Assembly (NCBI GenBank): GCA_943789025.1
Contig: CALSSN010000004.1
Coordinates: forward strand, 151,950-215,949
DNA length: 64,000 nt
Source of the DNA: an uncultured Verrucomicrobiales bacterium
Lineage (GTDB): Bacteria > Verrucomicrobiota > Verrucomicrobiia > Verrucomicrobiales > DEV007
Direction: 5' to 3'
Position 1 is the stretch's first letter, and the number at the start of each line of letters is the position of its first letter. The position numbers and the translations under genes were made by a program. The notes beneath the pieces are model-generated. The model did not search any database. It was not told where the DNA came from and worked only from the letters and a program-made list of their open reading frames with translations. This document shows positions 1 through 64,000 of the stretch, one piece after another.

Positions 1-3000
1 TCGTGCTGCATGCGGTCACTGGCGAACCGATCGCCGGCGCCGAAGTTTCTGCCTACCAGCGGCAGGACGACAACACGCGCGGGCGCATCGACACGACCAG
101 CTCCGATGCTGACGGGCTGTTCTCGATGCAGATACCGGGAGACGGCTACCGGCAGGTCTCTCTGCACGCCATGCACGGCGACCACCAGGTGGCCACTCTG
201 GAGGATGCCCGCGTCGGACAGCCGCGGAACCGGGAGAGCACCTTCTCGCGCAGCTTCTTGTTTACCGACCGCTCGCTATACCGTCCCGGCCAGACCATCG
301 CCTTCAAGGCGATCGCCACCCGCTACGACCCGACACAGAACGACTACCAGGTGCTCGCCGACCAGAAGCTCACTGTCTATTTCCGCGACGCCAACGGCGA
401 AGAGATCGCCAGTCAGGAGCTGCGCAGCAACCGCTTCGGGTCACTGCACGGGCACTTCACCGCGCCGCGCGACCGCCTGACTGGCAGGATGCGGATCGTC
501 ATCGAGGGTGAGGCACCGGGACAGGCACTCGTCAATGTCGAGGAATACAAGCGCCCGAAGTTCCAGGTCGAGATCGAGCCGCCAGAGACACCGGCAAAAC
601 TCGGCGACGAGGCCACCATCGTCGCCACCGCCACCGCCTATACCGGGGCCCCGATCGACGGCGCTCAGGTCAGCTACCGCGTCGTGCGCCAGGTGCGCTT
701 CCCGGCCTGGCAGCGCTGGTGCGTCTGGCCGCCAATGCCACCGGTCCAGCCGCAGGAGATCGCCCACGGCAGCACCACCACCGGCACCGACGGAAGCTTC
801 CAGATCACCTTCCCCACCCATCCCGACCCGGAGATCGCACCGAACAACGAGCCGGTCTTCCACTTCACCGTTCATGCCGACGTCACTGACCTGACCGGCG
901 AGACCCGCTCCGCCGAGCTCGGCATCCAGGTCGGCTACACAGCACTGCAGGCAAGCATGGGCGCCAACACCTGGCAGGAGAAGGACAAGCCGGTGACGGT
1001 CACCGCGAGCACCCGCAGCCTCGACAGCCAGCCGCTCGCCGCCGCGGGAACCATCATTATCCACCGGCTCCAACAGCCCGACCGCGTCCACCGCGGAGGC
1101 TTGCAGAGAACCAGAGACGGCCAGCCCGACCTGTCCTCCCCGAACAACTGGCAGCTGGCCGAGGCGGTGGCCGACAAGCCATTCCAAACCGACGCCTCGG
1201 GAAACACCACGGTGGAGTTCAAGCTGGCACCCGGCCACTACCGCGCTGTGCTCGCCACCGCGGACCGCTTCGGCAAGCCGGTCTCTGCCCTGCTGCCGAT
1301 CACCGTCCTCGACCCGGAGGCCGACCACTGCCAGCTGCTCGTTCCCAGCCAGGTCGCCGCGCCGCGCTGGCAGTTCGAGCCGGGCGAGGAGTTCCGTGCG
1401 CTCTGGAGCACCGGCTACGACGAAGGTCGCGCCTTCCTCGAGATCGCCCACCGCCGGAAGACAATCCACTCGCTCTGGACCGACCCGGGCCGCACCCAGC
1501 AGGCGATCGTCCTCCCGGTCACCGAGGAACTGCGCGGCGGCTTCACCCTGCGGGTCACCCAGCTACGCGAAAATCGGGCCTACCTCACCGAGCACCTGGT
1601 CCAGGTGCCGTGGACAAACAAGAACCTCCAGGTCCGCTGGGAGCACTTCACCTCGAAACTCGAGCCGGGCGAGAAGCAGACGTGGAGCGCGATCGTCACC
1701 GGGCCGGACGCGGAGCGCGCGGTGGCCGAGGTCGCCGCAGTCCTCTACGACGAGTCGCTCGACGCCTTCCTCCCGCATCAATGGCCAAACCGGCTGTCGG
1801 TCTTCTACAACGACAACTCGCAGCTCAGCCCGCGCTTCCACAACCGATTCGATGCATTCCACCACGGCCTTGGCCACTGGAACTACCAGCAGCGCTCTGC
1901 TGCGCTCAAATACCGCAGCCTGCCCGCCCGCCTGCAGTTCACCAGACCACCCTCTCTGGGGCGGGCCTTCAGGTCCTCGGTGGCGACCGCTGCACCGGCT
2001 CCGATGGCGGCCATGGCGGCCGAACAAGGGCTTTCCGAAGACCCGTTTGGCGCAGACGATGAAGGAACTACAGCACGGCAGGACGCTGCGGAATCAGCGG
2101 CGGACCCATTCGGAGAATCTGCCGCGGCAAACGCAGCCGACCTGGACCAGGTCACGGTGCGCAGCAAGCTGCAGGAGACCGCCTTGTTCCTGCCCCAGAT
2201 GACCACGGATGAAGACGGTAAGGTCCGCATCGAATTTACCGCGCCCGAGGCTCTCAGTTCGTGGAAGTTCATGGCCTTCGCGCACGACACCGAGCTCCGC
2301 TCCGGCCTGCTCCAGGACAGCGCGGTCACCACTCGCGACATCCTCGTCCAGCCGAACCCGCCGCGCTTCCTGCGCGAGGCCGACACCCTCGAGTTCACCG
2401 TCAAGGTGGTCAATACCTCGCCCACCACCCAGACGGGCAACGTCCGGCTCACGCTGACCGAGGCCCGCAGCGGCGCCTCCGCCGACCAGGCGCTCGGCAA
2501 TACCGGGAACACCCGCGACTTCGAGATCCCGGCCAATGAGTCGCGCAGCTTCGCGTGGCGGCTCGAGGTTCCTGACGGCACCCCGTTGCTTACTTACCGG
2601 GCCGTCGCCTCGACCGGGCGGCTCTCCGACGGTGAGGAAGGCTTTGTTCCAGTCCTGCCGCGCCGGAGCCTGGTAACCGAGTCGCTACCGCTTCCGGTTC
2701 GCAGCGCCGGCACCCATCACTTCGAGTTCAGCAAACTGCTGGCCGCCGCCGACTCCGACTCGCTCCAGCACCAGAGCCTGACCGTGCAGATGGTCTCTAA
2801 CCCGGCCTGGTATGCCGTGATGGCGCTGCCCTACCTCATGGAGTTCCCGCACCAGTGCTCGGAACAGGTGTTTTCGCGCCTCTACGCCAATGCACTGGCC
2901 CGCCACATCGCCCTCTCCGACCCGAAAATCCGCAACGTCTTCGACCAGTGGCAGACGGCAGGCGGGGACACTCTTGAGAGCCCGCTGGAGAACAACGAAG

Positions 3001-4478
3001 ACCTTGTGCAGCTCATGCTCGAGGAGACGCCGTGGCTCCGGGACGCGGCGGACGAGGCGACCGCGCGCCGCAACGTCGGCCTGCTCTTCGACGACAACCG
3101 GCTGAGTTCCGAGATCGCCCGTGCCGCCCGCCAGCTCGCCGAAGCGCAGCGCGAGGACGGTGCCTGGCCGTGGTTCCCGGGAGGCCCCGCCAGCGACCAC
3201 ATCACCCTGCATATCACCACTGGCCTGGCCCGGCTCCGCCACCTCGGGGTGGAAGACGTCGACCTCCAGCCTGCGCTGCGCGCACTCGCACACCTCGACG
3301 GGTGGATCGAGCAATCCTACCGCCGCATCCTTGAGCACCCGGATTCCAGGGACAAGAACCACCTCACGCCGGCCATCGCCTTCTACCTCTATGGCCGGAG
3401 CTTCTACCTCGATGACAAACCGATCGAGGACCGGCACCGCGAGGCGCTCGACTACTTCCTCGGGCAGGCGAAGGAATACTGGCTCGAAATCGGCAACCGC
3501 CAGTCGCAGGCCCATCTCGCTCTGGCCCTGCAGCGCTTCGGCAAGGACCAGGCCACCCCACAGGATATCCTCGCCTCGCTGCGCGAACACGCCGTCAGCG
3601 ATGCCGAGCTCGGCATGTTCTGGCGCGACACCGAACTCTCGTGGTGGTGGTATCGCGCCCCCATCGAAACCCAGGCACTGATGATCGAGGCCTTCGACGA
3701 GGTGGCGAAAGACCCGGACGCGGTCGAGGAACTGAAAATCTGGCTGCTTAAGCAGAAGCAGACGCGTGACTGGAAAACCACCAAGGCCACCGCCGACGCC
3801 GTCTACGCACTGCTGCTGCGCGGCACCGACCTGCTCGCTTCCGACGCACTCGTCCGCGTCAAGCTCGGTGACCGCGAGATCGAGCCGGCAAAGGTCGAGG
3901 CCGGCACGGGCTTTTATGAAGAACGCCTCCAAGCCGCCGAGATCTCGCCCGCGATGGGCCAGGTGGAAGTGAGCAAAGAAGACCAGGGCGTGGCGTGGGG
4001 TGGCCTGCACTGGCAGTATCTCGAGTCGCTCGAGAAGATCACGCCGCACCAGGGCACGCCGCTGACCCTGGTAAAAAAGATCTTCAAAAAAGAGAATTCC
4101 GACGCCGGCCCGGTCCTCCATGCCGTGAAGCCCGGCGCCCCGCTGGCGGTCGGTGACGAGCTGGTGGTCCGGCTCGAGCTGCGCAGCGACCGCGACATGG
4201 AATACCTGCATCTCAAGGACCAGCGGGGATCGGGCACCGAGCCGGTCGATGTTCTCTCAGGATACCGCTACCAGGACGGTCTCGCCTTCTACCAGAGCAC
4301 CCGCGACACCGCCAGCCACTTCTTCATCGACTACCTGCCCAAGGGGACCTACGTCTTCGAATACTCGCTGCGAATCCAGCACCGCGGCCGCTACCAGAGC
4401 GGCATGGCCAATATCCAGTGCATGTATGCGCCGGAGTTTAACAGCCACTCGCAGAGCTTTCTCACGGATGTCGAGTAG
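1..4478 (+). CDS. Bacterial alpha-2-macroglobulin family protein (5' truncated by window edge)
   Basis: 1491-aa ORF open to the window start; MG-type beta domains (SLYRPGQTIAFKAI...), thioester-type motif HQCSEQ (CxEQ) and an alpha-helical thioester-domain-like region after it. Confidence 0.9.
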   Translation, partial: VLHAVTGEPIAGAEVSAYQRQDDNTRGRIDTTSSDADGLFSMQIPGDGYRQVSLHAMHGDHQVATLEDARVGQPRNRESTFSRSFLFTDRSLYRPGQTIAFKAIATRYDPTQNDYQVLADQKLTVYFRDANGEEIASQELRSNRFGSLHGHFTAPRDRLTGRMRIVIEGEAPGQALVNVEEYKRPKFQVEIEPPETPAKLGDEATIVATATAYTGAPIDGAQVSYRVVRQVRFPAWQRWCVWPPMPPVQPQEIAHGSTTTGTDGSFQITFPTHPDPEIAPNNEPVFHFTVHADVTDLTGETRSAELGIQVGYTALQASMGANTWQEKDKPVTVTASTRSLDSQPLAAAGTIIIHRLQQPDRVHRGGLQRTRDGQPDLSSPNNWQLAEAVADKPFQTDASGNTTVEFKLAPGHYRAVLATADRFGKPVSALLPITVLDPEADHCQLLVPSQVAAPRWQFEPGEEFRALWSTGYDEGRAFLEIAHRRKTIHSLWTDPGRTQQAIVLPVTEELRGGFTLRVTQLRENRAYLTEHLVQVPWTNKNLQVRWEHFTSKLEPGEKQTWSAIVTGPDAERAVAEVAAVLYDESLDAFLPHQWPNRLSVFYNDNSQLSPRFHNRFDAFHHGLGHWNYQQRSAALKYRSLPARLQFTRPPSLGRAFRSSVATAAPAPMAAMAAEQGLSEDPFGADDEGTTARQDAAESAADPFGESAAANAADLDQVTVRSKLQETALFLPQMTTDEDGKVRIEFTAPEALSSWKFMAFAHDTELRSGLLQDSAVTTRDILVQPNPPRFLREADTLEFTVKVVNTSPTTQTGNVRLTLTEARSGASADQALGNTGNTRDFEIPANESRSFAWRLEVPDGTPLLTYRAVASTGRLSDGEEGFVPVLPRRSLVTESLPLPVRSAGTHHFEFSKLLAAADSDSLQHQSLTVQMVSNPAWYAVMALPYLMEFPHQCSEQVFSRLYANALARHIALSDPKIRNVFDQWQTAGGDTLESPLENNEDLVQLMLEETPWLRDAADEATARRNVGLLFDDNRLSSEIARAARQLAEAQREDGAWPWFPGGPASDHITLHITTGLARLRHLGVEDVDLQPALRALAHLDGWIEQSYRRILEHPDSRDKNHLTPAIAFYLYGRSFYLDDKPIEDRHREALDYFLGQAKEYWLEIGNRQSQAHLALALQRFGKDQATPQDILASLREHAVSDAELGMFWRDTELSWWWYRAPIETQALMIEAFDEVAKDPDAVEELKIWLLKQKQTRDWKTTKATADAVYALLLRGTDLLASDALVRVKLGDREIEPAKVEAGTGFYEERLQAAEISPAMGQVEVSKEDQGVAWGGLHWQYLESLEKITPHQGTPLTLVKKIFKKENSDAGPVLHAVKPGAPLAVGDELVVRLELRSDRDMEYLHLKDQRGSGTEPVDVLSGYRYQDGLAFYQSTRDTASHFFIDYLPKGTYVFEYSLRIQHRGRYQSGMANIQCMYAPEFNSHSQSFLTDVE

Positions 4479-4541
4479 GTCATCAGAAGTCGGAATTGCC
4501 AATTTCTGACTGTTACAATTCTCTTTGAATTTTGTAGTGGA

Positions 4542-6656
4542 ATGTCACTCCCGCATCCACCAAGATTAAACACAATGGTTTCACAACATATCAGTCTTCC
4601 AGGCACACTCTTCTCTCTCACCCTGGCCCTCGCGCTCGGCTTTTCTCTTGCTGCCACTGCCCAGGACACTGCCGTATCCGATCCCGGCAGCTACCTCCCG
4701 GCGGAAACGACTGCCGTTCTGAACCTGCGGGAATTATCTGTCTTCAGCGACCTCAATGAAAACCACCCGGTCCGGCGCTTCGCTGCCCATCCCGCCTTCG
4801 AAAACCTGATCGATTGCTGGTGCGAAGAACTTGATCTCACAGTTGCTGCCGAGACCAACGAGACAAGTCTGTCCACGATCATGGGCGAGTCGCTTGGACT
4901 CGAAGAAGATGAGTTTTCCCGCCTCTTCCCTGGGCAGTTTACTCTGGCAGTCCATATCGACGTTATCCGGATCATGGAGGCGCTTAAGGCGAAGATCTTC
5001 TCACAGGCCACTGATGAGCCGAACATCTCCGACTTCATCGGTGGAGTTCTCGTCGCAGATACCACCGCCGACGAGGAGCGCCTCGCCGAACTCCTCGAAA
5101 ATGCCGCAAACGCTTCTGCCAGCAGCTTGAACACCCCGGCAGAGGTAAGTGTCGTCCGCGAGAAAGGTGGCGACCAGAACCTCATCCGGCTCAAGATCAA
5201 GCGGGGAGACTCTGATGCGTATACCGTCGACTCGGCGCACGTCGACGGTAAGTTTGTGGTCAGCCTCAGCCCGAACACCGACTATTTCCACAGTGTCCTT
5301 CAGCATCTCGGCACCGAAACGGCGAGTCAAGGTTCCCTCGCCGACTCAGAAGTTTACGCCAGGGCCCGCAACCAACTCATCGACCCGGATCTCTTTTTCT
5401 ACGTCGTCCTCGAGGACACCATGAAGACGATCGACCAGGCCATCACTGAGGCTTACTCTCAGATGGCCGAAGCCGGACCAAATCCAGTCACTATGATGGT
5501 GCCGGAGGCCAACATCAGGAGGGTTCTCGGGCTCACTGATTTCAAGGACATGACGCTGGCAGCCAAGATCCAACCGACCGGTGCTGAATACCTGGCCGAA
5601 TTCGCCATGAGCGGCCGCACTGGCCTTCCCCTCAAGCTCATGGAGTATGGTGAGTCCGGCATCTCTCTCCCGGATTTCGACCCCACCGGCCTCAAAAAGC
5701 TTCAGGTCACCTCGTTCGACTTTTCCAGGATGCTGAATACGATCCTCGACTATGCACCTCAGATCTCGCCCATGCTCGCGGGGATGCTGGACATGCAGTT
5801 GATGAATCTCCAGACCCAGGGACTTGATATCCGCGGAGGGCTCATCCCCAGCCTTGGCGAAGGCTTCACCGTCATCGAGACCTACGTCACTCCCACCCCA
5901 GATCCCGAACAACTTCCCAGTTCGATCTGGATGCTTGGCTGTGACGACCCGGACGGGCTCACCGCTGCGATCGAGGGGTTAAAAAAGATCGTCCAGCAAA
6001 GCCTGCCTCTTGAAGAGAAAGAGCCCCGTACATTCATGGATACCACCATTCATGGTATCGGCGGTATGGACTTCGTGATCAGTCAGATGGCTCCCGGGGT
6101 TACGGATGCTGTCCTCGATTACGCCATCGTCGACGATCAGTTGGTTATCACCGTGGGGGAGGCCAGCGCGATGGAACACGCCATCACCAACTTGAAGAAC
6201 GGCGGCCACGACCTCACCGAGTTCGAAGCCCTCGGCGAATCATGGAACCGCTGGGACTCTGAAAACCTTGTCGCTTTCACCTACCTGGATGTCGCCAACC
6301 TTGTGCGCACTCTCCTTCTTGGCATAGGCGAAGGACTGGATGCCAGTGCCGAGGCTGAAGAAGTAATCGCTGAGGCTGAAGAAGCAATCGCTGAGGCTGA
6401 TGCTGCGCTGGCTGAGTTTGAGGAAGAAGGTGAAACTGAGGCCAGGGAAGTTCCCGATCCGGCCGAAGCGGAAGAGCAAGCGGAGGCTGAAGAAGAAGAA
6501 GCACAACCCGAGCGGAAGATATTCACCGACGTAATCGCTAAAAGCCTTGAGGCCCTTTCCGACCTCAGTGGCATGCGCTTCTACCTCACCGATAAGAGTT
6601 ACCAGACTGAGAACTCGTTCCTCAGCCGCGGCTTCTTCGGCGAGAAGCCCGAGTAG
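4542..6656 (+). CDS. Exported hypothetical protein (DUF3352-like?) with Ala/Glu-rich repetitive segment near the C-terminus
   Basis: Signal-peptide-like N-terminus (probable start at MVSQHISLPGTLFSLTLALALGFSLAATAQ); C-terminal EAEEVIAEAEEAIAEADAALAEFEEE low-complexity segment. Confidence 0.7.
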   Translation: MSLPHPPRLNTMVSQHISLPGTLFSLTLALALGFSLAATAQDTAVSDPGSYLPAETTAVLNLRELSVFSDLNENHPVRRFAAHPAFENLIDCWCEELDLTVAAETNETSLSTIMGESLGLEEDEFSRLFPGQFTLAVHIDVIRIMEALKAKIFSQATDEPNISDFIGGVLVADTTADEERLAELLENAANASASSLNTPAEVSVVREKGGDQNLIRLKIKRGDSDAYTVDSAHVDGKFVVSLSPNTDYFHSVLQHLGTETASQGSLADSEVYARARNQLIDPDLFFYVVLEDTMKTIDQAITEAYSQMAEAGPNPVTMMVPEANIRRVLGLTDFKDMTLAAKIQPTGAEYLAEFAMSGRTGLPLKLMEYGESGISLPDFDPTGLKKLQVTSFDFSRMLNTILDYAPQISPMLAGMLDMQLMNLQTQGLDIRGGLIPSLGEGFTVIETYVTPTPDPEQLPSSIWMLGCDDPDGLTAAIEGLKKIVQQSLPLEEKEPRTFMDTTIHGIGGMDFVISQMAPGVTDAVLDYAIVDDQLVITVGEASAMEHAITNLKNGGHDLTEFEALGESWNRWDSENLVAFTYLDVANLVRTLLLGIGEGLDASAEAEEVIAEAEEAIAEADAALAEFEEEGETEAREVPDPAEAEEQAEAEEEEAQPERKIFTDVIAKSLEALSDLSGMRFYLTDKSYQTENSFLSRGFFGEKPE

Positions 6657-6695
6657 TGAGTCGCGGCCGCGCGATGGCGCGCGGTTCGCCGTCTT

Positions 6696-7577
6696 TCAAC
6701 CCCCGCTTCCAAAGAGATCCTCTAAGGCCTCTCTGATTTCTGGGTGCTGGAACGTGAAGCCGGAAGCGACCGCCTTGTCCGCATTCGGACGGATGCTGTG
6801 AAGCGCCAGGTCGCTTAACCCGCCGAGCGCTAACCGCAGGGCGAAGGCCGGAGCTGGCAGGATCGCCGGGCGGCGTGCTACCCGCGCCATCGCCTTGGTA
6901 AACTCCGCATTGGTCACCGACCGTGGGGAGGCCGCATTGACCGGGCCGTCGAGGCTCTGGCAAGCGAGCGCGTGCACGAACAAGGCTGCCGCGTCTTCGA
7001 GGTGAATCCACGGCATCCACTGCCTTCCTGACCCGACCCGGCCACCGAGGCCAGAACGAAACATCCGGTAAAGAAGACGACCAGCACCCCCTTCAGAGGC
7101 CAAGACCATTCCCAGCCTCAGCATTACTACCCGCGTTGTTTCTTCTGCAGTGGCAGTAGCGGCCGCAGCCTCCCACTTTGTGACCACCTCAGAGAGGAAA
7201 CCCACCCCGGCAGGTGCGTCTTCTGAAAGTTCTTCACTTCCACGGTCCCCGTAGTAGTTGGCTCCCGAGGCACTGATCAGCACCGCTGGTGGACGCTCCG
7301 CTGATCGGATCGCCGCAACCACCATTCGGGTCCCTGCTTCTCGGCTTTCGAGAATTTTTTGTTTTTTCTTTGCCGTCCAGAGACCAAAGATCGGTTCCCC
7401 GGCAAGGTGGATGATAGCGTCAAGCCCATTCACATCCAAGGGAGCAGTGAACTTCCTTGCTTCCGCTGACCTCGGTTCTCTGGAAAAAGGCACCACCCGA
7501 CAACCCGCTGCCTCAAGCCTCAATACAACCGCTTTCCCGAGAAGCCCGGATGCCCCGGTTACTCCCACTACTCTCAT
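6696..7577 (-). CDS. TIGR01777-type NAD-dependent epimerase (YfcH/SulA-like SDR)
   Basis: MRVVGVTGASGLLGKAVV Rossmann start, INLAGEPI-like IHLAGEPIFG, WTAKKKQKILESREAGTR typical of the family. Confidence 0.9.
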   Translation of the reverse strand: MRVVGVTGASGLLGKAVVLRLEAAGCRVVPFSREPRSAEARKFTAPLDVNGLDAIIHLAGEPIFGLWTAKKKQKILESREAGTRMVVAAIRSAERPPAVLISASGANYYGDRGSEELSEDAPAGVGFLSEVVTKWEAAAATATAEETTRVVMLRLGMVLASEGGAGRLLYRMFRSGLGGRVGSGRQWMPWIHLEDAAALFVHALACQSLDGPVNAASPRSVTNAEFTKAMARVARRPAILPAPAFALRLALGGLSDLALHSIRPNADKAVASGFTFQHPEIREALEDLFGSGG

Positions 7578-8443
7578 CGCAGAACAATCTGATCCTGTGC
7601 GTCCTTATCTCTCTGCTCCACTCCCGCCCAACCTGGAAGCCCCTCATTCAGACCACCGAGAACAGTTTTATCTGGGAAAAGCCGCCCGAGACAGCCCCCG
7701 CTCCCCCCATGCAAAGTGACGGGAATTTGCCCGACTCGGGCGCGGAGGAAAAGCACCAACTCATGGAGCGCTCGGAGCTGGGATTCTGAAATCGTGGAGT
7801 GATCAAAGTCTCCGGAAACACACACGTGAATGTTTCTTCTATCTTTAATTGATGGATCGCTTTGATGATCCAGACGCCCTGAGAAAATAATCCCCTCGCC
7901 GTGAGAAGGTTCTTCTCCGATCAGAAAATGATAGGTCTGATTGCCGTCAATCCCGAGGACAACCTGCCGCATGGCATTCAAATACCGAGAATGTTTGGCG
8001 GCAAAACCGGTAGCGTGAATGACAATCTCAGACCATTCCACGGCAGCCTGTGTCTGGTCTGAGACCTCAGATCTTACTTTTTCGTCCAGACACATCCATT
8101 GTTTGGGAAGTATGGAGAAGTCGTAAGCACAGGAAACCTGAGCGGGAAGAGGCTCAGCAGAAGCCACCCGATTTTCCTTCAAGCTTGGCGCCCGGGTCCT
8201 CACCCGATAGACTGCCGAACCGGGAATGGATGGTCGGGTAGCAAGAGAGCCGAAACCGGACTTGGTTCTAAACCCGACAGCTCCGGCAGCAGTAAGGCTG
8301 TCTGCAGAACTGGGTGCGGTCAGCGATCCGAAAACCATCAAACCAAGGCATGAGAAAATAAGAAAAAGAACGACCGACACAGGCTGAGTCAGCCGAGCAT
8401 TGGTAGCCTTCCCCGAGCTTCGTAATTTTCTGATACTGAGCAC
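7574..8443 (-). CDS. Probable peptidoglycan-recognition / N-acetylmuramoyl-L-alanine amidase-like protein
   Basis: EIVIHATGF...YHFLIG...GRLDHQ...NIHVCVSGDFD...TLHGGSGGCLG pattern resembling amidase_2/PGRP; N-terminal TM segment. Overlaps the epimerase by 4 nt. Confidence 0.6.
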   Translation of the reverse strand: MLSIRKLRSSGKATNARLTQPVSVVLFLIFSCLGLMVFGSLTAPSSADSLTAAGAVGFRTKSGFGSLATRPSIPGSAVYRVRTRAPSLKENRVASAEPLPAQVSCAYDFSILPKQWMCLDEKVRSEVSDQTQAAVEWSEIVIHATGFAAKHSRYLNAMRQVVLGIDGNQTYHFLIGEEPSHGEGIIFSGRLDHQSDPSIKDRRNIHVCVSGDFDHSTISESQLRALHELVLFLRARVGQIPVTLHGGSGGCLGRLFPDKTVLGGLNEGLPGWAGVEQRDKDAQDQIVLR

Positions 8444-8701
8444 TCGGGATGAATTATAGTTAATATCTCTTAAATATCAATATTTATTTTATTTACAATA
8501 GGATTATTAAAAACTCGAAGCATGATGATGAGAAGCTCCTGTGTTCCCGGAAGGCCCGTTTTATTTTAGTAGACACTTTGCATAATGGCCTGCTCACTTC
8601 AGAGATTTTAAAAGCAAAGCATCTGGCAGACCTTAAAACCCCGTTTTCTCATCCTTTATGCTCAAGCCAATAGACCTCGGATTTCCAATCCTCTGCTACT
8701 C

Positions 8702-9349
8702 ATGATTGAGGCTTTTCTCTTTGATATCGGAAATGTGATTGTCGACTTCGATTTCGACCGAGCGTCCCGGACCCTCAGGGAAGTTTGCACCTGTCCGGGT
8801 GATCCGATGAAAACCATCACCGATCTTCGCGATCAGCTTGAGGTTGGCAGCATCGACGGAGAGGCCTTCGCGGACGCTGCAATCGAGCGAATCGGTTTTC
8901 CGGGAGACAGAGAGGAATTCGTCTTGATTTACCAGGACATTTTCACTCCGAATCAAAAAATCTGGAATCTCATCGACCGCCTCAGCGGGAACTACCCGCT
9001 TTACCTGCTTTCCAATACCAGCGACCTCCACCACGCCGGGCTTCTCCGTGACTATCCGGTATTCAGCGTCTTCCAAGGGGGCGTCTTTTCCTATGCGGCA
9101 AAAGCCACCAAGCCTGGATCTCAAATTTTTCAGGCGGCCCTGCGAGAGCTTCCAATCAATGCGTCAACGACTCTTTATCTGGATGATCTGTCAGACAACG
9201 TCGCCGAGGGAAGACGACAAGGCTTTTCCTCCTTCTGTTACAACTCAAACAATCACAGCTCTTGTTTGAGCTATCTCGCGGAAAGAAAAATCAATTTTAA
9301 TGAGGGAAGGTCTGATCCATGGCTCCACCCGCGACTTGGAATGGAATAG
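8702..9349 (+). CDS. HAD-superfamily hydrolase (HAD-IA, YihX-like)
   Basis: FDIGNVIVDFD motif I, LLSNTSD motif II, LYLDDLSDNV motif IV. Confidence 0.85.
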   Translation: MIEAFLFDIGNVIVDFDFDRASRTLREVCTCPGDPMKTITDLRDQLEVGSIDGEAFADAAIERIGFPGDREEFVLIYQDIFTPNQKIWNLIDRLSGNYPLYLLSNTSDLHHAGLLRDYPVFSVFQGGVFSYAAKATKPGSQIFQAALRELPINASTTLYLDDLSDNVAEGRRQGFSSFCYNSNNHSSCLSYLAERKINFNEGRSDPWLHPRLGME

Positions 9350-9624
9350 GATGAAAGTCAGCATCACTGCGCTCTGGGCTCGCAAAAAAGCCCTTCGGGT
9401 TGCTGCCCGCATCCAGCGTGGCTTTGTTGCTCGTTGGTCGTGGATGTGCGACTTTTTTCTCTGAGCGCGCGCCTACTTAGAGGTATCATTAACTATTCTT
9501 TATAATTGACTTGACTGTTCTTCTGGTGGCCTTTAGAACAGACTTGGAGTGCTTATGAATCCGACTGTTTAGAACGTTCTTTTATTGCTGAATCACCAGT
9601 CTTCACCCCTTAAAAGTTAAAAAG

Positions 9625-11973
9625 ATGGCCTTTTCTTTCCGCAAACTCTCTTCCGATAGTAACGAGGATGCTTCGGCATCGAATCAGGGAATCCCCCCTC
9701 TCAGTCGAGGTCTGGCTCCGAAAGGATTTCTTTCGCGAATCCTGAGACAGGACGTTGATTCTTCGCCAAGCGCCCCTCCTTTGACGAAGAGTCCCGGTTG
9801 GCAAGCTCGTGATCATTCAGCGATTACCAACCCGGATGCCCGCCCGCCCGCTTTCATCCCTGTCACCCAATTAGCGGCCTTCCTCCCCACTCACTATCTG
9901 CGGGCTAACACGCGGCTCATCACCTACCCTGTGGATTTGAGTTCTATTCTTCAACCTTCTCGTCTTGGAGATCGTTCTTACAAAACTTATTTATCAGCTG
10001 TCTCCGAACTGTTGCCCGAACTTTTCACCAGGGAAATTAATCCCTCCGACGATCGTGCAATCCAGATCCCCATTGGGGCATTCAGTCAAGCCGAAGCTTC
10101 GACGACCAGTTCTCGCGGAGGAACAGTCGCCGATGTTGTGCCTGAGCAGGAAGAGCACTTGGAGCAAAAGCTGGTGGGGAGCGCCGTTGCGACGGCTTCT
10201 CAGCAGGAGGGCGTCGATCAAGGTGCCTTGTCTGCAGGCGCTTCTGTGATTTCGAGTAGCCTCCCACAACCACGTCAGCCAGGAGTAGCTCCCTTATCTG
10301 GCGGGGACCAATCAGGGATTTCATTCCCTGGCACAGAGACCGGAGTGAGGAATGCAGGCAGTGCATTACCAGGAAAAACGACCATTACTTCACCTTTCGG
10401 AAGTCCTTTTCAGAAAAACTCCCGAGAAGTAGGTGATATTTCAAGTTTGCCGGTAAGCCCGTTCTCGACTCAGGTTCCGGCTTCTTTCCATGGAAACGAA
10501 GGTAGTTCTGAAGTTGAGATTCCTTCTTTCGAGCTCAGTCTGAATGAAATTCTCGCTGAGACGAGCCAGGACGCTCTGGGTTTTGACCCTTCCAAAATTC
10601 CACCCCATGTGATGGTAAAACTCCCCGGTTGGAGTAAAAAGAATCTTTCGTCAACAGGCCACATCAAACTCCCTCTTGATATGATCATCAAAGGTTGTGA
10701 GAATCGCTATCGGCCTGCTTTTGCCCGAGCGCAGGATGATGTGATGGTGAGTATTCCTCTCCAGAAGATGTCTCAGGACCTGCCTCAAGGAAAAAGCATC
10801 TCTGGCCCAAGCGCCCCGCCTGCCGGAGAGCTCATAGGAGCTAACTCGCAAACCCCCGGGCAGGAAGTTCCTGCCTCCTCCTCTTCTGCAAAAGGGCCTA
10901 GGCCAACTGTGGTCGCCCGAACAGCACTCTCCAGTCTTCCCGAAATAGAGAGGGAAGATGCGCCGGTAACACCTCCTCCTCCTCGGGCAGAAGATCGTTT
11001 GCAGTTTGGATCTCTCAATCCGCCAAGTGACTTGGAAGAGTCTCGAAAGCCTGAGGTCAAGGGTGAGGCAGGGCAGAGCGATAAGGCCGCCAATGCTCTA
11101 AGGTCATTGTCGACAGGTCCCCTGCCCACGGCAGAGAAAAAAGAAATGGGCGACTCCTCCACTCCTTCCGTCAACTCACCCAGAGAGACTCCCGTGTTCG
11201 GATCAGAAATCGAACCCAAGACTTCAGCAGTGAATGGGAACGGTCGATCAGCCACGTCTGATTCGGGAATAGACTCAGCGGTTTCTACCAAGCCGGGAGA
11301 AGACGGATTCAAGAGTCGGACGAATGGAGTGACAGCTGATACCGAAAATGCGTCCCATCCAACTGGTGTTGCCGTGAGCTCAGCTTTGCGCCAGATTGCC
11401 AACGGCATAAATGGCAGGGAGGATCTGCGAAGCAATCTGTCAACCACCAGCGCAAGCGCAGTTGAGCCAACCCATGAGCTGCCTCCACGGGAAGCAAAAA
11501 ATCCTATCGTGAGAAAAACCGAGAAACCTGGAAGACCGGTCGCCGCTCTTGAACTGCAGCCCGGAGAGATCCCTGATCAGCTTGAACTCCGAGCCATTTT
11601 CGGGGTGTCCCGGCCGATTGCTCTGCCGGAAGTGCTCGACCGCTGCGCACTGCTCGGGGGAATCGATTCTTGTCTCGTTATTACCCCCGCGGGAGTAGTT
11701 TGTGCATCTAATAAAGATGACGCTACTGGAGCTAGAGCTAATTTTTATAAAAGAGCGGCAAATATCTATGATTCCGTGGCCAAGCTTGCGGGAGAGATAG
11801 GCATCGAGGACATCTCGATTCTGAACGTCAAAACAGCGGCAGGAACCATCACATATTTTCGCTGCGATGACCTTTGCCTCGCCGTTATGCTCAACCACGA
11901 CAAGGTTGAAGGAGGTGTCAGTGAAAAACTTATTGTAGTAACTCGCGAACTCTCAGAACTGATCAAGGGCTGA
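9625..11973 (+). CDS. Large low-complexity protein with repeated xLPLxxI-like motifs and C-terminal Roadblock/LC7-like domain
   Basis: Disordered Ser/Pro-rich body with ITYPVDLSSIL, IQIPIGAF, FELSLNEIL, IKLPLDMII, VSIPLQKM segments; C-terminal ~130 aa alpha/beta region; directly upstream of an MglA-like GTPase. Confidence 0.55.
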   Translation: MAFSFRKLSSDSNEDASASNQGIPPLSRGLAPKGFLSRILRQDVDSSPSAPPLTKSPGWQARDHSAITNPDARPPAFIPVTQLAAFLPTHYLRANTRLITYPVDLSSILQPSRLGDRSYKTYLSAVSELLPELFTREINPSDDRAIQIPIGAFSQAEASTTSSRGGTVADVVPEQEEHLEQKLVGSAVATASQQEGVDQGALSAGASVISSSLPQPRQPGVAPLSGGDQSGISFPGTETGVRNAGSALPGKTTITSPFGSPFQKNSREVGDISSLPVSPFSTQVPASFHGNEGSSEVEIPSFELSLNEILAETSQDALGFDPSKIPPHVMVKLPGWSKKNLSSTGHIKLPLDMIIKGCENRYRPAFARAQDDVMVSIPLQKMSQDLPQGKSISGPSAPPAGELIGANSQTPGQEVPASSSSAKGPRPTVVARTALSSLPEIEREDAPVTPPPPRAEDRLQFGSLNPPSDLEESRKPEVKGEAGQSDKAANALRSLSTGPLPTAEKKEMGDSSTPSVNSPRETPVFGSEIEPKTSAVNGNGRSATSDSGIDSAVSTKPGEDGFKSRTNGVTADTENASHPTGVAVSSALRQIANGINGREDLRSNLSTTSASAVEPTHELPPREAKNPIVRKTEKPGRPVAALELQPGEIPDQLELRAIFGVSRPIALPEVLDRCALLGGIDSCLVITPAGVVCASNKDDATGARANFYKRAANIYDSVAKLAGEIGIEDISILNVKTAAGTITYFRCDDLCLAVMLNHDKVEGGVSEKLIVVTRELSELIKG

Positions 11974-12004
11974 GGCAAAGCACCGTTCGACGCGCAGAGA
12001 AACC

Positions 12005-12634
12005 ATGGCGCAAGTCGATCACGAGAAAAGAGAAGTTACTTTTAAAGTCGTTTATTGTGGACCTCCTGGTGGAGGAAAGACGACGAATCTTGCCGCGATT
12101 CATGAAAGGTTGAACCCTGAAGTAAGGGGAGACCTCGTATCGATGGCGACTTCTACGGACAGCACGGTCTTTCTCGACTACGTTCATGTTGAGGCCATCG
12201 TCATCAATGGCTATGACACGCGATTCCAGCTCTACACGGTTCCTGGTCAGCCTCGATACGACGCTACAAGAGAACTGCTTCTCAAAGGTGCCGACGGCAT
12301 CATTTTCGTCGCAGACTCAAAAATTGATTGTAGGGAGGAAAATGTAATGGCCTGTCAGACTATGTATAGAAACCTGGAAGCAAATGGCATTGGTCGAAAA
12401 GACATTCCTATTGTTTATCAGTACAATAAGCGTGACCTGTCAAATACCAGCTCACTCGCGGCCATGGACCAATTGTTCATGCTCAATGACACTCCTTCGC
12501 CTCAACGCTTTGAGGCATCTGCTCAGAGTTACCGGAACGTTGTCGAGACCCTTGATGCGATCACGCAGATGATCCTTGAGAGCTTTCATGCCAAGAGATC
12601 CAAGGATATTCGACTTGGATCAACACCTTCCTGA
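12005..12634 (+). CDS. MglA-like small Ras-type GTPase
   Basis: FKVVYCGPPGGGKTTNLAAIHE (P-loop), LYTVPGQPRYDATRELLLKGADGIIFVADS (PxG/switch II), VYQYNKRDL (NKxD). Confidence 0.93.
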   Translation: MAQVDHEKREVTFKVVYCGPPGGGKTTNLAAIHERLNPEVRGDLVSMATSTDSTVFLDYVHVEAIVINGYDTRFQLYTVPGQPRYDATRELLLKGADGIIFVADSKIDCREENVMACQTMYRNLEANGIGRKDIPIVYQYNKRDLSNTSSLAAMDQLFMLNDTPSPQRFEASAQSYRNVVETLDAITQMILESFHAKRSKDIRLGSTPS

Positions 12635-12645
12635 ATGATTGCTGG

Positions 12646-13332
12646 ATGTATGATCGGCCCATGATTCTCAATCCTTCAAACCAGCTCGCAGCGAGGCTGC
12701 AAATGAGTCTTGGAGCTCTGGCTGCTGACGGAAAACTCGCGTTTGCCTCTCTTCTCTGTGCGAAAGGCTCTCTCGTGGAGGCTCACGGTCTACTTCCGGA
12801 AAGTTTCCGAAGGAGAGATGCATCTACGGTCGACTCCACAGTCCATTTTATGCAGAGTAGCCTTGGTGATCGCCTGCGTTGCGAAAGTGGTGAGGGTCTC
12901 CTCCAAACTGCTCGGCATCACAGCTTCTATCTCCTCCCCATCGCGGAAGATTTTATGCTGTTTGCGGCTGGGAATCGGACTGTTGATGCCGGGCTCGTGC
13001 GTATCGCTTCCCGCCTTCATGCACCGGCATTGGAAAGGCTTTTGGAGGAAATAAAAACAAGTTCCCCCGCGGAGGACCCAAATCCAGAAACCACCGTGTT
13101 GCACCTTTCATGGTGTGACTTGGAAAAAATTTGCGCAGGTGATTTCCCCTTTGCTGAAAAACTATGCACTAACGAATGTTCCAGAGCCACCGCAGACCCC
13201 GCAGACACTCCCCTTTTCGAGCCGTCCACGACTTCTGAGTCTGGTGAACCTGGTGAACCGCCCAGCCCGACCAGTTCCGCCTATGCCCGTATTTTCTCCA
13301 CACACCTTATGGGGAAATCCAAAGCAAGGTAA
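12646..13332 (+). CDS. Hypothetical protein in MglA-like operon (possibly Roadblock/LC7-related)
   Basis: Same strand and 12 nt after the GTPase; start could be 12661; weak Roadblock-like alpha/beta pattern (FYLLPIAEDFMLFAAGN). Confidence 0.5.
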   Translation: MYDRPMILNPSNQLAARLQMSLGALAADGKLAFASLLCAKGSLVEAHGLLPESFRRRDASTVDSTVHFMQSSLGDRLRCESGEGLLQTARHHSFYLLPIAEDFMLFAAGNRTVDAGLVRIASRLHAPALERLLEEIKTSSPAEDPNPETTVLHLSWCDLEKICAGDFPFAEKLCTNECSRATADPADTPLFEPSTTSESGEPGEPPSPTSSAYARIFSTHLMGKSKAR

Positions 13333-13351
13333 TTGCAGGCTCAGCATCAAC

Positions 13352-13387
13352 AAAAAAACCTGCACCGAAGAACCGGCGCAGGTTTTT
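13352..13387. terminator. Bidirectional rho-independent terminator between convergent genes
   Basis: aaaaaacctgcaccgaagaaccggcgcaggttttt: A-tract/CCTGC...GCAGG/T-tract hairpin between + operon end (13332) and - strand gene end (13446). Confidence 0.75.
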
Positions 13388-13445
13388 AAATAAAGGCTCA
13401 GAGGTTTTGATCCCGTAAGACAGGAAACATCTCCTCGCCGGAATG

Positions 13446-13766
13446 TCACTCTGCTAAGATGTCCCAGGTGTGGACGACGTAACTTTTGGCTTTGCTCCCG
13501 AGAGACCCGATCGCAGCCTCTTTGGTGATTCCTGCATCCGAGGAAGTCACTTTCACACTCTGAGTGCCTGCCTTATCGCCCTTCATGATTTCAATTTCTG
13601 TAACACCTGGAAGTGATTTGAACGCCGAACTGACGTCTCTTTTACAACCGCCTCATGTTACACCAGTCATGCCTGCCACATAAATCGTGGCGGCGCTCTT
13701 CTCCTGTGCCTGGATCGGGGAGATCATCAGGCCGAGGAGACCAACAAATGCGAGTAGTTTTTTCAT
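13446..13766 (-). CDS. Exported heavy-metal-associated (HMA) domain protein, candidate selenoprotein with in-frame TGA (Sec) in UxxC metal-binding motif
   Basis: Manual translation across TGA at 13653..13655: MKKLLAFVGLLGLMISPIQAQEKSAATIYVAGMTGVT-U-GGCKRDVSSAFKSLPGVTEIEIMKGDKAGTQSVKVTSSDAGITKEAAIGSLGSKAKSYVVHTWDILAE*. Same frame both sides; HMA-type (C/U)xxC...LPGV layout. Not present in the supplied ORF track. Confidence 0.8.
13621..13655 (-). promoter_or_regulatory. Candidate bSECIS element downstream of in-frame UGA of HMA protein
   Basis: UGA, 15 nt, then GACGUC-AGUUC-GGCGUU: 6-bp stem (two G-U pairs) with a 5-nt loop containing GU. Confidence 0.5.
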
Positions 13767-13970
13767 CTTTGTTTGTAATTTTGGGAGACAACTGTATCAC
13801 CCTTAATCTCTATACAATACGGTAATGCGGAGGACAATGATTCAATTTTGTTGCCAATCGTGGATAAAAAGTCCTCGGGAAACCTGCAGGCTTTTACGAA
13901 CCCACCAGAGGCTACCTCCTCACGAGAAAGAAGCCGTCACGTGTCCGGCTGTTATATCCGCGTTATTCCG

Positions 13971-15500
13971 TTATTCCGCCGCGGGTGCCGAGGCTTTCGC
14001 CTTCAGCTCCGCAAGCTGCTTGTTGCCATCCGCAACCTGCGCAGGGGTTAGTTTTTCTTTCAGCTGCGCTGCGAGAGCGGTAGCCTGGTCGGATGCGCCG
14101 GCTACCTTGCCCGCTAACACGTAGGCACGCACCGGGTCTGCTTCCACGCCGACTCCGTTTGCGTAGTAGGTAGCAAGTTTCAGGCTTGCTCCGACGTCTC
14201 CCTGGTCGGAGGCGAGAGAGAAGAGTTGGGCTGCCGTGCGGAGATTGCGCTGGATGCCGAGGCCTTTCTCGTAGAGAAGGGCAAGCTGGGTTTGAGCAGG
14301 AGCAAAGCCCTGCTTGGCAGCAAGGTCGAACCAGGCTCGGCCAGCTACCGTGTCTCGGTGTGTGCCAACTCCGTTCATGTAGTAAAGCCCTGCCTTGTGC
14401 TGCGCGAGACTGAGGCCCTTCGCTCCGGCATTGAGGAAGTACTGAAACGCTTTGGCAGGATCTTTGTCCACCGTGCGACCGTCTTCATAATACACGCCAA
14501 CGTTGAAGATTGCTGCCCCTAATCCCTGGGCCGCTGCCGCCCGAAAATATCCGAGTGCCTTGTTCAAATCCTGGGCTACGCCCTCTCCATTCTGGTAGAT
14601 GTTTCCTAGGCGATTCTGTGCGAGGCCGTTTCCGAGCTTGGCAGACGCAAGATAGAATTCCAGTGCCTTCGCTGGGTCTTTTTTAACGCCCAATCCCTGC
14701 TCATACATGGTGGCGAGGAGGTTCTTTGCCACTGCATTGTCTCCGTTTGAGCTTTTGGTGAGCAGCTCGAGGGCTTTCGCGACATTTTTTTCGACACCAT
14801 TGGTTCCAGCGAGATAAAGCTGACCAAGAGCTTGTTGTCCGTTGGCTGATCCGAGCGATGCGGCCTGGTTTAAATAGTCGACTACTTTTGCCTGGTCAGG
14901 ACCGATCCCATTGTCTTCCGCGTAGAGTCCACTCAAAACCAGGGCTGCTTCCGCATCAGCCGCTTTGATGCCGTCTTCGAGAATCTTACGCGCGCCAGCA
15001 GGATTCTTTTGTTTCATGCCGATGCCATTGAGGGTGAAAACTGCGTAGTTACGAGCGGCGAGGGGATTGCCGGCTTCCATCGCTTTTCTGACGAGGCCCA
15101 CTCCTTCTGCTGTCTTTTTTGTATCGCCCTGCGACGAAGCAGCGAGATTGAACCCATAATTATTCATGGCAGCAGCATGCCCTTTATCGGCTGCTGCTTT
15201 GTAAAAGCCCATTGCTTTGCCGAGGTCGCGCTGCACGCCCAAGCCGAGTTCGTGCCAGACCCCGAGGACGTAGGTTGCGTTCACATCGTCGTCATTATGA
15301 AGGGTAACAACTGTCTGCGCTGCTTTGGCGAAGTCACTTGTCTTCTGAAGCTCGGTTAACACAGCCACCACTTTTTCGGAGGGGTCGACGAGAAAAGCAG
15401 TCTCCACACCGAACATATTCTTGGCTGCAGCGGCCGTGGTGAAAAGACTCAGGATACTGAGTAAAAAACTGAGGAGGAATTTTCGATTAGCGTATTTCAT
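13971..15500 (-). CDS. Sel1-repeat (TPR-like) exported protein
   Basis: Signal peptide MKYANRKFLLSFLLSILSLFTTAAAA; many AMxxYxxAAxxGxxxAxxxLGxxYxxGxGVxxD repeats. Confidence 0.92.
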   Translation of the reverse strand: MKYANRKFLLSFLLSILSLFTTAAAAKNMFGVETAFLVDPSEKVVAVLTELQKTSDFAKAAQTVVTLHNDDDVNATYVLGVWHELGLGVQRDLGKAMGFYKAAADKGHAAAMNNYGFNLAASSQGDTKKTAEGVGLVRKAMEAGNPLAARNYAVFTLNGIGMKQKNPAGARKILEDGIKAADAEAALVLSGLYAEDNGIGPDQAKVVDYLNQAASLGSANGQQALGQLYLAGTNGVEKNVAKALELLTKSSNGDNAVAKNLLATMYEQGLGVKKDPAKALEFYLASAKLGNGLAQNRLGNIYQNGEGVAQDLNKALGYFRAAAAQGLGAAIFNVGVYYEDGRTVDKDPAKAFQYFLNAGAKGLSLAQHKAGLYYMNGVGTHRDTVAGRAWFDLAAKQGFAPAQTQLALLYEKGLGIQRNLRTAAQLFSLASDQGDVGASLKLATYYANGVGVEADPVRAYVLAGKVAGASDQATALAAQLKEKLTPAQVADGNKQLAELKAKASAPAAE

Positions 15501-15805
15501 GATCATAGTGATTTGCAGAAAAGACAGGGATACTCGGGCCATAGTTGGAGGAGAGCAAGAACAATCGTGAGCCTGAAACAAATACCATCGTCGGAATCAA
15601 TTCTCTCGCAGAGGTGTAGTTTGTCGCACCCGTCCGATCAGCCATGTGACGGAAACTACCCGAAGCTCACTGACGAAAATATCCACCTCAAAGTAGGGCT
15701 CAGGCGCAGTGACAGGAAGACTGCCACCACAAGGAAAACAATCCACCAGGCGATTCGCAACTCCACTCGGTTATCAGGGTCATCGGCCATCGGTCATCGG
15801 GCTTT

Positions 15806-16864
15806 TCATCTCATGCCTTCATCCGGGTTGGCCAACTGGCGGACAACAAGTTCGACTCCTTCAGCAACCTCGGTCAAACAGGCTAAATCAAGAGTTTCTA
15901 TCGTGTCTCCGGGTAAATGGTAGTTCGGGTTCCGCAAAGGAGCGGTGTCTGTGATCATCACCGCCTGAATGTCCTCCTGCCAGAAAGACCAGTGGTCAGA
16001 GGCATTCACCCACGGCATCAGGGATGGGAGGGCTGCTCCGATCGCTGGGACCTTCCTGGGTTCAGCATTGAAGTGTGTCACGACCGCATCGACAAGTCTC
16101 GACGACGTCTCGTTCCCTACGACAGCAATGAAATTCCCAGCCGATGGGTAGCCCATCGACTCGGCATCGATCCCTTGCGGGTATTCCTGGCTTTCTTCTT
16201 TGTCGTCAAAGTAACCGAGACTCTCAAGGCAGAGCATTCCCACGATGTTGTCCCCTCGGACGACGCACGAGCGCGCGTAGACTCGACTTCCCATCTGTTC
16301 GGTATGGAAGAAAGGTGGTTCCTCATTGGTGAAGGCGACGAAGCGGACGGTTCTCTCGTTTTCCGTGCCGGTCATCGCATGCGCGACTGCAAGAAGAACG
16401 GCGACTCCGGAGGCATTGTCGTCGGCTCCAGGCGTCGATCCGGCTGTGTCGTAATGAGCGCCTACCACGAGGACCTCTTCGGACTTTGATGTTCCGGGCA
16501 GCTCGGCAATCAGATTATGAAACATTTTGCCCTCTACTTCGTAGCTCTGACGTTCCACCGCGTAGCCCATGTTCATCCGCCCGAGTGAAGACTCGAGGAA
16601 GCTTGCTGCGGCTTGAAGAGTGTCATGCGTCTCTACACTCCGAGGACCGAGAGTGTCGCTCAGTGTTCTGATGGTGGCTTCCAGCGATGCCTGATCGATC
16701 TTTTTTCTCAGCATGATGGCAATCTCGTTGTTTTGAGAGTCTGCTCCTTCGAGTTTGCTTTGATTTCTCAGGTAAAAGACAAACGAAAGAGCGCCCAGAA
16801 GCACCAGCCCGATTGGGAGCGCCATGACGAGAATCTTGATTGGAGTGATACTGCTTCGGGTCAT
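15806..16864 (-). CDS. M28-family zinc metallopeptidase
   Basis: VVGAHYDTAGSTPGADDNASGVAVLLAVA, FTNEEPPFF, WVNASDHWSFW metal-ligand motifs; N-terminal TM. Confidence 0.92.
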   Translation of the reverse strand: MTRSSITPIKILVMALPIGLVLLGALSFVFYLRNQSKLEGADSQNNEIAIMLRKKIDQASLEATIRTLSDTLGPRSVETHDTLQAAASFLESSLGRMNMGYAVERQSYEVEGKMFHNLIAELPGTSKSEEVLVVGAHYDTAGSTPGADDNASGVAVLLAVAHAMTGTENERTVRFVAFTNEEPPFFHTEQMGSRVYARSCVVRGDNIVGMLCLESLGYFDDKEESQEYPQGIDAESMGYPSAGNFIAVVGNETSSRLVDAVVTHFNAEPRKVPAIGAALPSLMPWVNASDHWSFWQEDIQAVMITDTAPLRNPNYHLPGDTIETLDLACLTEVAEGVELVVRQLANPDEGMR

Positions 16865-17031
16865 CGTTCAGGTGATATCCACTTGGAAATGATACGGTCG
16901 ATCTCGTAGGGAGGAAACGAGAAGAAGCAAAGAAGAAATGTTGCGCCGATTTTTTTATTGGTCTGCTTCTTCTTCCTTCCTCGTTGCTCAGAATCCGCTA
17001 GGATCATGGGGTCGGACAGAGAAACGCGCAG

Positions 17032-17949
17032 ATGACAACCACGACCATGGAAAGCTTTGACCCAACCAAGTCTCCTGCCGTCGACCAGGTGGGTATTGCC
17101 GAGCGGGCAGCGCGATTCGTGACTCGCAGTATCAAAGGTGCCTGCAAACGGGAAGGTTTAGAGATGGTGCTGGGGATGATCGATCTCACCACTCTCGAGG
17201 GAGCTGATACCCCACATAGAATAGCCCAGCTTTGCCACAAGGCTGCGCACCTGCACGATGCCATCCCAGGGCTCCCCGCCGCCGCCGCCGTGTGTGTTTA
17301 TCCGCCTTTGGTCCGCTTTGCCCGTGCGCAGCTCGGTGCGAAGAGCACGATTCGGATCGCCTCGGTGGCCACTTCTTTTCCCTCTGGCCAGGCTTCTCTG
17401 CAGCAGAAACTCGAAGAGTCTCGCTTCGCAGTCAGCGAAGGTGCCGACGAGATCGACATGGTGCTCTCCCGAGGTCGTTTTCTCTCGGGCGACTACGAAT
17501 ATGTTTTTGATGAGATTTCCGCAGTGAAAGAAGCCTGTGGAAAGGCGAGGCTGAAAGTCATCCTCGAGACCGGTGAGCTTGGCACTCTCGACCACGTCCG
17601 GCGCGCCACCGACCTCGCCATCCATGCCGGTGCCGACTTCATTAAGACATCGACTGGAAAAATCTCTCCTGCCGCAACCTTGCCGGTCACTCTGGTCATG
17701 CTTCTTGCCATCCGAGATTACCATTTCCGATCCGGCCGGATGGTCGGGATGAAACCTGCCGGCGGCATCTCGAATGCCAAGCTCGCTCTCCATTACCTCA
17801 TCATGGTCAAAGAGACTTTGGGCCCAGCGTGGCTGAGTAAGGAATGGTTCCGCTTCGGTGCCAGCTCACTTGCCAACGACGTCCTGATGCAGATCGCCAG
17901 GCTCGAGACAGGCCACTACCAGGCCGCCCGATATTTTTCCAAGGATTAA
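17032..17949 (+). CDS. deoC: Deoxyribose-phosphate aldolase
   Basis: GADEIDMVLSRG, KVILETGEL, GADFIKTSTGK (Schiff-base Lys), GMKPAGGI. Confidence 0.93.
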   Translation: MTTTTMESFDPTKSPAVDQVGIAERAARFVTRSIKGACKREGLEMVLGMIDLTTLEGADTPHRIAQLCHKAAHLHDAIPGLPAAAAVCVYPPLVRFARAQLGAKSTIRIASVATSFPSGQASLQQKLEESRFAVSEGADEIDMVLSRGRFLSGDYEYVFDEISAVKEACGKARLKVILETGELGTLDHVRRATDLAIHAGADFIKTSTGKISPAATLPVTLVMLLAIRDYHFRSGRMVGMKPAGGISNAKLALHYLIMVKETLGPAWLSKEWFRFGASSLANDVLMQIARLETGHYQAARYFSKD

Positions 17950-17970
17950 GAACTACCTCTTCGCACCACT

Positions 17971-19419
17971 ATGTCAGAAAAGACCATTTCCTGGGAGTTT
18001 GCTCCCGCGCCTGAAGACTCCCGGCTCGCCATGATCGCGAAGCGCTACGAGCATTTTATCGGTGGCAGGTGGACGCCTCCGAGCGAGGGGAAGTATTTCC
18101 AGACCAGAAACCCTGCCACGGCCAGAAAACTTTCGGAGGTGGCGGCAGGGTCAGCTGCGGATATCGCAAAGGCAGTGGAGGCTGCCCGTCTCGCCTTTCG
18201 CGGTCCGTGGGGGAATATGCCAGCTCGCGAGCGCGGAAAATTTCTCTTTCGTATTGCCCGCCTGATGCAAGAGCGGTCACGCGAACTGGCCGTCACCGAA
18301 ACGCTCGATGGCGGCAAGCCGATCCGCGAATCCCGCGATATCGATATCCCGCTCGCCGCGAACCACTTCTTTTATTATGCTGGCTGGGCAGACAAGCTGG
18401 ACTACGCCTTCCCCAACCGAAGGCCACGGCCCCTCGGCGTCGCCGGCCAGATCATCCCGTGGAATTTCCCCCTTCTGATGGCTGCTTGGAAAATTGCACC
18501 GGCGCTCGCTTGCGGAAACACAGTGGTTCTCAAACCGGCCGAAACCACTCCTCTCACTGCGTTGAAGCTCGCAGAGATACTGGCTGAGGCGGGCCTCCCT
18601 GCAGGAGTCGTCAACATCGTTACTGGCGCGGGTGCAACCGGCGCTGCTCTTGTCGAGCATGACGATGTCGATAAAGTCGCCTTCACGGGGTCAACGGCGG
18701 TGGGGAAAGTCATTCAGAAGACACTGGCTGGGACCGGAAAGAAATGCACGCTCGAGCTCGGCGGAAAGGCCGCTAACATTGTGCTTGAGGATGCCTGCAT
18801 CGACCAGGCGGTCGAAGGTATCGTCAACGGCATCTACTTAAACCAGGGCCACGTCTGCTGTGCTGGATCCCGTCTTTTTGTTCAGGAACCAGTTTACGAG
18901 GAAGTCCTCTGGAAATTGAAGCGTCGCCTCGACACCCTGGTTGTCGGTGACCCGCTCGACAAGAACACCGACATCGGAGCCATCAACTCGAGAGAACAGC
19001 TGACCTCTATTCGACACTACCTCAAGGTCGGTCTGGAAGAGGGAGCCGCCATCTACCAGCCTGATTGCCAGCTTCCATCACGCGGTTATTTTTGTCCGCC
19101 CACACTTTTCACTGAGGTCGCACAGTCCTTTACCATCGCACGCGAAGAGATTTTCGGTCCAGTTCTGGCTGTGCAGACATTCCGCACCCTGTCCGAGGTG
19201 ATCGAGAAGGCCAACAACACACCATACGGTCTGAGCGCAGGCGTCTGGTGCGATAAAGGAGCCCGACTGTTTCAGGTCACTGATGCCCTCGATGCAGGTG
19301 TTGTCTGGGGGAACAGCTACAACAACTTTGATCCCACCAGCCCATTTGGCGGCTGTAAAGAATCTGGCTTCGGGCGCGAAGGCGGGCTTCACGGCCTCGC
19401 TGCTTACCTCGACATCTGA
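17971..19419 (+). CDS. Aldehyde dehydrogenase (ALDH16 N-terminal-half-like, catalytically intact)
   Basis: IIPWNFPLLM, FTGSTAVGK, LELGGKAANIV, NQGHVCCAGSRL (catalytic Cys), EEIFGPVL, SPFGGCKESGFGRE. Confidence 0.92.
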   Translation: MSEKTISWEFAPAPEDSRLAMIAKRYEHFIGGRWTPPSEGKYFQTRNPATARKLSEVAAGSAADIAKAVEAARLAFRGPWGNMPARERGKFLFRIARLMQERSRELAVTETLDGGKPIRESRDIDIPLAANHFFYYAGWADKLDYAFPNRRPRPLGVAGQIIPWNFPLLMAAWKIAPALACGNTVVLKPAETTPLTALKLAEILAEAGLPAGVVNIVTGAGATGAALVEHDDVDKVAFTGSTAVGKVIQKTLAGTGKKCTLELGGKAANIVLEDACIDQAVEGIVNGIYLNQGHVCCAGSRLFVQEPVYEEVLWKLKRRLDTLVVGDPLDKNTDIGAINSREQLTSIRHYLKVGLEEGAAIYQPDCQLPSRGYFCPPTLFTEVAQSFTIAREEIFGPVLAVQTFRTLSEVIEKANNTPYGLSAGVWCDKGARLFQVTDALDAGVVWGNSYNNFDPTSPFGGCKESGFGREGGLHGLAAYLDI

Positions 19420-19471
19420 CCGCTTCCATTCCTTTGTTCTTTCTCCAACTTCAACCTGCAACTCTCTCCTT

Positions 19472-20347
19472 ATGTCTCGCATCGAAGTCCTCAAAACCTG
19501 CAAGCTTTTCATTGGCGGCGACTTTCCGCGCTCCGAATCCGGTCGCCATTTCACGCCGGTTGGGAAAAAGGGAAAGCCTTTGGGAAATTTCTGTCTGGCG
19601 TCGCGCAAAGACTTTCGCAATGCCGTCGTCGCTGCCCGTCTCGCTCAAAAAGGGTGGTCTGCTCGAGCAGCATTCAACCGTTCTCAAATTCTTTACCGGA
19701 TCGCAGAGATGCTTGAAAGCCGCGCTGCCCAGTTTGAGGCAGAGCTCGTTCTCCAAGGATCGCGTCGCGCTGCTGCTCGGAAGGAAGTCGCGCGATCGGT
19801 TGATCTCTGCGTCTGTTACGCAGGTTGGTGTGATAAGTACCAGCAGGTCTTTTCTGCGGTGAACCCGGTGGCCAGCTCCCACTTTAACTTTTCGGTTCCT
19901 GTTCCGGTCGGGGTTGTTGCAGCCATCGCGCCTGAATGCTCTGCCCTCGTCGGTCTTCTCGGCACCGTCTTTCCAATTCTCGCTGGCGGGAATTCGGCGG
20001 TCGTGCTGGCCTCGGAAACGAAGCCGCTCTCGGCGGTTGCCCTTGCGGAGGTACTGGCTACCTCCGACCTCCCGGGAGGGGTCGTTAACATCCTTACCGG
20101 CCACCGTGAGGAGCTTCTTCCCCCCATGGCTACTCACATGGATGTCAACGCAATCGTTGCCTCTGACCTGACCGCTGCGGAACAAACAGCCGTGCATTCT
20201 GACTCCGCGGGTAACCTCAAGCGTCCGGTCTTTCACGCCACGGACGTGGCAGATGAGGAGAGCCCGTTTACGATTCTTGCTACCCAAGAGATCAAGACGA
20301 CATGGCACCCGGTAGAAGCCTCCATCGCCGGTGGTTCCAGCTACTGA
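19472..20347 (+). CDS. Truncated aldehyde dehydrogenase-like protein lacking the catalytic region (ALDH16 C-terminal-half-like)
   Basis: KLFIGGDFPRSESGRHFTPVGKKGKPLGNFCLASRKDFRNAVVAARLAQKGWSARAAFNRSQILYRIAEMLE...; VGVVAAIAPE, GNSAVVLASE, LPGGVVNILTG present, no catalytic Cys/Glu block. Confidence 0.8.
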   Translation: MSRIEVLKTCKLFIGGDFPRSESGRHFTPVGKKGKPLGNFCLASRKDFRNAVVAARLAQKGWSARAAFNRSQILYRIAEMLESRAAQFEAELVLQGSRRAAARKEVARSVDLCVCYAGWCDKYQQVFSAVNPVASSHFNFSVPVPVGVVAAIAPECSALVGLLGTVFPILAGGNSAVVLASETKPLSAVALAEVLATSDLPGGVVNILTGHREELLPPMATHMDVNAIVASDLTAAEQTAVHSDSAGNLKRPVFHATDVADEESPFTILATQEIKTTWHPVEASIAGGSSY

Positions 20348-20374
20348 GAGATATTGCGAGCACCGACTTTTTTC

Positions 20375-20833
20375 ATGTCTGCTTTAAAGCTCCATCCCAG
20401 ACTCGCGGCAGGAACTCACCCATTGGGTAGCCGCGACGATTGCCTTGTCCTCCTCAAGGACAATGCCCTCTTCCCCTGGGTTCTTATCGTCCCCGAGGTC
20501 GAGGAGGGTGTCGAAGACCTTCATGAGCTTTCGCTCGAACGTTTCCTTGAGGTCACCATCCTGGTTCGTGATGTCTCGCGCTTCCTCTCTGAGCACTTCC
20601 AACCGGAAAAGCTTAACGTCGCCTGCATCGGCAATCAGGTTCGTCAGATGCACATTCACATCGTTGGGCGCTCCAAGGACGATCCGGCCTGGCCTGGCAC
20701 CGTTTGGACTGAGGTTCCTAAGCGCCCGTGGTGTGGAACCAGGGTCGAGGCGATCCGCAGTGCCGCAGCGCATCTCTTCACTGATGCGATGCTTCTACGC
20801 AAGTCGCCTGCAACTCGATCCGAGCAGGAATGA
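20375..20833 (+). CDS. HIT-family protein
   Basis: LFPWVLIVPEV..., HIT-like QMHIHIVGR motif. Confidence 0.85.
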   Translation: MSALKLHPRLAAGTHPLGSRDDCLVLLKDNALFPWVLIVPEVEEGVEDLHELSLERFLEVTILVRDVSRFLSEHFQPEKLNVACIGNQVRQMHIHIVGRSKDDPAWPGTVWTEVPKRPWCGTRVEAIRSAAAHLFTDAMLLRKSPATRSEQE

Positions 20834-20876
20834 TCGAGGCTTGCGAGGCGCAGGGAAAGATCGAGATTTATGGAAG

Positions 20877-21242
20877 ATGATCGGTTCCCGCATCACTGCC
20901 CTCCGCAATGCCCTGCGAGGGCTTTTTGAGACCCTGATGCATGAAACTCATGGCCGGATCGAATTTGTCTTTGCCACCGCTGCCATCGGGATCGGCGTCT
21001 GGCTTGAGATTGCGCTCTGGGAGTGGATTGCGGTGGTTTTTGCCATCGCCACTGTTGTGGCGTCAGAGTGCCTGAACACTGGTCTTGAGCACCTTGCCGA
21101 TCGCGTCACCAAGGAAGAGGATACTCTGGTAAGAAAAGCCAAGGACGCGGCGGCAGCAGGAGTTTTCGTTGCCGTGTTGGGTGCCTCCGCAGTGGGTGGT
21201 CTGATCTTCCTTCCTAAGCTCTGGGCGCTGGTAATCGGGTAG
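20877..21242 (+). CDS. dgkA: Diacylglycerol kinase (DgkA-type, undecaprenol/diacylglycerol kinase)
   Basis: Internal start in ORF 20445..21242; NALRGLFETLMHETHGRIEF, ECLNTGLEHLADR, KDAAAAGVFVA signature. Confidence 0.85.
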   Translation: MIGSRITALRNALRGLFETLMHETHGRIEFVFATAAIGIGVWLEIALWEWIAVVFAIATVVASECLNTGLEHLADRVTKEEDTLVRKAKDAAAAGVFVAVLGASAVGGLIFLPKLWALVIG

Positions 21243-21273
21243 GGCAGAGGAAAAAAAATAATCAAATTCGCTT

Positions 21274-22401
21274 TCAGAATTGATGTAAGGGCACCCCGGT
21301 GCCGCCGACCTGGTCGAGTAAAGCTTGGACCTTGGATCTCCAGATCCCGAGATCGGGAGGGGTTGTCGCCCGGCCGGATTTGGGGAAGAAGAGGTAGGTG
21401 ACAGCCAGAGAATCAATAGCACGCTGTTTTCCGGTGGCCTTAGGATTGATCGCTTTGGCCAGCTTCAGCGAAGCCTCACCAATTTTGTTGTCGGGCCCTG
21501 CGTCCCCGAGCACGGCCGGAAAAATGTTCCTCTTGTAGATCACCGCGGCGTAGTCCCCGATATTTGGCGCGAACGCAGCCTTGCTTGAAACCCAGCTTTT
21601 GGGTAGGACGACGAATGGGTCGTCGGTAGCCAGAAGATAGCTCCGCCTCGAAAGGCCGGTGCGGGTGCCGCTTCCCATGCCGCGTGCTTTGATTCGGTAG
21701 ATCTGATCATCGCAGGTATCGAGAAGCTCGCGCCAGACGACTCCCCCGTCTTGAGCCGCCTCGAGCTGGATCTGCACCCGCATGGCCTCAAGCCGCTTCA
21801 AGGCACCGGGGTAGTAGCCAAGGAATGGATTTGGGGTGGATGAGGATCTCTTCGCCCAACTCATGGAGGTCTCCGGTAGGAACCAGTCTGAACTCCGTGC
21901 GATGTTGTAGTCGGTGAGGCCCGGTCTCCTCGCTGGGTCAGAGCCGTCTGTGACGCAGTCCATATCCGCCTGGACCAGAAGAACCCGTCGTCCGGTATCC
22001 GGGTGCTGGAGTCGGAGGATTGTCTCGCAGTCGAACCAGTTGTGCGGAGTCAGCGAGGATCCAGCTTTGAGGCTTCGAATTTTCGCTGCATAAAGGTCCT
22101 CCCAGCGCGAAGAAACGACTGCCTTGGCCATCAATTTTTCTAGATCAGGAAGGACGTCAGTGAGCGCGGGATTGATTCTTTTGAGCTCGGCTAAGGTTCG
22201 GGCAGGATGCGGTTTCCGAAGCGTCATGGTCGAAACAATCGGCCCGGAAGCGGTGGCTCCACGCATGGTCGAAGCGCCCCCTCCTCCCTCTGAAACAAGA
22301 ACCTTCTCTGCTTTCGGGAATTGACCAAGAATCAGCGCAGGACAACCAATCAGGAAAAGGAACAGAAAAAGAGATTTCATGATGCCCTTCATCTTATGCA
22401 T
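21274..22401 (-). CDS. Exported protein, possibly glycoside hydrolase family 75 (chitosanase-like)
   Basis: Signal peptide; QADMDCVTDGSD, FVVLPKSW, DYAAVIYKRNIFPAVLGDAGPDNKIGEASLKLAKAI resembling GH75 core. Confidence 0.5.
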   Translation of the reverse strand: MHKMKGIMKSLFLFLFLIGCPALILGQFPKAEKVLVSEGGGGASTMRGATASGPIVSTMTLRKPHPARTLAELKRINPALTDVLPDLEKLMAKAVVSSRWEDLYAAKIRSLKAGSSLTPHNWFDCETILRLQHPDTGRRVLLVQADMDCVTDGSDPARRPGLTDYNIARSSDWFLPETSMSWAKRSSSTPNPFLGYYPGALKRLEAMRVQIQLEAAQDGGVVWRELLDTCDDQIYRIKARGMGSGTRTGLSRRSYLLATDDPFVVLPKSWVSSKAAFAPNIGDYAAVIYKRNIFPAVLGDAGPDNKIGEASLKLAKAINPKATGKQRAIDSLAVTYLFFPKSGRATTPPDLGIWRSKVQALLDQVGGTGVPLHQF

Positions 22402-22625
22402 GGGAGATGGCTGAGCGAAACCAGGTTCTGGAAGGCAGGAGAGAATTTCCCGTTTTTGGAAGCTTTGATTTTAAAAAAAAAGCTCCTACGACACGATCCC
22501 TTGGCGTGCAGAAATGATCAACCCGCGGGTACGGGATAAAACAAAACTTTCATGACGGAACCCGCATAGAATATCGAAAGCGAAGTCTCTCCCGTTTCCG
22601 TGTCAGTGAGCGTTTAGTTTTACCC

Positions 22626-24239
22626 TCAGGAGGGCAGAGGCTTTCGCCGTCTTCGCAATACCACCGACACAGCTCCAAGCAGGAGCAGGAGCACGCGGGA
22701 AGGTTCTGGAGCACCTCCAAAGATTGGGAATGGTTCGCTCTGGAGTCGAAGAAGAATATCATTGCCGTTATCGCCAAGGAAGATTTCTGCTGATAAACTA
22801 CCGATCGTACCCTGAGAATTTCCGATGCTTCCGGCAATTAGTTCTAGGTTATCAAAAAGTGTGATAGTGTCGCCATCTGAGAGGCCGCCGAGATCAGTGA
22901 AGGTAAAATCCTCAAAATCCAACGTGCCCATAATCAGTTGGGCTCCAGCGAGCAGACTTACCTGATCACTCCCGCCGCCCGCTAAATCAAAGAGAAGCCC
23001 GCCATTGTTATCTCCAGTGAGACCAGAGATATCAAGATCTGCACCGAAGACGAGGTCACCAACAACACCTGCGGTAGCTCCTGGTGAAAGGAATGACCCA
23101 GTCCCTATCGTCGTGGCTCCGGCGATGCTGCCATCTCCACCGAGTGTTCCGTTACTGACGGTCAGGCTGCCACTACCGACTCCTGAGCCACTGGTGTTAT
23201 TGACGAGCAGGGTTCCGCCGCTCACGGTGGTTCCGCCGTCGTAGGTATTAGCTTCAGAAAGAGTGAGAATGCCGTCCCCGGTTTTTTCGACACCATCTCC
23301 ACCTGAGCCATCGTTGGTTAGAGTGGTTGCGATGATGAGAGAGGACCCGGCAGCCACATCAATCTCGGCAGCCTCCGAGGAGCCTTCATCCGTGCCTGTG
23401 GGAGCTTCATTGAGCGCGAGAGATTCGAGCCCGTTGATCGTGACAGCTCCCTCCTCCACTTTGATTCCGGTAAGAACCACTCCAGATTCATCTGCGGTGA
23501 TTGTTGAGCTTCCGGTTACGTCATCACCTGCTGAAAACGTAGCCACGTTACCAGTAGTGCCATTGTTATACCACCCTCCGGTGGCATCGGTGCCGAGCGG
23601 GTTCAGTGACCAAGTAGTGTCTGACCAATTGCCGTCGCCTGAGTCTGTGCCTGATCCACCCGCAGTAGCCCCGTCAATGTCCCAGATCGTGCCTACAGCT
23701 GGGAAGGCAAAATCAATGCGGTTTTCAGGAGCTAGCGTCGCGTCGTAATTAGAGAACTGATACACCGTGTAAGTGCCGATGCCCTTGTCAGGTGCGGCGA
23801 AAAGCGCATCAATTGTCGTGCCAGTCCAAGTGAAGGTTCCCGTTGGGGAAATTGTAGCACCTGGAGCTAGGTTCTCATCGGAAACGATTAAGAGGGTGGT
23901 ATTGTAACTGATCCGGTTACTTTCGCCAGTACTGACGTCTGGAGCTCCGTTCAATCCTGATGAGAAGAATGTTCCGCCACCGTATATATCGACGATATCA
24001 CCACTAACACCAGAATCGAGCTGATTGTCAGCCCCTAAGCTAAAATTCCCCAAACTGAGCGAGTCATTATTTTGCACTACAAGTGGTAAAACCGCCGAAC
24101 CAGAAATGGAAGCCTCAACATTCGCGCCAACCTCGCTGAACGAGAAAATGATGGCAGCGTCACTGCGCATGCAGCCTAAGCCACACAGTAAGCTGAGCGC
24201 TGCTGCGCGCAGATTACAACTTAAGGGGAAACGAAGCAC
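22626..24239 (-). CDS. Autotransporter-associated beta-strand repeat protein with PEP-CTERM sorting signal
   Basis: LTLSEANTYDGGTTVSGGTLLVNNTSGSGVGSGSLTV repeat and C-terminal APEPSRVLLLLLGAVSVVLRRRRKPLPS (PEP-CTERM). Confidence 0.88.
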   Translation of the reverse strand: MLRFPLSCNLRAAALSLLCGLGCMRSDAAIIFSFSEVGANVEASISGSAVLPLVVQNNDSLSLGNFSLGADNQLDSGVSGDIVDIYGGGTFFSSGLNGAPDVSTGESNRISYNTTLLIVSDENLAPGATISPTGTFTWTGTTIDALFAAPDKGIGTYTVYQFSNYDATLAPENRIDFAFPAVGTIWDIDGATAGGSGTDSGDGNWSDTTWSLNPLGTDATGGWYNNGTTGNVATFSAGDDVTGSSTITADESGVVLTGIKVEEGAVTINGLESLALNEAPTGTDEGSSEAAEIDVAAGSSLIIATTLTNDGSGGDGVEKTGDGILTLSEANTYDGGTTVSGGTLLVNNTSGSGVGSGSLTVSNGTLGGDGSIAGATTIGTGSFLSPGATAGVVGDLVFGADLDISGLTGDNNGGLLFDLAGGGSDQVSLLAGAQLIMGTLDFEDFTFTDLGGLSDGDTITLFDNLELIAGSIGNSQGTIGSLSAEIFLGDNGNDILLRLQSEPFPIFGGAPEPSRVLLLLLGAVSVVLRRRRKPLPS

Positions 24240-24259
24240 GACTGAGAGAAGAGGTTGTA

Positions 24260-24292
24260 GAGCTCTAGTGGAGCTCTAGTGGAGCTCTGGGA
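24260..24292. repeat. Short tandem direct repeat (gagctctagtg, about 3 imperfect units)
   Basis: agagctctagtg gagctctagtg gagctctggg read directly, just upstream of the PEP-CTERM gene start. Confidence 0.7.
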
Positions 24293-24496
24293 AAGGGTAT
24301 TTTTAAAAAAGGCGGCGACCGGAAGAGAAAATGACTAAAACATGAGGATCGTAACACGTTTCATCGGCTTGACAAGGCGTTTAACCGCTTGCAAAGGGTT
24401 TGGCTTCGGGTGTTTAGCGAAGGTGTCATATGTCTTCTCATGCCGGCTCCTGGCCCTCTGGCGGTGAGAAATTTTCATCCACTAATACCTGGCCAT

Positions 24497-25531
24497 TCAT
24501 GTTGGGGTAGGTGGATCAAAATCTGGGCCTGGCTCGGATTCGGATCGTAAGGTGGCAGAGACTTTTTCAGTCAGCTGAAGCAGCAGGTGATCGCGCTCTT
24601 TTTTCAGCTTGGAAATTTCGCTGCGCAGCCCTGCATCTGTATCCTGTCCGCCGGTGGCGCGTGCTTTAGCGAGCTCGACCTTCAACTGGTCCCGTTCCCG
24701 CTCGAGGGCGATCGATGTGCCAGTCATGCCGGAGAGCGCAGAGCCACCTCCCCCGCCTTTCACCTGGAGAAGCTTCTTTTTTGCCGTCTCAAGTTCGCCA
24801 TTGAGGCGGGCATTCTCCTCACGTAATGCTGCTTCGGCGAGCGGATCTTCCGCTGACCTTGTTGCCGCTGCAGCAGCAGCTGCGGCGCTTCCAGTCCGCG
24901 CCTCGTCAGCGAGCTGAAGAAGGGACTTCTTGTCGCCCGCCTGCACCTTGACGAGGATCTCACGCAGGCGAACATTCTCGAGTCTGAGCTCCTTGAGGTT
25001 GTCGTCTCGCTCGTCCCTGAATCCGACCAGATCGTGCACCTCGCGAGCTTGGAGAAGTTTCAGTTCTTCGCCGGTCCTTGCTGCCTCGGCCTGAGCCTTC
25101 CGAATTTGAGTGTCTTTTCTCTCGAGGGCCCGCTTCACTTCCGAGTGGTCCGCGCCACTGACCGAGGTTTTTTTAAAACTCTCGAGCTCTTTGCGGACGG
25201 AATCGCGTTCTTGTTCGAGTTGTTTGATCTCCGAATCGGCGGCAACCAACTTCGATTTTATTGCTTCGAACTCGTCGCGGGGAGCGGTGCTTTTCTCAAG
25301 ACTTTTGACCCTGGTTTCAAGCTTATCTCTCCTTTTGCGAAGCTTTTGCGCTTGCTGTTCGGCCTTCGCTTTGTCTGAGGTTGCTTGCCCGGCCTCGTTC
25401 TCGAGACGATCGACCGTGGACGTGAGATTGTGCCCGCGCAGAGCCCAGCCGATAAGGAGACCGGCGCTACCGGAAACGAAGAGCCAGGGGAAAATTTTAA
25501 GAAAAAGCCAGAAGTAGGGTTCCATGGTCAT
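24497..25531 (-). CDS. Membrane-anchored coiled-coil hypothetical protein
   Basis: N-terminal TM (PYFWLFLKIFPWLFVSGSAGLLIGWAL) then long heptad-rich K/E/L region. Confidence 0.75.
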   Translation of the reverse strand: MTMEPYFWLFLKIFPWLFVSGSAGLLIGWALRGHNLTSTVDRLENEAGQATSDKAKAEQQAQKLRKRRDKLETRVKSLEKSTAPRDEFEAIKSKLVAADSEIKQLEQERDSVRKELESFKKTSVSGADHSEVKRALERKDTQIRKAQAEAARTGEELKLLQAREVHDLVGFRDERDDNLKELRLENVRLREILVKVQAGDKKSLLQLADEARTGSAAAAAAAATRSAEDPLAEAALREENARLNGELETAKKKLLQVKGGGGGSALSGMTGTSIALERERDQLKVELAKARATGGQDTDAGLRSEISKLKKERDHLLLQLTEKVSATLRSESEPGPDFDPPTPT

Positions 25532-25636
25532 GGTGAGAGGGAATGAAAGTGAGACGCTCGCAATGGGTGAGTGGGTGAGTGGGTGGTTGCTTGGTGAGTG
25601 AATGAGAGGGCGGAGGCGGGTGGTTGCTTGGTTGCC

Positions 25637-26011
25637 TTATCGCTCGCTGCCCCCTGTGCTTTCTAAAGCAGGATCTGTGTTTGTGGAGGTGCCAACCCGG
25701 ACACCGTCGACGTGAACCGCAGTCACTCCAGGCATGGAGCGACCGAAGCGAGCAGGAACATCCATGGTCAGGAGGGTAGCCGCGAGGCGGTCACGGGAAT
25801 TTTCCGACTCGACGTCGCCTGAGACGAAGGCCTCCTGGCCGCGAAACTCGATTTTTACCTTGTCCAGAAGTGTTGCGGTGACAGCATCTTCTCGCAGGGT
25901 AGAAGCTGCGCTTTTGCTGAGGGTGTTTTGGATATCACTGTGCCCAGCCAAAGTCGCGATGAACGCGCCGAGGAGGGCAACAAGGAAGACATAGAAGAGA
26001 GCCTGTTTCAT
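25637..26011 (-). CDS. Small membrane-anchored hypothetical protein (BON-like?)
   Basis: TM segment MKQALFYVFLVALLGAFIATLAG then ~90-aa alpha/beta domain. Confidence 0.55.
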   Translation of the reverse strand: MKQALFYVFLVALLGAFIATLAGHSDIQNTLSKSAASTLREDAVTATLLDKVKIEFRGQEAFVSGDVESENSRDRLAATLLTMDVPARFGRSMPGVTAVHVDGVRVGTSTNTDPALESTGGSER

Positions 26012-26110
26012 GACATACGAAGAAGAATAGCAAGGCGGGAATCATTAGCCTATCCTCCCAGTGGATGCTAGTTGGAATGGTTTATTCCCCTGTCATAGCA
26101 TTGCAGCGCC

Positions 26111-27943
26111 ATGGAAATGGGGCTTGAGCCAGCCCAGGACGAAACTTTTATGGACCTCCCGACCTTCCAGCTTATTGCCGTCTATGCGATTCTCGGCCTT
26201 GTCGTGCTGGCTTTCTTCAGAGAATGGGCGGGTCCTGACATCGTTGCTCTGGCGGCTCTTGGGGCTGTCATTCTTACGGGTGCCCTCAGTGTGGAAGAGG
26301 CCCTTGATGTCTTTAAGAACCCGGCACCTATCACCATCGCCTGCATGTTTATTCTGTCAGCCGGGCTGGAGCGTTCCGGGTGTATCGATATCATGGGGAG
26401 ACTCTTCCAGCGAGTCGCCGGAAAAGGAGAACTCAGGGTCCTGATAACCCTGATGCTTCTCGCCGCCGCTCTCTCTGCCTTCGTCAATAACACTCCTGTG
26501 GTCGTTGTCTTTCTTCCGATCGTTCTCTCGCTCGCCAAAACGACTGGACTCAAAGCCTCCCGGCTTCTTATTCCTCTCTCATTTGCCTCAATTCTCGGCG
26601 GCACCTGCACCCTGACGGGAACTTCGACGAATCTGATCATCGACGGTGTGGTGCAAGGCTACGGTGAGCCCGCCTTTAAGATGTTCGAGTTAACCAAGCT
26701 CGGCCTCGTTTATGCTGCGGTTGGTTTTCTCTACATCCTCCTCGTCGGACGCCGCCTCCTGCCAGTGCGTGAGACACTTGACGAGGAGATCGAGCCCGCC
26801 GCGAACCGTTATTTTCTGACCCAGTTCCGTGTCGAGCCGGATTCGCCCTTGGTCGGGAAAATGCTCACCGACACACTGATCAAAGATATCCCTGATCTTC
26901 GAGTGCTCGAGGTGCGTCGGCGGGGTATTCCCTTGGCGATATCGCTGGCAAGGCTTGAGATCAAGCCGGATGATCGGATTCTTCTGAAAGTCCATGGACC
27001 AGGGTTTCATGAACTTCGGGACACTGAGGGAATCGTCTTCGATGCCGAAAAACGCTTTCACCTCAAGGAACTCGAGGAGCGGCAGCTCAAGCTTATGGAG
27101 GGCATCGTCGGCCCGCAGTCTTCGCTGATTGCCCGCACCCTCAAGGATCTGCGCTTCCGACAGCGTTTTGGAGTTCAGATCCTCGCGGTACACCGGCAGG
27201 GACAGGACCTGCGAGCTGACTTTGGAGACGTTGTTCTGCACTTTGGAGACGTTCTCCTTATCCAAGGGTCTGTGGATGCGATCAACCGTGTCCAGCGCGA
27301 ACTCGATTTCATCAAGATTTCAGAGCCGCGAGAAAAGTTTCCCGCAGGAGGCAAGGCCATCATCGGCGCTGGGATCACCCTTGGTTTTGTGCTCGGCGCA
27401 GCCTTCCAAGTAATCCCAATCGCCGGTCTTGCCCTGCTTGCAGCCATCGCCATGCTCGTTACCGGCACCCTCAAGCCCCAGGAGGCTTACCGGAGCGTGG
27501 GTTGGAATATTCTCTTTCTTATCTTCGGGATGCTGGCGCTCGGTCGGGCCATGGAGGCGACCGGCGGAGCCCAGCTCCTCGTTGACGGCATTATGAGAGC
27601 CTTTGGAGGCAGCTCGCCCGTGATTGTGCTCGCTGTCGTTTACCTTCTTAGCTCGATCCTCACCGAGCTGATCAGTAACAATGCGGTCGCCGCGCTCCTC
27701 AGCCCGATCGTTCTCGGAATCGCCGAAGCTCTCGGTGTCGATGCCCGGCCTTTCATCGTAGCCATGATGTTCGGGTGCAGCGCATCGTTCGCGACTCCAA
27801 TCGGCTACCAGACAAATACCTACATTTATGGCGCAGGCGGGTATCGGTTCGCTGATTTCGCGAGGATCGGCATTCCTCTCAACCTCATCCTCTGGGTGGT
27901 GGCGGTTTTTCTTATCCCGGTCTTCTGGCCTTTCCTTCCCTGA
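26111..27943 (+). CDS. SLC13/DASS-family permease with TrkA-C (RCK_C) domains
   Basis: ~12 TM pattern, GGTCTLTGTSTNLI and FGCSASFATPIGYQTNT signature loops, two cytoplasmic TrkA-C-like segments; start may be 26150. Confidence 0.92.
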   Translation: MEMGLEPAQDETFMDLPTFQLIAVYAILGLVVLAFFREWAGPDIVALAALGAVILTGALSVEEALDVFKNPAPITIACMFILSAGLERSGCIDIMGRLFQRVAGKGELRVLITLMLLAAALSAFVNNTPVVVVFLPIVLSLAKTTGLKASRLLIPLSFASILGGTCTLTGTSTNLIIDGVVQGYGEPAFKMFELTKLGLVYAAVGFLYILLVGRRLLPVRETLDEEIEPAANRYFLTQFRVEPDSPLVGKMLTDTLIKDIPDLRVLEVRRRGIPLAISLARLEIKPDDRILLKVHGPGFHELRDTEGIVFDAEKRFHLKELEERQLKLMEGIVGPQSSLIARTLKDLRFRQRFGVQILAVHRQGQDLRADFGDVVLHFGDVLLIQGSVDAINRVQRELDFIKISEPREKFPAGGKAIIGAGITLGFVLGAAFQVIPIAGLALLAAIAMLVTGTLKPQEAYRSVGWNILFLIFGMLALGRAMEATGGAQLLVDGIMRAFGGSSPVIVLAVVYLLSSILTELISNNAVAALLSPIVLGIAEALGVDARPFIVAMMFGCSASFATPIGYQTNTYIYGAGGYRFADFARIGIPLNLILWVVAVFLIPVFWPFLP

Positions 27944-27960
27944 TCCATTCACATTGCGTC

Positions 27961-29232
27961 ATGACAGACCAGAACGGCAGCCAGAGAAGCGTGTTAACAG
28001 GAGAGTTTCCCGAAGTATTCGTCACTGGATCGGGAGCGCTCAGTGCCGCGGGACTTGGGAGTGCCGCGCTCTGGGAAGCGGCCCTCGAGGGACAAGGTCT
28101 GGCCAAGCTCAGTTCTGATGCGACTGGGAGCGGAGATCAAGGTCACGCGATCTGCTCGCTACCCGAAACGATCTGGAGTGACCTGCCGCGGCGCGCTCGA
28201 CACATGGACCCGAGCAGTGGGCTCGCGCTCATGGCGGCGCTCGAAGCTCTCGCAGAGGCGGGAATCAAGTCTGGCGAGGAGCACCCGCGGCTCGGTGTGA
28301 TCGGTGGAACTTCGCGTGGACCCATGCAGAAATGGGTCGAGGCAGTGCGTCGTCTGGACGCCGGCAGGCGCATGCTGCCCTCTCTTGCAGCCCACAGCAC
28401 GGTTTCCTGTCAGAGCGGCGCCATCGCCATGGAGGTCGGAGCACGCGGCCCTTCCATGACGGTTTCTGCCACTTGCGCCTCGGCCGCAACCGCCATCGCC
28501 AGTGCCGCAGAACAGATCCTTCTCGGAAAGGCCGACATCATGCTTGCAGGTGGGGCCGACTGCGGAACGGACCCGCTCATCATCCAACAGATGGCAGAAG
28601 CGGGCGTGCTTGGCAGACATCGCAATGACCCCAGGCTCGCCTGTCGACCTTTCCACCGCGATCGCAATGGCATGACTCTTGGCGACGGTGCTGGATTTCT
28701 GGTGCTCGAATCGGCGCAATCAGTGGCCGCTCGTGGTGCCCGGCCGATCGGTGTGCTGGCTGGCTGGGGAATGGTTACAGGAACTGGTGGAAGAACTGCT
28801 GTTGAGGAGGATGGATCCGGGCTGGTTCGGGCGATGAAAGAGGCCTGCGCCATGGCAGGCTGCAGTCGTGAAGAAATCGCCTATGTCAACGCGCACGGAA
28901 CCGGAACTCTTCTCAACGACCGCGGAGAGATGGCTGCCTACGAGAGGTTGTTTGCCGGCCGGAAAACACCGGTAGCCATTAGTTCAACCAAGCCGGTGAC
29001 CGGCCATTGTCTCGGTGCCACGGGAGCGCTTGAGGCCATTTGCACCATGCGGGCGCTTGCTTCTGCGAAGGCACCGGCCACCCCGGGGCTCGACTGCCCC
29101 GATCCTGCCGTGCTTGCGGCCAGCCACCATTTCGTCCGTGAAAACCCCATTCTGATCACAGGTGATTTCGCCATGAGTAACGCCAGTGGTTTCTGGTCAC
29201 AGCATGCGTCCCTGATCTTTCGCCGGGCCTGA
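27961..29232 (+). CDS. Beta-ketoacyl-[ACP] synthase family protein
   Basis: [12 protein letters not shown] (active Cys), VNAHGTGT and [16 protein letters not shown] (active His residues). Confidence 0.9.
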
Positions 29233-31374
29233 GTTCTGGGCGAGGAGTTTGCTCAGTGCGACGGGGCTCTCTACCGGCGCCTGGCATTGCATTCCCTGGC
29301 AGAGGTAGGCCGCCATCATCGGCCCATCTTTACCCGCGCCCATCGCGGCGACGCCTTCTCGATTGCCTGCCGGCGGAACCAGAATTGCGCGAGCCACACT
29401 GTCCAATGGCAGCACTTGCAGGTGAGGAAAGAAGCCAGCGTCTACCGGAAGCCGGAGCGGGTCTCCGGGTCCGGGAAGCGGATCGCTTGTGCCACCGGCA
29501 AACATGACCTGGGTGGCTTCAGCCGTGGCCAGATCCAGCGCTACGACGAGTTCAGGTGCCGTGAAAGGAGATTTCTCGAGAACGCCTCCCAGACCACGCA
29601 AAACCCCAGCGGCCCGCTCCGTGAATTCGGGACGCTGGAGAATGCCCCCTAACCGCAAGAGATTGCAAGCAGCCACGGAGTTTGGCGATGGCTCTGCACC
29701 GTCGTAATCTTCGACAATCGAAAGAATCGCGTCGTGGTGACCTGCCGCTGCCGAAAGATAGACTCCCGAGTCTTTGTCGAGATAAAGACTGTCGAGTTTT
29801 GCTTGCAGGTTGATCGCCTTCTCCAGCCAAATTCCGCCTCCACCAGCCTCGAAAATATCGAGGTAGCCACGGATCACGAAGGCATAATCCGAAGCAAACC
29901 CAGCTACCCCCGCACTTCCCGCACGAAAACTCCGGAATAGAAAACCATTCGCAGTGCGGAGATTTTTTTCGAGAAACCGGGCTGCATTCTTGGCGACGTC
30001 AAGATACTCGGTTTCCCCGAATACCCGGGCCGCCTTCGTGAAAGCCGAGATCATCAATCCATTCCAGGCAGTCAGAATCTTGTCGTCGAGGTGCGGCCGT
30101 GGCCGCGCGTCCCGTACCTCTTTCAGGCGTGTTAGAGACCGCTCGCGCACTTGGAGGAGCTCCTCAGGTGACATGGAAAATTCCTTCGCTACCTCGTGGA
30201 GCGGTCGCGCCTGGTAGAGGATATTTTCGCCCCGAAACTCTCCGGCAGGATCTCCGTCAGAGGTGGCATTGCCTGCTTTTTCCACGCCGTAAAGCGCCCC
30301 GATGGCCGCCCCGTCATCTCCCAGAACCTCCTGGAGGTCCGCGTGCGTCCAGACGTAGAAGGCTCCCTCTTTCTTTGCGCTGGCGTCTTCCTCGGAGACC
30401 GCGCTGTCAGCGTCTTCTGCCGAGTAGAAGCCCCCCTCAGGGTGCATCAAATCGCGCGTGACATAGCGTAGGATTCCACGCGCTGTCTCGGCCAACTCCG
30501 CGCGACCGCTAAGCTGGAACCCCTCGAGATATGACACTGCAAGTTGTGCCTGGTCGTAGAGCATTTTTTCGAAGTGAGGCACGTGCCAGTTGCCGTCGAC
30601 CGAGTAGCGGTGGAACCCGCCGCCTACTTGATCATGCATCCCTCCCCGAGCCATGGCGATCAAGCTGTGAACCCCCATCTCCTGCGCCCGCATTCCCTTG
30701 GGTTCGTCAAGGCGCCCTCGCAGTCGAAAGAGGAGGTCGAAAACGCAAGGGCGCGGAAATTTAGGCGCTCCGCCGAACCCGCCGCGGTGGTGGTCGTAGC
30801 GATCGAGAAGGGTCTGGAAAACTTCGCGGAAGACGTTTTCTCCATCGGGAAGAATTGCGCTCGACCTCGGCCGAAGGCCTTCCTGGAGTTGCGCCACCAC
30901 CGAGTCGCCGCGCTCGACCAGCAGCTGCCTGTCGTCTTTCCAAAGCTTTATCACATGGCGAAGCATTGCTGGGAAACCTGGACGACCACCGCGATCCTCC
31001 GGGGGGAAATACGTCCCGCCGAGAAACGGCTTCAGCTCAGGGGTCAACCAGACGCTCATCGGCCACCCCCCACTCCCCGAAGTCGCCTGGACAAAGGCCA
31101 TGTAGGTCAAGTCGAGATCTGGTCGCTCTTCTCTGTCGACCTTGATGTTGACAAACCCTTCGTTCATCAAAGCAGCAATCCCCTCAGATTCGAAGGATTC
31201 GTGCTCCATGACATGGCACCAATGACAGGTTGAGTAACCGATAGAAAGAAAGATCGGCCGATCCTTCTCGCGGGCACGGCGCAGGGCCGCCTCGCCCCAG
31301 GGCATCCAATCCACGGGATTGTCCTTATGCTGGAGGAGATAAGGGGAACGCTCCCCGGCGAGTGCATTGGCCAT
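29197..31374 (-). CDS. DUF255/YyaL thioredoxin-domain protein (spermatogenesis-associated protein 20-like)
   Basis: [47 protein letters not shown]. Confidence 0.95.
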
Positions 31375-31379
31375 CGGAT

Positions 31380-32669
31380 CTAGAGATTCATCAGGTCTTC
31401 GATCTCATCCGGGTCGATTGGAATCCCCGCCATTAAGTCAGTATTCTTCTCTGCCCCGATCACGATATTATTTTCCAGCCGCACCCCGAAGCCTTCTTTC
31501 GGCAGGTAAATCCCCGGCTCCACGGTGAGCACCATCCCGTCTTCCAAGGGTCGGTGCGCAAGGGCGACATCATGGACATCCAATCCGAGGTGATGCGACG
31601 TTCCATGCATGAAATAGCGTTTGTAAAGTGGCCGCTCCGGGTCCTGGGAGGCCACTTTGGAATTTTCCAGTAATCCGAGACGGACAAGTTCGCCTTCCAT
31701 CAGACGACCCACTTCTTTCTCATAGTCTCTAAGTACTACACCGGGCCGGAGCATCTGGCAGCATTCCCGGAGAATGCGCAGAACCGCATCATAGACGTCG
31801 CGTTGACGTGGATTAAAGCGCCCCGAAACAGGGATCGTCCGGGTCATGTCTGCGTTGTAATATCCATACTCAGCCCCTACGTCCATCAGGAGTAAGTCGC
31901 CGGAACGACACTCCCTGTCATTGGCAGTATAGTGCAGCACGCAGCTGTTCGCTCCCGATGCAATAATCGGTTGGTAACCGAATCCGCGTGACCCGGAACG
32001 GAGAAATTCGTGGGCGTATTCCGCCTCAACTTCATATTCCTTGAGGCCAGGACGCACGAAGCCAAGCACCCTGCGGAACCCGGCGGCCGTGATGCCGCAG
32101 GCACGCCCGATCAGGTCAATCTCATCTTGTCTCTTCAGCATCCGCATTTCCGTGAGAAGCGGTGCCAGGCGGTGCAATGCATGCAGCGGAAACTGCTCGC
32201 GACAACGCCGGGTGAATCGCGTATCCCGGGTCTCCACCTCCACCGAAGCACGCAGGTGTTCGTTGCTGTTCAGATACAGACCCTTGCCCTCGATCATGAG
32301 CCTGCGAAAGATCGCGTCGAACTCGCCAAGCCAGCGCACATTGCTGATCCCGGTCTGTTTTTTTGCTTCTTCCCGGGTGACTCGCGGTCCGTCCCAGACT
32401 GCCGCCTGTTCATCGGTTTCCCTGAGAAAAAGAATCTCCTTGTCCTCTTCACTGAAAGCATCCGGGAAAAGAACAAGGATGGTCTCCTCCTGGTCGATTC
32501 CCGTGAGGTAAAAAAGGTCGCTGTTCTGCCGGAATGGGTGAGTGCCGTCCGCGCAGGAAGGCAGGACATCACAGGCGTTTACAAGCGCCAGGCATTTGGA
32601 TTCTAACTGCGCCGCAAGGGTGCTCCGAACTGCGGTGAAAAATGCTGCGGGTGATGTCTGATAGCGCAT
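31380..32669 (-). CDS. pepP: Xaa-Pro aminopeptidase (M24B)
   Basis: [47 protein letters not shown] metal-binding motifs. Confidence 0.92.
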
Positions 32670-32771
32670 GGCTTGGTGAAGGGCTTGTTCGCTCGCTTGC
32701 TGGCGGATTGGCGGTGGGGAAGAATTTTCTCCTTTCCGCCCTCCCCCCGCGCCCCGCGCGAAATCCGAGAC

Positions 32772-33836
32772 TTACGGTTGCGTCTTCGCCGATCCTAATG
32801 GGCCTGCCGGAGATAGCAAGGAAGCGCGCAAGGCGCGCCGGTGCGCGCGGTCGGCCGCGATGGCATGCTCGAGAGCAGTTCCGAAAACCCGTGCAGGCAG
32901 AGCGAATGTGGTGAAGCGGTTGACGCGCGCGATGTTGATCCCGACAAGTTTTCCGTTCAGATCGAGAAGTGCTCCTCCTAGAAGCCCTGGATCAATCGGG
33001 GTGTCATGTTGGATGACTTCCGGAAAGTCGACGTTCCTGAGAGAGGTTTTGCCATTCAGGTAGCGACTTGCATCAAAGGGGTCTTCCAGAATCGAGGTGT
33101 CAGAAAGCGAGGCCGATTTGCGCAGCTTTCGTCCGGCGCGGGCGATCACCATTTCAAGGAGTGCACCCGGCGGAAGCGCTGTGATCGCGCCCCGCACCTC
33201 ATCCGGGCTATTCACCTCTTTGTCATCGATGAGGAGAATCACGTCGCCTCGCAGGAGCCCACACCGCTCGGCTGGAGTTGCCGGGAACACCTGCTCGATG
33301 GTCACCCCGTTTTTTGCCACTTCGCGATTGAGATTGACCATCATGATCCCGAGTGCCGCCTTCTTCGCTTTGATCTCGCGCGTCTTCGCACTCACAACTC
33401 CGAGGCTTGCCTCTTCGACGGTGGCTCCCAATGAGACGAGCCAATCTCCCATCCGGGCGGGTTCCGCTTCTGCCTCCCATGTCACGCTGGGGAGTTTATG
33501 GCCAGAAATCTTGAGAATGAGCAAGTCCACATCCGGCAGGATTTTCACGATACGCGGCAAAAGATACCGAGTGCCAAGTTTGACTTCAAACGGCCCTTCG
33601 ATGCGTGCTACATCGCTGTATTTGGTCACCAGATAGCCGTCATCAGAGACAACGGTCGCCACTCCGCTCCGCACTTCGTCTGCATACACCTCCAGAACCT
33701 TGGAGGCTCCCGCACCGGTCAATTCTTCCAGGGTAGCGTCTGAATCCGAGGCCGCAGATGCGCCGAAAACCTCCGTCATTGAGAGCGCGGTGAGTATGGC
33801 AGTCGTGAGCGCGGCGGATTTTTTTAGCACAGTCAT
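32772..33836 (-). CDS. HtrA/DegP-like pseudoprotease with PDZ domain nested in trypsin-like fold
   Basis: GYLVTKYSDV in place of TNxHVV, DVDLLILKI (Asp region kept), PDZ-like GVTIEQVFPATPAERCGLLRGDVILLIDDKEV, then IDPGLLGGALLDLNGKLVGINIA in place of NPGNSGGPLLN. Confidence 0.75.
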   Translation of the reverse strand: MTVLKKSAALTTAILTALSMTEVFGASAASDSDATLEELTGAGASKVLEVYADEVRSGVATVVSDDGYLVTKYSDVARIEGPFEVKLGTRYLLPRIVKILPDVDLLILKISGHKLPSVTWEAEAEPARMGDWLVSLGATVEEASLGVVSAKTREIKAKKAALGIMMVNLNREVAKNGVTIEQVFPATPAERCGLLRGDVILLIDDKEVNSPDEVRGAITALPPGALLEMVIARAGRKLRKSASLSDTSILEDPFDASRYLNGKTSLRNVDFPEVIQHDTPIDPGLLGGALLDLNGKLVGINIARVNRFTTFALPARVFGTALEHAIAADRAHRRALRASLLSPAGPLGSAKTQP

Positions 33837-34834
33837 GGTCGCTCTCCGAGTTTCACAGTGAATTTGAGGGTTTCGTCCTCCCGAAGGATGGTGAAGTCGA
33901 CTTTCTCGCCCGGGCCCTTCTGTTTGAGAATGTCATTAAAAGTGTCGTATTCCTGCACCTTTTGCCCATCCACGGATGTCACGATATCACCGACCTCAAT
34001 CCCCTCTTTCTCAGCAGCCGTCCCTTCCAGAACCCTGCGAATGACGACCCCGTCAGTATGTGAAGTTGAGGCGACTCCGAGAAACCCTCCACGACCGGCA
34101 GCGAAACGGGTGATAATTTTATCCTCCAGCATCGCCTCCCAGTGACTTTGGAAAGGCTCCATCGAGACGTGGTAGTTGTCGGTGAATTCACCACCGATGA
34201 AACTGTGAATACCGATCACCTTGCCAGCGAGGTTGAAGAGCGGTCCTCCGGAATCCCCTCCCAGTAACTCGCAACTGCTCTTCATCTTGTAGCGCCGCTT
34301 TTCCAGAACCCGGCCCACTCTGAGAACCATCCCTCGCTCTTCATCCACCCCGCCCGGGTGACCGAGCGCGAAACACCATGCGCCGTCCTCGAAAGATCCA
34401 TCTTCGACCTCGACATACGGCCACACGTTTTCTTCCGAGTCTGCAATCTGAATCAAGCCTGCATCACTCTGCTGGTGAAGCCCGAGCGTCTTTCCCTGTA
34501 CTTTTCTGCCGTCTTGAAAAATGATGTCGACCTCCCTGCCGGGCGCGGCATACACGTGCGCCGCGGTGAGAATCAATCCCGTCTCGTCAATGACCACCCC
34601 GCTGCCCATCCCGAAAGGCGAATGGATCGCCACGGTAGCCGCCATGCTCCGGTTGAGGCCCGACTGGACCTTCGCCTGCACTTCCCTGAGCTCACGAAGA
34701 CTCTCATTCTGGATCTGGTCAGCTCGCGAATCCACCGGATTCACCACCAGCAGAGCCCAGAGAGCTGGAAGAAAGTGGATTAATTTGGGATGCATCTCAA
34801 ATGAGAATCTACCTTGGGACGGGCATGTTTTCAA
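33833..34834 (-). CDS. HtrA-like S1C serine protease with PDZ domain (intact triad)
   Basis: LTAAHVY (His), SDAGLIQI (Asp), LLGGDSGGPLFNLAGKVIGIHS (Ser), C-terminal PDZ (EGIEVGDIVTSVDGQKV). ATGA overlap with next gene. Confidence 0.9.
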   Translation of the reverse strand: MKTCPSQGRFSFEMHPKLIHFLPALWALLVVNPVDSRADQIQNESLRELREVQAKVQSGLNRSMAATVAIHSPFGMGSGVVIDETGLILTAAHVYAAPGREVDIIFQDGRKVQGKTLGLHQQSDAGLIQIADSEENVWPYVEVEDGSFEDGAWCFALGHPGGVDEERGMVLRVGRVLEKRRYKMKSSCELLGGDSGGPLFNLAGKVIGIHSFIGGEFTDNYHVSMEPFQSHWEAMLEDKIITRFAAGRGGFLGVASTSHTDGVVIRRVLEGTAAEKEGIEVGDIVTSVDGQKVQEYDTFNDILKQKGPGEKVDFTILREDETLKFTVKLGERP

Positions 34835-34988
34835 AAAGTAATCATACGCCCGTGTTTCTTGCGCGAGTGACGGGACAGATCAGGGGTCGAACTTTCCCAA
34901 AGAGAGAGAAGGCGGCGAAAGCGAGGGGGCTGGAGCATCGCGTGGAGCCTCCGGAAAGCGGTAGAGAAAAACTTTGGCGTACGCAAGA

Positions 34989-36038
34989 TCAGCCGACTTT
35001 TCGTAGTTTGGTGACCCGTCCGTGCACGACCCACTCGACCAAAAGGATGTTTCCGTCTTTGTCGAAGACGGCATCGTGCGGGTGGACGAAGCGGTTGGTG
35101 GGCCACTTGTCGGGGTGCGGGCCGCGCATCGCTTCTTTTTTGTCGAGTACCCGGGCACGCCAGCTCGGGTCGTCGCCGAGTTGCGCCACCACCTGGTCGG
35201 AGCCATCGAGGAGGGTGATCCGCGCGTGGAGGTCCGGAACCAGCATGATATCTCCCTGAATGTCGATGTCCGCCGGGAACAGAAACCCGTCCATGGTCTT
35301 GAGGTGCTTACCCTCCATATCGAACCACTGGAGGCGCTTGTTGGCGCGGTCGCAGACGGCGGTTTTTGGGGTGCCGTCGCGGTCGTCGAGCCATTGGCCG
35401 TGGGGGGTGCGAAATTGACCGTCCTGGCTGCCAGGACCCCCAAGGGTCCGGAGCAGGTTGCCGTCTTTGTCGCAGTGGAAGATGTAGTGTGATCCGTAGC
35501 CGTCACCGAGGAGAACTTCGTCGTTGGGTGCGAAGCTGACATTGGTCGGGCGAAAGTGCTTCAGTTCGAGTTCGGATGCCATGCGCAGTGCTTGGTGGCC
35601 GCGCTCCCACACCATTTCGCCTTCGAGCGTGGCCTTGGTGAAGGCCATCTTCGGGCTCATGGGCGAGAGATAAAGATATTCGATGCCATCCGCTTCCTTC
35701 CGGATATCGATACCATGGCCCATCCCCGCGTGCTGGGGCATGAGCGTGCGCATGAATTCCCCACTGGGATCAAACACCGAGATAGAGTGTGGTTGGCCCT
35801 GATGGGAGATGTAGACGAGTCCTTTGCTGTCGATAGCGATGCCGTGGGTCGCGCCTCCGAAATGGCGGCCTTCGGGGAGCTGGGCCCAGTTGTTATGGCA
35901 TTCGAAGCGGTAGTCCCCGTCGCCCACGGTGGTGGTGTCTTCTTGGGCGATCAGAATCTGGGGGAAGGCTGAGAGCGCCGCTGCGCTGCTTCCGAATTTC
36001 AGAAAGCGCCGACGGGAGGAAGAATTGGTCTTGATCAT
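34989..36038 (-). CDS. TAT-exported NHL/6-bladed beta-propeller protein (peptidylglycine-lyase-like)
   Basis: SSSRRRFLKFGSSAAALSAF twin-arginine signal; repeated NHL-type GxxxYVSHQGQPHSISVFDPSGEF. Confidence 0.82.
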   Translation of the reverse strand: MIKTNSSSRRRFLKFGSSAAALSAFPQILIAQEDTTTVGDGDYRFECHNNWAQLPEGRHFGGATHGIAIDSKGLVYISHQGQPHSISVFDPSGEFMRTLMPQHAGMGHGIDIRKEADGIEYLYLSPMSPKMAFTKATLEGEMVWERGHQALRMASELELKHFRPTNVSFAPNDEVLLGDGYGSHYIFHCDKDGNLLRTLGGPGSQDGQFRTPHGQWLDDRDGTPKTAVCDRANKRLQWFDMEGKHLKTMDGFLFPADIDIQGDIMLVPDLHARITLLDGSDQVVAQLGDDPSWRARVLDKKEAMRGPHPDKWPTNRFVHPHDAVFDKDGNILLVEWVVHGRVTKLRKVG

Positions 36039-36130
36039 GCCGCAGGGTAAACGTCCGCTGTCATTCCACGCAAGAGATAGTTGGTATTTCATGTTGGCGA
36101 ACCTGTCTTCTTGGTTATCATCTCTTTCCT

Positions 36131-36964
36131 ATGTCTGAGTTGATTGCCTTGGAAGATTGTTTTGAAGATGTCATTGGCAAGGCCTGTCGTGGCCTCGCGG
36201 TTGATGATGGCACCCTGAGTTTTCTTACCGGAGTGGAGGAGGAAGTCATCGCTTCGCTAAAGGAGGGTAAGTTCGATGAGGAAGGTGCCCGTGCTCTTTG
36301 TTCGACCTTGAGCCTGGATGCCGACTGTCTGGTCGCCATGGCGCGTGGGGAGTGGGCGCCCGCGCCGGTCGCTCTTCCGGGCCTGCAACAGTTCAACTCG
36401 GATTACCGGGGCGAAATGACGGTGAATGCCTACCTTGCCTGGGATGAGGATACAGGTTCAGCGGCTGTTTTTGATACCGGAGCACAGGCCGATGAACTGC
36501 TCGCAGCCATCGACGCGCGGGGACTGACGGTCGGTGCGATCTTTATCACGCATACCCACCACGACCACATCATCGAACTGGACCGAGTTCGGGCAGCCAC
36601 GGGCAGTCCGCCGGTTTATGTCAGTGAGCGCGAACCCCTTCGTGGTGCTGAAAGGTTTGCCCCGGGACGGACATTTCAGGCCGGAGGGCTTTCGATCGCA
36701 ACCCGGCGCACCTCCGGGCACTCGGTGGGAGGGATCACCTACGTGATCTCCGGGCTGGCGCGGCCGGTCGCTGTGGTGGGCGATGCCCTGTTTGCCTCCT
36801 CGATGGGAGGTGGAGTCATTTCGTTTGCCGAGGCGCTCGAATGCAACCGCAAGGAACTTTTTACTTTGGGCGACGACTGTCTCGTTTGTCCGGGACACGG
36901 TCCGATGACCACGATCGGAGAAGAGAAGGCCCACAATCCGTTCTATCCAGAGTTCAAGCACTAG
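36131..36964 (+). CDS. MBL-fold metallo-hydrolase with N-terminal HTH-like segment
   Basis: IFITHTHHDHI (HxHxDH), TSGHSVGGITY, VCPGHGPMT. Confidence 0.88.
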   Translation: MSELIALEDCFEDVIGKACRGLAVDDGTLSFLTGVEEEVIASLKEGKFDEEGARALCSTLSLDADCLVAMARGEWAPAPVALPGLQQFNSDYRGEMTVNAYLAWDEDTGSAAVFDTGAQADELLAAIDARGLTVGAIFITHTHHDHIIELDRVRAATGSPPVYVSEREPLRGAERFAPGRTFQAGGLSIATRRTSGHSVGGITYVISGLARPVAVVGDALFASSMGGGVISFAEALECNRKELFTLGDDCLVCPGHGPMTTIGEEKAHNPFYPEFKH

Positions 36965-37005
36965 CAGAACCCATTCTCCACCATCAACCAGCAGAGAAAA
37001 ATTTT

Positions 37006-37896
37006 ATGAGCAAACGCATCGGATTCGTCGGAGTCGGAAAAATGGGCGCCAACATGGCCCGGCACCTCAATGACAAAGGGTGGGAGGTGACTTCCGTCTA
37101 TGATATCGACAGAGAGGCTGCCGCCAGTCTGGCGGAGGAGATCGGCGCCACAGCGCAGGAAAGCCTGGCTGCAGTCACTGCAGCCTCCGATACGGTGATC
37201 ACGGTAGTTTCCAATGATGTGGCTATGCGTGCCATTTTTCTGCAAGGCGATGATACACTTCTGGCAGGGGCCGAGGGCACCGCATTCATCAACTGCGCCA
37301 CGCTTTCACCTGAGATTCACAGGGAGGTTGAAGCCGCTGCCAAGGCAGTGGGAGCAAGTGCGCTCGAGGCCTGCATGGCCTCTTCGATCAGCCATGCCCG
37401 CGAGGGCAAGCTGTACTTGATGCTGGCTGGAGACGAAACTGTTTTCAATGAACAGAAAGACCTGCTGGAGGAATTGAGCTTGAACATGCGTTTTGTCCCG
37501 GGTGGAACAGGGAAAGCGGCCGAGGTCAAGGCTCTCGTCAATATGGTCATGAACATCAACACTGCAGGTCTCGCTGAGGGGTTGGGTCTAGGCACTGCCC
37601 TCGGGCACGATGTCGACATGCTCTGCGAGGTATTCTCCCAGACCGGCGCCAACAGTCGGGTACTGGAAACCGATGCCGAAGACATGCGCGATCGCGACCA
37701 CGAGTGCTGGTTTTCTGCGGAGCACGCGGCGAAAGATTCCGGGATCGCTGCAGACCTCGGCGCCAAAGTCGGCGTCAACTTACCTGTCAATGCCGCCACC
37801 CTCGGGCAGTACCAGAGAATGGTAGAAGAAGGTCTAGGAGACCTCGATAAGTCCGGAGTCGCTGAATTGACCTTCCCGGGCAGGCACGATGCTTGA
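37006..37896 (+). CDS. NAD(P)-dependent oxidoreductase, 3-hydroxyisobutyrate dehydrogenase family
   Basis: IGFVGVGKMGANMARHL, GTAFINCATLSPE, GGTGKAAEVKALVNMV. Confidence 0.92.
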   Translation: MSKRIGFVGVGKMGANMARHLNDKGWEVTSVYDIDREAAASLAEEIGATAQESLAAVTAASDTVITVVSNDVAMRAIFLQGDDTLLAGAEGTAFINCATLSPEIHREVEAAAKAVGASALEACMASSISHAREGKLYLMLAGDETVFNEQKDLLEELSLNMRFVPGGTGKAAEVKALVNMVMNINTAGLAEGLGLGTALGHDVDMLCEVFSQTGANSRVLETDAEDMRDRDHECWFSAEHAAKDSGIAADLGAKVGVNLPVNAATLGQYQRMVEEGLGDLDKSGVAELTFPGRHDA

Positions 37897-37953
37897 TCTC
37901 AAAAAGCGTAAAAATTCTCATTACATCAAAAACTAACCAGAAAATAACGAATC

Positions 37954-38379
37954 ATGATTATTCCAACTATCAGCTCAGGTGTCGCCGGTCCTCTCGGTGT
38001 CCTTCACATGCCCCGCTTTTGGCAGAAAGTGTCGCTCGACGCCGCAGGGAAGCTCCACCCCGATTACCCTGCTTGCGGGGCCGGCTACGACCAGATGATG
38101 CTCGACGCCATCGGGCTCGATAAAGACGCTACCCTGGCATACATCAACGAGAATAAGCCTACCTATGTGCAGTTTGAAGCCTGGGTGAAAGAGAAAGCCT
38201 CCAACCTCGGTGGTGCCGGTGGATTCAACGATGCCGTTGTGGGTTACAATCACGACGACGCGACTCGCGAAGGTATCCTCAGCGCAGTGGGACTTCCCGG
38301 TGCCGATATCCGGGACGCGGTCAATCTCAATAACCTTGAAGACTGGCACGACTTCCACGGCCAGGAGATCAGAGGCTAG
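37954..38379 (+). CDS. DUF5069 domain-containing protein
   Basis: GPLGVLHMPRFWQKVSLDAAGKLHPDY...CGAGYDQMMLDAIGLD typical of family as recalled. Confidence 0.75.
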   Translation: MIIPTISSGVAGPLGVLHMPRFWQKVSLDAAGKLHPDYPACGAGYDQMMLDAIGLDKDATLAYINENKPTYVQFEAWVKEKASNLGGAGGFNDAVVGYNHDDATREGILSAVGLPGADIRDAVNLNNLEDWHDFHGQEIRG

Positions 38380-38421
38380 GCAGCAGATCAGATTTACTTG
38401 ATGAAATAAGTAAGTTCGAGA

Positions 38422-38450
38422 CCCCCGGAGCATTGCTCTGGGGGTTTTTT
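38422..38450 (+). terminator. Rho-independent terminator after DUF5069 gene
   Basis: cccccggagc-att-gctctggggg-tttttt: 10-bp stem with one G-T, 3-nt loop, T-tract. Confidence 0.9.
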
Positions 38451-38590
38451 CTTTTTCAGCCCTTTTCAGGCAGGCAGAATATTAGAAATATTTCAGATCG
38501 AGATGATAGATGGAGCAATCCTTAGTCGTATAGCACAATGAGGATTTTCCAGCACGCGGCAATCGTCCTCCCACCCAAACCAAAAGTCTG

Positions 38591-41500
38591 ATGCGTCATT
38601 TTTTTCTCCTTTCTCTTCTTCTTGCGGCATTTCCTGTGGTTACAGCCAATGCTCAAAAGCCCCTCTTCAATGGCAAAGATCTCACTGGCTGGTCTGGCAA
38701 TTCGGAATTCTGGCGTGTTGAGGGCGGGTGTATTATCGGTGAAACCACTGCCGAAAAACCGACCAAGGGAAATACCTTCCTCATCTGGGAGGGGGGAGAA
38801 CTGAAGGACTTCGAGCTCACGCTGGAGGGGCGGGTTCTGGGAAACAACTCGGGGATCCAGTACCGATCGAAAGTGGTTGATCCGAAAAACTGGTCGGTCG
38901 GTGGCTACCAGATGGACATGATCGGAAATGCCGACCTTTTTGGGATGCTCTACGAGGAGCGCGGGCGTGGCATTCTCGCCCGGCGCGGGCAGAAAGTAGT
39001 TCTTGAGGCCGGCCAGAAGCCGAAAGTCATCGGCCAGGTTGATAAGAGCAAGCAGCTCGATGTCGCCACCTGGAACCAATACCGAATCGTCGCCCGCGGG
39101 AACACCCTCACTCATTACGTCAATGGTGAGGTGACTGCCGAGATCACAGATAATGACGCGGCAAAACGCTCGCTCGCCGGAGTTCTCGCTTTCCAGATCC
39201 ACGCCGGTCCACCGACGCGGGTCGAGTTGAAGGACATCGTCCTCAAGGAACTTAAGGAGCGGGCAGCAAAGGCAGTGAACGCGAACGCTGAGGCAGCTCC
39301 AACTGTCCCGCAATGGATCTGGACGAGGGGGGTCGCTGGTGACGAAACCATCTATGCCCGCCGGCAGTGGACGCAACGTGAACCAGCAAAATCGGCAAAG
39401 CTGACGATTACCTGTGACAATGGCTTCACTGCCTTCATCAATGGCAAACGTCTCGGAGAGAGCTCCAACTGGGAGAGAGCGGAGCAATTTGATCTCGCTC
39501 CCCATCTGGTAGCGGGTGATAACGTCCTCGCAATTGAAGCCACCAATACAGGAAACATAGGTGGTCTGGTGGCCATGGTCGAACTGGTGGGTAAGGATGG
39601 CAGCAGCGCACGAATCGTCACGGACAAGCATTGGCTGGTGCGCGATGAGAAGACTGATGATTGGATGGCCCCGAGTGTTGACCCGGCAGGTTGGGTGGAT
39701 GCATTCTCACTCGGCCTGCTCGGCAAGGACCCGTGGGGCAACCCGTTCACCGGGGTCGAGGGGCCTGCCAATGCCGGAAAGATAAATGTTTCTCAAGGCC
39801 AGGCTGAAGTTGTTCCGGAGGGCTTTGAAATCGAAAAAATCTACGATGTTCCCAAGGCTACACAGGGATCGTGGGTATCGATGGCGGTCGATGACCAGGG
39901 TCGTCTATTCTGCAGTGACCAGCGCGGCGAAGGAATCTTTCGGATCACTCTGGGCGACACGGAGACTTCAGCGCCAGTTGTGGAAAAAATCCCGGCTGAA
40001 ATCACCGGTTCTCAGGGGATGCTTTGGGCCTTCGGCTGTCTTTATGTGTCCAGCAATGGCGGGCCTACGCCGGCCGGACTTTACCGAGTCACAGACTCAG
40101 ACGGCGACGACATGCTCGATCATGTGGAGAAGCTACGGAATCTCCGCCCCGGCGGGGAGCACGGTATCCACGCCGTCGTTCTCGGCCCGGATGGAAAGAG
40201 TATCTACTCGGTTGCCGGCAACCACAGTGCTGTTCCAGAGCCCGAGACTTCCGCCGTGCCACGTAATTACGCCCCGGACCAGCTTCTGCCTCGTATGCCT
40301 GACGCCAGAGGGCACGGTTCCAGGGTTCCCCCTCCAGGTGGCTGGATCGCCCGAACAGATCGAGACGGCAGTGCTTTCCACCTCTTCTCTGCCGGCTTCC
40401 GAAACCAGTACGACGCTGCCTTCAATGCACATGGTGAGATGTTCACCTACGACGCCGATATGGAGTGGGATATAGGAACTCCATGGTACCGTCCGACCAG
40501 AATGAATCACGTCACCAGCGGCTCGGAATTTGGTTGGCGCAATGGCAGCGGCAAGTTCCCCGCTTACTACCCGGACACCCTCCCCGCCGCAGTCGATGTC
40601 GGTCCTGGTTCGCCCACGGGGGTTCTTTCCGGCCTCGGAGCAAAATTCCCGGCGAAGTATCAGAACGCAATTTTTGCCTTCGACTGGACCTACGGCACCA
40701 TCTACGCGATGCACCCGGTTCCAGCCGGGTCGAGCTACACGATGATCAAAGAAGAGTTCGTCATCGGAGCCCCCCTCAATGTTACGGACGGCGTGATCGG
40801 GAAGGACGGGAATTTCTATTTCGCCGTCGGTGGTCGTAATACGAACTCCGCCGTCTATTGTGTTCGGTATTCCGGCGACGAACCCACCGACCCCGCCCCG
40901 GCAGCTCCAGGTGCAGAGGCTCCCCTGCGCGAGCTTCGGCATCAGATTGAGGCGTTTCACCGCCCTGCCGATGGTGCCGTGGACGAGGTCTGGCCTCACC
41001 TCGGACATGATGACCGCTTCATCCGCTACGCCGCTCGCGTCGCGCTCGAGCACCAGCCGGTTGTGCAGTGGGCTGACCGAGCACTCGCGGAGGCTGATAC
41101 CCAAGCCTCTCTCACCGCGCTCCTTGCCCTCACCCGCCAGGGAAACCCCGAGCACCAACCGGCTCTCCTCGCGGCCCTCAAAAAGATCTTCTCCGCTCCG
41201 CTTGCGGAGGCACAGCGTCTCGATGCCTACCGGGTTCTCGGCCTCGCCATCATCCGTATGGGGGAACTCGATCCGGCCACCGCGGCGGAATTTGTTGCGA
41301 TCCTTTCCCCGGGATTCCCTGCCACTAGTGACCCGCTCAATCGTGAGCTGGTTGCCCTTCTTGTCGCTCTCGGCGCCGAGGATATCGTAGCCCGGACAAT
41401 CCCCCTGATGGCTCAGGATGCGGTCGGCAAGGAGGGGATGGAGTTGAACCAGAATTTGATCGCACGGGCTGAAAGGTACGGAAGAGCCTTCGCCGACACG

Positions 41501-42163
41501 GCGCGGTCAAAGCCCCAGCGCCAGCAGATCTGGTATGCCTATGCCCTCAGGAAAGTCACGCACGGCTGGACCCCGGAACTCCGTCGCGACTTCTTCACCT
41601 GGTTCGCCAAGGCGCAAAATTTTAAGGGTGGCCCGAGCTTCGCGGGCTTCATCGAGAACATCCGCAAGGAGGCGCTTGCCGCGGTTGCGGACAAGAAAGA
41701 GCGTGCCGCCCTTGCCACGCTCAGTGAAAAGCCCGCCAGCCTCGTCCCGGCGGGATACGAGAGCGCCCGCACGATCACGGTAGGCGTGAAGCCTGGGCTG
41801 AAGTTCGCCACCGATCTTATCGAGGGAGTTGTGGGAGAGAAGGTTGCTATCGAGTTCGTCAATGACGACGTCACCGGCCTGATGCATAATCTTGCCGTCA
41901 TTACGCCGGGATCACTGCAGAAAGTGATCGCCGCCTCCATGAAGATCGGCCCGGATGCGGTCGAGAAGAACTTCATCCCCGACATTCCCGAAGTGCTTGC
42001 CGCGACGCCTCAGGTTGCTATCAACCGCAAATTCACTCTCTACTTCAGCATCCCCGACAGCCCGGGTGACTACTATTTCATCTGCACCTATCCTGGTCAT
42101 GGTCAGCTGATGAATGGTGTCTTCAGGGTCACAGAGTCGCCTGTTACTGTGGGAGCAAACTAG
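38591..42163 (+). CDS. Multidomain exported protein: DUF1080 + galactose-binding-like + beta-propeller (sorbosone dehydrogenase-like) + HEAT-like + C-terminal cupredoxin
   Basis: LFNGKDLTGW (DUF1080), propeller repeats in the middle, C-terminal GLMHNLAVI...YYFICTYPGHGQLMNGVF cupredoxin Cu-ligand pattern (H...C..H..M). Confidence 0.85.
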   Translation: MRHFFLLSLLLAAFPVVTANAQKPLFNGKDLTGWSGNSEFWRVEGGCIIGETTAEKPTKGNTFLIWEGGELKDFELTLEGRVLGNNSGIQYRSKVVDPKNWSVGGYQMDMIGNADLFGMLYEERGRGILARRGQKVVLEAGQKPKVIGQVDKSKQLDVATWNQYRIVARGNTLTHYVNGEVTAEITDNDAAKRSLAGVLAFQIHAGPPTRVELKDIVLKELKERAAKAVNANAEAAPTVPQWIWTRGVAGDETIYARRQWTQREPAKSAKLTITCDNGFTAFINGKRLGESSNWERAEQFDLAPHLVAGDNVLAIEATNTGNIGGLVAMVELVGKDGSSARIVTDKHWLVRDEKTDDWMAPSVDPAGWVDAFSLGLLGKDPWGNPFTGVEGPANAGKINVSQGQAEVVPEGFEIEKIYDVPKATQGSWVSMAVDDQGRLFCSDQRGEGIFRITLGDTETSAPVVEKIPAEITGSQGMLWAFGCLYVSSNGGPTPAGLYRVTDSDGDDMLDHVEKLRNLRPGGEHGIHAVVLGPDGKSIYSVAGNHSAVPEPETSAVPRNYAPDQLLPRMPDARGHGSRVPPPGGWIARTDRDGSAFHLFSAGFRNQYDAAFNAHGEMFTYDADMEWDIGTPWYRPTRMNHVTSGSEFGWRNGSGKFPAYYPDTLPAAVDVGPGSPTGVLSGLGAKFPAKYQNAIFAFDWTYGTIYAMHPVPAGSSYTMIKEEFVIGAPLNVTDGVIGKDGNFYFAVGGRNTNSAVYCVRYSGDEPTDPAPAAPGAEAPLRELRHQIEAFHRPADGAVDEVWPHLGHDDRFIRYAARVALEHQPVVQWADRALAEADTQASLTALLALTRQGNPEHQPALLAALKKIFSAPLAEAQRLDAYRVLGLAIIRMGELDPATAAEFVAILSPGFPATSDPLNRELVALLVALGAEDIVARTIPLMAQDAVGKEGMELNQNLIARAERYGRAFADTARSKPQRQQIWYAYALRKVTHGWTPELRRDFFTWFAKAQNFKGGPSFAGFIENIRKEALAAVADKKERAALATLSEKPASLVPAGYESARTITVGVKPGLKFATDLIEGVVGEKVAIEFVNDDVTGLMHNLAVITPGSLQKVIAASMKIGPDAVEKNFIPDIPEVLAATPQVAINRKFTLYFSIPDSPGDYYFICTYPGHGQLMNGVFRVTESPVTVGAN

Positions 42164-42225
42164 GTGGTATTTTCTTATGGTCCTCGACTTTGTCCTGAGA
42201 GGATCGCTGATTCAAAGTTACAAAA

Positions 42226-43305
42226 ATGGTCAATACATCCATCCTCTCCACCATTTCGGTTTTCGCAGTCGCGATGGCTTTCACCATGCATCCCGCCCTT
42301 GCTGATCACCACCATTCGCTTCACTTCCCTGCCGTTGACGGTCCGGGGGGAGGTAAGAAAATTGTTCTTCTCGCGGGTGATGAGGAATACCGGTCCGAGG
42401 AGGCGATGCCGATGCTCGGGAAGATACTGAGCCAGAAACACGGCTTTGATTGTATGGTGGTTTTTTCCATTGATGAAAAAACCGGGATCATCGATCCCAA
42501 CAACCAAAAAAGCCTGCATGGTCTCAAGGCGCTCGAGGGAGCGGACCTGATGATGATTGCCACCCGCTTCCGCGACCTCAGTGACGAGGAATTTGCAATC
42601 ATCGGGCGGTTTCTCAATGCTGGGAAGCCGGTGATAGGACTGCGTACTGCGACCCATGCATTTCGTGGTAAGGCCAAGTTCGAGTCGCTCGCCTGCGCGG
42701 AGTTCGGTCTGAAAATTCTCGGCGAAAAGTGGGTCAGCCACCACGGTAGCCATAAACACCAAGGCGCCCGAGGTGTCGTCGAGGAAGCAAATAAAAACCA
42801 CCCTGTTCTTAACAGCGTTGCTGATGTTTTCGCTCCCTCCGATGTCTACGGGGTGGTTCATCTCGGCGCTGCCGACACCATCCTCCTGCGCGGTGCGGTG
42901 ACCGAAAATCTGGACCCTGCTTCCAAGCCGATTCCAGGTGACAAGAACAACCCGATGATGGCTCTGGCATGGCTTCACGAATACACGGCGCCTGACGGAG
43001 CGACTAAGGGCACCGCTTTCTGCACCACGGCGGGCGCAGCTGTTGACCTTGTCTCTGAGGATCTCCGGAGGATTGTGGTCAATGCCGCCTTCCATCTCAC
43101 CGGCCTCGAGGTCCCGGAAAAGGCCGATGTGGACTATGTGGATCCTTACTACCCGAGCTTCTTTGGATTTGTGAAGACTGAAACTCTTCTGAAAGGTGCG
43201 GGGCTGAAGCCAGCCGACTACGGGCTGGGAAAATCGCCGCCGGCCTCGGACCCTCCGAGAAGTCCCGCGTGGCCATTCCGTGAGATGGGGCCGGCCCTCA
43301 AGTAG
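42226..43305 (+). CDS. ThuA-like domain (trehalose utilization) exported protein
   Basis: KKIVLLAGDEEYRSEEAMPML, GKPVIGLRTATHAFR, FCTTAGAAVDL. Confidence 0.88.
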   Translation: MVNTSILSTISVFAVAMAFTMHPALADHHHSLHFPAVDGPGGGKKIVLLAGDEEYRSEEAMPMLGKILSQKHGFDCMVVFSIDEKTGIIDPNNQKSLHGLKALEGADLMMIATRFRDLSDEEFAIIGRFLNAGKPVIGLRTATHAFRGKAKFESLACAEFGLKILGEKWVSHHGSHKHQGARGVVEEANKNHPVLNSVADVFAPSDVYGVVHLGAADTILLRGAVTENLDPASKPIPGDKNNPMMALAWLHEYTAPDGATKGTAFCTTAGAAVDLVSEDLRRIVVNAAFHLTGLEVPEKADVDYVDPYYPSFFGFVKTETLLKGAGLKPADYGLGKSPPASDPPRSPAWPFREMGPALK

Positions 43306-43360
43306 TGGAGCGGACGCGGCTTTGAATTCGAGAGTTGCTCCCTGCTTCCCTGCCTACCTG

Positions 43361-45111
43361 GGGCTTCCTGAATAATACAAGATCTCGATAGGCGCTGGGC
43401 AAAACGAGAAAAACGCCGAGGTGAAGTGCGCAGGTTTTGGGGGTAAAGGTAGAAAAAGCCTGCACCTTTTTTCCTATGAAGCTCCAAGAACAACCTGAAT
43501 TTGTAGATTTCTACTTGCCCTTCGACGGTAAGCTCGACCCCGAGAACCGCTGGGTCAAGCTGGGGGAACTGGTGCCGTGGAAACTTGTGGAGGAGCGCTA
43601 CGCTGCGGCTCTTGCCGAAAGCGGGATGGGGGCACCGCCACTGCCCGGGCGAGTCGCCTTCGGCGCGATGATCATCAAAGAACGCCTCGGCTTGACCGAT
43701 GAGGAGACCGTCGCACAGGTCTTCGAAAACCCCTACCTCCAGCACTTCCTCGGCTACCGGGAGCTGCTTAAGAAAATGCCCTTCGACCCCTCGATGATGG
43801 TCTACTTTCGCTCGCGCCTCGCCCAGGGGGACTATGACGAGATCAACCGGGAAATCATCCGAATAGCCACGGAACCCGAGGAATCCGAAGCAACTGCGAG
43901 CACAGACGAGTCGGGCAAGCCGGACGCTATGGTTGAACTTGGGGCGGAAGCCGAAGCTGCGGCTGAATCCCAGCCTGAGATTGAATCTGAACAACCACCG
44001 CCGAATTCGGGCAAGCTGATCATCGACGCCACGGCCACGCCCGCTGACATCACTTACCCGACCGACCTCAAGATCCTCAACGCGGCCCGCGAGAAGCTTG
44101 AGCACATCATTGACATCCTCCACCGCCCGCTTGTCGGGACAGCGAAGAAGCCGAGGACCTACCGGAAGAAGGCGCGCAGGGACTTCATGGCGATCACCAA
44201 GCTGAAGCGGCCCGGGGCGAAGAAGGTCCGCAAGGCCATCGGCAAGCAGCTGCGCTACATCCGGCGCGACCTCAGGCATGTCGAGGCGATGGTCGAAGTC
44301 GGGGGCGCAGACCTGCGCGACCTCAACGCCTACGACTACCGCTGCCTGTTGGTCTCCGCCGAGGTCTACCGGCAGCAGCTGGAAATGTGGGCAGAGCAGA
44401 AGCACCGTGTCGCCGACCGCATCGTGAGCCTGTCGCAGCCGTGGGTGCGCCCCATCGTGCGGGGCAAGGCGTCGGCTAAGACCGAGTTCGGAGCCAAGAT
44501 CTCCGTCGGTGTTGTCTCAGGCTACACCACACTGCACAGGCAGAGTTGGGACGCCTACAATGAGTGCGCCGATCTCCCCGGCCAGGCGGAGTCCTACCGC
44601 GCGTTCCACGGGCATTGGCCAGAATCGATCCACGCGGACAAGATCTACCGGACGCGGGCCAACCGGGCGTGGTGCAAGGAGAGGAGCATCCGACTCTCGG
44701 CCGCCCCGCTGGGCAGGCCGTCCGAAGAGACCCCCGAGAACTCGGCTGCGCTGGCGGCGGCCCGCACGCAACTGCGGCAGGACGAGATCGACCGCAACGC
44801 CGTGGAGGGCAAGTTCGGCAATGCCAAGCGCAAAGGGAGCCTGGCAAGGATCATGGCCAAGCTCGTACCCACCTCGGTGAGCGTAATCAACATCGGGATC
44901 ATCGTGTTGAATCTGGACACCCGCCTGCGCGAGCTTCTCGCGTGCCTATTTACCTGGATGTGCCTGTGCCATCCCCGCCCTGGAGGCTCGGTGAAGCTCT
45001 TCCACGCCCGCCTGATCCACTGCCCAGCCTGAGATCCGGCGTCAGCCCGGACCCCGAACCGCCGCCTCGGCCATCGCGAGCGCTCCGCGAGCAGACTTTT
45101 TCAGGAAGCCC
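43361..45111 (+). mobile_element. IS5-type insertion sequence, apparently intact
   Basis: Perfect 12-bp terminal inverted repeats GGGCTTCCTGAA (43361..43372) / TTCAGGAAGCCC (45100..45111); flanking direct TACCTG (43355..43360 and 45112..45117); one full-length transposase ORF inside. Confidence 0.85.
43476..45032 (+). CDS. IS5/IS1182-like transposase (DUF772 N-terminal, DDE)
   Basis: LPGRVAFGAMIIKERLGLTDEETVAQVFENPYLQHFLGY; LIIDATATPADITYPTDLKILNAAREKLE; C-terminal EGKFGNAKRKGSLARIMAKL. Confidence 0.9.
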   Translation: MKLQEQPEFVDFYLPFDGKLDPENRWVKLGELVPWKLVEERYAAALAESGMGAPPLPGRVAFGAMIIKERLGLTDEETVAQVFENPYLQHFLGYRELLKKMPFDPSMMVYFRSRLAQGDYDEINREIIRIATEPEESEATASTDESGKPDAMVELGAEAEAAAESQPEIESEQPPPNSGKLIIDATATPADITYPTDLKILNAAREKLEHIIDILHRPLVGTAKKPRTYRKKARRDFMAITKLKRPGAKKVRKAIGKQLRYIRRDLRHVEAMVEVGGADLRDLNAYDYRCLLVSAEVYRQQLEMWAEQKHRVADRIVSLSQPWVRPIVRGKASAKTEFGAKISVGVVSGYTTLHRQSWDAYNECADLPGQAESYRAFHGHWPESIHADKIYRTRANRAWCKERSIRLSAAPLGRPSEETPENSAALAAARTQLRQDEIDRNAVEGKFGNAKRKGSLARIMAKLVPTSVSVINIGIIVLNLDTRLRELLACLFTWMCLCHPRPGGSVKLFHARLIHCPA

Positions 45112-45182
45112 TACCTGTCCGGGGTTCCACGGGGGAGGCAACTCACCGAGAAGATCTCGGGTTCTTTGATTTGCGAGCAGGT

Positions 45183-47931
45183 TTAGTTGCGATCAGCAGT
45201 CGTCGCAGGAAGTGTGAGCGGCGTGAGCCGGACCGGGCAGACTTTGAGCTCGGCGGTCTGGGTGACCGGGTCGTAGCCCGAGCCGGTGAGTTCGTTGACA
45301 GCGACTTCAGCGAAGGAAAAAGAGGTGAAGACAGTGCCGCGGGGTGAGCGGGTCGTGGCTTCGACCTTGATCTCGATTTCGCCCCGTCGACTTGCCATGC
45401 GTACGGTCTCGCCGTCCGCAACCTCGAGCCTGGCGAGGTCGTCGGGATGGATCTCGAGGGTTTCTTCGGAGAGAAGGTAATCAATCCCCTCGGAGCGGCC
45501 GGTCTGGGTACGGCTGTGGTAGGCCTCGAGCCGTCGCCCGGTGGTCAACCAGAAGGGAAAATTGTCGTCGATGACCTCAGCAGGGTCGCGGTAACCGATG
45601 ACCTTGAAGACGCCTTTTCCGTTTTTGAATTCTTTCTCGTGGAGGATCGGGGTGCCGGGGTGGTCTTTGTGTGGGACCGGCCACTGGTATTCGCCCTTGT
45701 CGATGCGGTCCCAGTCGAGTCCCGCGTAGATCGGGCTCAGGCTGCAGAGTTCATTGAAAACCTCTTTGGCACTTGTGAACTCAAAACCCGGTGTGCCCAT
45801 ACGTTGCGCGATCTGTGCGATGATCCACCAGTCGGGCTTGGCTTCCCCCTGCGGCGGCACTGCGGCGCGGAGCCGCTGAACACGGCGTTCTGTATTCGCT
45901 TGGACGCCGTCGGTCTCGCCAAAGCCGGTAGCCGGGAGAACAACGTCGGCAAGTTGGCCGGTTTCGGTGAGGAAAATATCGATAACTACGAGGTGGTCGA
46001 GACTCTTCAGCGCATGCTCGCAGTGGTTACGGTCGGGGTCGGTGACGACCGTATTTTCCCCGTCGATAAGGATGGCACGGATTTCATTGCCGCAGCGGTT
46101 CAAGGCGTCGACTTTGGTAGCGTAATCACCAGTGTCCATAAGCGGCTGTTGGTAGACTTGGGCGAACTTTTTAACATTCTCAGGGTCGGTGATCGGCTGG
46201 AAGCCGGGAAAATTCTGAGGGACAGCTCCGCAGTCGCCCGCGCCCTGGATGTTATTCTGCCCTCGCATCGGGTTGATGCCGGTTCCCTCGCGCCCGATAT
46301 TGCCGGTCATGAGCACGAGATTGCAGAGACTCTGAACGTTATCGACCCCGCAGATGTGTTCGGTGATTCCCAGTGTGTAGTAGATCGCGCCGCGTTCTGC
46401 TTGCCCGTAGAAGAGAGCGGCCTGCTCGATGTCGGCTGCGGGAACCTCACAGATACTGCTTGCCCACTCCGGAGTGAAGTCGTTGAGGTGCCCGAGGAAG
46501 GCGTCGAATCCGGTAGTGCGGGTCGCGATGAATTCTTTATCGACGAGTCCCTCACGGGCGATGACATGAGCCATAGCAAGGAGGAGGGCGACGTCTGATC
46601 CGACGCGGATCGGAAGGTAGACGTCAGCGAGCTCGGCGAGGCGAATCCGACGCGGATCGGCGACGATCAGCTTGGCGCCCTTGGCGAGGGCTTTTTTCAG
46701 CCCGGTAGCCGCGACCGGATGGCACTCGGTCATGTTCGTTCCGATGGCGAAGATGACCTCGGGCTTATCCATGTCAGCAAGCGGGTTGCTCATCGCTCCG
46801 CGTCCGATAGTGGCTGCCAGACCGGCAACCGTGGGAGCGTGTCAGGCTCGACTGCAGTTGTCTATCCGGTGGGTGCCATAGGTGGCACGGATGAACTTCT
46901 GCATCGAGTAAGCTGCCTCGTGGGGAGCGCGGCCAGAGGCGATTCCGTAGGTGGCGTAGCGCCCGTGTTCTTCGAGCACTTTCTTGAAACCATCTGCGGC
47001 ACGGTCGAGCGCGGTGTCCCAGTCGGTCTCGTGGAGCTGGCCATCATCGCCGCGGACGAGGGGTTTCTTCAGGCGGTCGGTGTGCTGGACGAAGTCGTAG
47101 GCGAACTGTCCTTTGACACAGAGTGCCCCCTTATTCGCTGGGCCGTCCATGGCAGGATGGATCCCGACGATGCGGTCTTCTTTCGAGAGGATGTCGACCG
47201 AGCACCCGACTCCACAGTACGGGCAGATGGTGCGAGTTTTCTTCACTTCGCCTGGGCTCTTTGCCGCACGCATCGCTTTTTTATCGCCGAGTGCTCCGGT
47301 CGGGCAGGTCTGGACGCACTGGCCGCAGAAGGTGCATTGTGAGTCCTCGAGGTGGCCTCCAAACTCGGTGGTGATCTGTGTTTCGAAGCCGCGGCCCCGG
47401 GATGTTGATGGCGAAGTCGCCTTCCTGCTCAGCGCAGACTCGAACGCATCGGTAACACGAGATGCAGTTATCGTAGTCGCGGAGGATAAACGGGTTCTTA
47501 TCATCCTCTCGGGAATGCCCGGACTTCCGCCCGGAAAAGCGCGTGCCGTCGGCACCGTAGCGTCGGGCAAGGTCCCCGAGTTCCTGGGAGGCGTAACCGC
47601 GCAAGGGGTCAACTGCGGCGTCTTTATTCTCTGAGACGACGAGCTCGACAAGCGTCTTCCGAAACTTCTCGATCTCCGGCGGCGAGGTGCTGACAACCAT
47701 CCCCTGAGCTGCTTTCGTCGTGCACGAGGCGACCGGCGCATTCATGCCCTCGACCATCACGACACAAAGGCGGCAGCCGCCGAAGGCATCGAGCCGCTCG
47801 TCATAGCAAAGAGTGGGAACGTCCTTGCGGTTTCGGGTGGCGACTTCGTAAAGGGTTTCGCCTTCGGTAAAGTCGACTTCTTTGCCGTCGAGAGTCAGCT
47901 TGAGCTCGTATTGGGTCTTCGATGCGATCAT
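45183..47931 (-). CDS. fdhA: NAD-dependent formate dehydrogenase alpha subunit (molybdopterin), selenocysteine-containing; one apparent frameshift near 47391-47401
   Basis: N-term 2Fe-2S and 4Fe-4S clusters (CYDERLDAFGGCRLC; DNCISCYRCVRVC; CTFCGQCVQTCPTGAL; CPYCGVGC), then NCSRA-(TGA 46842..46844)-HAPTVAGLAATIGRGAMSNPLADMDKPEVIFAIGTNMTECHPV, same frame both sides of TGA. ORFs 45183..46793, 46842..47741 and 47281..47931 are one gene. Confidence 0.92.
46813..46844 (-). promoter_or_regulatory. bSECIS element of fdhA
   Basis: UGA-CACGCUCCCACG-GUUGCC-GGUCU-GGCAGC: 6-bp stem, GGUCU loop; resembles the known E. coli fdhF element (UGACACGGCCCAUCGGUUGCAGGUCUGCACC) in sequence and spacing. Confidence 0.85.
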
Positions 47932-48012
47932 GAGAAGGAGGGATGCTTGGTGGCGCCGGGTGGAAGGATGGATCTATGGAGGAATAGATAAATGAGACTG
48001 GCATCGAATGGG

Positions 48013-49725
48013 TCAGGCGTCTTTTCCAGTTCCTGTGGTGAGGAAATGTTCGACCTGTTCAGGGAAATAGCGGTTGAGTGACTCGGTGATATGTGGCGCA
48101 GCCATGCCGAGTCCGCAGGCGCTGGTTGCCTTCATGACAGCGCCGATGTCTGCGACTTCCTCGTGCCAGGCAGCGACATCGTCGCAGGCGGCTGGTGTGG
48201 TTGCTGAATCAGGAATGCTGAGTCGTTCGGTGAGGCGGGTGGTGCCGATCCGGCAGGGGAAACATTTTCCGCATGATTCATGGGCGAAGAAAGCCATGGC
48301 GTCGTGAGCGGCAGCCACCATGTCCCGGCTGTCGTCGAAAACCATGATCCCGCCTGCGCCAAGGAAAGACCCCTTTGAGCGGATGCACGGTTCGTCGAGG
48401 GTAAGCGTGTCGAGTTCCGCTGCGCCAATAAACCCCCCTGAGAGGCCGGCCATGGTGACCGCCTGGATACTGCGGCCTTCGAGTGGGCCCCCAGCCCATT
48501 CGAAGAGAAGTTCGCCGAGGGGCATGCCGATAGGAACTTCATAGTTGCCGGGCTTCTGGATGTCGCCGGAGAGACTGATCAGTTTGGTGCCGACGTGGTC
48601 GCCTGCACCGAGGCTCTGGTACCATTCTGCGCCATTGAAGACGATGGCAGGAACCGAGCAGAGGGTTTCCACGTTGTTCACTGCGGTGGGCTTGTCCATG
48701 AAGCCGTGAGTGACCGGAAAGGGAGGTTTGTTGCGAGGGAACGGGTGCTTGCCCTCGAGTGAGTTGAGGAGCGACCCCTCTTCGCCACAGATGTAGGCTC
48801 CTGCACCACGCCGGATATGGATGTTGAAGTTACACGGCGAACCGAAGATTCCCTCGCCCAGAATGCCTGCCGCCTCTGCCTCGTCGATCGCCTGCTGGAG
48901 GATCGCTTCGATCTCCGGGTATTCGTAGCGCAGGTAGATGAACCCCCAGGCGGCACCGGTGGCGAACCCCGCGAGGGCCATGCCTTCAAGGAGGGCGTGC
49001 GGGTCGTGCTCCATGAGAGTGCGGTCTTTGAAGCACCCGGGTTCGCCTTCATCGGCATTGCAGACAATGGTTTTCGGGTCACCGGGAGCTTCGGCAACCG
49101 CCTTCCATTTCACCCCAGTGGGGAAGCCGGCCCCGCCGCGCCCGGCGAGTCCGGATTCGGTGACCAGCGTGACGATGTCTTCCGGTGAAGCATCCTCAAT
49201 GGCGGCTTTCAGAGCAAGGTAGCCACCGGATTTCTGGTAGCCTGCGAGGGTGGCGCGCCCCGGCTCACGGATACTGGCGAAACAGCATTCGGTGATATTT
49301 CCCGGGTTCGGGACGGGAAGAGGTGAGGGTTGGGGGGTGAGCTCGGAGACGCTGCGCCCGACCCTGACTTCGTCTCCCACAATGACGGGCACCATGTCGT
49401 CGCAGCGCCCGGCGCAGGGCATCGCGGTGGCGCCCTCGGAACGAAGAGCCTCGAGGATTTCGTTCCCGCCATGGAGGCAGCAGACGTTCCCAGTACAGAC
49501 CCGCGGGGCGGATTTGCCCGGGGCTTCAGTCGAAAAATGGTGGTAGAAAGTAACCGTGCCGAAAAGTTCGGCGACAGGGATCCCCAGGCCGCTGGCGACA
49601 GTTTCAATAGTGGTGTTACTCAGGTAGCCGTCTCGATCATGAAAGGCGTGCAGGAGAGGCAGCAGCGGGGCGGGCTTGTTACGCCAGCGATCGAGTAATT
49701 CCTGGTCAGGAGTGGGAGTAGACAT
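48013..49725 (-). CDS. NAD-dependent formate dehydrogenase NuoE-NuoF-type fusion subunit (FdsG-FdsB-like)
   Basis: N-term NuoE-like (VCTGNVCCLHGGNEIL...CAGRCDDM), C-term NuoF-like (GRGGAGFPTGVKWK, CNADEGEPGCFKDR, ESCGKCFPCRIGT). Start chosen at MSTPTPDQELL. Confidence 0.9.
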   Translation of the reverse strand: MSTPTPDQELLDRWRNKPAPLLPLLHAFHDRDGYLSNTTIETVASGLGIPVAELFGTVTFYHHFSTEAPGKSAPRVCTGNVCCLHGGNEILEALRSEGATAMPCAGRCDDMVPVIVGDEVRVGRSVSELTPQPSPLPVPNPGNITECCFASIREPGRATLAGYQKSGGYLALKAAIEDASPEDIVTLVTESGLAGRGGAGFPTGVKWKAVAEAPGDPKTIVCNADEGEPGCFKDRTLMEHDPHALLEGMALAGFATGAAWGFIYLRYEYPEIEAILQQAIDEAEAAGILGEGIFGSPCNFNIHIRRGAGAYICGEEGSLLNSLEGKHPFPRNKPPFPVTHGFMDKPTAVNNVETLCSVPAIVFNGAEWYQSLGAGDHVGTKLISLSGDIQKPGNYEVPIGMPLGELLFEWAGGPLEGRSIQAVTMAGLSGGFIGAAELDTLTLDEPCIRSKGSFLGAGGIMVFDDSRDMVAAAHDAMAFFAHESCGKCFPCRIGTTRLTERLSIPDSATTPAACDDVAAWHEEVADIGAVMKATSACGLGMAAPHITESLNRYFPEQVEHFLTTGTGKDA

Positions 49726-50010
49726 TGCTGGAAGCTCCAAGAAAAATGATTGGGAGATGAGGACGGGACGTTTACTGAGAAAAACTTTGCAGTTGCGGTG
49801 GCAGAATTCTCCTGTTTCTCCCATAAAAAGTAGGGGCGAATTGCTTTGGAACAAGGGAATTAATGACGGAAAGGAAGACCGATCTTTGATCCCTTGTGGG
49901 TTGCCGGTGACCGGAAGCATCCTCAAGTCAATTTCTTGCCCTCAACGTGGTTTCCTGTAAGGAAGACAAGGCGCTGGGAAGCAAGCGCCTGATTTTGCCA
50001 GCCAGTCGTC

Positions 50011-52476
50011 ATGGAAATTCGAACTGAAGATTACGAAAAACTGGGGGCCTTCTACCTTGGGCGTCCCTACGACCTGAAGAAGAAAGCACTCGAGGACGAC
50101 CTCGTTCTCTACGATTCGAAAGACCTGGTCACCCACGGGGTGGTTCTGGGCATGACCGGATCGGGAAAGACCGGCCTCTGTATGGCGCTTCTGGAAGAAG
50201 CCGCAATGGATAACATCCCTGCTTTGGTCATCGACCCGAAAGGTGACATTGCGAACTTACTTCTTACCTTTCCTGACCTTGCTGCCTCTGATTTTCGTCC
50301 TTGGATCAACGAGGGCGATGCCAAAAAGAAAGGCGTGTCTCCGGATCAACATGCGGCCAACCAGGCGGCTCTCTGGGAAAAGGGTTTGGCCGAGTGGGGG
50401 CAGCCGAAAGAGCGCATCCGGCGGTTTCGTGAGAAGGTCGATCTTTCCGTCTTCACCCCCGGTTCGAACGCGGGTCTACCGGTCTCGATTCTCAGTTCCC
50501 TCGACGTGCCTGAGTTTGAGATCCTGGATGATTCCGAGCTTTTTTCTGAGCGGATTGAGTCGACGGTTTCCTCCCTTCTTTCGCTCATTGGCGAGGATGC
50601 CGATCCTCTTCAGGATCCTGCGCACATTCTCTTTTCGAATATTTTCGCCCACCATTGGCGGGCCGGGCAGAACGTGACCCTGGAGGTCCTGATCCGCAGC
50701 ATCCAGCAGCCGCCCTTCGATCGGATCGGAATCATGGATCTCGAGTCGGTGATGCCTGAAAAAGAGCGCTTCGCATTGGCCATGAAGCTGAACAATCTGC
50801 TCGCCTCCCCGGGGTTCCAGACCTGGCTCGAAGGCGAGCCGCTCGATATCAAGCGGATGCTGCACACCCCGGAGGGCAAACCTCGCATCTCGATTTTTTC
50901 GATCGCGCATCTCGGAGATGAGGAACGGATGTTTTTTGTCTCTCTGCTGCTTAACCAGACCCTCGGGTGGATGCGATCGCAGTCCGGCACCAACTCCCTG
51001 CGCGCGATGCTCTACATGGACGAGATTTACGGCTACCTCCCGCCCACGGCAAACCCCCCGTCAAAAAAGCCGATGATGACGATCCTCAAGCAAGGGCGCG
51101 CCTTTGGTCTGGGAACGCTGCTGGCCACCCAGAATCCGGTCGATCTCGACTACAAGGCGCTTTCCAACACCGGCACGTGGTTTCTTGGGCGGCTTCAGAC
51201 TGAGCGGGATAAGATGCGGGTGCTTGATGGCCTTGAGGGAGCCGCGGCCGAGGGCGATAAGGGCTTCGACCGAGGGGCCATGGAGGAACTGCTCGCGGGA
51301 CTGGGTGCGCGGGTCTTTCTGATGAATAACGTCCACAACGATGCGCCATTCACTTTTCACGTCCGTTGGGTCATGTCTTACCTGCGCGGGCCTCTCGCCC
51401 GCCGCCAGATCAAGCAACTGATGGACCCCGTTCGCGCAGAAAAAACCGCCATGGCAGCGAGTTCCTCTGGTCTCGCTCCTGCAGGAGGAGCACCCGCCGG
51501 CAGCGAGCTTGCTGGGGCAGCCCCGTCCCTCCGACCCGTTGCTGCGCCCCGCCCGAATCTTCCTAAGGGAGTGGACGAGTTTTTCCTTCGTCCTCAGGGC
51601 ACGCCCGAGGGGGCGGGAATTACCTACCACCCGTGCCTTCTCAAGGCGGTCAGCGTGCGCTATTGCGACGCAAAGAAAGGGCTCGATGGCGAGCGGGTTC
51701 TTGTCCGCCTCAATCCGATCGACCTTGATCTGGGCAGGATTGACTTTCGCGCCGAGAATGAACTGCCCGAGGGCGTAAATTTCGCAGACCTTGACCTTGC
51801 CCCGGTTGCCGGAGCCTCTTTTGCCGGCTTACCAGGGGAGGCGTTGAAATCGGCTACCTACTCTCGGCTGAAGAAGGAGATTGTGGATTGGGCTTACCAG
51901 AACGACCATCTCGTCCTCATGAAGAGCTCGCTGACGGGGGCGTATTCGAGGTTTGGCGAATCCGAGGCGGATTTTCGCGCCCGCCTCGTTCACGATGCCC
52001 GTGAGGTCCGTGATGAGAAAGTCGCTGCGCTGCGCAGCAAGTACGAGAAGAAAGTCGATCAGATCGAAGCGAGTCTCCAGCGCGCTTCGGACCGTCTCGA
52101 AGATCAGAAAGCCCAGGCGAGCAGTGCGAAACTTGATGTCGCCATGCGTGTGGGAAATTCCATTCTCGGCGCTCTTTTTGGTGGGCGCCGATCCCGTTCC
52201 TCTGCCGTGACCGGTGCCAACCGGGCGTGGAAGGAGAGTCGAGATGTCGGCCGTGCGGAGGACAAAGTAAGCAGGCTTGAAGACGAGCTTGCAGAACTTG
52301 AGGACGAGGCGGAAGAGGACGTCCGTGCGTTGCGGGAAGCGCTTGATCCGATGAAAGAAAAATTCGCACAGGAGCGGATTGACCCTTACAAGAAAAACTG
52401 TTCGCCTCAAGCTACTGGTATCCTGTGGTTGCCGTATGTTGAAAATCCAAAACCTCGGAGGGGTGCGGCATGGTAA
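50011..52476 (+). CDS. HerA/FtsK-like P-loop ATPase (DUF87/DUF853-like)
   Basis: GVVLGMTGSGKTGLCMALLEEA, ALVIDPKGDIANLLLTFP, YMDEIYGYLPP, C-terminal coiled-coil. Confidence 0.85.
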   Translation: MEIRTEDYEKLGAFYLGRPYDLKKKALEDDLVLYDSKDLVTHGVVLGMTGSGKTGLCMALLEEAAMDNIPALVIDPKGDIANLLLTFPDLAASDFRPWINEGDAKKKGVSPDQHAANQAALWEKGLAEWGQPKERIRRFREKVDLSVFTPGSNAGLPVSILSSLDVPEFEILDDSELFSERIESTVSSLLSLIGEDADPLQDPAHILFSNIFAHHWRAGQNVTLEVLIRSIQQPPFDRIGIMDLESVMPEKERFALAMKLNNLLASPGFQTWLEGEPLDIKRMLHTPEGKPRISIFSIAHLGDEERMFFVSLLLNQTLGWMRSQSGTNSLRAMLYMDEIYGYLPPTANPPSKKPMMTILKQGRAFGLGTLLATQNPVDLDYKALSNTGTWFLGRLQTERDKMRVLDGLEGAAAEGDKGFDRGAMEELLAGLGARVFLMNNVHNDAPFTFHVRWVMSYLRGPLARRQIKQLMDPVRAEKTAMAASSSGLAPAGGAPAGSELAGAAPSLRPVAAPRPNLPKGVDEFFLRPQGTPEGAGITYHPCLLKAVSVRYCDAKKGLDGERVLVRLNPIDLDLGRIDFRAENELPEGVNFADLDLAPVAGASFAGLPGEALKSATYSRLKKEIVDWAYQNDHLVLMKSSLTGAYSRFGESEADFRARLVHDAREVRDEKVAALRSKYEKKVDQIEASLQRASDRLEDQKAQASSAKLDVAMRVGNSILGALFGGRRSRSSAVTGANRAWKESRDVGRAEDKVSRLEDELAELEDEAEEDVRALREALDPMKEKFAQERIDPYKKNCSPQATGILWLPYVENPKPRRGAAW

Positions 52477-52580
52477 AGATGAAGAATTGCAGCAGCGATA
52501 GAAGGAACTTTTTGCCTCTTCCCGAACTACAGGTCATCATCTACTAGTGTTTCCGCCGGCCAGAGGCCAGATTCATTGCA

Positions 52581-55273
52581 ATGAGCGATCGCTACGACAT
52601 TAAAGCCAAAATAGCCGAGGGCGGGCTCGGTGCTGTTTATGTGGCGCACGATCGGAATCTCGATCGTGAGGTGGCTTTGAAGCGGGTTCTCCCCGAGGCA
52701 CTGGGCGAAGATAAGAACGCCGCCATCGACCTGATCAAAGAGGCGCGTGTGCTCTCCGCTCTCCAGCACCCGAACATTGTCACGGTTTACGATGTCGGCC
52801 AAGATGCCAGAGGACCTTACGTGGTTATGGAACTCCTCAAGGGCGAGACTCTTGATAAGACGATCAAACGCGGAGCACTCCCGAAAAGTGACTTTGAGCA
52901 ACTGGTCTCGCAGTGCCTCGAGGGACTCGTCGCCGCGCAGGCAGTCGGCCTCGTTCACCGTGACCTCAAGCCGGCCAATATCATGGTCATCTGGCACGCT
53001 ACCGGGAAGTTCCAGCTCAAGATTCTTGACTTCGGTCTGGCCAAGCTCTCGAAGCACCCGAGTAAGCAGACGATCGACCAGTATGACTCGATCATGGGGT
53101 CGATTTATTTCATGGCACCCGAGCAGTTTGAGCGCACGCCACTTGATGGGCGGACTGACCTTTACGCGATGGCAGCCATTTTTTATTACTGCCTGACGAC
53201 GCATTATCCCTTTCAGGGGGAGACCGCCTATGAGGTCATGGGGTCGCACCTGACGCACAAGTACACGCCACTTGAAAAATTACGGCCAGATCTCCCCGAG
53301 TGGATCGCAAGCTGGCTCGACTGGTTGATGGACCGGCAGGCAAAGCACCGGCCGGTCGACGCGAAAGAGGCATTGGCTTTCTTTCGGAAAGAGAGTTTCC
53401 GCAACAAGGCAGAAAGGGAAGCCTTTGCTGCCGGAAAACGAGGAGAAAGTCGCCGCCGCAAAAGCTGCGGCAGGCGAAAGCTCTGATGCCGGGCAAGAGG
53501 TTGTCAAAGCAACTCCGTCCCGACGCCTCCAGCCACCGGAAAAAAAGACTGAAAATACTGCACAAGGCCGGCCGAGCGGTAAGCCTGTGGCAGCCATTCC
53601 GGTTGCGGACGAGGATGACGATGGGGTGCAGGTTGCTGAGGTCGTTGTCGATGACGACGAGGATCTGACTGGAGCGACTGCTGTGATCCTCGAGGACGAG
53701 GCCTCCTCCTCAGGACCGGTCCTCGCCACGGGGGCAGACAAGGAGCACGCGATTTCGATCGAAGGCTTCGTTGTCGAGGAAGGCGATGAAGCGGCGAAAA
53801 AACCGAAGATTCCAAAATGGCTTTTCATCACCCTTCCTCTGATTCTACTCGGCGGCGGAATTCCGGCGGTGATGAACCTAGTGGATAGAAAAGCCCACAA
53901 CACACGCATCGAGCGTATCACGGAGATGTCGGAAGCTGACAAGCTTGAAGGCACCGTGGAAGATGTAAAGCTGCTACTCGGCTTTCTTGAGGGAGGAGGG
54001 CACAGTTCTGAAGAATACGGTGTGATGGCCGCTTCGATCCTCGCGAGGATTCAGGGTGGACGGTGTCGATGAAGCCATCTGTCAGGGGATTTCGAAAGCC
54101 AGGGGTGACGGCAGAATCAACCTCGTGCGGGGTCATCGGCATGCGTGAATACTCCGACGGGGGTTCATTATGTTTTCAAGGAGTTAGCGAACCCGAAAGT
54201 CCCCACCCACCTCTCGGCGTGGAACACCCTTGGTCTGATTGCTCGCAGTTCGGATGTTCCGGCGATGATCGCGGCGCTGGATGCGATTCGTACCGGGGAT
54301 GATGCCAAAGACTCAAAGCAACGGATGTTCGCCCAAGGAGGCAATTATCAGTGTGTGTGAGAGCATTGCTAACGAGGAGCAGCGGGCAAAAGAAGTGCTC
54401 CAGGCCATCAAGCAGGTTTCCAACGAAGAAACTCAGAAAGCACTGCTTCAAATCGCAGGTCGTCTTAGTACGCAGCAGGTAAGAAACCGACTGCGAGCGC
54501 TTCTCAGAGATAAGAAGCTCGCGATTCAAGCGGCTCGTGCCATCGGCGAATGGAAGAACACGGAACCCATGGAGGATCTTCTCGAATTTCTCAAAACAGC
54601 CAAAAATGACGGCGAAAAGCTTGTGGCACTTCAGAGCCTGGCTGCGATCAACATGCGCCCGAGCAGCAGAGCTCACGCGAAGACGATCGCTCTTCTTGCA
54701 GAAGCCTCCAAATACGTTCCTCCCAAGCGATCAAGGGAGAAAAATACTCTCCTCGCAGCGATGGCGCTGCTTCCCGACCGGACAGCGAAGCCCACCATCG
54801 AGAAAATCGGGGGAGCCGCCTTCAAATCTCTACTTCCGACTTATCTCAAGGAGAATGCGAAGGCGCTTCAGGGAGTTGTGAAGGTGAATGGACCTACGAA
54901 TGTCGGTGCCGATAAGGCACTGATCCTTGGGGAGGGCGCGCGTCTTTCCGGTGGAATAATCACGAACTGGAGCGGGGCTGATTCCTCACTGAAGTGGGAG
55001 GTCGCGATCAGCAAAGCCGGGCGATACAAAGTGATCGTGGAGCAGGGCTCGGAGGCGAAAAAGCCCGGATCCTATCGGCTGATGGTGGCGGATCTTAATG
55101 TCGAAATCACGCCGAAAAACACCGGCAGTAAGTCCACTTTTGAGGAGGTAAATGTGGGAACGTGTAAGTTTCCGGAAGCGGGGAATTATTCGATCTGGAT
55201 TCAGCCGATCAAGATGCCAGATGATGGGGCCTGGCTGATGGATTTGAAGAGCCTCAAGTTGCAGCCGAAGTGA
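52581..55273 (+). CDS. Membrane Ser/Thr protein kinase with TM, HEAT-like repeats and C-terminal beta-sandwich; interrupted by several apparent 1-nt indels
   Basis: IAEGGLGAVYVAHDRNLDREVALKRV, HRDLKPANIM, DFGLAKLS; TM IPKWLFITLPLILLGGGIPAVMNLV. Frame changes near 53420, 54055, 54120-54135, 54335. Confidence 0.75.
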
Positions 55274-55311
55274 GGCGAACAAATTGCCTGTCTTGCCTGC
55301 GTTGATGGCAG

Positions 55312-55846
55312 ATGATATCTACAGCCATGCTTCGATCGATTCAGGCCATTTGCAGGACCATTCGAAGAGGAAATCTTCCCAGGGTTCTCTTCTTGAGTCT
55401 TTGCGCTGCTCAGTTTTGCTCTCTGGTATCTTGTGAGGTTGCTCCAGAGGTGGCGTCTCGGAGGGCGTATATTCATGCCGAGCCGGCGGGGGAATTATTT
55501 TATTGGTCGAAGATTTCATCTCAAAGGAACGCGACTTTGGGGCTACCTTCGGCGGCCCCGTGAACCGTGGAACAGAGCACGCCTGGTCATGATGAATGAG
55601 TCGGTGAAGAGACAGCCCGACCGGCTTCCCGAGCTCAACGAAAATGGCCCAAGTTACGGTTATGACCATAATTACGAATACCGAATTCAGGGAAGGTATT
55701 CGGGTGGGGAAGTGTATGACCCGAACAGCAACCTTGTCGTCCCTGAGTTTGTTCTCACAGGATACTCTCTGATAAACAGGGGCGGCGGATTCCTGATCAG
55801 ACCAGGTGATATGGGAAATCAGAGGCGGTTGCCTGAACTTTGGTAA
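55312..55846 (+). CDS. Small putative lipoprotein with apparent frameshift near 55545
   Basis: MISTAMLRSIQ...SLCAAQFCSLVSCEVAPE lipobox-like; continuation in another frame (LRRPREPWNRARLVMMNESVKRQPDRLPELNENG). Confidence 0.45.
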
Positions 55847-55876
55847 CGGGGCGAGAGGCTTATTGGGAAAAAACGC

Positions 55877-56789
55877 GTGATGAGGCCAGTGGAGAAACAG
55901 GACAAGATAGATGCAGATGGAAATCCTGCCGTCGGTGTGATCGGAGGGAGTGGTCTTTATGACATGGATGCTCTGGAAGAAAGGGAAGAGGTGCGGATAA
56001 CCACCCCTTTTGGTGACCCTTCAGATGCGATTGTCTCGGGCAGGCTGGGTGGCCGAAAAGTCTGTTTTCTTCCCAGGCACGGACGCGGGCATCGGATCCT
56101 CCCCACCGAGCTGAACCACCGGGCGAACATCTACGCTCTGCGAAGTCTTGGAGTGCGTTTCATTATTGCGGTCACAGCGGTGGGAAGTCTTCGAGAAGAG
56201 TGTCGTCCGCGGGACATTGTGCTTCCGCTGCAGTTTTTTTGACCGTACTAGCCGGAGGGAGCAGCATACCTTTTTCGGGCGGGGAATTGTTGCCCACGTT
56301 GCGTTTGGCGACCCGATCTGCCCCCAGCTCCACTCCATTCTTGCTGACGTGGCTCAACAACACCATGAGGGTAAGGTGCATCCACGCGGGACCTACGTGA
56401 ACATGGACGGTCCTGCTTTCTCCACGCGGGCTGAGTCAGAGCTCAATCGGAAGATGGGGTTCGATGTGATCGGCATGACCAATGTCGCTGAGGCCAAGCT
56501 TGCGCGTGAGGCGGAAATCTCCTTTGCTACCCTTGCCATGGTGACCGACTACGATTGTTGGAAGGTTGAGGAAGAGCCGGTCAATGCTCAGACTGTCATT
56601 GGGCACCTTACGGCCAATGCGGAAGCAGCCAAAAAAATTGTGGCCGAAACCATCGTTCGGATTCCCGAAGATTCCGCCTGGGAATCCCATCGTTCTCTCG
56701 ACATGGCCTTGGTGACTGCGAAAGAGCTCTGGCCGAAAGATGCCACAGACTCTCTTCAGGCAATCTTAGGCAGGTTCATGGACCGATGA
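55877..56789 (+). CDS. mtnP: S-methyl-5'-thioadenosine phosphorylase-like purine nucleoside phosphorylase, frameshifted at poly-T 56234..56240
   Basis: [45 protein letters not shown], then frame change, then [35 protein letters not shown]. Confidence 0.88.
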
Positions 56790-56921
56790 GGTGAGTTTTT
56801 TCCTTTTTTTGATGCCGAAATGGTGCTTCCTCGCGAGAAGGCCTTGCCCCCTGGTCATCTCGGATGTAACGGTTTGAGGTCGGAGCGATTCAAGCAAGAA
56901 ATCTACTATTTAAAAACAGGC

Positions 56922-58061
56922 ATGAGGTCCAGTTCCATCGTCAGATTGTCGTTTTTTCTCCTCGTTTTCGTTGGAGTTACAACCTCAAGTTGTCAGCGTT
57001 TTCCTGATCAGGGCCGAGGTGCGGTCTCGCCTGAGGGTGAAGCGGGCCACAACAAGGGAGGATCTGGCTCGCAGTCCGGACCTGCTTACCGTTCTTACGG
57101 TGGAGCAGGACGCACTTACTCCAACCCGCCGATGAATATCCCCAGGACCTTGCCGCCCGGGAGTAAAATCCGCTACAATTCGGTGAGTATTTCGCAGCCA
57201 CTGGTCGCCATGACCTTTGATGACGGGCCGCATCCGAGGCATACCCCACGCCTGCTCAATATTTTGAAGCAGCGGAACATCAAGGCCACCTTTTATGTGG
57301 TCGGAAACCTTGTCCAGAGCCATCCTGAAATCGTTGCCAGGATGGTTCGTGAAGGCCATGAGGTGGCCAATCATACCTGGAACCACCCTGATATCACGAA
57401 GTTGTCTGACCAGAGAACCCGCAGCGAGTTGCAGAGGACTGCTCAAGCAATTCATAAGGCCTGTGGGATTTATCCTCGCACATTTCGTCCCCCTTACGGA
57501 GCCATTACTGAGCGTCACCGGCAGTGGATTCACCGAGATTTTGGTTACCCCACAATCACATGGAATGTTGATCCCAAAGATTGGCAGCGCCCGGGTCCCT
57601 CAGTGGTAGCGAGTCGCCTTGTTTCAGGTGCACGCAAGGGCTCGATCCTTCTTGCCCACGATATTCACAGTGGCACCATCAGCGCCATGCCTAGTGCCTT
57701 GGACCAGCTTCTGGCCCGCGGCTTTCGCTTCGTCACCGTGACTCAGTTGATCAATGCCTCCGCTCTCAGGGTAGAATCCTCCGAGCAAGGCCCTGAAATC
57801 TCTGGTGAGGGGTTGGCTGGCGTTGAGAATCTTACCGAGCCGGAGGAAGAAGTCGATCAGGCGACTGAGATCACCGAAAAGACCGGGGTGGTAGAATCTG
57901 CCAAAGAACAACCAGCAGCGCTGGAAACACAGGATCTTGGAGGCGGTGATGCAGTTACCCTCAATTCCTCGGCTCCTGTGGGAGTTGCCAGCTTGGACCG
58001 GAATGGAGCGACGACCGATGCCGACCTTCTGGCAGCACCGGGATTGACCTCCAGAAATTAA
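56922..58061 (+). CDS. Polysaccharide deacetylase (NodB domain), lipoprotein
   Basis: Lipobox VTTSSCQ; VAMTFDDGPHPRHTP, HEVANHTWNHPDITKL, FRPPYGAI. Confidence 0.92.
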   Translation: MRSSSIVRLSFFLLVFVGVTTSSCQRFPDQGRGAVSPEGEAGHNKGGSGSQSGPAYRSYGGAGRTYSNPPMNIPRTLPPGSKIRYNSVSISQPLVAMTFDDGPHPRHTPRLLNILKQRNIKATFYVVGNLVQSHPEIVARMVREGHEVANHTWNHPDITKLSDQRTRSELQRTAQAIHKACGIYPRTFRPPYGAITERHRQWIHRDFGYPTITWNVDPKDWQRPGPSVVASRLVSGARKGSILLAHDIHSGTISAMPSALDQLLARGFRFVTVTQLINASALRVESSEQGPEISGEGLAGVENLTEPEEEVDQATEITEKTGVVESAKEQPAALETQDLGGGDAVTLNSSAPVGVASLDRNGATTDADLLAAPGLTSRN

Positions 58062-58615
58062 GGGAGAAGGGACTGCTTCATCCATAGCTGGCTGCCGCCT
58101 AAAGGTTTTTCTGGAAGGTCTCTTTTCTCGTGTTGGAGGAGCCACTGTTTTTTCGCGATTCCGCCTGAAAACCCGGCGAGTGAGCCGTTGCTGGCAAGAA
58201 CTCGGTGGCAAGGAAGGACAACCGGAAGCGGGTTGTGTCTGCAGGCAGTTCCAACGGCTCGGATGGCGCGTGGCCTGCCGATGCAAATTGCCATCTGCTG
58301 GTAGCTTGCTGTCAGGCCGAGAGGGATGTCGAGTAGTGCGGCCCAGACCTCTCTCTGGAAGGCGGTGCCTGTCACGTCGACGGGAAGGTCGAAGCGGTGG
58401 CGCCGGCCACTGAAATACTCTTCCAGTTGTTTCACCCCATCGTGAAGGAACTCGAGAGACCGGGAACAGGGCGGTAGATATTCTGGTGAGGGAGGAGGAC
58501 AGAGAGAGTCGAATGCAAGCCTTTGCAGTCCGTTCGAAGAAGCCACAAGCAGAAGGCTTCCAAGCGGGCTCTGATAAATGCCGTGGGCGCACCCTTGGGA
58601 AGTCGAGAGGAACAT
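58058..58615 (-). CDS. ogt: Methylated-DNA--protein-cysteine methyltransferase
   Basis: GTAFQREVWAALLDIPLGLTASY, AVGTACRHNPLPVVLPCHRVLASNGSLAGFSGG. Confidence 0.92.
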   Translation of the reverse strand: MFLSTSQGCAHGIYQSPLGSLLLVASSNGLQRLAFDSLCPPPSPEYLPPCSRSLEFLHDGVKQLEEYFSGRRHRFDLPVDVTGTAFQREVWAALLDIPLGLTASYQQMAICIGRPRAIRAVGTACRHNPLPVVLPCHRVLASNGSLAGFSGGIAKKQWLLQHEKRDLPEKPLGGSQLWMKQSLLP

Positions 58616-59155
58616 CGATGCCAGCCTACCGCAGCAGCATTGGCTGACAAGGGTGCGGGTGGGGGGGGAAGCCGGAAGAGTAGCAGATATGCGATATCTT
58701 TTGACTAATCGTCGGCAGGAGAGGATGTTGAAAGACATACCGAAGCGGGTCGCCTAGCGGGGTCGTTGCGGGTCTTTATCTGGGAAAACGATTTTCTGCT
58801 GTGTTCGACCTTTGTGGCTCAACATGCTCCGGACCGTTACTCACGTTAGGGAGGCAGAAGCAGGGTGATTGATGTCAGGCCTTGATTGGAAGGCAGATTT
58901 GATCACAGCGGCCACCCACCTGGCATTTACGGGTACGTGGGCTTATCGCCACGGACGGCACGAGTGGAAATACTTCAGCCTCGGAGGACTTCATGCTTTT
59001 GCTGTTGTTTCTTCGGGGCTGTTCTCTGCTTGCAGATTGAAAAGAATTCTAAGGGCCCGCTGGATAATGGAAGGTGGTTGCACAGGATGTCTGCCAAACT
59101 TCGCGGTGGGGGGTATTTGCAGTTCAAGAGATAGGAGTCTAGCCTCACCGGAGAT

Positions 59156-59750
59156 ATGGGGAGGAGACAAAGACCAGGACGGGTGAGCGAAGCGCGGGAG
59201 AATCGGCATGCTTCTTTTTCTCATGGCGAAGTCGCGCATCTGGATGAGGCCGGGCTTTACAGGAAGGTCGATAAGGCGGGTCCAGGTGCTTTTGTGCTCG
59301 TGCTTGACGGGGTCAAAGACCCTCATAATCTCGGTGCCTGCCTTCGGACTGCCGATGCGGCGGGTGTGATGGCGGTTCTTGTTCCCAAAGACCGTGCCTG
59401 TCCGGTGACCGAGACGGTGGCGCGAGTCGCCTGTGGTGCTGCAGCGACCGTTCCGGTTGTGCGAGCCACGAATCTGGCACGCGCTCTCAAGCGGCTTCAG
59501 GAGGCCGGGCTCTGGCTGGTGGGTACTGCGGATGAGGCGGGAAACATCTCTCTATGATGGGGACCTCTCCGGACCAGTGGGTCTTGTCATGGGGGCAGAG
59601 GAGAAAGGCTTGCGCCGTCTCACCCGTGAGGGGTGTGACTTCCTCGTGCGTATTCCCATGGCTGGGACGGTCGGCTGTCTCAATGTTTCGGTGGCTGCCG
59701 GAATTTGCCTCTTTGAGGTCCAACGCCAGAGAATTGCGTCCTCTTCATGA
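59156..59750 (+). CDS. rlmB: TrmH/SpoU-family 23S rRNA 2'-O-methyltransferase (RlmB-like), frameshifted near 59545-59556
   Basis: [24 protein letters not shown], then other frame [45 protein letters not shown]. Confidence 0.85.
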
Positions 59751-59829
59751 GCGCACTGAACCTCTGCTTTACTTTTCTCATCGGATAACCCATATTCCGC
59801 CCCGCTCGGAAACCAGCCTCCCAAAGGAT

Positions 59830-60541
59830 ATGTCCATTATCATCAGCCTCCTCACCGTCATCATGGTGTTTGTCAGTCTTCTTATCGTTCTGCTTGTGCT
59901 TATGCAGCGGCCGAAACAGGAGGGCCTTGGTGCGGCGTTTGGCGGCGGAATGACGGACCAGATGTTTGGTGCCCAGACCAGCAATGTCCTCCAGCGAGGG
60001 ACCGTCTGGCTGGCGATCGCTTTTTTTCGTTATTTCTTTGCTTCTCTCCGTACTCATTTCACAGCGGAACAAAAAAGATAAAGAGCTCGGATCTGGCCTG
60101 TCCGAGGGTGGCGGTAGTGCCGCCTCTGTGGGACTCGAGGAGTCAGCTCTGGCTCCCATCTCGGGGACGTCTGGAGTTCTTGGTGGAGTGGATGCTGAGG
60201 CCGCTGCTGCGCTTGGCCTGGAACAACCATCCGCCCTGGGAGGAGGAGAAGCGCCAGCCCCCGCCGCCGAGACAGCTGGTGTCCCAGAGCTTCCTCAGGT
60301 TCCTGCGAGTGCTCCGGAATCGCTACCAGCTCAAAAGGCTAAGGCCTCTGCGCCAGAGGGTCAGCCAAGTTCTGAAGCAACCCCTGTCGCGGCGCCATCT
60401 CCAGCCGCTGCCACACCAGCTGCAGTGGTGCCTCTTGCCCCTGAGGCTTCTCCATCGGTCCCCAAGCGTGTCTCGGAATCGCAACCTGCTCAGAAGAAGG
60501 CTGCGGCCCCAGTGTCGCCAGCCCCTGTTCCAGGGAATTAG
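59830..60541 (+). CDS. secG: Preprotein translocase subunit SecG with long Ala/Pro-rich C-terminal tail, frameshifted at poly-T 60021..60027
   Basis: MSIIISLLTVIMVFVSLLIVLLVLMQRPKQEGLGAAFGGGMTDQMFGAQTSNVLQRGTVWLAIAFF; second TM continues in next frame (FVISLLLSVLISQRNKKD). Confidence 0.82.
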
Positions 60542-60636
60542 GAGTGTCTCTTTCTTTCATGCGGGGCTGGTCCTTCGCATCGAAGGTTGTCGGGACAGCA
60601 GCAACCATGTCCTCTTGTTCCCTTTCAGCGTGTAGA

Positions 60637-62226
60637 ATGACCAGTGCTTTTGGAGTGCTGGCAGTGCTTCTGCTCAGTGCCTGTGGTGAAGGACGCCGGG
60701 AACGAGCTGATTTCGTTTTCATCAATGGCGCCGAGCCAGAGAGCCTCGACCCGGCGCATATCACCGCCCAGGTGGGTATGCGGGTCGGGTCCGCTCTCTT
60801 CGAGGGACTGACGCGGTTGGACAAGAACGGCAGCCCCGGACCGGCCATGGCTTCATCCTGGCAGGTTTCTGAGGCTGGCTTGACCTACACCTTCCACCTT
60901 CGGCAGGATGCTCACTGGGAAGACGGTTCTCCCTTGACCGCTGCTGACCTTCTTGGTTCCTGGAAGCGGGTGCTCACCCCATCTACCGGCTCCCCTTACT
61001 GTGCCCAGCTTTATCCGATCCGCGGAGCGCGTGCTTTCAACGAGGGACTGAATTCGGATTTTTCCATGGTTGGTGTGCAGGCTCCGGATGACCATACCCT
61101 GGTCGTCGAACTTGAGAGCCCGACGCCTTATTTTCTCGACCTCTGCGCCTTCATCACTCTGGCACCAGTCCATCTCGCCAGCGTCGAAAAGCACGGCGAT
61201 CGCTGGACGAAACCTGGGAATTTGATCGGCAATGGACCATATCGCCTCACTTCCTGGAGGCTGAACGATCGCATCCGTCTCGAGAAAAATCCTCATTACT
61301 GGGATGCTGAGAACGTGGCTTTGAAGACGGTCGATATCATGCCGGTAGATGAACCGAATACTGCCATGAACTTCTTTCTGACCGGCGCAGTGGATCTGAT
61401 CATGGATAAGGGGATGATTCCAAATACGATGGTCGACGCCCTCAGGAAGCAGCCATACTTTCACAGCGACGACTTTCTTGGTACCTACTTCCTGCGGTTC
61501 AATACCACCAAAGCTCCGTTCGATGACCCGCGCGTCCGGCGCGCCTTCGCCATGGCGATCGACCGGGAAAGGATTGTCACTAAGATCACCCGACTTGGCG
61601 AGCGGGTGGCCACCGGACTGGTTCCTCCGGAGACCGGCGAGGGCTACCGTCCGCCAGCGAGCAGCACTGGCTTCGATCCTGAGGGTGCTCGCTCTCAGCT
61701 CGCTGCAGCCGGGTTTCCCGGTGGGAAAGGCTTTCCGCTTGTCGAATACCTTTACATGGCAAAAAGCGTCGAGACCCACATCGCGGTTGAACTCCAGAAT
61801 ATGTGGAGCAGCCATCTCGGAGTGAATGTCTCGCTGACTAAGCAGGAGGCGAAAGTCTACTACTCTTCGATGGGCAAGCTGTCCTACGATGTGTGCCGCT
61901 CGAGTTGGGTCGGCGACTACAATGATCCGAACACTTTTATCGAGATGTTTGTCACCGGCGGGGGCAACAACCGTACCGGTTATGCGAGCGAGCAATTTGA
62001 TGGACTTGTCGAGTCTGCGGCCCGTGAGCCGGACCCCGCCCGCCGCTACAGTCTCCTCGAGGATGCAGAGCGGCTGCTGGTTTCAGAAGATGCCGTCATC
62101 GCGCCCATTTATCATTATGTGGGCGTGCAGTTTTACCATCGTGACCGGCTGGGAGGGATCGAGGCCAACCTTATCGACGTTCACCCGTTTCGGGAGATGT
62201 TCTGGAAGAGCGGGGCACCCGAATAA
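60637..62226 (+). CDS. Peptide ABC transporter substrate-binding lipoprotein (OppA family)
   Basis: Lipobox LLLSACGEG; NGAEPESLDPAHITAQVG, ADLLGSWKRVL, DDPRVRRAFAMAIDRERI. Confidence 0.93.
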   Translation: MTSAFGVLAVLLLSACGEGRRERADFVFINGAEPESLDPAHITAQVGMRVGSALFEGLTRLDKNGSPGPAMASSWQVSEAGLTYTFHLRQDAHWEDGSPLTAADLLGSWKRVLTPSTGSPYCAQLYPIRGARAFNEGLNSDFSMVGVQAPDDHTLVVELESPTPYFLDLCAFITLAPVHLASVEKHGDRWTKPGNLIGNGPYRLTSWRLNDRIRLEKNPHYWDAENVALKTVDIMPVDEPNTAMNFFLTGAVDLIMDKGMIPNTMVDALRKQPYFHSDDFLGTYFLRFNTTKAPFDDPRVRRAFAMAIDRERIVTKITRLGERVATGLVPPETGEGYRPPASSTGFDPEGARSQLAAAGFPGGKGFPLVEYLYMAKSVETHIAVELQNMWSSHLGVNVSLTKQEAKVYYSSMGKLSYDVCRSSWVGDYNDPNTFIEMFVTGGGNNRTGYASEQFDGLVESAAREPDPARRYSLLEDAERLLVSEDAVIAPIYHYVGVQFYHRDRLGGIEANLIDVHPFREMFWKSGAPE

Positions 62227-62414
62227 GGAAAGTCAGGAACCACGGCAGGAACAGCAGGGCACGGAACGAGAGTGGCGGCCCTTCCTCCAGGCGGGGTAGC
62301 CTTCCCGCGGGGGCGTTTCCAGTAACTTCCTCTTGCGTTTCGGCCTTCCCACGTCCTTCATTCACGCCCAGGTTTTTCGATCCCAGCCAGCCAGCCAACC
62401 TATCCACAACGACC

Positions 62415-64000
62415 ATGCCAGACAATTCTACTACTGACCCCGCCCGCATGGAGAAAATCGTCAGTCTCTGCAAACGCAAGGGTTTCGTTTTCCAGTCTGC
62501 TGAAATCTACGGTGGCCTCAACGGGTGCTGGGATTACGGCCCGGTCGGTGCCGAGCTGAAGCGAAATATCAAAGATTACTGGTGGAAGCGCATGGTTCGG
62601 GATCGCGACGATGTGGTCGGCATGGACGGCTCGATCCTGACCCACCGCAAAGTTCTCATCGCATCCGGCCATGTCGGTGGGTTCTCTGACCCTCTTGCAA
62701 CCTGCAAGGTCTGCAAGAAGCACGTCCGTTTTGATCAGCTGCGCGAACTGATCGCGCAGTCCGAGTGGGCGCAGTCACTTGCCGGCGTCATGGAGGTCGT
62801 GTCCCCCGGTGATCCCGCGGGAGTTCGCGTGGAGTCGGAAGCGCTGCTCCGCTGGGTCAGAAAGAAGGGCGCGAGGCTGGCTCCGGGCCTGGCCTTGGTC
62901 CGGAGTCCCGACGTGACCCTTTCCTGGCTCTCCGACGAGGTGGAGCGTCATCAGCCGCTTGACCCATGGTATTTTACCCAGCTGGTGGCCACCGAGCAAC
63001 TCGCCCAGACCGGTCCGGTCAACCCGTGCCCCCACTGCGGCGGGGAGCTCACCGAGGCCCGTGAGTTCGACCTCATGTTTTCCACCCACATGGGGGCGGT
63101 GAAAGACGAGGAGAATATCGCCTACCTGCGCCCAGAGACGGCGCAGACGATCTTCACCCAGTTCAAGAATGTCTGTGACCAGACCGGGGAGCGCGTCAAG
63201 TTGCCGTTTGGTATCGCCCAGGTCGGGAAGGCCTTCCGCAATGAGATCAACCCGCGCAATTTCACCTTCCGGTCGCGTGAGTTTGAGCAGATGGAGATCG
63301 AATATTTCTGTAAGGAAGAGGATGGCATGCGCCTGACCGACGAGTGGCTGGAGACGCGGCTCTCCTGGTATCAAGAAATAGGTCTGCCGCGCGAAAAACT
63401 CCACGTCCTCGATGTCCCTGATGGCGAGCGGGCCCACTATTCGAAGAAGACCTACGACATCGAATATGCCTTCCCCTTTGGGGTGCAGGAACTCGAAGGG
63501 GTGGCCTACCGTACCGATTACGACCTCGGCAAGCACAGCGAGGCCTGCGGCAAAGACCAGGATTACTTCGACGAGGTGACCAAGGAGCGCCTCATTCCGC
63601 ACGTCGTCGAGCCGAGCGCGGGTGCCGATCGGACGGTCCTTGCAGTGCTCTGTGAGGCCTACGACGAGGAGACGATCACTAACGACAAGGGGAAAGAAGA
63701 GACGCGGACGGTGATGCGTTTCTCCCCGCGGATTGCCCCGATCAAAGTTGCCATTCTGCCACTGCTTAAAAACAAGCCTGAGCTGGTGGCAAAGGCGCGC
63801 CAGGTGGAAGCAATTCTGAGACCGCACATGCAGACTGCTTTTGACCTGACCGGAGCGATTGGCCGTCGTTACCGTCGCCAGGACGAAGTTGGTACTCCCT
63901 TCTGTCTCACCATTGATTTTGAAACTATCGGCGAGGCAGAAAATGGAGCGGCGGAGGAACTCGTAGACACCGTCACCCTGCGGCATCGTGATACCATGGA
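62415..64000 (+). CDS. glyS: Glycyl-tRNA synthetase, alpha2-type (3' truncated by window edge)
   Basis: MPDNSTTDPARMEKIVSLCKRKGFVFQSAEIYGGLNGCWDYGPVGAELKRNI; ETAQTIFTQFKNV, GIAQVGKAFRNEINPRNFTFRSREFEQMEIE. Not in ORF track because no stop is reached in the window. Confidence 0.95.
   Translation, partial: MPDNSTTDPARMEKIVSLCKRKGFVFQSAEIYGGLNGCWDYGPVGAELKRNIKDYWWKRMVRDRDDVVGMDGSILTHRKVLIASGHVGGFSDPLATCKVCKKHVRFDQLRELIAQSEWAQSLAGVMEVVSPGDPAGVRVESEALLRWVRKKGARLAPGLALVRSPDVTLSWLSDEVERHQPLDPWYFTQLVATEQLAQTGPVNPCPHCGGELTEAREFDLMFSTHMGAVKDEENIAYLRPETAQTIFTQFKNVCDQTGERVKLPFGIAQVGKAFRNEINPRNFTFRSREFEQMEIEYFCKEEDGMRLTDEWLETRLSWYQEIGLPREKLHVLDVPDGERAHYSKKTYDIEYAFPFGVQELEGVAYRTDYDLGKHSEACGKDQDYFDEVTKERLIPHVVEPSAGADRTVLAVLCEAYDEETITNDKGKEETRTVMRFSPRIAPIKVAILPLLKNKPELVAKARQVEAILRPHMQTAFDLTGAIGRRYRRQDEVGTPFCLTIDFETIGEAENGAAEELVDTVTLRHRDTM

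Follow-up and report, generated by a model that had tools for sequence, protein, structure and literature searches.

The analysed window is a 64,000-nucleotide stretch of DNA from an uncultured Verrucomicrobiales bacterium, and it carries two adjacent HtrA-type genes on its minus strand (Table 1). The upstream gene, P0002, encodes a protease with canonical domain order and an intact His/Asp/Ser triad, and its stop overlaps the start of P0001 on the same strand by 4 bp. The gene downstream of this pair is Xaa-Pro aminopeptidase-like, as named from its sequence; such a gene adjoins the pair in approximately 40 loci (some counted twice), many of them of Verrucomicrobiaceae type. Just upstream of the pair (34989–36092, minus strand), a twin-arginine-like signal is followed by a repeat-type, propeller-like protein.

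Table 1. Features of the P0001/P0002 locus, in window coordinates
Feature	Coordinates	Strand	Basis
Nested-PDZ HtrA-type putative pseudoprotease gene P0001	32772..33836	-	ORF, 354 aa, ATG start; TIGR02037, E = 1.9e-27
Probable Sec signal peptide, P0001 residues 1–29	33750..33836	-	Sequence MTVLKKSAALTTAILTALSMTEVFGASAA; predicted
N-terminal half of predicted trypsin-like fold, P0001 residues 46–155	33372..33701	-	DegP alignment, AF2, family alignment
PDZ domain, most likely inserted, P0001 residues 156–245	33102..33371	-	Pfam, DegP PDZ1 alignment, model strands 164–243
Conserved linker from PDZ to barrel, P0001 residues 246–270	33027..33101	-	Family alignment
C-terminal half of predicted second barrel, P0001 residues 271–341	32814..33026	-	Pfam, DegP alignment, AF2, family alignment
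Partner P0002, trypsin-like protease with C-terminal PDZ	33833..34795	-	ORF, Pfam; triad from alignment
Xaa-Pro aminopeptidase-like gene	31380..32669	-	Downstream of pair; named from sequence

The domain order of P0001 differs from that of DegP and DegS, in which the PDZ domain is placed after the protease domain. A sequence-only reading had described barrel strands, an Asp region, a VGDW-like strand, a PDZ segment and then a degenerate Ser loop, and this order can be read directly in the open reading frame. KYSD (residues 72–75, with Ser74 at the catalytic-His site), the retained Asp104, a GDW strand and SAKTR (149–153, forming Ser149-Ala-x-x-Arg153) precede a PDZ domain containing GVTIEQ (from 177), which is followed by a QHD strand (276–278), IDPGLLGGALL (281–291, with Leu286 of IDPGLLGG at the nucleophile site) and NIAR (301–304, within NIARxxR). 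The N-terminal sequence suggests that the protein is probably exported.

Profile searches agree with a split protease domain. Pfam placed PDZ_2 at residues 160–237 (E = 7e-11), together with PDZ_6 (E = 3e-9), and matched Trypsin_2 (E = 1.4e-8) in two separate stretches, the better of which (265–299) covers the end of the profile alone (positions 110–144 of 144). The HtrA/Do model TIGR02037 aligned in three stretches, scoring 96 bits where the cut-off is 416, and TIGR02860 (spore_IV_B) matched the PDZ part only (185–240; E = 0.0035), with 16 bits where the cut-off is 305. In an alignment to DegP, for which the query lacked Met1 (add 1 for P0001 numbering), query residues 57–150 correspond to DegP 82–177, residues 261–303 to DegP 178–220, and residues 155–261 to DegP PDZ1 (251–362). 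These matches are colinear only when the PDZ is lifted out, and since DegP 177 and 178 are adjacent, the P0001 PDZ sits within the protease domain, as the sequence-only reading had proposed. We also considered a frameshift or chimera as the source of this order; both are ruled out by the single open frame and by 119 unique relatives that keep the nested order.

Structure models suggest that the two segments flanking the PDZ belong together. The AF2 model of P0001 (pLDDT 88, pTM 0.79; 45 sequences in the alignment) places confident strands before the PDZ (47–155) and after it (271–277, 289–291, 296–304 and 310–314). The alternative of two independent domains, in which the C-terminal segment completes no barrel, was not seen in this model. 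Compared with HtrA structures, the full nested model reached a TM score of approximately 0.3 (Foldseek, best by E-value among the best 50 matches listed), a low value that probably reflects the inability of sequential alignment to track the altered domain order, and none of the best 50 Foldseek matches listed was a solved structure matching the nested model as a whole. We therefore modelled a PDZ-less relative, L085 (G375; ORF from 743, residues 505–725), in which the partner is fused to a pseudoprotease without the inserted PDZ. L085 shares the KASE, QHD and NIA motifs with the nested family, yet has no PDZ, and in the alignment its SVPERHI strand passes through a short loop into the SAIQHD strand without interruption. 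Its model (pLDDT 88, pTM 0.83; built from an alignment composed almost wholly of nested relatives) contains the same strands as the P0001 model and resembles the protease domains of DegS-deltaPDZ and HTRA1 (Foldseek TM scores of 0.66–0.71 by query, reaching 0.82 by target). L085 is accordingly modelled as an uninterrupted DegS-like barrel. From these two models, the flanks of the P0001 PDZ most likely form one trypsin-type fold, and the PDZ (residues ~156–245) is most likely a domain insertion that interrupts the second trypsin barrel. L085 itself represents either a natural empty site or a secondary loss of the PDZ. A short remnant-like LYLG is found at its PDZ-less site.

By alignment, the insertion position corresponds to the HtrA sensor loop L3. 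In DegS, the binding of a peptide by the PDZ is signalled to the active site via loop L3 (residues 176–189) and its Arg178, and PDZ–L3 contacts in the absence of ligand are inhibitory (PMC11642142). The SAKTR segment of P0001 is in register with SALGR of DegP, and the Ser-Ala-x-x-Arg pattern is kept in the nested relatives (Ser in 118/119, Arg in 117/119). From this register we infer that Arg153 of P0001 is equivalent to DegS Arg178. In the upstream partners, the stretch spanning L3 is 24–27 residues long in 111/112 sequences, versus 36 in DegP. Another relative, L084 (G276; minus-strand ORF of 495 aa), has a tandem of two PDZ domains at the barrel position where P0001 has one. The L3 site of the HtrA barrel thus seems able to accommodate a single PDZ domain, a pair of them or none.

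P0001 and its nested relatives are predicted to be catalytically inactive. His is missing from the catalytic-His site of all 119 unique nested sequences (Ser in 112), and Ser is likewise missing from the nucleophile site, which is occupied by Met (94), Cys (18), Ala (3), Ile (3) or Leu (1, the window protein itself). The catalytic Asp is kept in 115. The surroundings of the dead site include Lys in 114, Ser in 112, Glu in 98 and Arg in all 119, and Gln and NIAR are also strongly conserved. Such strong conservation of a pseudo-active site points to a non-catalytic function rather than decay. L020, L025, L026, L084 and L085 are among the members in which Cys replaces Met at the nucleophile site. 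We consider it highly unlikely that the conserved residues (KASE, Cys/Met at the nucleophile position, NIARxDR) constitute a new catalytic site or a metal- or ligand-binding site. The conservation and the Cys-bearing members would fit such a site, and MamO sets the precedent of a dead trypsin fold that came to bind metal (PMC4794232), but every member lacks a His general base in its usual place, and the nucleophile position is mostly Met, or Leu in the window protein.

The nested order is found across the order Verrucomicrobiales and sporadically elsewhere in Verrucomicrobiota. Nested relatives at E <= 1e-18 are present in 138/190 genomes of the order, and clear matches outside the order but within the class are few. 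In a phylum-level sample, 16/195 genomes match at 1e-30, nearly all of them within the order. A single-protein search of the genome contigs found no relatives, and the relatives were retrieved by a family-alignment search. Named records with relatives include Prosthecobacter, Brevifollis and Verrucomicrobiaceae as well as Opitutales and Limisphaerales metagenome-assembled genomes; a few relatives occur in records labelled Planctomycetota or Kiritimatiellia, which may be misbinned. Two records titled Akkermansia muciniphila (L088 and L113) carry Prosthecobacter-like loci, and their organism labels look wrong. The family profile scores the partner and Do-type proteases similarly, at about 45–73 bits, making both candidate sources of the inserted PDZ. 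Probable Akkermansia genomes have two separate partner/pseudoprotease pairs; within the probable Akkermansia genus (g19), the larger genomes keep two pairs and small-genome members (G036, G058, G064, G073, G081 and others) are without both genes.

The nested gene is closely tied to an active protease gene. In 100/119 nested loci the partner is adjacent, upstream and on the same strand, and in a further 12/119 it is fused ahead of the nested part in a single frame of 603–896 aa, L025 being one such natural fusion. Partners keep the catalytic Asp and Ser in 112/112 sequences and the His in 111, with one gap. No partner was counted or resolved in the other 7/119 loci: three (L018, L036, L166) lie at contig ends, two (L019, L021) have a partner that is cut by the locus end, and in G054 the pair is not adjacent and a partner homologue is found elsewhere in the genome, leaving one (L165) with no partner in the locus DNA examined. 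Long open frames upstream of other nested genes (e.g., L006, L051) were rejected as fusions since no partner domain precedes in frame. Across 190 genomes, 135 have both genes, 50 have neither and five are discordant (nested only in G111, G165 and G189; partner only in G030 and G076; P = 1e-39, Fisher's exact test, a value overstated by the nonindependence of related genomes). Losses of the pair fall in several families. Distance matrices of partner and nested proteins are strongly correlated (r = 0.96, shuffled <=0.13), as is also expected from common descent. Ten partners have no PDZ of their own while the nested PDZ is kept. The sequence-only reading had not raised the nearly obligate partner gene, the natural fusions, the correspondence of the insertion site to L3 or how widely the family is distributed.

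Pairing, fusion and co-loss together argue for joint action of the two proteins, and the contrast between the partner's intact site and the dead site of P0001 suggests that only one of the two subunits is catalytic. A PDZ lodged in its sensor loop, together with the short L3 of the partner, suggests that the dead subunit carries out sensing, or captures substrate, for the partner. We therefore regard as moderately probable a heteromeric HtrA system in which the dead subunit, through its L3-PDZ, does the sensing or receives the substrate for the active protease. In this model, the pseudoprotease and the upstream protease would form a hetero-oligomer, the L3-PDZ would bind envelope proteins at their C-termini or at unfolded segments, and the pseudoprotease barrel with its conserved Arg153 would deliver substrate to the partner active site, activate it, or both. 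We infer the physical heteromer, activation rather than inhibition, and the PDZ ligand. A more specific form of this model, which we offer tentatively, is a two-part machine that splits sensing from cutting: an active protease with a short L3, lacking a PDZ in some lineages, would receive a PDZ-spliced L3 in trans from its dead sister, with the two sometimes re-fused. Two observations count against the model: the fused family member L085 lacks the inserted PDZ, so this domain is not needed in every member, and L165 shows no partner in the locus DNA examined.

Adjacency and fusion are equally compatible with inhibition or a chaperone role as with activation. One possibility, which we judge rather unlikely, is that the pseudoprotease silences the protease until PDZ ligands arrive, acting as an inhibitor or as a folding partner and, in the fusions, doing so intramolecularly. 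Inactive homologues often inhibit, and the pairing, fusion and co-occurrence data fit this role equally well. The inhibitory PDZ–L3 contacts of ligand-free DegS (PMC11642142) offer a parallel. However, the results fit activation as well, and most upstream partners carry a PDZ themselves that could already provide autoinhibition. It is quite improbable that the two proteins share a pathway without contact, with the nested protein working on its own as a periplasmic chaperone or scaffold. Genes of one operon are often linked by function and not by contact between their products, and in Campylobacter the dead HtrA homologue PflC has been recruited as a structural component (PMC12222027), but the 12 one-chain fusions and the co-loss of the pair across the order favour direct cooperation.

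Several known systems share some features with P0001 and its partner and differ in others. DegP, DegQ and DegS (HtrA, Do; TIGR02037) share with P0001 the trypsin barrel, the PDZ type, a QTD-like strand and the L3 Arg; in P0001, by contrast, the PDZ is predicted to lie inside L3 rather than after the barrel, and its family has lost the catalytic His and Ser and is paired with a separate active protease. In Arabidopsis, Deg5 and Deg8 are an HtrA pair that work together. These, unlike the pair described here, are plant chloroplast proteins, and the abstract of PMC3640471 reports no nested PDZ. MamE, an active HtrA homologue, needs the dead homologue MamO for proteolysis and is activated by it (PMC4794232). 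MamO is by analogy the nearest tested precedent for P0001: both have a dead trypsin site and are encoded with an active HtrA-type protease. MamO differs, however, in its fusion to a TauE-like transporter domain on which activation depends, a domain absent from the Pfam scan of P0001 (353-aa query); a nested PDZ is undescribed in MamO/MamE, and phylum and role are different. PflC is likewise HtrA-derived with a lost catalytic triad, but has the order protease-PDZ-PDZ and forms the flagellar medial disk (PMC12222027). In SpoIVB (S55), the PDZ and trypsin-like domains are intertwined, an arrangement that its authors term PDZ insertion into the protease core; unlike P0001, SpoIVB is an active protease whose PDZ is N-terminal in sequence, with only its beta3 strand entering the core and no chain-level insertion (PMC12502668). 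Our search of the open-access literature, with subscription journals largely outside its scope, found no description of the nested-PDZ architecture.

In HtrA proteases, a relay from PDZ to L3 controls activity; here the PDZ appears to be covalently joined to the L3 of a dead subunit. If the two proteins form a heteromer, sensing would be separated from cutting, and the direction of signalling between PDZ, L3 and active site could be tested with two mixable proteins and their natural fusions. This provides a functional hypothesis for a large, unnamed Verrucomicrobiota family that includes members in probable Akkermansia genomes.
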